From Notolepis coatsorum (lineage: Eukaryota > Chordata > Actinopteri > Aulopiformes > Paralepididae), in the NCBI GenBank assembly GCA_963971535.1, contig OZ020593.1:35250576-35314575 (forward strand): a stretch of DNA of 64,000 bases, in the 5' to 3' direction. The notes below the pieces were generated by a model. It did no database searches, was not told the DNA's origin, and saw nothing but the letters and a program-made list of their open reading frames with translations. The position numbers and the translations under genes are program-made. Positions within the stretch are counted from its first letter, which is position 1. The number at the start of each line of letters is the position of its first letter. Below, piece after piece: positions 1 through 64,000 of this stretch.

Positions 1-118
1 TGGATAAATATTACAGAAAGCATAGTTTTAATTCTCAAAGATTCAAACTATAATAATATGATCATGAACCAGGCTGACTGCACTGCCCTGTTTTAAACAT
101 AATTAGAAAGCAACCTAC

Positions 119-2520
119 CTGCTGCTACGTCTGCTGACTCTGGCCAGTTGGTGAAGCTGACCACCTTGGTGGCACACAGCAACCCGTCACTGACGTCCTG
201 GAACCGGTCGGTCAGACTCTCCTGTAGCTTGTCAAGCATTTTCTCCTGTGAAGTGACGATGGTCTTGCTCCACTTGCTGTCACTTCTGGTCAGTGGAATT
301 CCCTCATAGCTGTTGGCCATTGTGGCTTTCATCATGGGCCCTTGTCTGAAGATAAAAGACTAATTTTACTATTTACATTTCTGAATTCACATTTCACTCA
401 CACAATCATTTCTCTTAATTCTCTTAAGGTACACATTTATTTTGCAGCTTAAATAAACATACCTGGTTTTGTACTTCTTAAGTACTGCCTGTGTTGAGCA
501 CAAGGAGCTGTGTGCCTCCGCTATGGTGACAGTGGACCTCTGCAGACAGGCAGACAGGCTGCTCAGGTGTGTGAGTGTGTCATGCAGGAAGCCACAGAAG
601 CGGACAACAGCAGCATCCCAGGCAGTACTGTAGTAGCCTCTGGCCTTGGCCTGCTGGGCACCTCTAACATTTTGGGCATCAGGAGATTGAATCTGAAATA
701 CATTAAGAACAAAGACATACAAATAAACAATTAATTGCTGTGGGGGGGGGGGGGGGGGGGGGGGTATGGCAGATTTGATCAATGCATAAAACATGGAAAC
801 ATGTTACTAATTCTAAGCATGTTTGTTGTTATTTACTTTATTTATATTTATTTTAGAATACTGTTTTGGAGTATTAATTTTTGTTAAGAATATAGGACAG
901 GCATATATAAGCATTATGCTTCAGTCTGTACCTTTTCAGTCACTGTAAAATCAAATATTGTTAAATGATGGTGTATATTGCATTGTGTGAGATGATGACT
1001 GAATAAACTACTACTACTACTACATTACATATTTATGTTAACTTTTGGAGTACTACTTAGCATAGAAATCTAGAGCCACTACCTGTTCCAAGTGCTGGAC
1101 AAGCCCCTGGTAACCACGCAGGAAATGGTCCAGGGCACGCAGTAGGTGTCCCGCCAATTCTGGTGGGGACCAGTGCTGTGTGCCCAAGAGCCTGGAAGCT
1201 GTTTAGCAGGTTGGCCCTGTTCAGTGGACTGGTGTGGTAGAAGGTGTAGAGCCCACTGATGAGGTCTTCTACTTTCTGGAACATCACATTGGAGCGGATG
1301 GAATCGGCAAAGGCCAGTTCAAGGCGGTGTGCTATACAGTGGATCCCGATGATGTAGGCCTTGTCCCCCTTCAGCCGGCTGACCACACCGTTCATGGCTC
1401 CGGTCATCACAGCCGCTCCATCTGTTGCCAGAGCAACCAACTTGCTCCCCCACTCCTCACACACTCCATCCATGATGACACTGATGGCATTGGTTATGTG
1501 TGACGCGTCTGTCTTCTCCACTGACTTGATGCCAACAAACGTTGTCTCAATCTTGCCCTTGTGACAGAATCTGACATACACTAATTCCTCTTCGTCTGAC
1601 AAGATGGAGAGACATTTTATGTTTTTTTTAAATTCTCTCTGGCGTGGTTTCTCTCAGCCTCTGCAACATGGTGCATGAACTCTCTGGCCTGCTTCTCATT
1701 TCTATATGTTGAGCCCACAGCAATGCCTTTCTTTTCATCCAAACTGCAAAAATCCAACAAACAAACAAATTAATTCAATACAATGAATAAGGTTATCTAA
1801 TATACAGTATAGCTGCCTGGAACTATTCAAACATTTCAGTACATAATAACAGTATACTGTATAATGAGTTATTTGATTGAAAACACAACATAAACAAGGC
1901 TATGCTAAATAAATGACCAGATCAGTTCACAGTTGTGAGTCTCACGTTATTACAAGAATACTCTACATGCATTGTGCTTCATTAACAGGTTTCATATAGT
2001 AGTCATACTAGTGATACTAATTTAAGAAAATAAACATGTTCACTTACTTGCACAGCCACTCGAAGTCCGTAAAGGGTCTTGCCTTCTTTCCAATGGCATG
2101 TACAGTCCGAAACAGCATCTTCATTTTTGTGTTGGTCTGATCTGACATGGCTGTTAGCCTGGCCACAGAGGGTCTTGAAAGGAGAGGCTCCGATGCAATC
2201 CGGGACGCAGACATGGAGCCAATGTGACACTGGCTCTGTTCATGGTCATGAATTGCTTCCAGCTTCATAGATGTACTCCCAATAACAAAAGTGTTGTTTC
2301 TGTTTTTGTTTTTTGCATACTTGCGGCACACCAAACAAGTCATCACTCCAGCCCCAGCATCATACTGGAGCCAGTCTCTTGAGACACCGCTAACGGCATC
2401 TCCAAATTTCCACTCGTCTCTAAACTTTATTTTATTAGGTGGTCCCGCTCTCGCTGCCACTTCTTCCGCGGTGAGTTGTCTTTTTACCGGCCGGCTTACT
2501 CCTTTAATATGGTTCCACAT
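119..2520 (-). pseudogene. ZNF862-like hAT transposase gene, broken, 4 exons visible
   Basis: This encodes a DNA-binding zinc finger plus hAT transposase-like protein. Exons read on the minus strand are 2520-2048 (start codon, CxxC zinc finger near residue 63, ends at a GTAAGTG donor), 1743-1083, 692-463 and 345-119. Each junction has AG and GT in place and the reading phase carries across them. Exon 2 holds the first transposase block (LVYVRFCHKGK, then the ATDGAAVMTG region and the CIAHRLELA motif). Two lesions break exon 2. A frame change at the eight-A run (1622-1629) coincides with loss of about nine residues after LSD, and a second deletion/frame change near 1147-1152 follows RIGGT. Later exons match the family's helical region. 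The copy is therefore inactive although its splice sites are preserved. The 3' exons lie outside the window. Family assignment is from recognised motifs. Confidence 0.72.
742..764. repeat. poly-G tract (23 G)
   Basis: Uninterrupted G run inside the intron between exons 2 and 3 of the ZNF862-like gene. Length is uncertain, as for any long homopolymer in an assembly. Confidence 0.9.
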
Positions 2521-2977
2521 ACTGTATCAGTGATTAACGTTATTTAACGTTATTACATTTCGCTAACGTTGGCTACTCGGCGTTAGCTAGGTGGGCGTAA
2601 CGTTAGCTGAGCTCCCTACAGAGCAGAAGAAGAGCGTGTAGCGGATGTCACGTTGGTAAACAAGCCAACGAGATGACGCGCCGTGAGAGACGGGGTTGCC
2701 AAAAAAGGCGACTGTCGTAAAACCAAAACACACCGCAGTTTTTATAATTTTACATGACTATTTGGTACCCGCCACACGGCGGGCAGACCTCTCAGTGGCA
2801 CTCGCCAAACTTAAAATATGCCCGCCATTGGCGGGTGGCGGGCTCTAATTTTGTGCCCTGGCCACATATATGCGCGATTGTGTCTATTATGCGTAGAGCC
2901 CTGCATATGCATGTTCAAGTTCAAGTTAACATGCAAACCCATGTGTAGGAAAATAAACAGCTGCCTACCTGTCGCTG

Positions 2978-4380
2978 TCAGTGAGATCCCTGGCCCTGTT
3001 TTGCCTTGCTGAGCTCCGTTATCTGGGGGCTGTAGTTGGTCACTTTAAGCTGGACACATGCTTCGGAGTGGTCGGTTGTCAATCAACTACGGGAGGGGTT
3101 GAGCATGTACTTCATGTGCGAAAAGATCTGCTCACAGAGGTATGTTGACCCGAAGACCGTCAGCAAAGCCATTGCAACGTTCCGTAGATAGCTGAACTTC
3201 TCCGGTATAGATGTCCAGCAGGAGAAGATGCAGGCTCCGTGGTCTTTCACTGCCGTGGTTTCTAACTCTTTGCGTAGCTCTGCAAACTTGGCCACCCACA
3301 GGGTTGAACTCTTCAGCTCGATCAGCTGCATTTCTATGTCCTGTGTATCCAACCAGTCTATCAGAGATACATCCAATTCGTGTCCATCAAAGCTGTCTGG
3401 CTTGATCAAGAAGGAGAACATGGGTCCATACTTCTGAAAGTCCCCAAATCGTATCATGAACTCCGACTTGAGCTCGCTCATGTACTTGCATATTTCAGCG
3501 GTGCTGATGCTGTGCTGCGAGGACAGACTCAGTTCCCTTATGTGTCTGAAGTAGCGGAACGTGAAAGTAGCAACATCGTTGGAAAAGACTGATAGCTTGC
3601 AGACAAAAGCCGCCCATGTGTCAAACATGTCCAGCACAGTCTGCCTTGCGCCTTGCAGTCGTAGGTTGAGCTTGTTAAGGTGTCCAGTGATATCAGTGAG
3701 GAACATGAGTTTCACAACCCACTTCTCGTCCTCGAGCTCTGGGTAGTCTTGGCCCTTTTCAGCCAGGAAGGTCTTGATGGCACCAAAGCAGCCGACAAAC
3801 CTCTCCAAAACGTTCCCACAGCTGAGCCACCTTACTGCACAGTACAGCGGGATATCTTGATATGCACATTCCGTTTCCTCGAGCAGGGCCTGGAACTGTC
3901 GGTGTGTCAGAGAAGATTGCTTAACAATGAAGTTAACTATCTTTGACACTGTAGCCATAACCTCATTCAGATCCGACTTTGACATCTTTTCTCAGAGGTT
4001 TTCTTGGTGGATTATGCAGTGGAGTTTCATGATTGCGTGACCGACTTCTTCCTCGATAAATTTCACCGCTCCCTTCTGTTTCCCGACCATGGCGGGCATT
4101 CCATCTGTAGTCACTGCAAACATCTTCTTGATGTCAATACCTCTCTCCACAAACCTTGGCTGTCCTCACCTTTTGTTGTGCCAGTCATTGGCTTTAAACA
4201 GAAGAGCTCCTCTCTCAGAGTTGAGTCACAGTATCTGACCATGACTGCCAAACGTGGTATGTCGTTCATGTCCACGCTCTCGTCAAGCGCAATGCTAAAC
4301 ACTGGAGCATCTTTTAATCCAGCTGTTTGCTGTTCTGATATTTTCCTTATAAACATCCTCCTGTGCAATGCGCTCATCAA
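2978..4380 (-). pseudogene. GTF2IRD2-like (Charlie-type) hAT transposase, broken
   Basis: Minus-strand reading shows the hAT catalytic core: FSIALDESVDMND (first acidic residue), MKGTT-like GTTKGED, TTDGMPAMVGK (second acidic region), LHCIIHQE and AVRWLS. A helical insertion domain follows, then the C-terminal dimerisation segment (TVFGSTYLCEQIFSHMKYM) and a natural-looking stop at 2978-2980. Lesions are a frame change near 4155-4165, an in-frame TGA at 3992-3994 where the family has Cys after HQENL, and a TGA at 3083-3085 where the family has Arg. Clear reading continues in frame after each TGA. The longest intact block is 3083-3985. The N-terminal part is missing; at about 4362-4380 the sequence passes directly into a DUF4806 exon. 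No terminal repeats were found for this copy. Confidence 0.72.
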
Positions 4381-6884
4381 GGGTTCTCAGGTCATCCAGG
4401 GTGGAAAGTGGTAACATCGTAAATGGAACGCCATCGGGGACAAGTGCTGCTGCTGCTGCACCATTTTTTAGCAGTAAGGTGTGCATTTCCTTTATCATTT
4501 GATTAGTTGTTGCCACAGTAGTTAAAATCTCATGGAGAATAGCTGTAAAAAACAAACACACTTAACAAGTTAATATCTGAGATTTGGAAACACAGTAACA
4601 TCACTACAATAAACTCAAACCGGTCTACATATAAATCAGAAAATCTGACAGGTTTTAAAGAATGTATCCAGTCCAGATTATCTTAATTTGGAGGCCTAAC
4701 CAAAAGTAAGCACATCTAAAATGTCACAAAAACCATTACATAGGGAAATTGGGTGCAGAACTGTGGTAAACTAACGGTTCTGAACTGAGACACAAATATC
4801 CATTGTCTTGAGTCATAGTTCCCTATTTCGTGTCAAGGTCTCACCCCCCCAGATGCAACACTTTGAATGAGATGTACTGTGTAGTAGTAATTGCTGTAGA
4901 ACACTTACGATCACAGTCGGTTAGCATGGGCCAGGTACGGGGTGCCAGGCTAGGTGTGGTGGCAGCTAGTACGGATTGGCGATAAAGATGGAGAAAAGTA
5001 GGAGGGGACAGTTACAGTTAGTTAGATTGACAGTACACTGGTGTCATCACCGGTGTGGCTGTGCCACAGTGGATTTTTCAATACAGATATGCAACACTTT
5101 GAATGAGATTTACTGTGTAGTAGTAATTGCTGTAGAACACTTACGGCGATCACAGTCGGTTTCGGTTAGCCTGGGCCGGGTACGGGGTGCCACGCTAGGT
5201 GTGGTGGCAGCTGTAGGACGGATTGGCGATAGAGATGGAGAAAAGTAGGAGGGGACAGTTACAGTTAGTTAGATTGACAGTACACTGGTGTCATCACCGG
5301 TGTGGCTGTGCCACAGTGGATTTTTCAATACAGATATGCAACACTTTGAATGAGATTTACTGTGTAGTAATAATTGCTGTAGAACACTTACGACTTAGCC
5401 TGGGCCGGGTAGGGGTTGCCAGGCTAGGTGTGGTGGCAGCTAGTACGGATTGGCGATAGAGATGGAGAAAAGTAGGAGGGGACAGTTACAGTTAGTTAGA
5501 TTGACAGTACACTGGTGTCATCACCGGTGTGGCTGTGCCACAGTGGATTTTTCAATACAGATATGCAACACTTTGAATGAGATTTACTGTGTAGTAGTAA
5601 TTGCTGTAGAACACTTACGAGTTAGCCTGGGCCGGGTAGGGGTTGCCAGGCTAGGTGTGGTGGCAGCTAGTACGGATTGGCGATAGAGATGGAGAAAAGT
5701 AGGAGGGGACAGTTACAGTTAGTTAGATTGACAGTACACTGGTGTCATCACCGGTGTGGCTGTGCCACAGTGGATTTTTCAATACAGATATGCAACACTT
5801 TGAATGAGATTTACTGTGTAGTAATAATTGCTGTAGAACACTTACGACTTAGCCTGGGCCGGGTAGGGGTTGCCAGGCTAGGTGTGGTGGCAGCTAGTAC
5901 GGATTGGCGATAGAGATGGAGAAAAGTAGGAGGGGACAGTTAGTTAGTTAGATTGACAGTACACTGGTGTCATCACCGGTGTGGCTGTGCCACAGTGGAT
6001 TTTTCAATACAGATATGCAACACTTTGGATGAGATTTACTGTGTAGTAGTAATTGCTGTAGAACACTTACGACGATCACAGTCGGTTTCGGTTAGCCTGG
6101 GCCGGGTACGGGGTGCCACGCTAGGTGTGGTGGCAGCTAGTACGGATTGGCGATAGAGATGGAGAAAAGTAGGAGGGGACAGTTACAGTTAGTTAGATTG
6201 ACAGTACACTGGTGTCATCACCGGTGTGGCTGTGCCACAGTGGATTTTTCAATACAGATATGCAACACTTTGGATGAGATTTACTGTGTAGTAGTAATTG
6301 CTGTAGAACACTTACGACGATCACAGTCGGTTTCGGTTAGCCTGGGCCGGGTACGGGGTGCCACGCTAGGTGTGGTGGGAGCTGTAGGACGGATTGGCGA
6401 TACGATTTGCGGTGCAGGGGGAAAATGCCCTTGAGGTTGCTCATCCTCATCGTCACTTGAGAGCAATCTTTTTGTGCCTCTATTGAACAAAAGTACTAGT
6501 GTTGGCCATTTCATAATGTACAAACAGTACTAACTAAGTCTCTGCTTCAGAAAGGTTTAGCCCAATAAGTACACATATCATCTAATGAAATATTAAGTGT
6601 TTTATAGACAACTTTTGCCTTTCACCCATAAAGTGGGTGAGTTAACCTGATGCTGCCAGATGGTTTGTTTCACAGAACCATCTGGGTACACTCCACATTA
6701 AAAATAGGGAAGCGGCTGTGTGCCTAGGTTACTACTGTACCTAATTTATGTATTAGAGTGTATTCAATTTATTACCTTCTCTTCCTTTTTTTATGCGATG
6801 GACGTGTGTCCTCCTCATCATCAGTCTGAAGGTCAGACGTCAACAGTGCCTTCGGGAGCAGCAGCCGTGCCTCACTAAATGTAT
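4295..6884 (-). pseudogene. DUF4806-type gene with tandemly multiplied exon, 3' truncated
   Basis: I read a spliced minus-strand gene. Exon 6884-6776 encodes SEARLLLPKALLTSDLQTD and an acidic/basic tail, resembling the segment upstream of DUF4806 domains. Exon 6479-6316 continues in phase (KRLLSSDDEDEQ, then Pro/Thr-rich). Six more copies of its 3' part follow (6136-6071, 5893-5846, 5666-5619, 5439-5392, 5210-5145, 4965-4909), each with AG before and GTAAGTG after. The last exon starts at 4542 and encodes the beginning of a DUF4806 domain (PFTMLPLSTLDDLRTLDERI). It then runs into hAT sequence at about 4370 and stops at 4295. The phase is kept through all nine exons. Function of DUF4806 proteins is unknown. 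No N-terminal exon was found between 6885 and 7640. The loss of the domain's C-terminal half suggests the gene is dead or makes a truncated product. Confidence 0.58.
4850..6402 (-). repeat. Tandem array of exon-plus-intron units, 7 copies
   Basis: Units of about 225-247 bp are repeated head to tail. Donor-to-donor spacings are 236, 247, 227, 227, 225 and 245. Each unit holds one small minus-strand exon of 48, 57 or 66 nt and about 179 nt of intron. The intron has a CTAACTAAC branch-point-like motif, a pyrimidine tract and a CTAG or CTACAG acceptor. Length differences between units are mostly exon differences in steps of 9 nt. Copies are nearly identical in the intron part, so the array is young or homogenised. 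The plus-strand open frames of 67-95 codons in each unit are shadows. Confidence 0.9.
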
Positions 6885-6941
6885 CTGGGATTAAAAAAAA
6901 TAATCATTAATGCAATTCATTAAGTAAATCTAATGCCAGTG

Positions 6942-7141
6942 CCGGGCCAGAGCCGGTTTATCTTTGGCGAGCCCGAGTCGGCTCTGCCCCGGCAACCAGA
7001 GCCAGGCCAGAGCCGGTTTATCTTTGGCGAGCCCGAGTCGGCTCTGCCCCGGCAACCAGAGCCGGGCCAGACCCAGTTTATCTTTGGCGAGCCCGAGTCG
7101 GCTCTGCCCCGGCAACCAGAGCCGGGCCAGATCCGGCTCAT
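6942..7141. repeat. GC-rich 60-bp tandem repeat, about 3.3 copies
   Basis: The unit contains GAGCCCGAGTCGGCTCTGCC and CCAGAGCC(A/G)GGCCAGAGCCGG with very few differences between copies. Open frames in several phases are a by-product of the 60-bp period. It sits just upstream of the DUF4806-type exons on the minus strand. Confidence 0.9.
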
Positions 7142-7380
7142 CGTTGGTGTGCCGTGCCGGTCATGTGCCGACCGGTAGCCGGAATCGGGCCGAGTATGCT
7201 GGCCACCTGGGCTTCTATAACATGTTGATACATTTTATGTAAATTAATACTACGGTATGTGCTGCTGAGACCAAGGACCACAATGGAAATAAGTCTGACT
7301 TTTTTGTGCTATCCTTGATAATTTTAGGATGCATGACTTGTTGTTGATGAAGACTGTCCTCCTCCCTTAGCCTTAAATAG

Positions 7381-7466
7381 ATCAGCTCTATCTTTAATCT
7401 TTCAAAATGTTCAGTTGCTATTGCTATCAGCTCTATCTTTAATCTTTCAAAATGTTCAGTTGCTAT
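7381..7466. repeat. 45-bp direct duplication inside a minus-strand open frame
   Basis: A segment containing ATCAGCTCTATCTTTAATC is present twice (from 7381 and from 7426). On the minus strand it lies in an 86-codon open frame (7215-7475) reading EHFERLKIELIYLRLREED. That is a charged, coiled-coil-like stretch reminiscent of the C-terminal tail of Myb/SANT-like proteins, and the duplication keeps frame. I do not recognise a gene with confidence. Confidence 0.5.
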
Positions 7467-7499
7467 CGCATGCACTTGTGCTGTGTTTCATTCTTACCA

Positions 7500-7634
7500 A
7501 CTGTTCGCATGTTTTCCTTACCTTCGCGTGGGGTATGTCTGGGAGTGTTGCATTTATTTAGCATTTAATTTTTTGGACTTTATGGTGTCCTTGTTTTGTT
7601 CTTGACTTATTGTGATGTTTCTTCTTGACTTGTT
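7500..7634 (+). mobile_element. LINE 3' UTR fragment
   Basis: This matches the reverse complement of 42225-42350 (shared CTGGGAGTGTTGCATTTATTT and CTTGACTTATTGTGATG), where the sequence continues into a LINE tail ending in (ATT)n. Here it is interrupted at TTAA 7634-7637 by a TTAA element. Confidence 0.6.
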
Positions 7635-8570
7635 TAACACTATGACGACCGGCGCCCTGCGGCGATTTAGGCCTCAGAGGACAGAGGATTGTAAACAAAC
7701 CGATGTACTTTCTAAGAGCTTTATATATCATTTATAGTATTGCTATCTGTCCATTCTCATCGTCACTTGAGTGCATAAACCGTGCCTTCATAATGGCTTA
7801 AAGAAAATAAAAATCCATCGGTTGGTTGTCATTTTATAGCGTTGTGAATATAAGGTATATCGCGCTTTTCGTCTAGGCTTTTCTGCAGGAGGCTGCAAAA
7901 AAGGCTAAACGTTGGCGCCGTTATATCAAACGCCATTTCTGCTGTATATATACGAATGAAATAAAACAAACTGCGTAGCATCCGGACTATTACAGAGCAT
8001 CTATGGATGAAATGGGGGCGGCGGGGAACGCCGATTACTATTATTGATTAGCAATACAGTGTGCGTTCAATATAGCATTTTCACTGATCGATCACGTTAC
8101 GTTATAAAACAATGTCCAATCCAGCTGTAATTTGGGGTAATATTATCCTACCGTCAGGCCATGTGATCGCCGGCAGCATTTCCTCACCAGTCATCGGATT
8201 CTGGTAGATTGATATGCACATTGGCTAATCATAAATCCCATTATTCTACGCTGAAAAAAACGTTCGGCAGGCTGATCCAAGATGGAGGGTCTTCTTTTGG
8301 AATCAAGGATCTATGATCCGCCCACAGAACTGTAAAAGCATTTTTTTTTTTTTTTTTAAATCCCATCAATGATACTGCAGTGGAGCGATGGCGCCCCTAA
8401 GCGGATCTGGTCGGTACTGCATGTTTCGAAAATCAAATATGTGGAAAGATCCTGCTAGTGGATTGGGTACCTAATAAGTTATACGTTATAAATATGGAAT
8501 AAAACAATAACAACTTGCCACGAGTATATACGTGGCTCTGGTCCACAACGCTCTTTTTCGAAACACGATT
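7634..8570 (-). mobile_element. TTAA element family C, copy C1 (right end degraded)
   Basis: It begins at TTAA 7634-7637 within a LINE tail and is colinear with 26955-27800 over most of its length, for example AACCGATGTACTTTCTAAGAG and GATGGAGGGTCTTC. Near the right end one palindrome-like box CACGAGTATATACGTG (8519-8534) remains. The expected second box and TTAA are not seen, so the end is decayed around 8570. It has no coding capacity and is presumed non-autonomous piggyBac-like on the basis of TTAA. Confidence 0.65.
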
Positions 8571-9017
8571 TGTTGTAGCATGTAATGTATTTTAATAATT
8601 GTCAAATAAACAAAACTAATATGCCTTCTATATGGTGAAATATAATGAATAATCTGGGACAACACCAGAAGTCCTTGCGCTACTACCACCTAAACAGGTA
8701 GCCTACTCAAGCATCATGGATTGAGGAGGGGCCAGAAACCCACCATGTTATTTATAACCTCCTAACTATATTGGAGTGAACTACTGATCAAGATATTAGT
8801 TTATATACGTTCATGATTAGTTGGAATACAAGTTTGCCTTCTGCTAAAGGTATAAATGAATGGCTCCTCAGTTGTAAAAGCACTGCTACTGCCATTTACT
8901 GTAGAAAATACTGCCCTTCACTGTAGTAGAGCATATAAAGTTGCATTTAAGTGTATCATTCTCATTCACTTCTATTCACTAAATATCATACATCTGAAGT
9001 ATAAAAAAAACTATTAA

Positions 9018-9969
9018 TTAACTGCCAGAAGACGAGTTTAGGCGTCCTTCCCCGCCATGCTCAAGTTGCCGAAGACGCCGTAACTCGTCTTTGAAATCAA
9101 TATTTCAAAAATCTGTGATCGGATTCATATTTCCCATCCGCTGGCCTGAGACCCACCAAAAAGCCCCACTGAACCCTCTAGCGGTTCAAGAGCGCCATCT
9201 GGTGGCCGATCGGCGCAATCGCCAAACAGGAAGTTACTTGGACGATGTGCTGTTCACCCATATTACTTCCGGGCACTCGGTATAGGTTCCGGCACTCTAG
9301 CTCGTCACAATACATAGCGATCCGTTGCCAATAACTCGATAAACAACATGATTTGGACGTATATACTATTATACAAGCTGGAAATGGACCGGATATTTTT
9401 ACATCCCATAATGGAAAACTGTCTACCCCACGCTGATCGCCCAACGGCCCGCGGAGACTGGGGTGAGTTTTAGCGTGTAATATTTCCGTGTTCGACACTA
9501 ACTGCTATGATGAACATTTGACCCACATTAGATGAATGGTATAACGCTGCCCACGGAATTATAAACGCCCCCTCGCCCATCCGGTCAACATCAGATGACG
9601 TGTAGTAACTTCCAGAAGTCCGTCCAGTTGGATTTTTTTATATCGCGCCGATTGCTATCAAACTGTATTTGATCATCAATATAATGCATTTGGGGCTATA
9701 AATCACGTTCTGGAGAAAGCTGCAGAAAGAGATGAAAACATACTTATACTTTAGATCATATTTTAGTATGAATATGTGAATGAAAAAGTTTAACGTTCAT
9801 ACACCCTGAACAATACATATAGGACATTGAATGGGCCCTAATAATGGCAATTTAGCAATAGAATTTAAAAAGTTATAGCCCTGCAAAGAAGGGGAACTTC
9901 TCCATAGACAAATAGAGCTGGCAACCTATGGTATATCATGAATTTAGCCTTAGGCAATCAAAGTGTTAA
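9018..9969 (+). mobile_element. TTAA element family A, copy A1
   Basis: Bounded by TTAA 9018-9021 and 9966-9969, this is colinear with copy A2 (24215-25174) and inverted relative to A3 and A4. The left end carries paired boxes GACGAGTTTAGGCGTC and GACGCCGTAACTCGTC, near reverse complements of each other. A splice-donor-like GGTGAGT sits at 9463. The right end reads GGCAATCAAAGTGTTAA. No transposase ORF is present, so it is a MITE-like element mobilised in trans. Confidence 0.75.
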
Positions 9970-10328
9970 AGCCGGACTCGGATGCATGCCAGTGGGGAAT
10001 CGGGATGTATAATTAATGTAAACAACTATATGTGTACCATATGTCTAACACTCAGTGGCACTTGATGCATGGACTACAGTTTGGGGGCTACTGGCTAGCA
10101 AAGGTTAAGCCACTAAATCACGATGCTGCTAAGATGCAAAAGAAAGCCAAGCTATAGAATTGATGATGAATTGTTACACGTTACAGAATTTCTGCTGATG
10201 CCAACATCCATCACAATCAATAACATTAAACTAAAGCTAAAGGCGACCACTACTACTAGGCAAAGCTAATGTTAACCCCAGGCCGTATCTTTCTCCAATA
10301 AGGGCGAGTAAATAGCATCCAATGCATG

Positions 10329-11515
10329 TTAACTCTTTAATTGCCAGACCCGAGATATCTCGGGTTAACTCGCCATGCGTTGGACGCCAGACCCGAGATA
10401 TCTCGGGTTTTGGTAGTTTTTTATTATTAATATTTTTTTTATATCTACGTTTTCTCCCATTTTTCTATTTTTCTCCCATCCCAATTTCGTGTTATCCAAT
10501 TCTACCCTCCCCTGTCTCGAACGTTAGGCCATGCCTCCCATTGGTCGGCTGCAATGTGGACGAAGCCTTGCATCACGTGTCCCCTCCGGTACACGAGGAG
10601 GCAGCCGTCGCATCTTTTCACCTGCACAGCGCGATCTCTCAGTGGCGAGGAGTAGCACGTGGGAGGCTCACGCTGCCCCCGTCACTTCCTGATTCTGCTG
10701 CGCAGGCGCACCAACCGACCTGTAAGAGTCGCTGTCCACAACGTCCGATCCCCACCCACCAGCTTCCCACCCCTAACACTGCCAATTGTGTTAGTATGAA
10801 CGACCAGCCAAGCTGGTAGCAATGCCGAGAGCTGGGCTCGAACCCAGCATCTCCTGCATTAGTGGCGAGCGCCTTGCCCACTGCGCCACTTAGCCGCCCT
10901 GTTTTTTCTTTTATTCAATATTTTTATTCATTATTCATCCACTGACCTCGGTGTTGCCATAGGAAAGGATTTTGAGATTGCCAAAGTGCAATACCGGCTG
11001 CATCCTGCCAGATGGCAGTGTCGCCCACCCTTTGAAACCTTATATCTAACTCTGTGTTACACTCAAATGTCTCCGGGCGCTATATTTAGATGGAGACGAG
11101 TAAGTCGCTTCATCCGACCACTTCAAAACGCAACTGGCACACTCTATCCATAAGTTGTGCCAAATTATGTCGGGGACCAGATGGAAACCAATACTGGAAA
11201 TCGCGATCAGACAATTGGAATATTCTTTTTGGAATACACCCGACCTCAGGTAAGGACTATCTGACATCAATTTCAGCTTGATCCAACAATGTTTTCATAT
11301 CGATCCAGCTGATCGGCTTCTGTAGTGTTCGAATGCCGTTACTGGCCATCAAAGCATTAAAAAAACGTTCATGATGAAACATAATACCTATTATATACAT
11401 TTGATTCCAGGCAAGAAACGCCAACGCTTATAGTAGAATACACGTAGCGCCCTATAACTCAGCGGTTCAGGAATTATCCCGGATCACTCCTAAACTATAC
11501 TTATATTCACCACGG
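10329..11515 (+). mobile_element. TTAA element family D, copy D1, carrying a SINE
   Basis: The left end is TTAA 10329-10332 followed by CTCTTTAATTGCC. Two perfect 18-bp palindromes ACCCGAGATATCTCGGGT lie at 10348-10365 and 10391-10408. A SINE is inserted at 10431-10899. The donor-like CAGGTAAGGACTAT (11249-11262) matches copies D2, D3 and D4. The right end is lost where a LINE fragment begins at about 11516. Confidence 0.68.
10431..10899 (-). mobile_element. tRNA-derived SINE, copy 1
   Basis: Read on the minus strand from 10899 it has a tRNA-like head with A box TGGCGCAGTGG and B box GGTTCGAGCCC. A body of about 380 bp shared with copies at 28489-28974, 30497-30751 and 45405-45873 follows, ending in a T/A-rich tail. 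The tRNA-like head is the internal RNA polymerase III promoter. Confidence 0.85.
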
Positions 11516-12027
11516 GATAACGCACGAATGTAGGCTGATCTCGGACAACGACGAGAAGGCCTACCGGGAGGAGGTTGAGGTACTGGAACGCTGGTGCCAG
11601 GACAACAGCCTTCTCCTGAACATTGGTAAAACCAAGGAGCTGATTGTGGATTTTAGGAGGAGACAGCAGGAGACACACACACCACTGAGGATAAACGGGG
11701 CTACCGTGGACAGGGTGAGCAGCTTCAAGTACCTGGGGGTCCACATCTCAGAGGACCTGACATGGACAACACACATAGACTCAGTCGTAAAAAAGGCGAA
11801 GCAGCGCCTCTACCACCTGAGACAGTTAAGGAAGTTCAGAGTATCTGGGAAGATACTCCAGTATGCCCTACTTTGTTTACTTGTTTATTGCACAATGTCG
11901 CTCTTGGTTGGATTCTTATTATATATTATTACTATTGTATTATGCACATCGTTGCGGGCAAGACCCCCCGCATTTCACTGTATACCTGTATGCCGTGACA
12001 AATAAAACTCTTGTATCTTGTATCTTG
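11516..12027 (+). pseudogene. 5'-truncated LINE, reverse transcriptase fragment
   Basis: In-frame sequence from about 11555 reads ERWCQDNSLLLNIGKTKEL and SFKYLGVHISEDLTWTTHI, the block after the catalytic palm in fish LINE reverse transcriptases (L2/CR1/Rex-like). The frame then jumps after RKFRVSGKILQ to 3' UTR sequence ending in CTTGTATCTTGTATCTTG. The catalytic motifs are absent. It abuts TTAA element A4 directly. Confidence 0.75.
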
Positions 12028-12958
12028 TTAACCCATTCTCTGCCGGAGCTTATATCCATCCTTGTAGCCTCTCTGCCAGCACTATTTGTCTATGGAGATG
12101 TTCACCTTCTTTGCAGGGCTATAACTTTTTAAATTGTATTGGTAAATTGACATTACTATGGCCCATTCAACATCAATTATCTATCGTTCAGGATGTAGGA
12201 ACGTTTTACTTTTTCATTCACACATTCATACTAAAATACCGTCCAGAGTATAAATATGTTTTTATCGTTTTCTGCTGTATTTCATAGAAGGTGAGATATA
12301 GCCATAAATGCATATATTAGATGATCAAATGCAGTTTGATACCGATCAACGTTATATAAAAAATTTCAACTGTACATGATCCTAAACGTCATGACTGGTC
12401 ATCTGCTGGTGACCGGAGGGGGGGGGGGGGGGGGGTCGTTTATAATTCAATGACCGACGTTAAATGATTCATGTAGTATGGGTGATATATAGATCAGAGC
12501 AGTTTGTATGGATAATAATAATAAAAAACGCTGAAACTCACGGCAGCTTCCTCTTACCGTTGGGCGATCACACTGGCGCAAACAGATCCCAGTTATGTGA
12601 TGTTGATCTAGGTGATCCAGTTCCGGTTTGTATAATACTAATATACGTCCAATCATGTTGTTTATTGAGTTATGGCAACGGATCGATATCCACGGTGTCT
12701 GGATAGAGTCCGAGTGGCCGGACGGAATAGGGGACGGACTAAGCACTTCCGGCCACTTCCGGTTTTGGCAACTCGCTGATTGGCCACCAGGTGGCGGTAT
12801 TGAAGCGTTGCAGAGTTGAGCGGAGTCCTACAGCACCAGCCAAGACTCCGTGGGTGAAATGTGAATACCATGACGAAAATATGAAATATTGATCTCAAAG
12901 ACGCCTTTAGGCGTCATTGGCAGATTACGCATGGCGGAGAATGCGGAGAATGGGTTAA
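12028..12958 (-). mobile_element. TTAA element family A, copy A4 (inverted)
   Basis: Bounded by TTAA 12028-12031 and 12955-12958. The right end carries the box GACGCCTTTAGGCGTC (12900-12915). The body shares CATCTGCTGGTGACCGG-type and CGTTTATAATTC segments with A1-A3 in reverse. A donor-like GTGAGT lies on the minus strand at 12541. It contains a poly-G tract at about 12418-12436. Non-coding. Confidence 0.72.
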
Positions 12959-13046
12959 TTAAGCTAAAGAAAACAAAGAAATGAAATCAAGAATGAATTG
13001 ATATCCAATGCAAGCAACTGATAGTAATGCACTACTGCTGTGCTAA

Positions 13047-13216
13047 GTTCTGTATCGTTAGGGCTCAGCTTGGCTTCGCCTTCTGCACTATCTCGCGTAC
13101 GTGCACGCGCACTGAATAAACCACAAATGTACCTCTAATACCAGTATTAGTCTGACCACACCCCTCATCAGCTTACCTTCATAAGCAGGTGTGTGGTCAC
13201 CTGCTCTCCTCCTTCT
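13047..13216 (+). repeat. DIRS left inverted terminal repeat
   Basis: The outer 21 bases (GTTCTGTATCGTTAGGGCTC...) are specific to this end. The rest is identical in reverse complement to the right repeat up to GCTCTCCTCCTT. Confidence 0.9.
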
Positions 13217-13358
13217 CGCTTTCACCACAAGGAAGTGCCTCGGTAGTACCCCACTTGACGTGTCGTTGATAAGTTGAAAAGAGTTGTGACTAGGTTTACA
13301 TTGTGCCTAACCTTTTTCTTCTCTCACTTGTTTATATAAGAAAAAGGTTTGGGTCATA

Positions 13359-15032
13359 ATGTATTCCGCGGAGAGTAGACCCGCTAGACCTACTCTTCAC
13401 CACCGATTCTCCATTCCCGCCTCCGTCGTGCGTTCCGGTGCTGGGCTGTTGCCACTCTCGTGGTTGCCGACCCAGCCCGGGAGACTGCCGGTGGATAGTT
13501 TTCCTCACCGACGAGCCGAGGGTTCGGAGCCGTCGCTCCGGCGATGGCCTGATCTCGACTCTGGTTCCTCTGTTTCTGGGGAATCGCCCGTTGATGAACG
13601 GGGGATTGTCTTAGAGCCAGGGGATTTGCGACGAAAACTTTTTGCGTCTGCTCGCTCACGTCGTCACATGGTGGCGTGCAGACGCGAACGGCCTGGGTTT
13701 GGGGAATTGCTGGAGACCAGCGAGGCCGCGTCCGACTCTGGATTTCTGATGGAAACTGAAGACTTCATGGAGGAGGCGGACGGGTTCTTGTATGATGGTC
13801 CCGTGGAGGAGAGTATCCCTCCTCCGGAGACCCCGGGGTGGGGGGAAATGGCTCCACGGGGCGCCTTGTTCGAGGATGTCGGGGAACCACCTTGGCCTCA
13901 TCAACAGGATGCCCTACTGTCGGCCGCATCGGATTGTGGCTCCTTGACCAGTCGCAGCCTGCTGTATGCGAGGGATGCGGGGTCGGTGGAGGAGGGTCCG
14001 CAGGGGGAACTGCGGGCCTTGTTTCCCGAGCTCATGGCGGTAGCCGCCGCTGCAAACGGTGTGCCGCTGCCGCAGCCATTGCCTGCTCCTGTCCCTGATG
14101 ACCTCATAGGCCATCCCTGGCAGCGTCCCCCGGTGAGAGGGGTGGACGTTGTCTACCCATTTTTCCCATCGATGGGGGCCTATGTTCGTCGGGGCCAGGC
14201 GGTCTCCAACATCATGGGACTGACTCCCGCCTACGTACCAGTTACGCGGGTGTCGGGGTTGGTCAAAGGTATGGGGGAGGGCGTACCTCGGCTTGACAAT
14301 CCGATGGCCGCGCTCCTCTGTCCGGATATGGTGTGGGAGCCCCTATGCAAGCCGGTCCTCCAGGGGAGGTCGGCTAGGCGATTGGCTTATTGGGGTGACC
14401 AGTCATTTATCGCCGGTACACAGTCGCTGGCTGCGGCTTCTAACATCGCCCACCTGGCTAGATTTGTATCGGGGATAATGATGGGCGGCGCGGATCTGAA
14501 CGAGGTGAGGTGCGATCAGATCACCCAGGCTGCGGGAGCTGTGCTGCACCTCTCCCAGGTGCTAGCCATAGCCATGGGTAAAGTGCGCGCCCTGGCCACC
14601 CTGGGCCAGCGTCACCTTTGGCTGGAGCAGGCTCGTGTACCTGAGAAGAAGAGAGCCCCTCTTCTGACGGCCGACCTCTCCGACGCTGGCCTGTTCGGGA
14701 AGGCCCTGCTATTGATGACCTCAACATGCAGAGAGATGGCAGAGGAGAGATCCATCCTCCAACCCCATTTTCCGCCTCCCGTCCTTGCCGGTGGGGGCAG
14801 AAGGCTTCCGCGACGTCGAGCTGTCTCCGTCGCCGCTACCACTGCTCCCGCCGCCGCTGCTGGCCCTGCCAAGAGGGCTAGGAGACGAGGCGACGCTTCA
14901 GCCACCGCCGGCCCATCCCAGACCGGAGGAGACGGTAGGGAACGTCGTGTCCAGCAGACTGTAAACTACCGTCCCTCCGGGGCTCCCCGGGGTGGCCAGA
15001 CTCGAGCGGCGCGAGGTGGCAGGCGCCGCTGA
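13359..15032 (+). CDS. DIRS gag-like protein, 557 aa
   Basis: Single uninterrupted ORF starting 143 nt inside the left inverted repeat. The N-terminal third is Ser/Arg/Pro-rich, the middle is acidic, and residues about 240-480 hold the conserved-looking part. Segments such as QITQAAGAVLHLSQVLAIAM, QRHLWLEQARVPEKKRAPLL and DLSDAGLFGKALLLM resemble the helical region of fish DIRS gag-like proteins. The C terminus (about 490-557) is strongly basic (RRLPRRRAVS, KRARRRG, GGRRR), as expected for nucleic-acid binding. It probably forms the particle around the element RNA. The intact length in an element lacking all enzymatic genes is notable. Identification rests on motif memory only; alternatives are another retroelement gag or a co-opted gag. 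Confidence 0.65.
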   Translation: MYSAESRPARPTLHHRFSIPASVVRSGAGLLPLSWLPTQPGRLPVDSFPHRRAEGSEPSLRRWPDLDSGSSVSGESPVDERGIVLEPGDLRRKLFASARSRRHMVACRRERPGFGELLETSEAASDSGFLMETEDFMEEADGFLYDGPVEESIPPPETPGWGEMAPRGALFEDVGEPPWPHQQDALLSAASDCGSLTSRSLLYARDAGSVEEGPQGELRALFPELMAVAAAANGVPLPQPLPAPVPDDLIGHPWQRPPVRGVDVVYPFFPSMGAYVRRGQAVSNIMGLTPAYVPVTRVSGLVKGMGEGVPRLDNPMAALLCPDMVWEPLCKPVLQGRSARRLAYWGDQSFIAGTQSLAAASNIAHLARFVSGIMMGGADLNEVRCDQITQAAGAVLHLSQVLAIAMGKVRALATLGQRHLWLEQARVPEKKRAPLLTADLSDAGLFGKALLLMTSTCREMAEERSILQPHFPPPVLAGGGRRLPRRRAVSVAATTAPAAAAGPAKRARRRGDASATAGPSQTGGDGRERRVQQTVNYRPSGAPRGGQTRAARGGRRR

Positions 15033-17883
15033 GTGACTTTTCCCCCTCTGTGTCCCCTCCTCTACACCCTCCCCGGCCCCCCTATGATTTTGTGCCTTGA
15101 TCACATATTATTTATTTAATAAAAAAGTTCCCTGATATAAGGGGGACTGTGGTTGGCCGAACAAACTGTGTGTTTCTTCAATACAAATCATGTGGTGGGG
15201 TTGTGTTTTATGAATCTACCCTGTTACGTTGGGGGAATGAGTTGTGTTGTGTTACGAGTTTTTAAGCAAGGTCTGCAACTTACACTCGGTAATAGGTTCT
15301 ATTAGCTTGATGCTCCACATGCAATTAGAACTGGTGATATTCCATTGCTTTAACTAAGTATGTGTTCACAACGCTGTGTTGTTAGTTGCAGTAATGCTCG
15401 TACACACTTTTCATGGCCTAGCCATTACTCTCGTTCAACGTCTTCCTATAGCTTAGGCTGCGGGTATGGGATTCACGCACAGGCGACTTGTGTTTTTTGT
15501 TGTAAACCCTTTTACACTTTGTGGGTAGCTAACATTGTATTAGCTTATGCTATATGTGTTTTGTTCTACCAGAGGTTTTCAAAATGGCTACGGTTGTTTT
15601 CTGTGTGTAGGGATAGAAGGTGTGTTTTTCGGGAGGGGGTGTCGGATAAACCCCTCCTTTACCCACTTGATTGGTTTAGAGGTTGTTGACCCTCCTGCTG
15701 AGCCAGTCAGGGCCAAGCCAGTGCTTGGCGGGGGAGGGGGGGGGGGGGAGGGGTATTCTACCGACTCCTGTTATGACAGGATCCGGTGGGTTTTCCCCGC
15801 CCGTTATAGCGTTGTTGCTATGGCGACGCCTTCCATGAGCTGGTGTCGTAAAGATGTCGAGGGTAGAGCGCAGGACTTAACCTGCTGCGCTCGTTTTTGT
15901 GTCAAACTTGAGTCTGTTGGTCACGTGTCTCACAGTTTACATATCTTTTTCTTGACCGTGGTCTCATGTGGGAAGGTGTTTCTGGGGGAATCTGGTCTTA
16001 CACTCTGATTAAGAGGAGTGACTGGATTAAAATCATGTGAAAACACAGGGTTTTTTACTCCCAGCTGTGCAGTTAGGTCATACATGTGATGCCTTTTCTT
16101 TATTTTATAAAGAGTTGAATGTTCATTCATGGAGTTGATTGCATCTCGCCCCTCTTGTCGTTTCCCTGGGCGTCTTGGGGATTCAATATGGTGGTCTAGC
16201 CGGCCTATTGTTGATGTGGGTATGTCCAAACGCACACATAGTGCTGGCTCAGGATGTGCTTTGGCCGTTGCTGACTGGCGCGCCTCGTTTGCTTTGGTGA
16301 AACAGCGTTTTTATGGAGCAATTGGGATGGGGGTTTTTCCTCTTCCGACATCCTGTGTGTTGTCGATGGGTTCCCGTTCATGTCAGGGGATGATGACGGA
16401 ATGGGTCTGGGCATATGGGAAGGGTCTCACGCCCTAGGGGTGGGCCGCCGGACGCGGTTCATACCGACACGTCTGGGTGGCGCCTTCTTTTTATGTTGGG
16501 ATCAGACGCGCATATCTGCCCCTTCTCCTGGGGTTGGCAGGTCGGCGTGGTTAGGGCACGGGACTGGTTCTGGTCGCGCTGGTCCAGATCAGTGCACCCG
16601 TTGTCCGCTGGGGATGCAGATCTGCTGTTCTGGTACCCTGAGGGACTTAGGGTTTTTTCGGGGGGAAAAATGCTAGGTCGATCCGGGTGTCACAGGGTTG
16701 TGCGTTATGGGACCCCTTGTTGGTACCGAGTGCGGGGTGCTGGGGGCTGGTCTTCCATATTACGCTCTTCTCTTGCGTTTTGGCGCTGAGGAGCCTGTTG
16801 GGTGGGGTTAACCTCCTTTGGGATCCTGTGCTCCCCGTATCGCCGGGCCCGGTCCGGGGTGATGCCCGTTGACCTGTAGGCCCGGGATGGCCCTGTTGGG
16901 AACCGGAACGCGGGCTGCGGTGGTACCGCCGGTGCGTTTCGGGGTTTCCTGAGGGGTTATGGGACCAACCGTTGCATGGGGTGATGCCTGGGTGGTTGGT
17001 TCTCTGGTGTGTTGCTGCAGTGTCAACTCCCGGTTCTCCGGTTGAGGGTGCCCCTGCACGTTCATGACGTCTGCCGATCGTATGGGCTTTTCTGTGGGCA
17101 GCTGTCAGGGGCCGTGTGGTCTACGGATCCCGCTCCTGACGTGCTGTTGAAAGCTTGGTTATGCGACAACGCCAGCATACGCCCCTTCCGCCGGGGCGGC
17201 TGTTTCGGCTGTCCTTTCTGGCGCCTGCCTCGTCCGCAGTTGTTCCAGGCTTGGGTTGACAGCCTGTTGCCTGGTCTTCCCCGGTGCACTGCCTGTTCCG
17301 TTGGTTAACTCTTGTGTGTTATGACCATGCTGTCTGCCTGTTGCAGGGCTTGTGTTCCAGGCGGTGTGCTGTTGAGGGGGACAGGGCCCGCTCGGCTGAG
17401 GGGCCTTTGTCCGAATACGCTGGCGATGTGAGGGGCGGGGTCACTAGGTGCCCCCCTGGTGGGGTCTTGATGCTGGCATCATGGACTTCTCCGGGCCCCC
17501 ATTCCGGGGGTCCAGTCCCTTTGGTGGGTCTGGGTCTTCCTTCGCGCTCCGCTGCTACGGCCTTGCCACGGGGTTGGGTTTGCCCTTGACCCCGTGATTC
17601 TGGGGGCAGTAACGAGGTTGTTCCTCCGTTCGTTCCCGGGTGGCATGCGGGTTGTGCGTGTGTGTAGTCGTGGGGTCAAGCCACGGTCTGCTCACCCTGT
17701 GCGTTAAGTTGCTTGAGAGCTCTTCGCACGGTCGGGTCCGTCGCCTTCCCGTGAAGCCTCTAATAGGGGGGATACCCTCCATTAGGGGGGGTCGGGGGGG
17801 CTCGGCCCTCCCTGTTCTGATGGTTTTGGGGGGCTGTCAGCGGGGTGTATTTGTCAGCCAAGTGGCTCCGCTTGGCCTCCCTT
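15033..17883 (+). other. Interior of DIRS element without recognisable ORF
   Basis: Longest open frames are about 100-153 codons. None shows RT (YxDD-type), RNase H or tyrosine recombinase motifs in any frame I read. The plus strand is G-rich from about 16300 to 17880. A possible polyadenylation signal (AATAAA) lies at 15118-15123, just after the gag ORF. The segment occupies the place of pol and YR in a full element. Confidence 0.6.
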
Positions 17884-17978
17884 GTGCAGAAGGCGAAGCC
17901 AAGCTGAGCCCTAACGATACAGAACGTTGGGTTATGACTATAACCAAGTTCTGTTAGTTAGGGCGATGCTTGGCTTCG
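17884..17978 (+). repeat. DIRS internal complementary region
   Basis: Bases 17884-17925 are the reverse complement of 13047-13088, and 17926-17978 the reverse complement of 18161-18213, fused without a gap. The fusion templates the element ends during replication. Confidence 0.92.
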
Positions 17979-18023
17979 GACGGCCGCTGCAGCCCTTGAC
18001 CTCACCTTGTGGTGAAAGCTTGG

Positions 18024-18213
18024 GAAGGAGGAGAGCAGGTGACCACACACCTGCTTATGAAGGTAAGCTGATGAGGGGTGTGGTCAGACTAATACTGGTA
18101 TTAGAGGTACATTTGTGGTTTATTCAGTGCGCGTGCACGTACGCGAGATAGTGCAGAAGGCGAAGCCAAGCATCGCCCTAACTAACAGAACTTGGTTATA
18201 GTCATAACCCAAC
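18024..18213 (+). repeat. DIRS right inverted terminal repeat
   Basis: Reverse complement of the left repeat over its core, with its own 39-base outer tip ending CATAACCCAAC at 18213. The next bases are GTT, as at the left tip. Confidence 0.9.
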
Positions 18214-19380
18214 GTTAACGTGACATGCATCTTGCTCTATTTTGCCTCAACCAAAGTTGGCATTTTGTTCATCTGGTCTGCTATACAAAACACGCTGTTG
18301 TCATTGACATTTGTCAATTTGTGCAGCTCCGGCCGCTCAGATACTCTCGTCTGGTCAGTACGCTACAACACTCACACATGCATGTTTCAACGATGAGGAG
18401 TCAGCCAGCTAGCCAACCAGTCAGTCACTCACTCACTCACCCAGTAAGCGATTGAGACGTGTACTGGCCCTGTCTCCCCGGGTGCAGCAAAGAAAATAAA
18501 AAAGTTGATATATTTAGATGGAGGTCAAAGTAAATTATTAAACACAGTCATACCACCCCACACCCTGTCCTTGGTTTTTCTATTTTCAATTAGGGCTGCA
18601 CACATGCACATGTGCACTCATACATGTACTGTACGCACACACGCAAACACTATATACTATCCCACACACTGTGTGACTTTTACAAATGTACAATTTTCTC
18701 TTTTACAGCTCTCCTGTTATGACCGGTGAACTGCCCCCGTGATACTGCCTCCATGTATTTCCAATTACATTATATGGGAAAAAAGGTGGAGGGACAGATG
18801 GAAAGAGCGAGCAAGAGAGGGAGAGGGAGGGAGAGAGAGAGGGGGGGGGGGGGGGGGGGAGAAAAAGAGCAACGCAGCAAGCTAGGTTAATGCAGAAGCT
18901 AGGTTATAAGGAAGACAAATAGCGTGACACCTTAATGGATCCATGCAGTTATCCGTTATGAATAAAGTGAGATTGCTTCATAAAAGTACCCTCTACCATT
19001 AAAGACTGCACCGAACCGCTAGCATAGATCCCAGAGACAAAGGGCGCACACGTGTTTGCAGCAGTTAACGTTAGAATAAATTGTGTTGTAAAAAAAGCTG
19101 ACCGTGGGTCCAATATAATTGACGTTGACTTGGAAATTACGCTAAGACCCCGGCGGAGAACTGAGGGTTATGACTGTATTTAAGCATTGCATCACGCGAC
19201 GGAGTGTGTTATACAAATTAGATCATGCCTATGGGTGGTTGTTAGGCCCGAGGCGCAGCCGAGGGTCGTTAGACCCCCATAGGTGTGATCTAATTTGTAT
19301 AACACGTGACTTCAAGTGATGTAAGTGTAAGTGACGTTTATACAATGACCCAATTCACCCAACCTTATTGCTATACAATA
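18214..19380. other. No gene seen; microsatellites and one hairpin
   Basis: Contains CAGT/CACT-type simple repeats near 18415-18440, CA-rich DNA near 18600, GA-rich DNA with a 19-base poly-G at 18841-18859, and the hairpin described separately. No coding signal recognised. Confidence 0.6.
19206..19305. repeat. Hairpin: 30-bp arms with GC-rich palindromic centre
   Basis: Arms 19206-19235 and 19276-19305 pair with two mismatches (GTGTTATACAAATTAGATC...). The centre GAGGCGCAGCCGAGGG adds a second stem. It resembles foldback MITE architecture. Confidence 0.8.
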
Positions 19381-19392
19381 AACACACAGTAA

Positions 19393-21115
19393 TTGAAGCA
19401 TAATGGAGACTTATTCACAAAACCATCCACAGAGAAAGTAGATCCAATAGTAGATCCACTAGTAGACACCAGAGGGAGCTCCACAAACCATGTTACACCC
19501 AGAATCGGCTCAAACAAGGGACTAAACACCCTACCCACAGCTGTAAAGGAATGTGAATCACTACCCACTTTCAAAACCAAAAGAGAGCACCTACGGGAGA
19601 CTGCAATTCGAAACTGGCCCCTGTAAATGTCCTAACCCAACCCCCTCCAAAGTACAGTAAATGTCATAACCCAATAATACACAAGACCCTTTTCTTGGGA
19701 CCAAGTAAGGTTTAGTCGATAATCCAATGTACAGTTACCCCCCCGCCCCGCCTACCCAACCCCCACCCGACCACCTCCAATGTACAGTTTCCCCACCCCA
19801 CCTACCCAACCCCCCCCCCCTCCACCCCACCTACCCAACCTCCTCCAATGTACAGTTTCTTCGTCAAATGTATATACTCTCTTTTTTAGACTATTTTTGT
19901 ATCACAAACAGTACTGTATTTGTAAATCTGGTATGTCATAAATGTATAGATGTAGCAGTACTGTCTATCTGTATGTCATGTATGTCATACGTGTTATGAT
20001 GAATAAAAAATGGGGGACCCTGATGTAAACAAGATGAAAGTCTTTCTCTGGTCTGCATCCCCTTAACACAATCCCGCCCAAGGACGTATATATCCGTGTT
20101 TCGAATCCATGCTTAAAGGACCGAAGGACGGATACATCCGTGGCAAGTTTTTTGGCTTTTATTCCATTTTAATAACCTATTCAAGGTCGCCGAGCTGCAC
20201 TGCAGATCTACCCTACTCTTTGAATTCGAAAAAGTGCATTAACGGCCAGATCCTCTTAGGGGCGCTGCCGCGATAATGCAGTGTGCCCTGTGGCTGAACG
20301 GTGCATTTTTTTTTTTTTTTACTTTCAATGGAGTTTCCAGTTAGCTGGATTCTGGATGTGCAGCCTGTAGCTTGGAATACGTTTTGAATCGCGGATTTCA
20401 GTGTGCAGTAAAGGAATTTATCATCAGCCAATGGACATATTGATCTACCAGATGGCGATCGATAACTGGGAAATGGTCTGGCGGATCCAACCGGCTCATG
20501 GTAAGATCTTTTTCACGTAAATTACAGCCCGATCGGGCCTTGTTATGATACTCAACCAGCCGGTCAGCCTATGTGGCTACTTAGACGAACACGTTATTGG
20601 TAATCAATAATAAGAAACGACGTCCCCCGCCCCCCCCCCCCCCCCTTTCATGCATACATGCTTGAGGATCGTGCCGATCATATGCAGTTTGAGTTTTAAC
20701 TGTAGCTTATGTATAACGGAAATGCCATTGGATATAACGTTAGTAGCTATTAGCCCTTTATCTAGCCTTCCAGGAAATATACTAGACCAAATGCCGTATA
20801 ACGCTTATATTCACGGCACTATAAAATGAGAACGTATTGATGATTTTTTTTTTTCTTTAAGCCATTTTGAAGGGACGGTTTATGGTCTCAATTGACAATG
20901 AGAATGGACAGATAGAAATACTATAAAGTATAGATTTAGCTCTACAAACAGCCCCACGGACTGTGCAAGTCTGTTTACATATGCTGGTCGTCTAGAGTGA
21001 TATCTGACGCATCCCAATGGCCGCCAATGTGTTAACAATTGTGTGTATTGAGCCGTGCTGTATTGTACCCATTCTGCAATCTGTTAATAAAATGTTAAAT
21101 CAATCAATCAATCAA
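19393..21115 (+). mobile_element. LINE 3' end (ORF2 C terminus plus 3' UTR), split by B1
   Basis: An ORF ending at 19626 reads NTLPTAVKECESLPTFKTK, typical of the C terminus of LINE ORF2. The 3' UTR runs to 20062, is interrupted by TTAA element B1, and resumes at 21036 to end in (TCAA)n at about 21115. Other copies of this tail are at 22485-22735, 21416-24214 (minus) and 58019-58250 (minus). C-rich simple sequence lies at 19738-19850. Confidence 0.75.
20063..21035 (+). mobile_element. TTAA element family B, copy B1
   Basis: Starts TTAACACAATCCCGCC and ends ATGTGTTAAC, with TTAA at 20063-20066 and 21032-21035. The uninterrupted LINE tail at 58100 (minus) shows the empty site with a single TTAA. 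A donor-like GTAAGATC lies at 20501. A poly-C tract sits near 20627-20645. Non-coding. Confidence 0.85.
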
Positions 21116-21660
21116 ATATTTTTTAAATGTCTGCGATTTTTCTTTTGTTTCATGACAAATTAATTACATAATCCATGTGTATGTAACAAACTAACATATT
21201 CCAGTTGACTATCTTTTTTGGAGGATTCGTTCAAAAGCTATTCATACTTCCATTTTTCTATCTATAGCGGATTGATTCAGACAGAAAAAAATAAGTAATT
21301 CGGTTGTGGGAGGGATCTGGGGTCACGTGGAGTGTTATACAAAATAACAACCGGTAACTTGACGGTTTCAGCCAATAAGAATCAAGAAATGTGCATGCCA
21401 TTGTATAATCTTAGATTGATTGATTGAAAACTTTATTAACAGATTGCAGAATGGGTACAATACAGTACGGCTCAATACACACAATTGTTAACACGTTGAG
21501 TGCCACGGGTCCGGTGCCCCGGAAGCGTGAATACTTTACCCAAGGCAGTTGTCCTTCCGCGTTCGGTTTGCGTGCCCTGATTGGCCTCTCAGCGCCCAAT
21601 CGCGTTAGCCCTACTATCGCCTAACTACTCGCTCAATATACTACCATTTCACCGTGCATC

Positions 21661-22480
21661 AACACGACAAGACAGTTTGCATCACTTCACGCGGTTCTCT
21701 GCACTTATTCTACCGGTAGTGCGGTAGTTGTTGCCACGGGTCTTTGGGTGAATACTAGGGATGGGTACCGAATTCGGTACTTTTGAGGTACCGAACCGAA
21801 ACACGTCGGTACTACCGAGTATCGAATCAAGTGAGAAACCGTTTTTTTTTTTTTTTTATTATTATTATTTTTTTTACTTTCTTTTTCTTTTCATGTCAAC
21901 GTTCACACGCACAATATATGCTTACCTAGGATTTGACCTTATTCAACAACAAAGCAGTCGGAGCAATGACAAGCCGAAAACTGTCGAAATTGTAGTTATT
22001 TGAAGTTTGGATTTTTTTTTTACGACTGGTAAATTACATTTCTTGAGACTAAAGTACAGAAAAAGGTACCGTTGGGTACCGGTATCGATTCACAGGTACC
22101 GGTACCGGTATCGGTTCAAATGTGAAAGGTACCCATCCCTAGTGAATACTTCATTGGCGGGGAAGAAGAACACTGATAGCGGGGTGTGGACCGTCCCTCG
22201 AGCCGCAGACCACCGTCCCGCGAGCCCCAGAGGCTCCCCAGAGTCTGGGGCTCGCGGGGCGGTGGTCTGGGGCTCGCGGGACGGTGGTCTGGGGCTCGCA
22301 GGCGGTGGTCTGGGGCTTGCGGGACAGTCCACACCCCGCTATCAGTGTTCTTCTTCCCCGCCAATGAAGTATTCACCCAAAGACCCAATACCGACCGTGG
22401 CAACAACTACCGCACTACTGGTAGAATAAGTACAGAGAACCGTGGGAAGTGATGCAAACGGTCTTGTCGTGTTTTGAACA
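21661..22480. repeat. Long foldback with GC-rich loop
   Basis: After removing the hAT MITE, the left arm (21661-21755 plus 22142-22192) pairs with the right arm (about 22318-22480), for example TAGTGCGGTAGTTGTTGCCA and CACTGATAGCGGGGTGTGGA. The loop (about 22190-22317) contains several copies of GCGGTGGTCTGGGGCTCGCG in both orientations. Confidence 0.8.
21756..22141. mobile_element. hAT MITE with 8-bp target duplication
   Basis: The ends TAGGGATGGGTACCGAA and its inverted counterpart GGTACCCATCCCTA are flanked by GTGAATAC at 21748-21755 and 22142-22149. The interior is short, AT-rich and non-coding. The duplication length and terminal sequence fit a non-autonomous hAT. Confidence 0.9.
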
Positions 22481-22484
22481 TTTA

Positions 22485-22735
22485 TGTTGTGTTTTTGTAT
22501 CACAAACAGTACTGTATTTGCAAATCTGGTATGTCATAAATGTATAGATGTAGCAGTACTGTCTATCTGTATGTCGTGTGTGTCATATATGTTATGATGA
22601 ATTGAAAATGGGGGACCCTGATGTAAACAAGACGAAAGTCTTTCTCTGGTCTGCATCCCCCAATTGTATGTATTGAGCTGTACTGTACTGTACCCATTCT
22701 GCAATCTGTTAATAAACTTTTCAATCAATCAATTG
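22485..22735 (+). mobile_element. LINE 3' tail fragment
   Basis: Same 3' UTR as 19860-21115 (AACAGTACTGTATTTGCAAA, GGGGGACCCTGATGTAAAC), ending in a TCAATCAATC tract. The TTAA present in the other copies is absent here (CCCCCAATTG). Confidence 0.75.
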
Positions 22736-22744
22736 ATGGAATCA

Positions 22745-23100
22745 CGTTAATATAGAGAGGATTGATATGAATTGGATAATGCAGGCTGTTAGTAGAGGCA
22801 GAACTAGCGAGCCGTTAATATAGAGAGATACGTTATTTCGATTAATATGAATTGGATAATGCAGGCTGTTAGTAGAGGCAGAACTAGCGAGCCGTTAATA
22901 TAGAGAGATACGTTATTTCGATTGATATGAATTGGATAATGCAGGCTGTTGAGGATTGATATGAATTGGATAATGCAGGCTGTTAGTAGAGGCAGAACTA
23001 GCGAGCCGTTAATATAGAGAGATATGTTATTTCGATTGATATGAATTGGATAATGCAGGCTGTTAGTAGAGGCAGAACTAGCGAGCCGTTAATATAGAGG
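22745..23100. repeat. 80-bp tandem repeat, about 4.5 copies
   Basis: The unit contains GAATTGGATAATGCAGGCTG, AGAGGCAGAACTAGCGAGCC and GTTAATATAGAGAG. Starts are at about 22767, 22847, 22927, 22960 and 23041; one unit is only 33 bp (internal deletion). Confidence 0.88.
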
Positions 23101-24214
23101 ACTTGGGCTGTGGAACTGAAAGCTGATGCACGGCGATAGTCGATTGGGCGCTGAGAGGCCAATCAGGGCGCGCAAACCGAACGCGGAAGGACAACTGCCT
23201 TGGGTAAAGTATTCACGCGCCCCGGAACCCTGTTGCATGCCACCACCCACTTCAATGATAGAGCTCTCATAATTGCGAATGCATAAACTATATCTTAAAT
23301 TATTATTATTATGTGTCTAATATGACAGTCGCTTATCAATGACTTGTTTGCAGTCAACATTGTCGAAACGCATTGTTTTTTAATCGGTTCATTTCCGTTT
23401 TATACCATTTTGAAAAACGCTCGTTTCTTGAAACTTCCAGAAGATTTCAGAAGATTCTGTGATAATCGCCCTTTACTGGAATACACTGGAATACACAAAA
23501 CACGTTGTAATTTTTCTGCCTATTTATGAATCGTTTTCAAATAAACGCTAGATTATCGATAATATATGTGTACTTATGCACGCTATAGAAGCGGGCTGAA
23601 AAATCCATTCTCTTATTTCCTGATCGCACACACACAGACACACACATACACACATATGGCACACGCTGATATATAGGTGAAAATAGCTCTGATTATCCCA
23701 AGACTGGTAAAATAGATTCCTTACCGCAGACCAGATGTTCTCCAAAAAGATTATACCAATTCCTGATCGCCATTCCAAATATCGATCACGTTTATTGATC
23801 CCACGCTGGGTACTGGAAACACACATTTTCCGCTGTTCTGGTGGTCGGCGATGACTTCGATCGTCTCCGGTTACTTGTCTGACAAGTAAAATGTGGAAGC
23901 AGGACTTTTTTTTCTCCATGCGTTTCATTCAATCCAATCCAAAGGGGTGCAGTACCATCCGGAGAGACGATAGGGGGCGGTATTTTCCCTGTTCGAGTTC
24001 AGACAGATCCCCACTGGTAACGTGAGGCTAGATTGATGAAAAATTTATGGAAATCGATAAAAAAAATAATATCGATTCAGGCTGGCACTGAACGGTTGGC
24101 ATGAACTAACGAGAAATCTCGTCGTTGGCACTCAAAGTGTTAAGGGGATGCAGACCAGAGAAAGACTTTCGTCTTGTTTACATCAGGGTCCCCCATTTTC
24201 ATTTCATAATGACA

Positions 24215-25174
24215 TTAACACTTTAATCGCCGATGACGTGTTTAGACGTCATTCCTAGCCATGCTCATTCTGCCGAAGACGGCGTAACTCGTCTTTGATG
24301 TCAATATTTCAAAAATCTGTGATCAAAATCATATTTCTCCTCCGGGGTCCTGAGATATACTGCTGATCTCCACTCAACTCTCTAGCGGTTCAAGAGCGCC
24401 ATCTGGTGGCCGATCGGCAGATCGCCAAACAGGAAGTGACTCGTCAAACAGGAAGTGCTCATCCATAAATCGTCCGGGCACTCGCGATCATTAGCAGGAC
24501 TCTATCTCAACACACTGGATAATCAATAGCTCGCCCTAACTCAATAAACAACGTTATTTGGACGTATATAGTATTATACAACCTGGAAATGGTTCATCAG
24601 GATCAACATCCCATAATCGAAAACTGTCTACTCCAAGCTGATCGTCCAACGGCGCGAGGAAGATACGGTGAGTTTCAACGTTATTTTCTAACGTCTTCTA
24701 TACTAACTGATCTGATGATCATATGACCCACACTAGATGATTGGTATAACGCTGCCCACGGAATTATAAACGCCCCCTAGCCCATCCGGTCAACATCAGA
24801 TGACGTGTAGTAACTTCTAGAAGTACGTCTAGTTGGAATTTTTTATATCGCGCTGATTGCCATAAAACTGTATTGCATCATCAATATAATGCATTTGGGG
24901 CTATAGATCACGTTCTGGAGAAAGCTGCAGAAAGAGATGAAAACATACTTATACATTAGACCATACTTTACTATGAATATGTGAATGAAAAAGTTTAACG
25001 TTGCTACACAATGAACAATACATATAGGACTTTGAATGGGCCCTAATAATGGCAATGTAGCAATAGAATTTAAAAAGTTATAGCCATGCAAAGAAGGGGT
25101 ACTTCTCCATAGACAAATAGAGCCGGCAACCTATGGTATATCATGAATTTAACCCAAGGCAACCAAAGTGTTAA
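24215..25174 (+). mobile_element. TTAA element family A, copy A2
   Basis: TTAA at 24215-24218 and 25171-25174. The left end has boxes GACGTGTTTAGACGTC and GACGGCGTAACTCGTC. A donor-like GGTGAGTTTC lies at 24667. The 3' end reads AACCAAAGTGTTAA. It is inserted in the LINE tail that also carries the composite. Non-coding. Confidence 0.8.
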
Positions 25175-25207
25175 GGGATACATGTTTTCAACGTCACAAT
25201 TACTACA

Positions 25208-25865
25208 TTAACACTTTGGTTGCCTTGGGTTAAATTCATGATATACCATAGGTTGCCGGCTATGAACTAGACGTACTTCTAGAAGTTACTACACGTCATC
25301 TGATGTTGACCGGATGGGCTAGGGGGCGTTTATAATTCCGTGGGCAGCGTTATACCAATCATCTAATGTGGGTCAAATGTTGATAATAGCAGTTAGTATC
25401 GAAGACGGTAACGTTACACGCTGAAACTCACCCCAGTCTCCGCGCGCCGTTGGGCGATCATCGTAGAGTAGAAGTCTTATCATTATGGGATGTAAATTTA
25501 CCCGGTCCATCTCCAGCTTGTATAATGGTATATACGTCCAAATCATGTTGTTTATCGAGTTATTGGCAATCGATCACTGTGTAGCGTGACGAGCCAGAGT
25601 CCCGGGACCTATAGCGAGTGCCCGGAAGTACTACGGACGTCTAGCACAACCTCTATGGCACATCCTGTTAAGCGATTGCGCCGATCGGCCACCAGATGGC
25701 GCTCCTGAACCGCCAGAGAGCTCAGTGGGTCCTGCTGGTGGATCTCAGGCCAGCGGAGGGGACATATGAATCCGATCCTAGATTTTTGAAATATTGATAC
25801 CTCCGGCAACTTGAGCATGGCCAGCAATGACGTCTAAACACGTTTCATGGCAGTCAAAGTGTTAA
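25208..25865 (-). mobile_element. TTAA element family A, copy A3 (inverted, internally deleted)
   Basis: TTAA at 25208-25211 and 25862-25865. Reverse complement of A2 with about 300 bp missing from the middle. It lies 33 bp from A2, so the two face each other with their box-free ends. A donor-like GTGAGT lies on the minus strand at 25431. Confidence 0.8.
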
Positions 25866-25903
25866 CTAAGATCTTTATAAACTATTTAATTTAATTTAAC
25901 CTC

Positions 25904-26843
25904 TTAACACAATCCCGCCCAAGCACGGATATCTCCGTGATTCGATTCCACCCGTTGTGGACAGAAGCACAAATTTATCCGTGGCAAGTTGTTATGGCTT
26001 TTATTCCATATTAATAACCTATTCAAGGTCGCAGAGCGGCACTGCAGATGTACCCTACTCTTTGAATTCGCCAACGTGCATTACCGGCCAGATCCTCTTA
26101 GGGGCGCTGTCGCGATAATGGAGTGTGCCCTGTGGCTGAACGGTGGACTATTTTTTTTTACTTTCAATAGAGTTTTCAGTTAGCTCGATTCTGGATGTGC
26201 AGCCTGTAGCTTGGATTACGTTTTGGATAGCAGATTTCACTATGCAATAAGGGGATTTATCATCAGCCAATGGACATATCGATCTACCAGATGACGATCG
26301 ATAACGGGGAAATGCTTTGGGGGATCCCACCGGCCCACGGTAAGATCTTTTTCACGTAAAGTACATCCCGATCGGACCTTGTTTTGATAGCCATCCATCC
26401 GATCAATGAATGAGGCTAATGAGGCTAACACGGTTATTGGTAATCAATAATCAGAAACGATGTCCCCCACCCCCCCCCCCCCTTCATGCATACATGCTTG
26501 AGGATCGTGCCGATCATATGCAGTTTGAGTTTTAACCGTGACATATGTAATATAACAGAAATGCCATTGGATATAACGGTAGTAGCTATTAGCCCTTTAT
26601 CTCGCCTTCCAGGAAATATACTAGACCAAATCCTGTATAACGCTTATATTCACGGCGCTATAAAATGAGAACGTATTGATGAAATATTTTTTTCTTTAAG
26701 ACATTTTGAAGGGATGGTTTATGGTCTCAATTGACAATAATAAAGTATAGATTTTGCTCTACACGTCTTGCCCCACGTCTATTTACATTTGCCGGTCCTC
26801 TAGAGATTTATTAGACGCATCCCAATGGCCCTGAATGTGTTAA
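25904..26843 (+). mobile_element. TTAA element family B, copy B2
   Basis: TTAA at 25904-25907 and 26840-26843, colinear with B1 throughout. Near-palindromic box CACGGATATCTCCGTG (25925-25940), donor-like GTAAGATC at 26340, poly-C at about 26468-26482. Non-coding. Confidence 0.85.
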
Positions 26844-27848
26844 CAGGCGCCCCCAAAATTGGCCATTTTAGTTTTTGAGGACTGCATACTTTTTTTTGCA
26901 CTATAGTAATACTATACTTTATACTTATACCACATGCAAGAGCCATGATTTATAGGTTTGTTTACAAACCGATGTACTTTCTAAGAGCTATATATATAAT
27001 TTATAGTATTGCTATCTGTCCATTCTCATTGTCACTTGAGTGCATAAACCGTGTCTTCATAATGGCTTAAAGAAAATAAAAATCCATTGTTGTCATTTTA
27101 TAGCGTCGTGAATATAAGGTTTATCGCACTTTTCGTCTTGTCTTTTTTCCCGGGAGCTAGATAATAGGCTAAACGTTGGCACCATTATATCAAACGCCAT
27201 TTCTGCTGTATATATACGAATGAAATAAAACAAACTGCGTAGCATCCGGACTATTACAGAGCATCTATGGATGAAATGGGGGCGGCGGGGAACGCCGATT
27301 AGTATTATTGATTAGCAATACAGTGTGCGTTCAGGTAGCCAATGTCACTGATCGATCACGTTAGGTTTTAAAACAATGTCCAATCCAGCTGTAATTTGGG
27401 GGAATAGTATCCTACCGTCAGGCCATGTGATCGCCGGCAGCATTTCGTCATTAGTTATCGGAATCTGGTAGATCGATATGTCCATTGGCTAATCATAAAT
27501 CCCATTATTCCAGGCTGAAATATGCGTTCGGTAACTGGATCAAAGATGGAGGGTCTTCGTTTGGAACCGAGGCTCATAGATCCGCCCACAGACAGTGAAA
27601 AGATAATTTTTTTCAATCCCCTCAATGATACTGCAGTGGAGCGATGGCGCCCCTAAGCGGATCTGGCCGGTATTGCATGTTTTCGAAAATCAAATATGTG
27701 GGTAGGTCCTGCATGTCGATCGCGGACGTTAATAGCGTTATAAATATGGAATAAAACAATAACAACTCACGAGTTAACTCGTGGCTCTGGTCCTCAGCGG
27801 GTGGAATCGAATCACGAGTTAACTCGTGGACGGTCCTTAAAGTGTTAA
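26840..27848 (-). mobile_element. TTAA element family C, copy C2
   Basis: The right end has TTAA 27845-27848 preceded by two perfect palindromes CACGAGTTAACTCGTG (27768-27783 and 27813-27828). The left end may share TTAA 26840-26843 with B2. Read from the right, the end region aligns with the left of family B (GATTCGATTCCACCCG and GGGGCGCC blocks), so B and C are related subfamilies. A donor-like GGTAGGAT lies on the minus strand at 27415. Non-coding. Confidence 0.72.
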
Positions 27849-28379
27849 AAAAAAACGAGATCCATAGCCTGAAGTCTTATGTAGTACATGTCCAAATTTC
27901 ATAAAGATCCTTTCTGAAATGAGTGATTAGGAGTGATTTTGGTAAATTGTGTACAAAAGAAAAGCTCAGTTTTCTCAGACTTCAATTCATTCATGCATTT
28001 TTTCTCTTCCTGTTTTCGCTTGTGACTTTTCACCTACATCCCCAGGTGGGTAATATTGGAAAGCTACATTCATTGGCTACAACCCTGTCCAATAATTATC
28101 GAGATCACCAAATGATTGACGGAACTAGAGCCCCAAGAGTCTGGAGTAGTATTTGCGCAATACCGTGTACTTTGCGCAAGCCTCACATATCGGCATGTAA
28201 CTCCAGAACCGCTTAACGGATTATGTCACCTGAAAGGGCTATCGACAGGCAACAAATGGGGCTTTAATTCGGTATATATAATTGTATTAAGAAAATATGC
28301 ACACCCGAGCCACTAGAGGTCGCCAAAGTGCAGGTGGGCAAATCGTCCTCAAGAGGGCCCACATGTGGGCCCCCACCTG

Positions 28380-28488
28380 CTAAGAGGTTTCAAGCCTTTA
28401 TATAAAGGTTTAGGTTTAGGTCCCCTCCCCCATGCTGCTATGATGCCTGAATTTCCCCAAGGGGATCAATAAAGGAATATCTTATCTT
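28380..28488 (+). mobile_element. LINE 3' terminus
   Basis: Sequence ending TTTCCCCAAGGGGATCAATA and AAGGAATATC repeats resembles the 3' end of a fish LINE. It is cut by a SINE at its very end and resumes after 28990. Confidence 0.45.
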
Positions 28489-28974
28489 TTTTTTTTGATC
28501 CACTTTTTCTCCCATTTTTCTATATTTTTCTCCCATCCCAATTTCGTATCATCCAATTCAACCCTCCCCTGTCACGAACGCTGTTTCTTGCCTCCCACAA
28601 GCCGGCTGCAGTGAGGACTAAGTCATACATAGCACAAGTCCCCTCCGGTACTTGAGGTAACAGCAGTCGCATCTTTTCACCTGCGCAGCTCGACCTCTCA
28701 GTGTCGAGGAGTAACGCGTGGGAGGCTCACGCTGCCCCCGACACTTCCTGATTCTACTGCGCAGGCGCACCAACCGACTTGTAGGAGTCGCTTGTTCACA
28801 ACGTTCGATCCCCACCCTTCAGTTTTTCCCTCCCCGTAATACGGCCAATGTGTATTACTGCGGACGACCAGCCAAACTGAAAAACAATGTGGAGAGCTGG
28901 ATTCGAACACGCGAATCCTAGCGTCTCCACACTGGTGGCGAGTGCCTTAGACCACTACACCACCTAGCCGCCCT
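28489..28974 (-). mobile_element. tRNA-derived SINE, copy 2, with target duplication
   Basis: Flanked by AGGAATATCTTATCTT at 28473-28488 and 28975-28990. The head at the right end has A box TGGTGTAGTGG and B box GTTCGAATCC. The body matches copies 1 and 3. Full length. Confidence 0.92.
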
Positions 28975-29142
28975 AGGAATATCTTATCTTAAACTCGAAA
29001 GGCAACTGAGGTTTCCTTAATTTATAGTCACGTCAAGTGTACATACAGAGTTAAACAAAACATACAGTTAAGCAAAAAAAAAGGCATACAATCACCTAAC
29101 ATATACAATCATAACGATTAGACAAGTAAGGATAACAATTCA

Positions 29143-29343
29143 TTAAAACATGTATAAGTTGATTGACAAAGGTTGGATATCAAGGTTATAAACTCTACAA
29201 CATACTCTACAACAAAGCTCAAGCTTTAAGGACTGTTGGAGTTCACTCCATGAGCTAGGGGCATCATAGCAAAATGCAGATTTACCCTGTTCCGAGCAAA
29301 CTTGAATATACAGTATAAATGAATACTTATTTAACATGCACAT
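29143..29343 (-). pseudogene. LINE ORF2 C-terminal fragment
   Basis: The minus strand reads EQGKSAFCYDAPSSWSELQQ, the common C-terminal motif of fish L2-like ORF2. The rest of the element is not present. Bases 29510-29620 are a partial relative of the TTAA MITE at 53562-53801 (shared TGGTCTGATGTGTGGGTTGG). Confidence 0.55.
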
Positions 29344-30260
29344 TAGTAAATGTGATTATTAAATTATTCATTATTAGTCAACTGTTAATGAATCCTTATT
29401 ATTGCATTACCTAATGTTAATTGATGTACCCTTATTGTAAAGTGTTACCCGGTCATTCCCTAACCTTAACCTTCACTAATACATGCCCTACCTCTAAGCT
29501 TAACACCTAATTCTGTAATGCAGTCAAAAAGCTATATCTGCAAACGTGCCTCTTGGTATTGCGCTTAGTTTACATTTTTTGTTCTGGTCTGATGTGTGGG
29601 TTGGTGTTGAATGAATGAGTTATATTCTGAATAATTATGAGCATGTCTGGTAAACAAGGTTTAATGAAGTCCTGCTGCATGATTGCATGAAGTTTTACAG
29701 ATTTGTCAATTAAATCAACAAATTGATTAGTCAACAAAATCCGTGACTATTAGTCAACTAAGAATTGTTATAGTGGAGGACAGCCCTAATATACAGACAG
29801 GTGACAAATGAAAGGGAAAACCAATGGAGTAAGGTGTTGGGCCACAACGAGTCACCAGGACAGCTTAAGTGTGCCATGGCATAGATTCTACACATCTCTG
29901 GAACTCTACTTCCAAAAGATATTCACACTTTCTGTGTTTTGATGATGTTGGTGGAGAGCGCTGTCTAACACGTCGATCCAAAATCTCCCATAGATGTTCA
30001 ATTGAGTTTTTCATACTCATCAAACTGTTCAGTGACCCCTCGTGCCCTGTGGATGGATTAGGGTTAGTGTCCTGTGGATGGGAGCATTGTCATCCTGGAA
30101 GAGATTACTCCCATCAGGATAGAAATGTTTCATCATAGGATAAAGGTGATCACAACACACTTAGATGTGATGATACACATTACACACCACTGCATTTTAT
30201 ATGAGAAAGTGGGTTGGTCTTCTCCGGCAGATAGGCAAAATCAACACAATTTATTCATCC

Positions 30261-31189
30261 TTAACTCATTCTGCGCCATCGCTTAATGCGCGAGAGGGTG
30301 CTAGAACGCCACCGCTTTAATCAATGGGGGGACTGCGAGATTTGCGAGTGCTTAAAATATATCTTATATTATAGCTATGGGTCTAATACACCCGTCGATT
30401 ATCAGTGAGTTGGCTTCCAGTCAACATGTACAAAACGGATTGTTTTTTCATCCGTACATTTCCGTTTTATACCGTTTTAAATATGAATAGTTTTGGCGAG
30501 GAGTAACGCGTGGGAGGCTCACGCTGCCCCGATACTTCCTGTCTCTGCTGTACAGGCGTCACCCAACCAACCTGTAGGAGTCGCTGTCCACAACGTCCAA
30601 TCCCCAGCCATCGACTTTCCACCCGCTACCTCTGCCAATTGAGATAGTATGACAACTGGTCCAAGCCACACGCAATGCTGATTCGGGGAGTCGAGACCGG
30701 AGTCTCTTGCATTGGTGACGAGTGCAATCTCCGCTACGCCACCCAGCCGCCTAGATCAACGCACGATTTTATATATAGAGTCCTTACCTGGTATCTGATG
30801 TAATGCAAAAGAAAGAATCCAATTATCTGATCGCCATTCCAAATACTGCTCGTGGAGGTCCGTCCCACATTACCGAGCGTTACACATGGGCGGGCGGGGT
30901 TACTGTTCCATGCCATCATTGTAAAGCCCTACCTCGCCTGAGTATTTAAACCCTGCCCGCACGGCTCGGATCGTCCCAGAAAAGAAACTACACCATTTAT
31001 AGGCGGCGGTATTTGCCCTTTTGCGAGCTCAGACCCACTCCCAATGATAACATCAGGCTGGATGGATGAAAATGAATGGATATCGCTAATAAAATAAATA
31101 ACGATTAAAACCCGACTATACTCGTGATTGGCGCTGAACGGTCGGCGAGTTAACCCGACTATCATCTGGTCTGACGTTGAATGAGTTAA
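30261..31189 (-). mobile_element. TTAA element family D, copy D2 (inverted), with SINE piece
   Basis: TTAA at 30261-30264 and 31186-31189, with ends TTAACTCATTCTGCGCC and, from the right, TTAACTCATTCAACGTC. Boxes near the right end include CCCGACTATACTCGTG. A donor-like CAGGTAAGGACTC lies on the minus strand at 30787. A SINE fragment is inserted at 30497-30751. Confidence 0.7.
30497..30751 (-). mobile_element. tRNA-derived SINE, 3'-truncated copy
   Basis: Head at 30751 (CCACCCAGCCGCC on the plus strand) and the body as in copies 1-3, stopping at GGCGAGGAGTAACG; the distal half and tail are missing. Confidence 0.75.
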
Positions 31190-31194
31190 GGCCA

Positions 31195-32092
31195 TTAACA
31201 CTTTGAGCGCCACTCACGGCTAATCTCGGGTTTACGATTGTGACGTTGAAAGCCACGGCACGGCTTTTCTCGGGATTTAAAAAAATAAAATGGATTAGCG
31301 ATCTGAAATCATATTGCATCACGCGAGCCTACCGTTGGAGATCCAGGGGCCGCCGGCGGTCAGATGTGAAAAAAGCGCCCCCTATCGTCTCCCAGATGGT
31401 AAATCACCCTTTTGGAATGGACTCAATGAAAATGGATGGGTAAAAAAAAATATTCCAGTCCACATTTTCCAGTCCACTGATGCAGCCGGAGTTACCAGAG
31501 TTCATTCTGGAGCCTCTGAGCCACGGCGAGCATGGGTTATACTGTACACACGTTTGATCAATATACTTATCGATTTTTTCGAATGGTGATCAGGAATTGG
31601 AATATACCATTTGGATACCATCTGATGTCAGGTAAGGAATCTATGTTATCAGTGTTAGGATAATCAGACTTGTTTTCATGTAGATATAAGCGTTTCCACT
31701 ATATGTGATATGGGTGTTTTGACTGTAAAAGCCATGAGGAAATAATAGCAGCGATTATCAGCGCACTGCGTTTATTTGAAAACGATTCATAAATAGACCG
31801 ACAAATGATAACGTTCTGGAATATTCCAGTAAAAGGCGTTTATCAGGGAATGTGTTGTTTTTTCTTCGAAACCAAGTGGTTTTCAAAATGCTATAAAAAG
31901 GAAATGAAGCGATAAAAACACAATCTGCTTTGCCAATGTTGACTGGAAAATGATTATTTGATAAGCGATGGGCAGATTAGACACATAGCATAATTTAAAA
32001 CATAGATTAGGCGATATTAACGTTACATGGGCCGTGGACCGTGGCATCAACAGGGTAAAAAGGAAAACACGGCCTGGCACTGAAAGTGTTAA
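31195..32092 (+). mobile_element. TTAA element family D, copy D4
   Basis: TTAA at 31195-31198 and 32089-32092, with ends TTAACACTTTGAGCGCCA and GGCACTGAAAGTGTTAA (good inverted repeats). A donor-like CAGGTAAGGAATC lies at 31632. It sits 6 bp from D2. Non-coding. Confidence 0.8.
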
Positions 32093-32460
32093 CGGGAAAT
32101 TACCTCCTTATCTCACATCACTACAAGTTTGGAACTCTAGACCCTATATAACACGCTCAAATGATTGGCTTACACTGGAGATTCCCCATATACAGACCCA
32201 ACTTGGAAAATGCATTATAGTGCCCCTACTACTCTCGCTGAAGATGAAACTACCTATAATGCAGGGGAAGTTTAGAGGCTTACTTGCAGGCCTGCCTGCA
32301 ACAGTCTGTAACTGTTTTGAACTTACTTATATTAGTACATTTATGGTGTTCTTCCTTTTAATGCACTTCATCTATGTAGGCCTATATGTTTACTATGTAA
32401 ATATATATATTTTTCTTATATCACTATGTACATAAAAAAGGTGTTTCGTGCATTGATCCT
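32093..32460 (+). pseudogene. LINE ORF2 C-terminal remnant
   Basis: Reads RPYITRSNDWLTLEIPHIQT and QLGKC, a C-terminal motif of fish LINE ORF2, followed by an AT-rich 3' region. The frame degrades after this block. Confidence 0.5.
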
Positions 32461-34040
32461 TGTTGTATCTGTTATGGGAACAGTGGAACGGGACCCGTAA
32501 AAGCAACACAACAGATTCAAAGGGGAAAAACGGCAACCGGTGTGTATTTATTTATACAAAATAAATAACAAAACAAAACAACAGAACAAACAAACGACTG
32601 TGGTGGTGTAGTGTGGGTAGGTGGAAGCCTGGGATATGATGTACAGTATGTAATTAATCAATGTGTCTGTAAGCTGGTGACTATGTGTGTGGGTTTAACA
32701 ATGTAGATGGGGTGTTGTTATATGTGGTGGGCCAAGGTGGTACTGTAGGCGGCGAGAGAGAGAAAACACGGGGGGCAAGCGAGTGGGTAAAAAATACCAG
32801 GGAGTCAAAGCGAGCGGGGAAAAACACGAGGGTGGGGTGATTCAGGAACAGCGTCCCCACACTAGACAAAAGAGAGAGAGAGAAAAAAGATGGTTAGTTT
32901 ACCAGCCAGTAAATACAAAACACGAATCAAACAAGACAAAGGTTTAGACAACCAGCCAGTCATTGCAAATATGCAATTCAACAGGTATAGACAAAATTGT
33001 CAAAATGGTACAACACAAACCTACTGTTCCTGGTAGAACAAACTCGCATTGTCCTCAGGGCAGGTCAGCGTTTATACTCCCATCAGTCACTGGCAGGGAG
33101 ACAGGAGCCCTGATTGCAGATTGGTCACAGGTGCCTTGCTGAGAACTTCTGAGGGCGTGTGTGTGTCGGGATGGTGTGACAGCGCCATGCAACCTCCAGG
33201 GGGAGCTCCCAGGCTGAGGCACCTGCTCTGACGCAGTATCTTCATCTGGGAGTGTACTTTGAGTGTACTTGGAATGTTTGCTTGGTAGTGATTGAGCCAC
33301 CATTGTGGCACCGTGCCTGTCATTGTGCATGGTGGTGGGGGTGTCGTTTCTGTGGGCTGCTTTGTTGCTTCTGGTACTGGTGGCCTTGCCATTGCGGGGG
33401 GATCAGTGGATTCTATGTTTTTGCTTTCGGATTCTGTGGGGGTGGCGGGTCGTGTGCTCCATGGCCCGTGGCCGTCCTGGAGCGGGGGCAATTCTGGATG
33501 TTCGGGCGGATGGACATGGCGGTGGTTGGAGGGGGCGCGGGGTGGCATTGTGGGTGGTCTGGGATGGCATTGGGACACTTTGGTGCTGTGGGGTGATAGA
33601 TATTTCATTAATATAATCATTAATATCTAATATCTTCTAAGCTCTTCTATCTAAGCTCCTCTGGTCGTCTCCCTCACGCTGCATGTGGCCAGTGGGTCAA
33701 GTGACGACGCCAGCCAGGAACCCAGAATACATTGACCTGTGTGACATAATGCATGGCTGTATCCAGGCACAGGCCAGGTTTATACTATGAGGAGAAAACC
33801 AGATTCATCCTTAGACTACTACCATATACGACCAAGCCTGTCTGATCATCTATTTATTAACCAGTGGCTCGCTAAATTTGGAACCCACATAGTATTTAAG
33901 CCATGATGTGTCATCATTCTAGAGCCTCACAGCCCCCATGGAGGGCTGTGGTCTCCAGGACTGTTCCTCGTTCACTGTGTTCCTGTCAATAAAGACCATC
34001 GATTGACTTCACCTTCGTTCTCTGTCCAGCTGGCTCATCA
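32461..34040. other. Unassigned stretch, no gene recognised
   Basis: Purine-rich DNA with GA tracts near 32755 and 32870. A G-rich block (33320-33600) gives overlapping open frames on both strands that look compositional. Bases 33060-33240 (GGAGCCCTGATTGCAGATTG and flanks) have the feel of retroelement 3' sequence, but I cannot assign them. Confidence 0.4.
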
Positions 34041-34237
34041 TATCAATCCAAATAACTCCGTTTTATACTATCAGGGGGTTGTGGTGGGTTCTTCATGCGG
34101 GGGGTCCCTGGGGTGTCGGTGGGTTGGGGGAGTTCAGTAGTGGGGACTGGCCGGGGTCTGTCAGGGTGCGTGCGGGAGGCTGGTGTTTGGCTCTTGGGGG
34201 GGGGGGGGGTGGGGGGGTTTGGTTGGTCGTTATCGTT

Positions 34238-34423
34238 GGGCTCCCTCGGTTCGCTGGCGTTTTGGGGATTCCTTGCGTGGGGGGCCAGTGTTTCGGGGGG
34301 GCCCGGTGGGTTTGGTTGGTCATCATCGTTGGGCTCCCTCGGTTCGCTGGCGTTTTGGGGATTCCTTGCGTGGGGGGCCAGTGTTTCGGGGGGGCCCGGT
34401 GTCATCTGGTGCTGCATGTCTTC
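34238..34423. repeat. 93-bp tandem duplication in a G-rich tract
   Basis: Units start at 34238 and 34331 with GGGCTCCCTCGGTTCGCTGG; copies are near identical. The surrounding 34041-34700 is strongly G-rich on the plus strand and gives proline-rich shadow ORFs on the minus strand. Confidence 0.85.
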
Positions 34424-34699
34424 TCATTTGATCGCTGATGTGTCTGTCTGAGTGTTGCCTTGCTGCGTGGCTCCTTTGGCATGGCTGCAGGTCCTGGGGT
34501 GCGTGACCTGTCGGGGTCGCCGGGACCGGGGGAGATGGGGTGGCCCGTCGCCGTGCATGGTGGTGTGAGTGGCATGCGGGCTGTTTGTGTTTTCTTCGGT
34601 CATGACATGCTTTATCGGGGGGTATGTCTTGGATGGGGATGTGGTGGGGATTGATGTGTGGGGTGTTTGGGGGACTTTCTGTTCCGATGGGGTTCACAT

Positions 34700-35430
34700 G
34701 CCTTCGAGTAACACTGTATATTTTTACCTATTATTATGTCTGCACATTCTACGTTGCACTACTTGTATACCTATTCTTATATGTGCACTTTATGCATTGC
34801 TTTTATTCTGTCAACTGTATGCTAATTTTATGCCTATGTTCATTTTATGCTTGTCACAATCACGGCGAGAGCCTCCATCTCTCTACCTGCTTCCACGCCC
34901 TTATATGGGCAGCGTCCGACGCCATCTTCCCCACGCTGTGACCTGGCAATTATCAGCCCAACTGAGTGTCGTCAGCTCATCAACGGTCCGGATATCAACC
35001 CTGCGGATCCTGCTCCTGATCGTCTCAGTGTTATCCTATCTACCCTAGGTACGAGGATGTACCCAGCCTTGCCTGCTCTGTCTGTACTGCCTGCCATGTC
35101 CTAACCTCTGTTCTCCCTGTGCCCAGGACCACCACTCTCGGCAGACGCTGTCTCCTGACGTACTACCTGCCTGGATGTTCCTGAGGACCTCAAGCAAGAC
35201 TCACTACTCGTCCAAAGTCGCACATTCTTGTATATTCTCTACTGCCTTGTCTGCTTGGTACCCAAAGGAATTAAAACCTACCTAAAACGCTCCATTCTCT
35301 CTCTCCCTGTGTTCTGCTATTGGGCTCCGCCACCGCTGCCCTAACAATGCTATTTGCTGTGGGGCACTTTGGGCTGCGGTCCATGTGTGAAAGGTGCTAT
35401 ATAGACAGAGTTATTATTATTATATTGTAA
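34700..35430 (+). mobile_element. LINE 3' tail split by a solo LTR
   Basis: The flanks read as a LINE 3' end: a low-complexity pyrimidine-rich 3' UTR to 34851, then GTGCTATATAGACAGAG and ATTATTATTAT after the LTR. This is the same tail type seen on the minus strand at 39680-39800, 42107-42200 and 44640-44720. Confidence 0.6.
34852..35346 (+). mobile_element. Solo LTR, 495 bp, with 5-bp target duplication
   Basis: Begins TGTCACAATC and ends CCCTAACA, flanked by ATGCT at 34847-34851 and 35347-35351. A polyadenylation-like ATTAAA (35270-35275) lies near the 3' end. No internal region is present, so it is a recombined LTR of probably Gypsy-type (type inferred). Confidence 0.8.
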
Positions 35431-36459
35431 AAAAAAGAAAATCTATGCATTGAAATGTCTCGACGACATTGAAAATGATGGTGACCTCAATTGTCATTTT
35501 CGAGAATAAATAAAGGTTTGAATTTGCAGTGACCCTTCCCTCTAAGGGGACAAGTGGACCCAAACCATGCCAGGAAAATGGCCCCCACAGCATAATTGTA
35601 TCATGCAGTACACCTGCGTTTGCCATTTTTCTCCACTCATTAATCTGGTATATGCTATAAGCTAACTTATTATACTGTGAATTTCTCCAGCCCTCTCTTG
35701 GCAGAGCCTGTGCTCACATGTGTCCCTTATTGGAAAATGTAGGAATAATAATAGACAGTTTGATAACTCATAAGCCTGGTGCTCTATAGCCGGGATCAAT
35801 CCAGTTATTCATGTTCCTGCTAACTCTCCAAATCTCCCAGTATAATTGTCAGACAGCAAGCCAATGTCATGGATATTTGTCTGACTGTGTCCCATGTAAG
35901 CCCTCCTTCATATTCCCATCATACATATATCGCTTAAATACCTCCTTCCGTCAATATTTCGATTTAGCCGACTGTGAGGGCAAAAACATTGGCAGTATGG
36001 AGACCCAGGGATATAATCCAGGTCCGTGGGTGGTGTGCTTACCAGTGATTGAACCCCAACCACCACGTGTCATGTGCCGTACAGAGGCTGAGAGTAATAA
36101 AGCCTATGTCTCTCGGGGGGTGTCTGGGTGGCGTGGAGGTAAAGAGAAGTGCAACGAGGCAACCCGGCAAACTGCACACGTATCAGAGGAGGCGTGTGAT
36201 GGACTGCACCCTCCCCAGGCCGACAGAGAGGGTGGCGCAATGACCAGAACGATGATACGCGGGAAGAAGAAGGGAAAAAAAAGTGTAAGTCTGTGTCACT
36301 GCCTCCCATAGTGATGATGACCGATGGGAGTAGACGCAGCAGGGATCGATGGTCGTCGGGCGGCCAGATGAACCCGGATCAATAGCCGCAGGTTGAGAGG
36401 AGCGGTCGAGGGCTTGCTCTCTGATTGGGTGTCTCTTTCTTTCAGCTCCCCCCCACACC

Positions 36460-36462
<3 letters not shown>

Positions 36463-36524
<62 letters not shown>

Positions 36525-36538
36525 CTCTCTCTCTCTCC
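36463..36538. repeat. (CT)n microsatellite
   Basis: About 30 uninterrupted CT units followed by an interrupted CT stretch. Confidence 0.95.
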
Positions 36539-38532
36539 CTCCATACTAACTAGTTTGCCAGGAGTCCTTGGCACAGCATGGTTAAGTCATCAAGTGTTTT
36601 GACAGAGATGGAAGGGGTTATTATCGGACGCCGCTGGGGCAACACACTGTGCAGGAGAGCGGCGTGGCGGGGGAATCGATATACATAGGGCGATAAGTGC
36701 TAGCTGTGGGATTGAACCCTGTCTCTGACACATCATAGGCTCTAATGTGGCTGTATCCCAGTGACAGGAGGTCAGAGTAGCAGTCGTTTCCCAGTATCTA
36801 TCATTCTTTACCGCATGTGACGTGGTCTGTGTCATTGCTATTGTGTGCAGCGAAGGAGGAATCGGACACAAAGGCTTTGTGGACCAGGGCTTTGAGGAAG
36901 AGCCACAATTGTAAATATTGGGTTTTTTATTCAAGGGCCTCCTTTTTCCCTTTTCTTCCATCCATGCCCCGACTAGCACTCAATAACATCGCACTCGCTC
37001 TCACACAAGTGTCCAATTAGGTTTTTGAAAACGAAATGGTCTATCATTGGGAAAACACCGGCGCCCCCCCCCGTCCCCCACTTACGAGCCATTCCAATAA
37101 AAAGATAAAATTCCATTGGCTAATGGAGTCACCGTACACAGAGAGGGAAAAGGGCATAATTGCATTTGAATTGCAGATTCTCTACTACTTAATCCTGAGC
37201 TCCCTAGGCGTGGGAACAAACATCAGCATTTTCACCCGGGGAAGAAAAAAAGAAAGAAAGAAAGAAAAAGGAAAAAATACAGCATGGACAGCAAGATGGC
37301 TGACTGCTGCTAAACGATAAACAGCTGACACAATGGCTTGCCATGCATCACAACACCCCCACTGCCTTGGCCTAAGAGGGGAAGCACTATTTTGTTAGGT
37401 ATCACATTTTGTCCTCTGAAATCTGGTAAGCACACTATAAAGGGCTTTAAAAGCTAACGAAAGAGCGTGTGCTACTGCAGCGAATGAAAAAAATAGGCTT
37501 TTCAAACTTATGTGGCAAGTAATTCACAATGTTTTCAAGATCTGACCCATCACGCTTGGGTGGATTCCATTTAGAATTACCAACAATAAAAAAGAACGTA
37601 TACTTTCTAATTCACTAGACACTTAATTAGGTGCTGAAAGGCTGCTCTCGCTGTAGTTTTCTGCACTCATCCTTGCCTCGAGAATTCAATCATTGCACTC
37701 TGCAAACCCCATCCAAATGAATAAATAAATAAATCTCTCTCCGCCATGACCCATTGTGAACGTCTCTCTCTCTCTCTCTTTGCATTCTGTGAGTACTTGC
37801 GGCTGCCCCTCCCGACCCATAACCCCCGGGACACACACGCTGTGCAACCTGAGCGGCGTACCCCACTTATTGGTATTCCAAAGACACCGTTCTACGGGGA
37901 ACAATGTCTCTGAAAGAAAGCTCTTGATTTGAACTCTTACCATATTGATCTTTCACTACTTTTGCCATTTTGCCGACTTAAAATAATAGCCATGTTCGCC
38001 TCTTGTCGTGTGGCTCCATTCAGTGCACTTCAGTCCCAGCTGGGATCCCAAGTCCCTGTGTTTGCTTATTTGTGAGCTCGATGTGAGATTTCCATCGCCT
38101 GCTCTGCTCACTGTAATCCACTAGAAAGCTCAGCCCAATGTCTGCTGCATGCTGATTCTGATGTGTGCAACCGCCCCGAAGAAGACCTATGATGCAGGTT
38201 ACTAATAATCGACTTGCCTTTGGCTCTCAACCGTGTGTCCATAACCTCAGCCCTTGTGCCTATGAACCCAAACGCTGACCCAACACACCCCAAGACATGT
38301 TTTTAGATGCAAAGCACCTCTATGTCACTAACTCACTCATTCATTCAATCATTCACAACACTTTGTGTAAGACTAGTTCTATCTATACTTGACATCTCAA
38401 CAACAACAACTACCATGTGTAACACTTTGCACAGGGAACCCACCCAGAGCTAACTGTCTCAACCCCCCAGACATTCTGAGCCGTGTTTATAGGTTAGCTA
38501 AGTATTTAAGTTTGCTATTGCCTATTTGTTGA

Positions 38533-38535
<3 letters not shown>

Positions 38536-38574
<39 letters not shown>
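38536..38574. repeat. (AG)n microsatellite
   Basis: About 19 uninterrupted AG units. Confidence 0.95.
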
Positions 38575-38576
<2 letters not shown>

Positions 38577-39675
38577 CAGCCTCTCACTCACTGTGTTTTT
38601 CCATTCTGCCAATATCACAGTCGATGTGCAATGTTACTCTTTCATCACGTATTCACGTGTGTTCGTTGTGCTGGGAAATCTGTGCACAAAGGCCACCCGA
38701 GCTAAAACACAACCGCAGCTCCTGCCTCAAAGCCTGAGGCGCTTCGCATCTACTGTATGACACTACGTGTCCTTGTTAGGTGTTTATTCATGAATGAATG
38801 TATAGTTTCTATTTGAAAGTGAAGAGCAGAGAGAGACAGGAACGATGGGAGACAAGAGTGTTGGCATGCTGAAAAGGTTGAAAGCCAGACTTCCCCATCA
38901 AAATCCATCAAAATCCCCATCTTAACAATAACAACCATTTCCATCTCAGTCTTTAGAAAATAATTCAGAAAGCAAATGAAAAGAAAAGACATTTCCAAAT
39001 TAAATTGTTTCAAGAAATGTGCTTCAAGAAATGTCTTGACACAAGTGACGATATCTTGAAATTATCACCCACAATAATTTTGCTTGTTTTAATCCTTGTG
39101 ATGTAGATAGTGCTTTGTTTTAATGTCCCAAACAGCTCTTTCCATTGGCTCAGTCTACCTTTACAGCAAGCCATCATGTACAGGATGGCGCTGACATTTC
39201 GTATAAACCATGTCCCCACTCTACACCCAGAGAATTTGTTAGACAATACCATTCCTGTACTTTGATTTCTCTGTGTGTATGGTACAAGAAGTGAAATATC
39301 CACCTGCCGCAGATGCCAGGATGGCATGCTGGATCTAACTGACAGTAGCCACTCATCTGGACATGTACAGTGCGGCACTGAAGATCTCAATTCCTGCAGG
39401 ACCTGTCACAGCAGATTATACTATACTGTATGTTTTGCTTTTGGGTATGTGTTCTAGAGGGTTCAAGATGTGAGTGGTGTTTTATCATACTGCTCTATGC
39501 TCTATGAGTCCTGGTGCAGTTGAATAATAAAAAAAATATTGATTCACAACCTGATGAAAATATTGTTAGGCACTCCAAGCAACCAGTCATACCATTACAA
39601 TATTATGTTGAACACTGTAGTGTCTTGGTCATGTTAAATAAAAGTACATTAATGTAACTGCATTGTTGTCAATTC

Positions 39676-39678
<3 letters not shown>

Positions 39679-39714
<36 letters not shown>

Positions 39715-40865
39715 TAATAATAATATAATAATAATAATAAAATAATAATAATAATAATACACTTTATTTGTATAGCACCTTTCATACAGAACTGCAGCTC
39801 AAAGTGCTTCACAACAGAAAAAGACAGGCATAAAATGAGCACATAAAAGACATAAAATCACAGTTTTTCACATTGGGATCTAACATCCCAACAGGCCACC
39901 TTGTGTATGGTTTGATTCGGTTTTAAATATACAATAATAAAAGTGTAAGATAAAATAGACAGAGTAAATAATGCAATAGTGCAGTGCAATAAAATTGTAG
40001 AATAGAATAGATAAAAAATATATTTTAGTGCAATAAAATAGTTCTGGATTACTGTTCAACAGTTCAAACTGTCGTCTTTACCTTCTCTGTTTGGTATCGA
40101 CAGTTTAAAACTTGACGGCCTTCCCTCCTGTTTTATACCCACTTTGACCCTTTGAACCTCCCGCCCAGGGCAAACCTCCCTCTCAGGGCGCAGTTCCCTC
40201 TCTTAGGGTGCAGTTCTAGGCCTGGGTCCTACACAGTTTTAAAGCCTGACAGTCTCTTGTTTGATACCCACACAGTTTAATACCCGACAGTTTTGAACCT
40301 GTAATAAAAAGCAACAGACAGAGTAAAATAATACAGTGCAATAAAATAGTAGAATAGAAGAGAGTAAAATTATGCAATAGAATGGACAGAGTAAAATAGT
40401 GCTACAGTACAATCAACTGCGGAGTGTATTAAAAGGCTATGGTGAAGAGGTACGTTTTTAGCTTATTTTTGAAAATAGATCTAGCTTCCCTAATGTCCAT
40501 AGGTAGTGTGTTCCATAACTTTGGTGCATAGTTTGCAAAGGCTGCATCCCCGATTTTCCTTAGACTGTGGCTTGGAACCTTCAATAGACCAGTAGTAGAT
40601 GATCGAAATGTTCTAGGAGGCACATAGTTGACTAGAGAATTTGCAATGTAGCTTGGTCCTGTTCCGTTTAGTGCTTTATATATAAGGAGGAGCACCTTGA
40701 AATCAATTCTAAATGTTACCGGAAGCCAGTGTAGGTTAGCTAATACTGGACTGATGTGGTCTCTCCTCTTGGTTCTAGTTAGTAGCCTAGCTGCTGAGTT
40801 TTGAATGAGTTGGAGTCGTTCTGTGTTATTTTTTGGGAGGCCAGTGAGGAGTGCATTAATGTAAA
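39679..40865 (-). pseudogene. LINE fragment: ORF2 C terminus and 3' UTR
   Basis: The minus strand from about 40865 reads INALLTGLPKNNTERLQLIQ, NSAARLLTRTKRRDHISPVL and NLHWLPV, ending FKNKLKTYLF at 40429. This is the region after the catalytic palm of L2/CR1-like reverse transcriptases. A 3' UTR follows and ends in GTGCTATACAAATAAAGTG and an (ATT)n tail (39679-39760). The element is 5'-truncated and the RT catalytic motifs are absent. Upstream sequence from 40870 is unrelated. Confidence 0.75.
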
Positions 40866-40929
40866 TGTTATGGTTTGAAACCACCCCAATAGCACAACAC
40901 AAGACAGGTATGAGAGTAGCCAAAACAGG

Positions 40930-41938
40930 GCATTATTTATTATATAACAAAAAGCGGCACAGTCCCTTTAAGGGAGAACACAAAAAACACTAGAGTCCAT
41001 GAAATATGAAAACTGCGGCACTGTGCCTTTAACGGGCGAACAGGCTAAGGGACCAGGGGCACTGGAGAGGGGGACAGGGACAGAGGCCCGGAGAGGCGGG
41101 CTAGAGACAGGGACAGAAATCCAGCGGCGGAGGCCGGGCACAGGGGCCCGATGGCGGAGGCCGGGCACGGGGGCCGGGACCCGACGGCGGAGGCCGGGCA
41201 CGGGGAGCCGGGGTCCGAGGGAGAACACGCCATCCCCCCGTGGAATAGGGAGCGATGGCGAGCCGGGGTCCGAGGGAGAACACGCCATCCCCCCGTGGAA
41301 TAGGGAGCGATGGCGAGCCGGGGTCCGAGGGAGAACACGCCATCCCCCCGTGGAATAGGGAGCGATGGCGAGCCGGGTTGACGTCTGGAGTGGGAACACT
41401 GGAGTCCTCCCGTAGAGAATTAGAGAGCGAAGGCGGTGTCCCACTCCAGGCACACGGCGACAGGTGGTGATGGCTGGCACATCGTCTCACGCCGGAGACG
41501 CGGCAGGTGATGGTAGCAACAAGATGGCACGACGTCTGGAGTGAGAACATAGGGATCCTCCCGTGGAAGTATAGAGAGCGAAGACGATGTCCCACTCCAG
41601 GAAACGGCAGTAGATGGTAGCGTACAGAACCAGCGTACAGAACACAGAACGACCCGACAAGGACTGGAGGGGAGTCTGCAACCTAAGTACTCTCCCGAGC
41701 TGATCGCAAACTCCCAACAGGTGCGTGAAGGTAGAGGAACAAGAATGTCCAAAGGTGGGGGCTGGTGAAGAGTAGGAGACAGGGAAAAGTCCTCGCAAGG
41801 GTGGGGGCTGGTGAAGAGTAGGAGACAGGGAAAAGTCCTCGCAAGGGTGGGGGCTGTTGAGGAGAGTAGACAGGGAAAAAAGGTCCAGGGACAGGCGAAT
41901 CCTCACAGTAAACATGAATCATTTTAATATAATGCACC
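40930..41938. other. GC-rich repeat-bearing block of unknown origin
   Basis: Contains a 55-bp tandem repeat (41205-41375, three units with ACACGCCATCCCCCCGTGGA), a 46-bp repeat (41754-41870, two and a half units with GTGGGGGCTGGTGAAGAG) and looser repeats of GGCGGAGGCCGGGCACGG (41120-41200). Long open frames on both strands follow from the composition. It may be the 3' region of a retroelement, but no protein motif supports this. Confidence 0.5.
41205..41375. repeat. 55-bp tandem repeat, 3 copies
   Basis: Units start at 41205, 41260 and 41315 with GAGCCGGGGTCCGAGGGAG and are nearly identical; a partial fourth starts at 41370. Confidence 0.92.
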
Positions 41939-42106
41939 AGATTAGAGGGTTCCTTCTACAATTTACAGCATTATTTCTCTGATAATCTATGTCACATCCA
42001 AGCAAAATTGGTATTGTAACTGAAATATCTCTAAACGAATCCATATTGAATTTAATCGAAAATCTAAATTGGGACCGTGAATCAGAATCAAATCGAATCT
42101 GGAAAC

Positions 42107-42112
42107 CAGCCC

Positions 42113-42152
<40 letters not shown>

Positions 42153-42360
42153 CTTCATTTATATATCACCTTTCATACACGGAATGTAACTCAAAGTGCT
42201 TAACAGAGACACGTCTTCTTTAAACAAGTCAAGAAGAAACAACACAATAAGTCAAGAAAAAACAATACCATAAGGTCCAAAAAATTATAATAAATTCAAA
42301 ATAAATAAATGCAACACTCCCAGACGAAGGTAAGGAAAGTAATAAAGGAAGGTAATATTA
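42107..42360 (-). mobile_element. LINE 3' tail fragment
   Basis: (AAT)n at the left, then TTATATATCACCTTTCATAC and a 3' UTR that also occurs at 7500-7634. It includes the pre-insertion TTTAAACAAGTCAAG corresponding to the interrupted site of C1. Confidence 0.65.
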
Positions 42361-42406
42361 ACACTGAAATCATCTCACCCCGTTGGAATATTACTGTATT
42401 CTTGTT

Positions 42407-42789
42407 TTAAAGGTGCTATAGATAACATCCACAGAGCTTTTAGGAAGATGCAGAATAAAAGTATTGCCCCCCTACTTCCCATTTTGCCACGTGGAATGCA
42501 CCTGATTAATTACATGCTGGTGCTCTAGCAAATGGCATTTATATTACAATTCAAAAAATTTACCCATTCACTCACACATTCACTCACCGACGGCAGATGC
42601 AACCATGCAAGGTGTCAACCAGCTCATCTGGAGAAATTAGGGGTTAGGTGTCTTGCTCAAGGACACTTCGACACACTGCCCGGGAGGAGTGGGAATTGAA
42701 CCGGGGACCTTCCAATTACCAGACGAGTGCTCTACCTCCTGAGCCACTAGTCGCCCCCTAGTGCTGAATGTTATCTATAGCACCTTTAA
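42407..42789. mobile_element. TTAA MITE carrying a tRNA-SINE
   Basis: Inverted ends AGGTGCTATAGATAACAT lie inside TTAA 42407-42410 and 42786-42789. Most of the interior is a SINE. Confidence 0.8.
42560..42757 (-). mobile_element. tRNA-derived SINE (second family)
   Basis: From 42757 on the minus strand: A-box-like GTGGCTCAGGAGGTAGAGC, B box GGTTCAATTCC, then CTTGAGCAAGACACCTAACC, a widespread fish SINE body. It ends near the CACTCA-rich stretch at 42570. Confidence 0.75.
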
Positions 42790-44008
42790 GATTAAATGTT
42801 ATTCTAAAAGTCAATACAAGATTAAATGGTTTGTTAAAAGGGAAATATCTTTGCAGGGTGTGATATAGCATTAGACTAGAGCCCAATGAGCCGTCTGGAA
42901 ATGCTTCATCACTGACTGTGTCTCGAACTGTCCTTCCTCTTTCAATCCATGACAAAGGGGCAGGGAACGTGTCCACTTTGTTGCTTTGTCCACCTGACTT
43001 GATTCAATATAGGAGGAGTTACACAAGGCCAAGTTGTCCCTCCTGTAATTGGAAAACGGGCTGAAAGGGGGGCCGTGTTTTCTGGCGAGGCGTATCCTGT
43101 CGTACAAAACACCACCGCCCTGACATCTTTGTATCGGCAGATATCTCCGCATCTGCCAAGCACATCAGCAGGCTTTCTAAAGGGGAGGCGACCATTGTTC
43201 CTCCACCACTCACATTGTGCATTGATGTGCAAATTCTGCCTTGCTTGAATACAGGAGATGTCTGCTCTCTATTGAAGAAATAGGTCAAATAAATAAATAA
43301 ATGTCTCTGAAATGGAGTTTGACGTGTGGCGGGGGGTTATTCTCTTATCCCTCTCTGAAGACGTCCACCAACAGGCTCTGGAGACTTCAAACCCCCCCCC
43401 CGCTCTCCCTCTGGACACTTTGGAACGTTAGTTATTCCAGCCGAGTCCGCCAGGCTACTGTAGACGCCATGAAAGAAAGAGAAAAAAGAAACGAAAGAAC
43501 AAACGAGTGAGAGAACGAACGAATGAAAGGAAGACAGAGAGAGAGAGAAAGAAAGAGAGAAAGAAAATTGTTTTATTCATGGCTTCACCACTCATTTTCA
43601 CAAGATGAGGAGGTGTTGTCGTTAATGGAGTTAATGGAGGGGTTTGTTGTTTTTTTGAAGGCGGGTTGACGGGGGTGTCCTCCACCTCGGGTGTCGGTTA
43701 AAAGCTGCAGCGTTGTTCTCGAGTCACGACGTGTGCATTTAAAAGACAGTAGAGAGAGAGAGAGAGATAAAAGAATGATAAAAAAGCAAACAAGATCAAT
43801 AAATCATATGAACTAGTCTTTCTACACGCCGTGCACCAGATGTCACCGTGACATCACTCTGCAATGTTGTCAGTATTCTGGGGAATTGAAAGCAATGGCT
43901 TTGAAGTTCAATTGAAGTTGAATATACTGTACTGTCAACGACGGTGAGATTTTCTTCAGACAACGTACTGCGACGAAATACGACGTATGCACACGTGCAT
44001 GTGCCTCC

Positions 44009-44077
<69 letters not shown>

Positions 44078-44091
44078 GCACACACACACAA
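44009..44091. repeat. (CA)n(GA)n(CA)n compound microsatellite
   Basis: About 13 CA units, about 20 GA units, then CA again. Open frames through it are artefacts. Confidence 0.95.
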
Positions 44092-44639
44092 TATTATAGT
44101 ATCATAGTATTATGGCTACCCAATAAACTGATTTGCTGTGGAAGGGATTTCTACACGGGTAAGGTCAGGAAAACAGCAGCGGAAAGGGCATTCTGGAATG
44201 GCTTGCATGGTATTTTCTCGTGCTTCTACATGCACCTGTCTGATGGCTTGTGCTGATGTATTCACTGTGACATTTGCGCTAGCCTCACCGTATTCTCCAA
44301 TTATTGGACAATTTCAGCATAAAATGCGATTCAATGGTTCAAATGAGGCTGCCTGAAAGCATTTGGTTCCGGCCGAGACTTCTCTCTCGTGCTGTTCTAT
44401 TCATTTGTTGTGCTACATCCTCTTCTTCTTGCCAACCGTTCCCACTGCATGTGCTCCACAGAGCACTGGAGGGAGCCTCTCGGTGCTCGGTAGCTCAGTT
44501 TAGTCATGGGGCAACACTGCCCCCTGTTGGTTGTAGATGAGATGACCTCTCATTATGTTCACACTGAACCAAGCCTGAGTATCTATTATGTCTCAACCGA
44601 ACCTATTGTTTTTGTAATGGTGTGTTCCCTTTGAACCGC

Positions 44640-44643
44640 TAAT

Positions 44644-44681
<38 letters not shown>

Positions 44682-44903
44682 AACTTTATTTGTATAGCAC
44701 CTTGCATACAGAAATTGCAGCTCAAAGTGATTCACAACAGAAGAAGACAGGCATAAAATGAGCACATAAAGTGCAGACATATAGATAGACAGAGTAAAAG
44801 AGTGCAATAGTGCAGTGCAATAAGTAGTATAATAGAATATACATGAAATGAGCATATAAAGTGCAGACGTATACAATTTAAATAAATGTACAGTGCAATG
44901 AAA
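44640..44903 (-). mobile_element. LINE 3' tail fragment
   Basis: (AAT)n followed by TTTGTATAGCACCTTGCAT and GACAGGCATAAAATGAGCAC, matching the 3' end of the element at 39679. Confidence 0.7.
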
Positions 44904-45404
44904 TTAACCCCTTAAGCCCGACAGGACCGGTATCGGGCCGGGATTTATTTCACATAAATATTTCACATAAATAGATCAATACAGTCCGTATTAATTAACG
45001 TTGCGTTTATTTTTCAAATGTAGCCAAGAGTAAAGATGCTAACCCTATCAAAACAGCAGTTAAAGTGTATATTTTCAGCACTATGTTTGTTTACCAATGA
45101 TTTTTAAGTGGTATTAGCGAAATATGAGTTTAGAAATATATCCGCGCAACGCATCGGAAACCGGTGGATATAGACGTGAGGAAATTACGCCGGCATTCAT
45201 GTTTGTAGTCCTAAAATAGAGGAGATCAATGGCTTTTGATGGACATCGAAATTTCATAAAACGACACTACCCAGCTCATACCAGCCTCTGTCTAAGCTGG
45301 AGGGGCTGATGTGAAAAATATTTTTGAACGTTATTTTCGTGATTATATCTCATGGGTTGAACAAACCTGAACGTTATTGCCATAAGATACAGCATATTGT
45401 TTCT

Positions 45405-45873
45405 TTTTTTTATCCACCTTTTCTCCTTATTTTCTATTTTTCTCCCATCCCAATTTCGTGTTTCCAATTCTTCCCTCCCCTGTCTTGAACGTTGCTCGCA
45501 TATGCCCCCCACTGGTCGGTTGTAGGGAGGATAGAAGCCTTGCATCACGTGTCCCCTCCGGTACACAAGGAGGCAGCCTGTCACATCTTTTCACCTGCCA
45601 GCGCGGACTCTCATTGGCGAGGTGTAACGTGTGGGAGGCTCACACTACCCCCGCTATTTCCTGTCTCTGCTGTGCAGGCGTCCCCCAACCGACCTGTAGG
45701 AGTCGCTGTCCACAACATCCAGATTACCACCCATCGATTTCCACCCGCTGACTCTGCCAATTGAGCCAGTATGACGGCCGGCCCAAGCCGGAGGCAATGC
45801 TGACACCCGGATTCGAGACCGGAGTCTCTTGCACTGGTGACGAGCGCAATCTCCGCTGCGCCACCCAGCCGCC
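45405..45873 (-). mobile_element. tRNA-derived SINE, copy 3
   Basis: Head at 45873 with A box TGGCGCAGCGG and B-box region TCTCGAATCC. Flanked by AGCATATTGTTTCT (45391-45404) and AGCATATATTGTTTCT (from 45874), a target duplication differing by 2 nt. Confidence 0.88.
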
Positions 45874-46154
45874 AGCATATATTGTTTCTGTACCTTTCTG
45901 CGAACGTCTAGAAAGAAAACACGTCTCAATCTGATGAAAAATGGCGGAGCTATGGACATTATGCAAAGATTAGATTACTGTACTTACAGTAGATTTCATT
46001 CACGGTCTTTGCTGCCCTGTAACGGGCACCTGGTGGTACAAAATCCAGATCTAACTCTGTCATTGGAAAGAGGAGATTTGGCCCGATCCATAGATGTATG
46101 ACTTGGCCACAATACGGTAATTTATAGGCCTGATATTCTATATTCTATATTCAT

Positions 46155-47552
46155 ATTTACATTTACATTTACATTTAGTCATTTAGCTGACGCTTTTATC
46201 CAAAGTGACTTACAAGTTCTGTACGACAAGCCATCAGGAAGGGCACAACTCTATCAGCTGAGTAACAATGTTCATCAAAGTGTTGAGTGCTACAGTGTAG
46301 GTTAGTTTATTAGGACAAGTGCATGACAGTATGGTTAGTTAGGGTTAGATTTTTTTTTTTTTTTTTTTTTTTCAGATAATGGTTGAAGAAGTGCGTCTTT
46401 AGTCGACGGCGAAAGATTGGACGTGTTTCGGCTGTCCTAACTGGGGTGGGTAGTTCATTCCACCATTGTGGGGCAAGGACTGAGAATAGGCGACTTCTCT
46501 TTGATGACCCTCCCGGAGCTTGGATAGGAGTAGGTCTGAGGCGGCCAGAAGATGCAGAGCGTAGGGTTAGAGACCATTGACCGGAGGTAGGCGGGAGCAG
46601 TTCCCTTTGCCGCACGGTATGCTAGGTCGAGGGCCTTGAAGCGGATTCGTGCAGCAATGGGGAGCCAGTGCAGGTCCCTAAGAAGTGGGGTGACATGGGC
46701 CGACTTCGGTAGGTTTGAGATCAGGCGGGCCGCTGCGTTCTGAATGAGTTGAAGAGGCTTAGTGGCAGTGGCCGGGAGGCCAGCGAGCAGTGCGTTGCAG
46801 TAGTCGAGGCGGGAGATGACTGTTGATTGGACGAGGAGTTGGGTGGCTTCTTTTGTCAGGAAGGGGCGGATCCTTCTGACGTTGCTCAGGAGGAATCGGC
46901 AGATTCTGGTTGTCCCTGCGATGTGAGCAGAGAAGTTCAACTGGTCGTCGAGGACAACACCAAGGTTCTTGGCGGTCGGGGACGCGGTCACAGCTGCATT
47001 CTCGACTGTGATGGAAAGGTCGGTCAGGGGGGAGGATTTGGCCGGCAGGTGGAGCAATTCTGTTTTGCTTAGGTTCAGTTTGAGGTGGTTGGTCGTCATC
47101 CAGGCGGAGATGTCGGACAGACAGGCCGAGATCCGCTCAGAGACGTGGATATCTGAGGGAGGGAAGGAGAGGAAGAGTTGAGTATCGTCGGCATAACAGT
47201 GGTAGGAGAAGCCATGAGACATGATAATGTTACCCAGTGATTTAGTGTAGAGGGAGAAGAGAAGGGGTCCTAAAACCGAGCCCTGGGGGACACCCGTCCG
47301 CAGGGGGCGGGTGGCCGACAGGGTCCCTCTCCATGACACTTGGTAGGAGCGGTCATTGAGGTATGATGACAACCATGTCAGCGCAGAGCCAGCCACTCCC
47401 ATTCCTGCGAGGGCCGCGAGGAGGATCTGGTGGTTGACTGTGTCGAAGGCTGCAGATAGATCTAGGAGAATCAGGACAGAGGAGAGGCCTTTCGCTTTTG
47501 CTAAGTGAAGTGCCTCTGTGACCGCAACCAATTGCATTGGTCCGGATGGCAA
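46155..47552 (-). pseudogene. L2-type LINE, reverse transcriptase part, 5'-truncated
   Basis: The 365-codon minus-strand frame (46455-47552) holds the RT palm motifs: LDLSAAFD at residues 30-37, GVPQGSVLGP at 87-96 and YADD at 120-123. Then come NLSKTELLHLP, LQLIQNAAARLI and LHWLPI. A frameshift near 46560 moves the C terminus (PQWWNELPTPVRTAE) to another frame, and the N-terminal endonuclease is missing. The 3' UTR ends with GGATAAAAGCGTCAGCTAAA and ATGTAAATG repeats at about 46155, the usual L2 end. It is dead but recent-looking. Sibling 3' fragments are at 49683-49857, 53397-53512 and 63670-64000. Confidence 0.88.
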
Positions 47553-48184
47553 AATCCTGTACTGTATCTACAAAAAAACCCGATCTCAAGAAGGTGCTGA
47601 ATGAGCTCAGTGGCAATTTTCCATGTCTGGTCAATGTTAGCATGGTGTTATTCACCGTCAAAGATAAAGAAAGAAAAAAAAGAAAAACAATAATTGATAT
47701 TCTCCTTTGGTTCATTACAATTTACTCAAGCATAGTAACATACACAATATTTATGACACTGGGAATACATTCCCTGAGGTCCATACATATCCCTAGATAC
47801 CAAGGACATGCAAATGGACCTTGTAGAAGTGGAGCAATCTTCAATTTACTTAGGTATGTACTTTTAGGCAAATTTTCTGAAAATATAGCTCAGGCTTAAG
47901 AGGTTAAAGTTGAATTGATCATTTACTGACGGCATCCAAAAGGCTGAACACGTAAACAGAAGACCTAAACTTTCAACACAACACTGGGTTCCTGGGACAC
48001 TGTTTGAAGCTCGAAATCTATGTAAAAATTTACAGTTTCTCTGTTTATTTAGTTAACAAACTTATTTTAGGCTTATGTTTGTTATAATGGCATAAGATCA
48101 TTTTAAGAATTACACGAATAGTATATTTTGTAACTCAACTGCCGGCTTTGCAAATGCCCCCAAAACCATACAGTGCACCTTTAA

Positions 48185-48754
48185 CAGGGGTGTAAAAAGT
48201 ACCCAGAAATTATACTTAAGTGAAAGTATGGGTACCGTCTCAAAATCGTACTCAAGTTAAAGTCAGAATATCTGGCTAAAAACACACTTGAGTAAAAATC
48301 AAAAAGTTTCTACTTTTAAATGTACTTAAGTACTAAAAAGTAGAAGTAAAAACTTTTTCTCTGACTGTCGATTCTTCTGATAGCAGGTGTTTAATCAAAG
48401 ATCACCGCTTTCTAGTCTTGCACAAGGACCAATCAGCATGGGTATGGGAGGGTTCATTTTCCATTGATGGGGATTTGATTGGCTGTTTTTAAATAAAGTG
48501 CGGCCGCAGGATTAATAACGTTAACGTTAGTTATGCCAGAGAAACAAATATACTAATTAAAATGGTTGGACCTGCAATATTTGTACTTTGTAGGTCTGCA
48601 TTTTAAATGTAAGGAGTAAAAAGTACGTTTTTTGAGTTGACTCTGAAATGTAATTGAGTAAAAGTATACAAACCTAATAATACTCGAGTATTACAAAAGT
48701 ACAAATCCCCAAAAACAGTACTTAAGTATTGTAACAAAGTACTTTACATCCCTG
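48185..48754. mobile_element. hAT-like MITE
   Basis: The ends CAGGGGTGTAAAAAGTAC and, inverted, CAGGGATGTAAAGTAC are flanked by CCTTTAA on both sides (48178-48184, 48755-48761). The interior is rich in AAGTACTTAAG-type sequence and non-coding. Confidence 0.82.
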
Positions 48755-48883
48755 CCTTTAAATCTCAGTTGTTCAGTACTGAACCCCATCCTATGTGACT
48801 CATCAAAAGGCCAATATTCCATAGACGTCATCACATAATGACTTTTATTACATGGCGTTTTAACATTCGCGAAAATGCTTGGC

Positions 48884-48948
48884 GCTCGGTTGCCCATAGC
48901 AGCGGTCAGTTATTTTTTGATAACTGACCGCTGTCAGGGGCAACCGAG
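48884..48948. repeat. Hairpin with two-part stem
   Basis: The inner stem CAGCGGTCAGTTAT (48900-48913) pairs with 48920-48933, and the outer stem GCTCGGTTGCC pairs with 48938-48948. Confidence 0.88.
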
Positions 48949-49165
48949 CAATAATGACCGCTGTTCACAGCCGGAGCAATCAAGCATTTAGATCGCAGTC
49001 ATGAAAGCTGCTCAGCATATGCACAGCTGCACTCATCAGTGCAAGCTGCCGGCGATGACAGCGCGGAGCCACAGAACAGAACAACTGCGTCTGCATTTGA
49101 TCTCGTCTTGTCGATGGTTTAAAATGAATTAGGTATATTGTTAGTAAGTTAGCCATGTAATAAGC

Positions 49166-49312
49166 GGGATAATGTATAGCTATACTCGGTCATTGTCGCA
49201 AAATAATTGACCTTCACTGCGTTTAGAACACCTCAGCGAGGCGCCTCGGTATTCTAAACTCTGTGTCGGTCAATTATTTTGCGGCAATGACCTCGTAGCT
49301 ATACATTATCCC
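49166..49312. repeat. Long hairpin, about 45-bp arms
   Basis: The arm 49166-49212 (GGGATAATGTATAGCTATAC...) pairs with 49268-49312. The inner part pairs around CAGCGAGGCGCCTCGG. A 15-18 base poly-G follows at about 49329. Confidence 0.85.
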
Positions 49313-49499
49313 TTACATAGTGATCTCGGGGGGGGGGGGGGGGTATTTCAGCTGAGGTCACGAGTCCATGACTGACTGAATCCCTCTGGCCCAGTGGTGA
49401 CAAGAAGATTAATGAGTTCCTCGGATGAAGAGCCATATAACTCCGTTTTGAGGTTTTCAGAGGAACAATGTTTTCAAACATTATTATCTAAAGATGTAT

Positions 49500-49672
49500 T
49501 ATTCACACTAGGGCTGTCTTAAATACTTCGAAGCTTCGAAGCTTTGTTCGATGGCACAAGCTTCGAACATTAAAAAAAAAATCGAAGTAAATTTTTTTTT
49601 TTTTTTTTTTTTTTAATTTTTTTTTTTTACTTCGATTTGTGTGTGTGCGTGTGTGTGTGTGTGTGTGTGTGA
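49500..49672. other. Low-complexity block, possible hAT MITE end
   Basis: TAGGGCTGTC start, CTTCGAAGCTTCGAAG palindrome, poly-T and (TG)n. Possibly a degraded hAT MITE. Not resolved. Confidence 0.35.
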
Positions 49673-49682
49673 GAGAACTACC

Positions 49683-49857
49683 CATCCCAGTTAGGACAGC
49701 CGAATCCCGTCCAATCTTTCGCCGTCGACTAAAGACTCACTTCTTCAACCATTATCTGAAATGATATAAAAAAAAAAAAAAGATCTAACCCTGACTAACC
49801 TTACTGTCATGCACTTGTCCTAATAAACTAACCTATACTGTAACACGCAACACTTTG
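49683..49857 (+). mobile_element. L2 3' fragment
   Basis: Plus-strand copy of the L2 ORF end and 3' UTR (GACAGCCGAATCCCGTCCAA, TCACTTCTTCAACCATTATC), cut at 49857 by the DIRS remnant. Confidence 0.85.
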
Positions 49858-51268
49858 GCTGGTGAGAGGGTGAGTCTGGAGAGGATGGATCCTTCTGTGG
49901 TTGGTACCATCCGGAACGCGCATGCTCCTTCCACTATCGTGGGTTACGCGGGTAAGTGGCGTATTTTCCAAGAGTGGTGTAAGGCCACCCTCTTGTGAAG
50001 CGTTTCCTGCTCGGCGTTGACCCCTTAAGCCGGTGAAACTCTCTTTGGCTCCGAGCTGGGATCTTCAATTGGTCCTCGGTCGGTTGTCCTTGGCCCCGTT
50101 TGAGCCTCTTGAGCAAGCGCTGTTGGAACGGCTGTTGTTCGAAGACTTCGTTCTTGCTGGCCACCACCTCCGCTAAAACGCGTGGGTGTGCTTTGTGCTC
50201 TCTCGGTACGGCCAGAGTGCCTGTCTTTCGTTCCGATAGCGGTGCCACTCTGCGGCCTAATCCAGCCTTCGTGCCTAAAAATATCTGGAGTGCTTCCGCT
50301 CCAGGGATATTATGGTTCAGGCGTTTCATCCGCCTCCTCACGCTAGTGAGTTGGAGGCGGGCCTTCACCTGTCATGTCCGGTCCGGGCTTGGGGGTTTAC
50401 CTCAGCCGTACTCAGGGCCTCAGGGCTACCGTTCAGTTGTCTGTTACGGTGGCTCTCGTGCTGGTAAGGCACTGTCGAAACAGCGCCTGTCCCATTGGTT
50501 GTGCGAGGGCATTGCACTTGCTTCACGTTGGCCGGGTTGGCTCTCCCTAGGGGCGTCAGGGCGCACTTCACTCGTGGGGTGGCGGCCTCTGCCGCTCTGC
50601 TGGGTGGGGCCTCGGTGGAGGACATCTGTGCTGCAGCTTCATGGTCCTCCCCGGGTCCCTTCGTAAGGTTTTATCTCATGGACATGACCGGGGGTTCTGT
50701 CTCCCAGGCGGTTCTGAGGTCTGTGGCCTTCTGCTTCCCGTCCTTGGTGGGGTAGCAGGGGTGTGTGGGTGTGGGCCACAATGTGTTGTGTCACACGTGG
50801 TTCCGCCTGTGCTGTGTGTTCAAGAGGTTCTAGTTCCCTCTTGCTCGCACTCGGGTGGAGTTGACTGCGCCCCCTCTTCATTAGGAAGGATGGGGTGACG
50901 GGACTCCCCTCCCCCCTGATGTGGGCTTACGGGTCCTCAGGGGGTGCATTTGTCGGGCCTCGCGTCCGCTCTACCCCATATCTCGGTATGGCTTAAGAGC
51001 GGGACGCGATGCCAGTACGAATATATAACGACAGGTTATGTATATAACCTAGTTATATGAGTACTGGCTAAGCGTCCTGCTCTTAGCGTGCCCTGAGTTC
51101 CCTTGGGGAAACTTTTCTTTGGAAACGATTTTTTCCGAGGAAGAGTGAGTGGTGGCAGGTGCTGGGTGTATTTTGTTTTATTCGTTGATGGAGTACACTA
51201 GGTACATGAGATGAGGTATATCTCGGTATGGCTTAAGAGCGGGACGCTTAGCCAGTACTCATATAACT
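49858..51268 (+). mobile_element. Second DIRS family, 3' end only
   Basis: Contains a tyrosine recombinase remnant, an internal complementary region (about 50978-51096) and the right terminal repeat (about 51216-51268, GGTATGGCTTAAGAGCGGGA). In the complementary region, AGTTATATGAGTACTGGCTA is the reverse complement of the right tip. The preceding part should match a left end that is not in the window. Confidence 0.72.
49862..50757 (+). pseudogene. DIRS tyrosine recombinase, degraded
   Basis: In shifting frames: APSTIVGYAGKWRIFQEWC (N-terminal core-binding region), LVLGRLSLAPFEPLE, then LLATTSAKTRG (start of the catalytic domain). LSKQRLSHWLCEGIALA follows, then GVRAHFTRGVAASAALL and VEDICAAASWSS, ending FVRFYLMD. 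The HxxR-like AHFTRG and the final Tyr are visible. At least three frame changes and several stops make it non-functional. Its family counterpart is absent from the DIRS element at 13-18 kb. Confidence 0.68.
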
Positions 51269-52239
51269 CGTTAATGATGACAATTAACACCCTACATAAT
51301 GTACTGTAGCATCTTAATAGTTTTAAATAAGAAAGGCATTGTTATATATATATATGTTATATAATGTATATATTAGTGGTGGGACTCGATTAAAAATGTT
51401 TATCAAATTAATTTGATACTTTATAGTTAATTAATCTAAATTATTTGCATGTTAATTGCATATCAATATTTGATGTGAAAAGCAAAATTTTCAATTCAAA
51501 TGGATTTTGGTATACAAGTGAATCAATGAATATACATTATACATACGTTTAAGCAGCAAAATCCTGTTTATTAGCTACTACACAGACCAACAGATCAATG
51601 CAATCTTTAACAAAGTCCAGCAATTTTAGGAATAATATATATATAGTGCAAAGGACCTTTTGTAAACTCAAGCACTTTTGAGGTAAAAGTAAAACGCAGT
51701 ACTTTAGAGAACAGTTGACCAAGGACAAAAATACTCTTGATTGATCTCAATTTCTCTTATTTTTTCAGTATTCTGTATGAACAAACCAGACTAAGAAAAA
51801 AAGTCATCTGCGATTTATTATACTTTATAGTTATAGCACATGCATGAGTCTGGTCTCCTTTGAAAGGTAACATTCTTACACAATAAAGCAAAATCACTTT
51901 GAGTGCTAATGAAATAGAGTAACAGAGGTTTGAACACACTGAAGTAAACGTTTTGTGTACTCACATTGTCTGTTTAGTGGTTGCCAGATGCCTGTTTTTA
52001 AGTTCCAGCTGAGGGGTAGGAGCTGGAAAACATAACGGTTCCTTAGCCTGAAGTCTTATTTAGTACAGGTCCAAAGTTTATAAAAATCCCACAAATTTTT
52101 TTTATTCCACAAAGGTTTTTGTAACGTGTGTGCTTTGCGCTCATGCCTGCGGGTGCATCACAGCCGTGGCAATATTCATGACATACCACGGCTTCTTGTG
52201 TATTATTGCTTAAATATTCCAGGGTTTCAAATGAGCAAA

Positions 52240-52470
52240 TTTGCCATTTGACATTAAGAGTAAATTAGCTTGAATATGGCCTCCAGTGATGTCATCGGGG
52301 ACATTGAATCCTCGTATTGGGATAATTACAGCACCATGAAATGATGTGGGACTGCTACCTTGTCATTTTATTGAGCTGTAATTAACACAACACAAGGATT
52401 CAGTGTCCCAGATGACATCACTGGTGGTCATATTCAAACTAATTTACTTGCACTAACTGTCAAACTAAAT
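52240..52470. repeat. Diverged foldback
   Basis: The left half (GTAAATTAGCTTGAATATGG, CCAGTGATGTCATC) pairs with the right half (GATGACATCACTGG, TCAAACTAATTTACTTG) with moderate mismatch. Confidence 0.7.
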
Positions 52471-52671
52471 GAATGTGTGCCAAAATGTTTAGAGTTTTTG
52501 GACGTGTGCGAGATTGTGTGCATGTGTGGTGATGTGCCCCTTTTAATATATTTCAGTCAAATCACCCTCCCACAAATTAACACCAGCATGCAGTAGTGTG
52601 CCAGCTCAACATCTGATTGTTTTTGAATGTGGAAATATCATGTTGAGTTAACGAATGCAACATATTAGGCA

Positions 52672-52801
52672 CTCTCAGTCTGTCTCATTAACCTTAGCTA
52701 TTGATGAATAGAAATCACTCTGTCTTTCTCATTAACCTTACCTAGTGATGCATAGAAATCACTCTCTGTCTGTCTCATTAACCTAAGCTATTGATGAATA
52801 A
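52672..52801. repeat. Short tandem repeat, 3 units of about 50 bp
   Basis: Units share CTCATTAACCTTA and GATGAATAGAAATCACTCT. Confidence 0.82.
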
Positions 52802-53396
52802 AATGGCAGGCATTCGTAAAGCTGCAGACACCATCTAGGTTGTTCAAGGGGTCCACAATGCATCACGCACAGAGCCTTCCTCTTCTGTTGTCACAGGTAG
52901 CCTGCTGTAATGTGAATGCCTTCTAGCCACTAACCTCCTGTCTTTGGCAAAACCTAGCGTATTGCTTTGAACATTGACCACTGTGCAAGAACCCGAGGGA
53001 AACATACAAATCTCGTATAGAGTGGCTAAACCGCCAACAAAGATGATGCTGATGTAAGGACTGCCACATCGCCGCGATGTTGCTAGATAAGCTGGCCTGA
53101 CGTTATTTGGTTAGGACGGTAATGGCTAGAAGGCATCGACATTGCGCTATGCTCATTAAATTACTTGAATGCCCGCCATTAATGAATGACAACAGCACTC
53201 ATTTCTCTTGTTGATTTAATACACTATTGCAGTTGCAGGGACCATTAAAATGCTAAATGTGCTCTTCATATGTTCAGAGTTTACATTAAAGACTCTGTCT
53301 GTCGTTGGTTAGCCTATCCATCAGTTGAATGGTAGATCATTTGTGGGATGAATCTCTCATAATATTCAATGAGATCTACCACTAACAGTATTGTGT

Positions 53397-53512
53397 TACA
53401 TTTACATTTACATTTAGTCATTTAGCTGACGCTTTTATCCAAAGCGACTTACAAGTTCTGTACGACAAGCCATCAGGAAGGGCACAACTCTATCAGCTGA
53501 GCAACAATGTTA
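53397..53512 (-). mobile_element. L2 3' terminal fragment
   Basis: Only the last 115 bp of L2, including the GGATAAAAGCGTC and AAATGTAAATG tail. Confidence 0.85.
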
Positions 53513-53561
53513 TGTTATCAACCTCTGTCAAAGCTCTGACCATGTTAGAGATGATATGAGC

Positions 53562-53801
53562 TTAAAGGTAGAATATGTAATGCAGTCAAACAGCGACCAA
53601 ACAGAGCCCCATACTTGGTATTGAACTTTGTTTTGTTAAATGTTTTGTTTTGGTCTGATGTGTGGGTTGGAGTAAGTGGGGGAGAGAGGATGGGTTAACT
53701 TACTATTGCTGGCCAAAGGCCAAGAGAGGCCTGAATGCACAGTATAATAAGTTAGTATATATCTATCACTGTTTGACAGCATTCTAGCATTCTACCTTTA
53801 A
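53562..53801. mobile_element. TTAA MITE, 240 bp
   Basis: TTAA at both ends and inverted termini AGGTAGAAT...GCAGTCAAACAG and CTGTTTGACAGCATTC...ATTCTACCT. A partial relative is at 29510-29620. Confidence 0.8.
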
Positions 53802-53983
53802 AGATGCAAGGCTCTGATCCTCAATATATTGCTATGAAATAGTTAATCTGTTCCGGCCTAGATCTGTTAATGCCTACAATTTATTTTATAATGAATCAAG
53901 GAATGTAATTATGATGTCAAAACTAGGAATTACTGTAGTTGTCTCAAATATATTAGATAAGTTGATTTTAGTTCTGAGATACC

Positions 53984-54530
53984 ATAACACTTTCAGCGCC
54001 GGGCCCGACTATAGTCGGGTTAACTCGCAGAACGCTGAGCGCCAGGACCCCCGAAAACCCGAGTATAGTCTGGTTTTCATCAGTATTTCTTTTATTCGAT
54101 ATTTCCATTCATAAAAACATGCCACCAGCCTGTGTTATCACTGGGGATGGGTCTGAGATCGCAAAAGTCCAATACCGCCGCCTAATGCCTTGCGGCCGCT
54201 ATTGCACTCCATTTGAAATGATGTGGCTTGGTGTCTGTGCCGAGCTGTGGCCTGCGGGCGGGGTCTAACTACTCGGGCAAGGCAAGCGCTTATAGGGGTC
54301 AGGGGCATGTTCAATGCTGGATTACGTTGGCACCTTGATCGACATCTTTTCGGGACAGATCCTGGTCAAGGTAAGGACTATATGGTATCAATATTGCGTT
54401 GATCCAATAATTCCTTCATGCTGATCGGGCGTGTGTGTGTCGTGTGTGTGTGTGGCGTGTTCCGTTGGTTGCGATCAAAGCACGGGCGCCCCCCCCCCCC
54501 CCCTTTCATGCATCCATGATGAAACATAAT
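53984..54530 (+). mobile_element. TTAA element family D, copy D3, partial
   Basis: Starts ATAACACTTTCAGCGCC (TTAA mutated). Perfect palindrome CCCGACTATAGTCGGG (54004-54019) and a second imperfect box CCCGAGTATAGTCTGG. A donor-like AAGGTAAGGACTAT lies at 54371, poly-C at about 54489-54503. The right end is lost. Confidence 0.65.
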
Positions 54531-54884
54531 ACCGATAATCTAAATTTGATATTTATTTTTTATTTTTATTTTTATTGCACATTACTTTAGTTACATTCCA
54601 TAATGATCAGAGCATTAGAAAAAGTCCAAAAGCCAATACACAACAGAGAATATACCTTCAGACATTACTGTATTATGTGTAACATTTTGAACTTATATAT
54701 CATTTTCATCCTCCCTCAGACCCTTTAAGTAGTCCAACACCGGTCCCCATGTCGTTTGATTTGATTAAATTTGATTTAAGAACAGTCCAGGGAAGAACAC
54801 GTTGCCGGCCATTATGGAGCATTTTGGAAATAACAAGTGTGCACACCATAACATGTAGGCAAAAGTCTTAAATATCTACGACAA

Positions 54885-54984
54885 AAGACTGCTGGCCTTG
54901 AGCATTTCCTATGCTTCAGTCACTACGTGCTGAGTTGTGTTCCACCGCGAATCAAGCGTAGAAAATGCTTGAGGCCAGCAGTTT
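54885..54984. repeat. Hairpin flanking element E2
   Basis: AGACTGCTGGCCTTGAGCAT pairs with ATGCTTGAGGCCAGCAGTTT. A 24-bp inverted pair (about 54841-54864 with 56093-56116, CACCATAACATGTAGGC) encloses E2. Confidence 0.75.
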
Positions 54985-54989
54985 TCTGT

Positions 54990-56088
54990 TGTGGATTTAA
55001 GCCCGGAGCCCTATTTTCTGAAAATCCGCCTAAAATTACATACCTAAGTAAATGGAAGATTGCTCCACGTCTACAAGGTCAATTAGCATGTTCTTGGTAT
55101 CTAGGGACATCTATGGATCTCAGGGAATGTATTTCCATTTCCATGTCAGAAATATTGTGTCTGTTACTAGGCTTGAGTAAATTGTGATGAAACAAAGGAG
55201 AATATAAATTATGATTTTTCTTTGCATCTTTGACGGTGAATAACACCATGCTAAATGACCAGACATGAAACTGCCACTGAGCTCGTTCAGCACATTCTTA
55301 ATTATCACGCGTACAAAACATCGAAGCAAATGAATAAAGGGAAGATGATTAAACAGAAGGTTTTGTAGATACAGTACTGAATTCTGCCATCCGGACACAT
55401 GCAATTTGAAATATTATTATAGAATATAGAATATCAGGCCTATAAATGACCTTATTATAGCCAAGTTGCACAATGCACATCTATGGATCGGGCCAAATCT
55501 ACTCTTTCCCATGGCAAAGTTCAATTTGGATTTAGTATCACCAGGTGTGCAGCAAGAACCGTGAATGAAATCTACTGTAAGTACAGTTATTTCTTTATAA
55601 TGGAAACTTGAGAAGGTAGACAAACTAACTGCGCTCCAATCTATGCCAATAACAGTTCAGTTTTGTGGTAGATAATCCCGAAAAATAAGAGAAATAAAAA
55701 AAAATGCATCCACAAGTAATTTGCTTGACAGAAGCTGGTATGAGCTGCGTAATGTAGTTTTTAAAAATGTTAACGCTCATTCAAAGCTCAAGGTCTCGTC
55801 TCCTGACTACAAACAGAATTGCGGCGCGGATTCAAAATGGCGGATAATCGCTTGTAAATTAATTTCAAAAAAGGAATATTTCACTAATAACACTTTAACC
55901 TATTGGTAAACAAACGTATTGCTGAAAATATACACTATGACTGCTGTTTTTACAGGATTAGGGTCTTTACTCTTGGCTACATTTGAAGAAAAAAAACGCA
56001 ACCTTAATCCATACAGTCTGTAGACATGGATTTATGACGTGATGTCATCTGCGGTCCGCCAATGGACCGCTCAGGCTAAAGAGGTTAA
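54990..56088 (-). mobile_element. TTAA element family E, copy E2
   Basis: Colinear in reverse with the own-sequence parts of E1 (for example GGAAGATTGCTCCAC, AACAAACGTATTGCTGAAAA, AACCTTAATCCATACAGTC). The right end is GGCTAAAGAGGTTAA at 56088. The left end is diverged. It gives the structure of E1 before the SINE and L2 inserts. Confidence 0.72.
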
Positions 56089-56214
56089 AGCTTTTGCCTA
56101 CATGTTATGGTGTGGAATAACACGTATTTGTCTCATGACCTCATTTGCTGAATGTCTGAAGCTACTTTGTTTGCTTGGAACCGAGCCAGAACTCTGACTA
56201 TAGGACTCTGTGAG

Positions 56215-56770
56215 TTAAAGGAAAACTCTAACATTTTGGGAAATTAGCTTATTTGCCATCTACCCTGGAGTTAGACAAGATACATACCTTTTTCTTCTCT
56301 GTGCATGCAGTAGGAGTAGGAAGACGTTGGGAACTATGCTAATGGAGGAACCTACTTCCAGTGACTGACGCTAAGCTAGGCTAACGGTGCGCGTCTTCCT
56401 ACTCCTACTGCATGCACAGAGAAGAAAAAGGTATGTATCTTAACACTCCAACATTTTGGGAACCCTGGAGTTAGACAAGAAGATGCATACCTTTTTCTTC
56501 TCTGTGCATGGAGTAGGAGTAGGAAGACGTTTGGAACTAGGCTAATGGAGGAACCTACTTCCAGTGACTGAGGCTAAGCTAGGCTAACGGTGCGTGTCTT
56601 CCTACTCCTACTGCATGCACAGAGAAGAAAAAGGGTATGCATCTTCTTGTCTAACTCCAGGGTAATAATAATAATACATCCATTTTATATAGCGCTTGCA
56701 GGTGCTCAAAGACGCTTTAGGGTAGATGCCAAATAAGCTAATTTCCCAAAATGTTGGAGTTTTCCTTTAA
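56215..56770. mobile_element. TTAA MITE with two internal palindromic units
   Basis: TTAA at 56215-56218 and 56767-56770 with inverted ends of about 50 bp (AGGAAAACTCTAACATTTTG). Inside are two units, each an inverted pair of about 43-bp arms (56283-56326 with 56392-56435; 56486-56530 with 56597-56640). A short (AAT)n and TATATAGCGCTTGCAGGTGC insert lies near the right end. Confidence 0.85.
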
Positions 56771-56845
56771 GCTAATGGCATTGCATCAACTAGCCTACAG
56801 TACTAGCAAGTATTTCATAACACATAATGTCCAAAAACGATCTCA

Positions 56846-57335
56846 TTAAAGCAGCTACAATGAGAATCTTCAACAAAATACTGTATATCATATTGGTTGT
56901 GATACCTTCATAGATAGAAAGTAAAGAAATGAGACCATTGCTGAAACAATTGGTAGCCTAATTATCTGATAAGACCACACTTCCCATAAACCCTGCTGCT
57001 TCCCATTTTTGCTGTTAGCTTCTGCCTCACAGCATTGGAAAATGTTTTGATGTGAGGAGAAGCTGAGAAGCCTTGCTAACGGTGAACATTATTTTTGTTG
57101 ATAAAAGGTTTCGTTTGGAAAGGCTTCCTTTGCGGCATAATGCCATCAGCAGAACTCCAGTGGATCCGGCCCGGACACAGACACGCTATCAAGAGAAAAC
57201 AGAGGATATTGAAGGACTCATGGCGATCGTGGCAATTGTCTTTCTCTATCAAAATCAACATGTTTCTGCAGTAATCCTGCCAAGGTCTGTCATGGGGATA
57301 TGTTGATATCAAAATCTTCCTAGTAGCTGCTTTAA
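56846..57335. mobile_element. TTAA MITE, AGCAGCTAC ends
   Basis: TTAA at 56846-56849 and 57332-57335. The inverted termini AGCAGCTAC and GTAGCTGCT are followed by imperfect pairing of GAATCTTC and AAATCTTC. No convincing ORF. Confidence 0.68.
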
Positions 57336-57356
57336 TATTTGACACAGCTTTGACAA

Positions 57357-57560
57357 AACGTCAAGTTTCAAGTTTCTTTAATAGTTGTCATACAGAAGTA
57401 CAGAATACTTTTATACAAAATGCTTCTTACTGTTACGCTCCAGAGACTGTGCTAGACAAGATAAGTATGAAATAAAATAGTATAGCATGTAAAATAGAAG
57501 TAAAAATAGAGGTCACAGTGTTCAGTATAGACATATGTACAATGTTCGATGCAGTTAGTG
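57357..57560 (-). mobile_element. LINE 3' UTR fragment
   Basis: AT-rich sequence ending AAGTTTCAAGTTTCTTTAAT at its 3' tip resembles a LINE 3' end in minus orientation. Weakly supported. Confidence 0.4.
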
Positions 57561-58018
57561 TTTCTTATTTCTTTCTGGGCTTGCATGATGCCTAATGCTA
57601 ATATTAAGTGTTAAGTGGAATTTAGCAGTGTTGGGCAAGTTACTTTTAAAAAGTAACTAGTTACAGTTACTTCTTCCAAAAAGTAACTAAATTACTTACT
57701 CAGTTACAAATGATAAAAGTAAATATTTACTTCAGAAAGTAACTATTGCGTTACTTTCAAGATTTCTTTTTACATAAACAACATACACAAATCTAAACTA
57801 TTTTAATGTTGCTGTGGGACAAAGTGAGACTAGCCTCCAATCAAATGCCATGTATGTAGATATTATAATTACTATGTTTATATAGTAGATCATACAAATA
57901 CAAACACAATAGATGTTTTGGAACTTTTGATATGTATTGCCCCTCAACAGGCCACAACTGGGCAACATTAAATTATGCTTGTTAAAGCACTATACCAAAA
58001 ATAAATAACAAATATATC

Positions 58019-58250
58019 CTGATTGATTGAACATTTTAATTAACAGATTGCAGAATGGGTACAATACAGTACGGCTCAATACACACAATTGTTAAGGGGA
58101 TACAGATCAGAGAAAGACTTTCGTCTTGTTTACATCAGGGTCCCCCATTTTCAATTCATGACATTTATGACATACACAACATACAGATATAAGAATCTAA
58201 CCGAATCATCTAAACTAATCTAATCATGACATTTAAGACATGCATGACAT
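58019..58250 (-). mobile_element. LINE 3' tail with uninterrupted TTAA
   Basis: Minus-strand copy of the tail at 19860-21115. Around 58090-58100 it shows the single TTAA at which B1 and the 21488-24143 composite inserted in other copies. Confidence 0.8.
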
Positions 58251-59040
58251 ACAGATATATATATATCTCTGCGCACCAGACTGTGCTATTAAACCAGGAA
58301 GTGCAGCACTGTTGATAAGGCTGTCAGCAGTAGAGCCACTACTACTTGCCCTGCGCTGCAACACAACAAGAGTGAACAAAAAACGTTCATGGACCCGCGG
58401 TCTCACGCTGACTGCTTGCTTATGTTGTTCCGTTGGATTCGTTTTGGATTATTTGGGCTCAAAACATACACTACACGGACCCGCGGTCTCACGCTGACTG
58501 AGTCGCTTGTGTTGTGGCTGTGTGTCAGACCCGCCCACCTCTACCTCTGATTGGCTTACCATGACATTTTACTCAACCTCAGCCAATCGTCAGCATGTTT
58601 GTGCTTGGCTCGTGCACTGCCCACTAAACAAGGAAGGACAGAAATCTGTCTGATGAAAGAAACAGGTTCATTCATAGTAACGCGCTGCATTTTTTTGCAG
58701 TAACGGTAACAGCGTTATTAAGATTGGAAGAGTACTCGTTACCGAAAAAACTAACGCTGTTAGTAACGCTGTTACTTATAGCACCGTTATTCCCATCACC
58801 AGGGCCGCCTGGGAGAAATGCGAGGCCCTGTGCGAGATTTAACGCGAGCCCCCCCCCCCCCCCCCCCCCCCCCCAAAAGGTTAAAAAAAAATAAAAAAAA
58901 AATATATATATATATATATTTTTATACAGTCAACATATTCTTAAATAATAGCGCTGCCCGAGGCGGGGCATGATACAGTCAACATATAGCAAAAGAGAGA
59001 GCGAGAGAGAGCTCCCGTTCTACAGTCAATATACAGTGTA

Positions 59041-59307
59041 CAGAGAGAGAGAGAGAGAGACACATTGGAAAGAAATTGAAATGCTATTTGGCCCTAAACA
59101 GAGAGTACACAGTGGCAGAATACCTGAGCACTGTGACTGAAGATCCTTGAGCACAGCCTAGCCATCGAGAAAGGCCGCCATAGGCAGACTGTGTGTGTTA
59201 GAAAGAGAGAGAGAGAGAGAGAACATGTGTGTTTGTCATGTGTGTGTGTGTTAGAGAGAGACTAGAGCATGTATGAGAGATTCAAAAGGACAAAGATCAA
59301 CACTTAA

Positions 59308-59350
<43 letters not shown>

Positions 59351-59603
59351 ATTGGAAAGAAATTGAAATGCTATTTGGCCCTAAACAGAGAGTACACAGT
59401 GGCAGAATACCTGAGCACTGTGACTGAAGATCCTTGAGCACAGCCTAGCCATCGAGAAAGGCCGCCATAGGCAGACTGTGTGTGTTAGAAAGAGAGAGAG
59501 AGAGAGAGAGAACATGTGTGTTTGTCATGTGTGTGTGTGTGTTAGAGAGAGACTAGAGCATGTATGAGAGATCCAAAAGGACAAAGATCAACACTTAAAT
59601 CCA
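59041..59603. repeat. Direct duplication of about 250 bp, period 287
   Basis: CACATTGGAAAGAAATTGAA starts at 59061 and 59348. Copies end at CACTTAAATCCAA. They differ mainly in GA and GT repeat lengths. Confidence 0.92.
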
Positions 59604-60087
59604 ACAAGAAGAGGGTCTATACCAGAGAAACCAAAGCAGCAAGGAGCCAATGGCCAACATCAGCTAAATAGGCTAGCCAGGTACTGTGACACCAGGCCAC
59701 ACACAGCTTTGGCCAACGGCCCAACGCTACCCAAGCGACCAAGACATTCACACACAGCACATGTCGTATCTCCAAATGTTGTGAAGTAGCATATGTTTTG
59801 CCTGGAAAAGAACATCGTTATTAACAAAACATTCGGGAGGGGAAGGAAGGAAGAGTGGGGTAATGTCATGACATTTTCATTAATCTTACCTGCACAAAAG
59901 GAACGCAGGGCGAAAGGCCGCAACACAGGTCTCCACGTTGACGAAAGGCCTCTCGCTGTCGGGACAAATAAGCTATGGCCAGAGCCTTGTCATGGTGCAG
60001 GCCCGACTACATCTTCTGTCAAAGATGATGTCGTAGTCAGAGTGCCAGTCTGCCAGAACCCCCTGCTATTCTCAAGGCTAACTGATA

Positions 60088-60352
60088 GCATCAAACGAAC
60101 GTTCCCAGCTGACGCTAAACAGCTAACTGGCTAACAGTTAGCTCAATCAGGCACCTGGCTGTATGTAGCCGCATAGCTTGCTTCTGCGTTAGCTAATGGT
60201 TAGCACAAGCTAACAGCTAATTAGCTAACAGCTGATTGAGCTAACTGTTAGCCAGTTAGCTGTTTAGCTTCAGCTGGGAACGTTCGTTTGATGCTTGTGC
60301 TAACCATTAGCTAACGCAGAAGCAAGCTATGCGGCTACATACAGCCAGGTGC
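60088..60352. repeat. Interleaved inverted repeats A-B-A'-B'
   Basis: A (60088-60150) pairs with A' (60232-60294), 62 of 63 positions. B (60151-60210) pairs with B' (60293-60352), 60 of 60. The order is A, B, 21-nt spacer, A', B', so the two stems interleave instead of nesting. Confidence 0.92.
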
Positions 60353-60819
60353 TCTCACCAGGCACACACCGTTAGCTTAGCTACTAGTAGTACTATATTA
60401 GCTAGTCGACCAGTTTGGCTCCAGAGAGAGAGAAAGAGAGATAGGTCCACGGCGGGTATATAATCATAGGTTGACTCACCATAACGCAGTATCAATGCGG
60501 CGCCAATGGTAAAGTTGGAAGGAGACTTTCTTGGCCCACGGTGTAATTTCTTCTGATCCATGCTGCTTTTGAAAAGACATCCACTCGCCTCGCTCCTCTG
60601 AATAGCGCTGAATTAGATCATCCCTGTACCTCGTGTGTCCGAGAAGAGCCCGGAAACACTATCCTAAAATCTGTAGAGCAGCAAAGCCGCAGAAACCGGA
60701 ACACTGCAGTCTGCAGAGCCGCAGAGGCAGGAACAAGTCAGACACATTCTACAAACGTGTCTAATGTGAAATATATAAGCATATAAGCAAAACTAGATTT
60801 TAGGTCTGTGATGAAAAAG

Positions 60820-60915
60820 GGCCTCGCGGGAAGGGGGGCATCGCAAAAAAAATAAATAAAAAATATTTTTTTTTTTTTTTTTTTTTGCGAGGCCCCCCTT
60901 CCCGCGAGGCCCTGT
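60820..60915. repeat. Hairpin at right end of inner hAT
   Basis: GGGCCTCGCGGGAAGGGGGG pairs with CCCCCCTTCCCGCGAGGCCC; the loop is A-rich then T-rich and extends the stem. Confidence 0.9.
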
Positions 60916-61415
60916 GCGACCGCACTGCTCGCACACCCCCTGAGGCGGCCCTGCCCATCACTGGTATTTAGTAATGCATTTTATCATTATGCATCCCACG
61001 TTTGCGTTAAAAGCCACTGGCTGATAACTATAATGTATGCCCAGTATCGTGTTGTACACTTAGTAAATTAAATGCAGAAGTATGTACACACCGAGCAGAA
61101 ATGAGTTTGTGTTGTGAAATCCTTCATTGATTATGACAGTCCAAGGCTACATTCTGTTCTGCGAAATGTGGAGCATTATGTATGCAGCATCAATGCTCAT
61201 TAACATTCACACCGATTCACACCAATATATTACAGTATTAGCTCGCCTGCATATTACAGCGAACACTTGAACATCCACCTCCGGTTTGGTGTATTTACAG
61301 ACTCTACATGTAGGCGTGTGCCTGTAAGGGGAGAGACACTTCACAGCTGAATCCTGTATCACGGAATTGTGTAAGAGAACGTGTAGGTTGCTATAATGGT
61401 ACAGATAACCTTTTT

Positions 61416-62806
61416 TTTTAAAGATTTATTTTTAGCATTTTTACAGCTTCATTTTTTTCATGGTCAGACATGACCGACAGAGGAGGAGAGGGTGAACAGG
61501 AGAAGAGGCGGGGAAGACATGCGACAAATTATCCCCCGGGAGCGGAAGTCGAACCAGGGACGGCCGCGTAGGTGTGCGAAGCACTATGGCAGGGGTCTTC
61601 AATTAAGTTTGGCCGAGGGCCACATTTTTTCCAAGCCATCGTATGGGGGGCCGGAAACAAAAACAATGGCTAATTTAATATATATTGATAGTGAAAACAT
61701 TTTAACTCTGTGATAGACCACCTTATAACTAAGACATACATTTGTGGCAGAGGCAGAGAATGGACAAAATAAACGAGCTGCATAGGTGGCATAATAAACT
61801 GTAAACGACATACACATTTGCACTGAACATTATACCTTTGTCTTTTTGCCATTTTATTATAAAACTAGAGACAAGCGCCCATCTCTTATTGGTCTATCTT
61901 ACATTACACGCAATCAATGCGTCTATCTGACAGCCCTTTCTGTGGAGCGCACTGGACTATTGAGAAACAATAGGAATTTTCTATTGGTTCTCCCAGTCCA
62001 TGTGACCATTTCTAGCATTTCCATTGGCTATAGTAACAGACATAGATATATGATAAATGGATAGATACAGTGGATTAGATGCAGTCCAGGGAAAACAACC
62101 AATCTAGATATTTCAAGATTCTATGCTTTACATCCACGCATTCTCTGAGAGATGCACTACATTTTGAGATGACAATCGATTCCGATACAATAAAGCAAGT
62201 CTTTATCACAAACAAATCCAAAGATATTTAATGTTTTACAAAACATGTCTAGTGTTGCGCCCGGCTTTAGAGGGTTAAAAGCCTAATTGTATTTTTTATT
62301 TAGTCAATAAGTGTCTCGTTGTAATTCCTTATATACCTAATGTAGCGCATCTTCTTGAAGCAGATTCAGCTTTTTTTGCTCTGATTTGACTTCAGTTTAA
62401 TTGCATTGTTACTATTCACATGTGTGGTGCCGTCACAGTCATATATAAGTAAAGATAAAGTTTGAATGACTTACTGAACTGGTGTTTTAATTTCACACCA
62501 CACATGTGGTGTGGCTGGTTTGTTATTTCAGCACCAGGCGCTGTCCACCGACTTTTTTCATGTTGAGCAAGCGCTACATTACACCTCGCTGCCTTATTCA
62601 CTCTCAACATGGATAAAACAAAGTATAATAAGCATTATTTAGGTGGTGGTAGTTTCTCTATTTGGACATTATAGCTAACATATAGCCTAGCCTAGTTTGT
62701 CTGATTAAATTTTTTTTTTTTTTATAATCTGAGGGGCCAGATATTATTGCTGGCGGGCCGCCTATTGCCGACCCATGCACTATGGTATGCGCCACGAGGG
62801 CGCCCC
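61416..62806 (-). mobile_element. tRNA-derived SINE split by an hAT element
   Basis: Flanked by ACAGATAACCTTTT at 61402-61415 and 62807-62820. The minus strand from 62806 reads GGGGCGCCCTCGTGGCGCAT (A box) and, after the interruption, GGTTCGACTTCC (B box), then a body ending in an A-rich tail at 61416. The hAT insertion lies between A and B boxes. Confidence 0.88.
61590..62777. mobile_element. hAT element, 1188 bp, inside the SINE
   Basis: Ends CAGGGGTCTTCAAT and, inverted, CATGGGTCGGCAAT, flanked by CACTATGG at 61582-61589 and 62778-62785. No long ORF; presumed non-autonomous. Confidence 0.88.
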
Positions 62807-62926
62807 ACAGATAACCTTTTGACTTATTTCCCATGTTATTTTGTTTCTTTGCCATGTTCTACTGTTCCATTTCATACAGGTCAGCTCCTCTTCCTCGTAT
62901 TCCTCACAATATTGTGTTGCCCTGTG

Positions 62927-63566
62927 TCACGATCACACCACCCTGTATGAGTGTGTTTTCTATTCATTCCCACGGCGCGCAGGGAACATGCATGGAAAAT
63001 TGTGATCACTCACTCACTCAGTCAGTCATGGACGATCTGTCAGGGACGTTTTGTCACTCAGTCAGTCAGTCAGTTACGGATGATCAGGCAGGAATGTTTT
63101 GTCAGACACATGGGGGTGTGTATGGTTTTGTGCTTGTTTAAGTCTCTTTTTAGTATGAATGATGTGTGCCTGGTGTGCTATGGTTCTCTTTCTCTATCTC
63201 TCTCTCAATGGGATGAGTAGCATCCTGCTGCGATCCTCAGAATCCTCATCAGTCGTTTATTTGAGGGATGGCTGCATGCTGTTGCCAGAACACTGTAGTA
63301 GATCATTGCCTAGTATACACATACAGTATATATATTTTTGTATTTTCTGTATTTTTTTTAATAATATATACAGTATGTGCTGTATTATTTCCCTAATTTG
63401 TTCTTAGTTTGAGTGTTGTTGAGTTCAGTTGTTGTAGCTTCCTGCACCTTCTGTTTTGCATTGAGAGTGATCAGTTTCTTTTATTTATTCAGTAAAGAAT
63501 TTCCACTTACCTTCTCCTGTGTGTCCAAGTCTGCATCTGGGTCCTTCCTCCCACCTACCTTGTGTC
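62927..63566 (+). mobile_element. Possible degraded LTR
   Basis: Starts TGTCACGATCAC, like the solo LTR at 34852, and has CAGTAAAGAATTTCC followed by GTCTGCATCTGGGTCC, resembling the R-U5 part of fish Gypsy LTRs. No target duplication found, so boundaries are uncertain. Confidence 0.35.
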
Positions 63567-63669
63567 AAGGCTCACCGTAGTCACTGTGCCCGTGGACTGT
63601 TTTGAATCAACATCGACATTCAGCAGAAACCTCCAATGGTAGGGACTGAAAAGCGGTTAGGTTACACAC

Positions 63670-64000
63670 CATTTACATTTACATTTATTTACATTTAGTC
63701 ATTTAGCTGACGCTTTTATCCAAAGCGACTTACAAGTTCTGTACGACAAGACAGCAAGAAGGGTACAACTCTATCAGCTGAGTAACAATGTTCATCAAAG
63801 TGTTGCGTGTTACAGTGTAGGTTAGTCTATTAGGACAAGTGCATGACAGTAAGGTTAGTCAGGGTTAGATTTTTTTTTTATCATTTCAGATAATGGTTGA
63901 AGAAGTGAGTCTTTAGTCGACGGCGAAAGATTGGACGGGATTCGGCTGTCCTAACTGGGATGGGTAGTTCATTCCACCATTGTGGGGCAAGGACTGAGAA
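63670..64000 (-). pseudogene. L2 LINE 3' end, runs off the window
   Basis: Minus-strand copy: the ORF2 C terminus (PQWWNELPIPVRTAE-type reading and RRRLKTHFFNHYL), then the 3' UTR and the GGATAAAAGCGTC tail at 63672. The rest of the element lies beyond base 64000. Confidence 0.85.

Follow-up and report, generated by a model that had tools for sequence, protein, structure and literature searches.

The stretch of DNA analysed here, called the window, comprises 64,000 nucleotides of Notolepis coatsorum (contig OZ020593.1, forward-strand positions 35,250,576 to 35,314,575). On its minus strand, at 4850-6402, it carries an array of six complete units of 225-247 bp, placed behind an exon of 164 nt that is termed exon A (6316..6479). 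Exon A is first acidic and then Pro-rich, and the core that is repeated in the array derives from its last 66 nt. Each unit consists of an intron followed by a core: unit 2 (6071..6315) has an intron of 179 nt and a core of 66 nt (6136-6071), unit 3 (5846..6070) an intron of 177 nt and a core of 48 nt (5893-5846), unit 4 (5619..5845) an intron of 179 nt and a core of 48 nt (5666-5619), unit 5 (5392..5618) an intron of 179 nt and a core of 48 nt (5439-5392), unit 6 (5145..5391) an intron of 181 nt and a core of 66 nt (5210-5145) and unit 7 (4909..5144) an intron of 179 nt and a core of 57 nt (4965-4909), all on the minus strand. An earlier sequence-only reading had described seven tandem, in-phase copies of one small exon, and its coordinates and core lengths (66, 66, 48, 48, 48, 66 and 57 nt) were matched exactly; the first of the seven cores is, however, the end of exon A (6479-6316) and not a separate exon. 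The array was detected independently by Tandem Repeats Finder, with a period of 227/245, and the 17-mer GTGTTCTACAGCAATTA, which follows each donor, has exactly seven matches on the minus strand at 4888-6311, where 0.18 would be expected by chance with up to three mismatches allowed. Two or three deletions (18 nt; 6 and 3 nt), copied afterwards, distinguish the copies in the window from one another. RNA folding of one window unit gave no signal of structure (z -0.19), and a 30-base piece of an array unit had no match in viral contigs.

Each core in the window ends at the donor GTAAGTGT, and an AG acceptor and this donor border all six inner units. The branch-like run CTAACTAAC was located in 6/6 complete introns, which end in TACTAG or CTACAG, and the splice signals of these units are intact. 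The cores of the six units are entered and left in phase 1, and the complete introns, with lengths of 177, 179 and 181 nt, span all three phases, which provides the contrast that any argument from phase needs. Upstream of exon A lies exon 2 (6776..6884, minus strand; 109 nt, phase 1 in and phase 2 out), which was found in 11 loci. Downstream, a last intron (4543..4908, minus strand) has about 55 nt in common with the unit intron and is unlike the unit in its remainder; it is followed by exon B (4342..4542, minus strand), which holds the first half of a DUF4806 domain and on its own scores 15.6 bits in Pfam, below the cut-off of 25. The phase of the array had been said to fit both exon A (start 6479) and exon B (start 4542), and it does: once exon 2, exon A, all copies and the start of exon B are joined, the reading is open, with no stop.

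When the 3.42-Gb genome was searched with the unit, 267 matching pieces were obtained and 40 of 115 candidates were scored. The array unit was found at at least 40 separate places on many contigs, the window included, of which 33 were read (20 loci of 10 kb, 12 short pieces only and the window). It sits inside a family of DNA transposons that carry the inverted ends CCCAGGTGGCC at both ends, the right end being sharp (...GGCCACCTGGG) and the left one beginning with CCCAGGTGGCCAGC.... The right tip has 549 matches in the genome (up to two mismatches) and the left tip 493 (up to one mismatch), with none for the reversed control in either case. Both tips were read in two elements, of 16.4 and 12.5 kb, and target duplications of 2 bp, CA/CA and AT/AT, were seen in 2/2 elements for which both flanks were read. 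Ends that start with CCC and 2-bp duplications are the features by which animal CACTA elements, the TRC elements, are defined in the available portion of PMC1636069, and both are present here. Over the main 3' block, one copy, L028, agrees with the other copies at 90-99%, which suggests a recent movement of the family; short terminal pieces are 83-86% alike in three loci.

Fuller copies have an upstream transposase-like frame (1612-3664 in L034), parts of which are common to other elements and which we take to resemble CACTA transposases. The upstream frames of L034, a single copy with a seemingly shifted frame, gave no match to Transposase_21 (PF02992), and the only place found genome-wide for this profile (C6:153135334) is not linked to any element read. 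Since the Transposase_21 test failed in the copy that was read, the element is termed TRC-like and is not filed as a member of TRC. In a shorter class of elements (L025 and L026), the N-terminal transposase-like exon precedes the first unit, a deletion within the unit intron having brought the two together.

The gene that contains the array was read in L028, where exon 1 (ATG at 3335) and exon 2 precede exon A and the array, and exons B and C follow; their phases match. This copy has the beginning of exon 1 twice, at 2525 and 3335, and the upstream version contains 6 additional nt at one place. When exons B and C of L028 were joined, DUF4806 (PF16064) was matched with 34.7 bits (2.3e-8), above the curated cut-off of 25. 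PF16064 had no match when the genome itself was searched with this profile; the division of the domain between two exons is the probable reason. DUF4806 is given as a subtype of BEN in the accessible part of PMC11075544, and the consulted section of a paper on Hydra tabulates it beside transposon domains. We infer a BEN function and repeat binding for the DUF4806 protein, which would probably bind the subterminal repeats of the element.

The copy of the transposon in the window is broken. Its left tip CCCAGGTGGCCAGCATACTCGGCCC lies at 7187..7211 (minus strand), next to a flank that ends ...TAGAAG, and is common to two elements, E25 and E26; a subterminal 60-bp tandem repeat was found at this left end by Tandem Repeats Finder (6936..7147, minus strand), and E26 has a similar repeat at its own left end. 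Homology to the window copy stops at 4340-4379 in 20/20 of the 10-kb loci and begins at about 6940 in 11/20, later in the remaining ones, and beyond both limits the 20 loci are still alike among themselves. Exon 1 is missing from the window copy, in which the left end is fused straight to the sequence preceding exon 2. The second half of DUF4806 is missing as well, exon B running at about 4341 into reading frames (3083..4340, minus strand) that are foreign to the transposon and absent here from the 20 other loci compared. These frames, which gave no match in Pfam, are presumably hAT-like. With exon 1 lost and exon B broken off, the DUF4806 gene at the window locus is dead. Two hAT-like gene remnants were noted in this part of the window (1057-2526 and 3083-4386, minus strand); they include zf-C17orf113 pieces, weak DUF659-like ones and, separately, a frame truncated at its 5' end that is fused to exon B.

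Across the family, 138 units with both borders read were available from the 33 loci. Their cores are 60 nt (73 units), 48 nt (49), 66 nt (6), 63 nt (5), 57 nt (3), 61 nt (1) and 47 nt (1) long, and those of 136/138 are divisible by three; the two exceptions are a one-base insertion in L011 and a unit of L043 that has lost its acceptor. The introns fall into 15 length classes covering all three phases, or 14 when the 189-nt class, an artefact of this L043 unit (L043_6), is removed; the unit was left out of the variant counts and kept among the two exceptions. Units were detected by the likeness of their donors (up to five errors), and decayed ones are therefore under-counted. Because units are not independent, indel events were counted instead, by eye: 6/7 events in the core are in phase (3, 18, 6, 3, 3 and 6 nt, the exception being +1), against 4/14 in the intron (Fisher p 0.021 one-sided, 0.024 two-sided), where events in the pyrimidine tract are ambiguous and four were scored (3, 4, 6 and 3 nt). 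One of the core events, a 6-nt deletion of GTACCC, was taken from the first cores, which lie outside the 138. The frame-keeping signal from independent events is modest. Slippage between micro-repeats (CCA, CGT, ACCGA, CCCG) that lie 3 or 6 nt apart can explain four of the six in-phase indels of the core, and the bias could hence stem from the mechanism as well as from selection.

These counts bear on the proposal that a neutral satellite would not keep its length in multiples of three in every copy. The observation extends to nearly all units read in the 33 loci and the comparison of core with intron speaks for it; the window copies are nevertheless not seven independent facts, and the argument is weaker than claimed, given the slippage-like events and a core without amino-acid constraint. 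The variation in copy number that had been expected was found between copies of the element, with 2 to 11 donors per array among the 21 loci that were fully read.

As judged from sequence, the array is probably a variable-number exon-plus-intron repeat in the DUF4806 gene of a CACTA/TRC-like transposon, which would lengthen a linker when it is spliced in. Pre-mRNAs would include some or all of the units, each contributing 16 to 22 residues (PATTPSLATPTRPRLS or similar), and the added residues would extend a Pro/Thr/Ser-rich linker between the acidic region and the BEN-like domain. The latter would bind the subterminal repeats, as TNPA serves En/Spm. A more specific form of this reading can be put forward only tentatively: the exon-intron units (2 to 11 donors) may be spliced in series, and each transposed lineage may in this way encode a DNA-binding protein with its own linker length, possibly tuning the pairing of the ends.

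The alternative that survives best, a serious one although we do not consider it likely, is that the array is an intronic minisatellite without a coding role, exon A being spliced directly to exon B and the units looking like exons only as copies of the end of exon A. It agrees with the lack of any detectable purifying selection on the amino acids of the core among distinct core substitutions: 23 nonsynonymous and 8 synonymous changes were counted with deletion ends masked (1.17 times neutral) and 27 and 9 without masking (1.22 times), the unmasked counts including letters misaligned at deletion ends. The core is also more variable than the intron, with 0.48 variants per site when masked (0.58 unmasked) compared with 0.32. 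At this depth, the ordinary exons are weakly constrained too (exon 1, 0.67; exon 2, 0.38; exon B, 0.97; exon C, 0.80), and the unrepeated part of exon A gave 1.57 in the same comparison. The coding frame is free of stops in 39/39 distinct cores and both other frames contain a stop in 39/39 (L043_6 dropped), but this is uninformative, since an open frame is inherited from exon A by descent and only 2 of the 189 point changes possible in the core consensus create a stop. A minisatellite would likewise accommodate the micro-repeat origin of four of the six in-phase indels and the lack of a spliced retrocopy in the genome, where the unit-unit junction had a single match, which contained a mismatch (47 for the reversed control), for a pattern that covers cores of 48, 57 and 66 nt and not the commonest, 60-nt kind, and the junction into exon B had none. 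What it explains poorly is that cores are multiples of three in nearly all units while introns span all phases, that the event test gave a p of 0.021, and that acceptor, donor and branch-like run are intact in nearly all units read: the donor GTAAGT in 168/171, CTAACTAAC in 137/138 and the first AG after it at the same position in 137/138. Compared with the neighbouring intron, the splice signals are not clearly better conserved.

It has also to be considered that the units are used singly or never, as alternative splice choices regulating the amount of DUF4806 protein or the choice of isoform, and that their number tunes splicing and not the length of the linker. Many identical donors and acceptors would then compete, and both SmTRC1 and, as recounted in the same paper, maize Spm yield several proteins by alternative splicing, according to the available text of PMC1636069. 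Keeping length in threes would, however, be needless if units were rarely joined, and this possibility is judged unlikely. A functional host gene with a spacer that varies in length between individuals, which the sequence-only reading had in effect assumed and with which the open spliced reading from exon 2 through exon A and all units to the start of exon B would agree, was rejected as highly improbable, the locus being instead a transposon fragment that has its tip at 7211, lacks exon 1, ends in an exon B cut at about 4341 and is homologous to copies at many places.

Returning to the exon-plus-intron repeat, its dynamics can be followed in the differences between units. Aligned bases differ by 1.7% between neighbouring units, by 3.2% between units of the same locus and by 3.9% between loci, and on the basis of this gradient the arrays seem to grow locally and then travel to new places. 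The 48-nt type lies on the 5' side in 13/15 arrays that hold both 48-nt and longer cores; the exceptions in order are L016, which is mixed, and the window, where a 66-nt unit comes first.

An origin of the exon may also be proposed. The motif TATCGCCAATCCGTCCTACAG is coding in exon A, and the same motif or a variant of it straddles the acceptor in the units. If one partial tandem duplication began midway through exon A (about TATCGCC, 6402) and extended into the intron that follows, CTAACTAAC and a pyrimidine tract would come to lie upstream of the exonic ...TACAG; the latter would become an acceptor, and a single step would have yielded a new exon. As the exonic AG and the donor of exon A both cut after the first base of a codon, the new exon would be symmetric (phase 1-1) and could be added with the frame unbroken. 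With such a common origin, the phase match of all copies would amount to one event, having a one-in-three chance, that was then copied. Unequal exchange would later have altered the number of units between lineages of the element. A length change of 2 nt (CTACAG vs CTAG) occurs just before the AG and multiples of three after it, which agrees with the AG as the border of the exon.

Maize En/Spm has subterminal repeats near both ends that are bound by TNPA. The present element is similar to En/Spm (TNPA, TNPD) in that a transposase gene is accompanied by a smaller, second protein and that repeats lie close to both ends, and differs from it in its CCC rather than CACTA ends, in its DUF4806/BEN-like second protein and in its repeated exon array. 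The case also adds a BEN-like second gene to what is found in a TRC/CACTA-like element, a testable parallel to TNPA. In arrays of the Dscam type, tandemly duplicated exons with their own splice sites belong to a host gene and are used in a mutually exclusive manner, whereas here the units are nearly identical and their number varies between copies of the element. As a rule, the birth of exons by partial duplication and changes in exon number are deduced from one-off, ancient events in host genes. Here, hundreds of ends of one family that seems to have moved recently are present in one genome, and array states were read at 33 loci; in such a family, the creation of exons, the filtering of lengths by phase and changes in copy number could be counted directly.

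Among described transposons, SmTRC1 has a region of tandem repeats on the 3' side of its transposase frame and spliced multi-exon transcripts, and it shares with the present element the CCC ends, the 2-bp duplications, common truncated copies, tandem repeats and a multi-exon gene; the available portion of the paper describes neither a DUF4806 gene nor a repeated exon (PMC1636069). A further difference is that Transposase_21 was undetected in the frames of the present element that were read. In hobo of Drosophila, the coding tandem repeat TPE varies in number between copies and reportedly affects transposition, as stated in the accessible part of PMC4807377; there, a 9-bp repeat is present three to nine times in the transposase frame, while the repeat described here consists of exon plus intron and belongs to a second gene. 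No array of exon-plus-intron units within a transposon gene, nor anything equivalent, was found in the portions consulted of the literature on DUF4806, EnSpm in fish, BEN/transposase and tandem exon arrays.

Other repeats occur elsewhere in the window. Two long frames on the plus strand (13311-15032 and 50037-50666; 573 and 209 aa) are presumed to resemble proteins of DIRS-type retrotransposons, and 11448-12005, 40429-40932 and 46455-47567 are taken to be fragments of reverse transcriptase frames of a LINE-like type. Tandem duplications with 94-98% matches lie at 56262-56645 (203 bp), 59042-59604 (287 bp) and 22760-23064 (80/114 bp).
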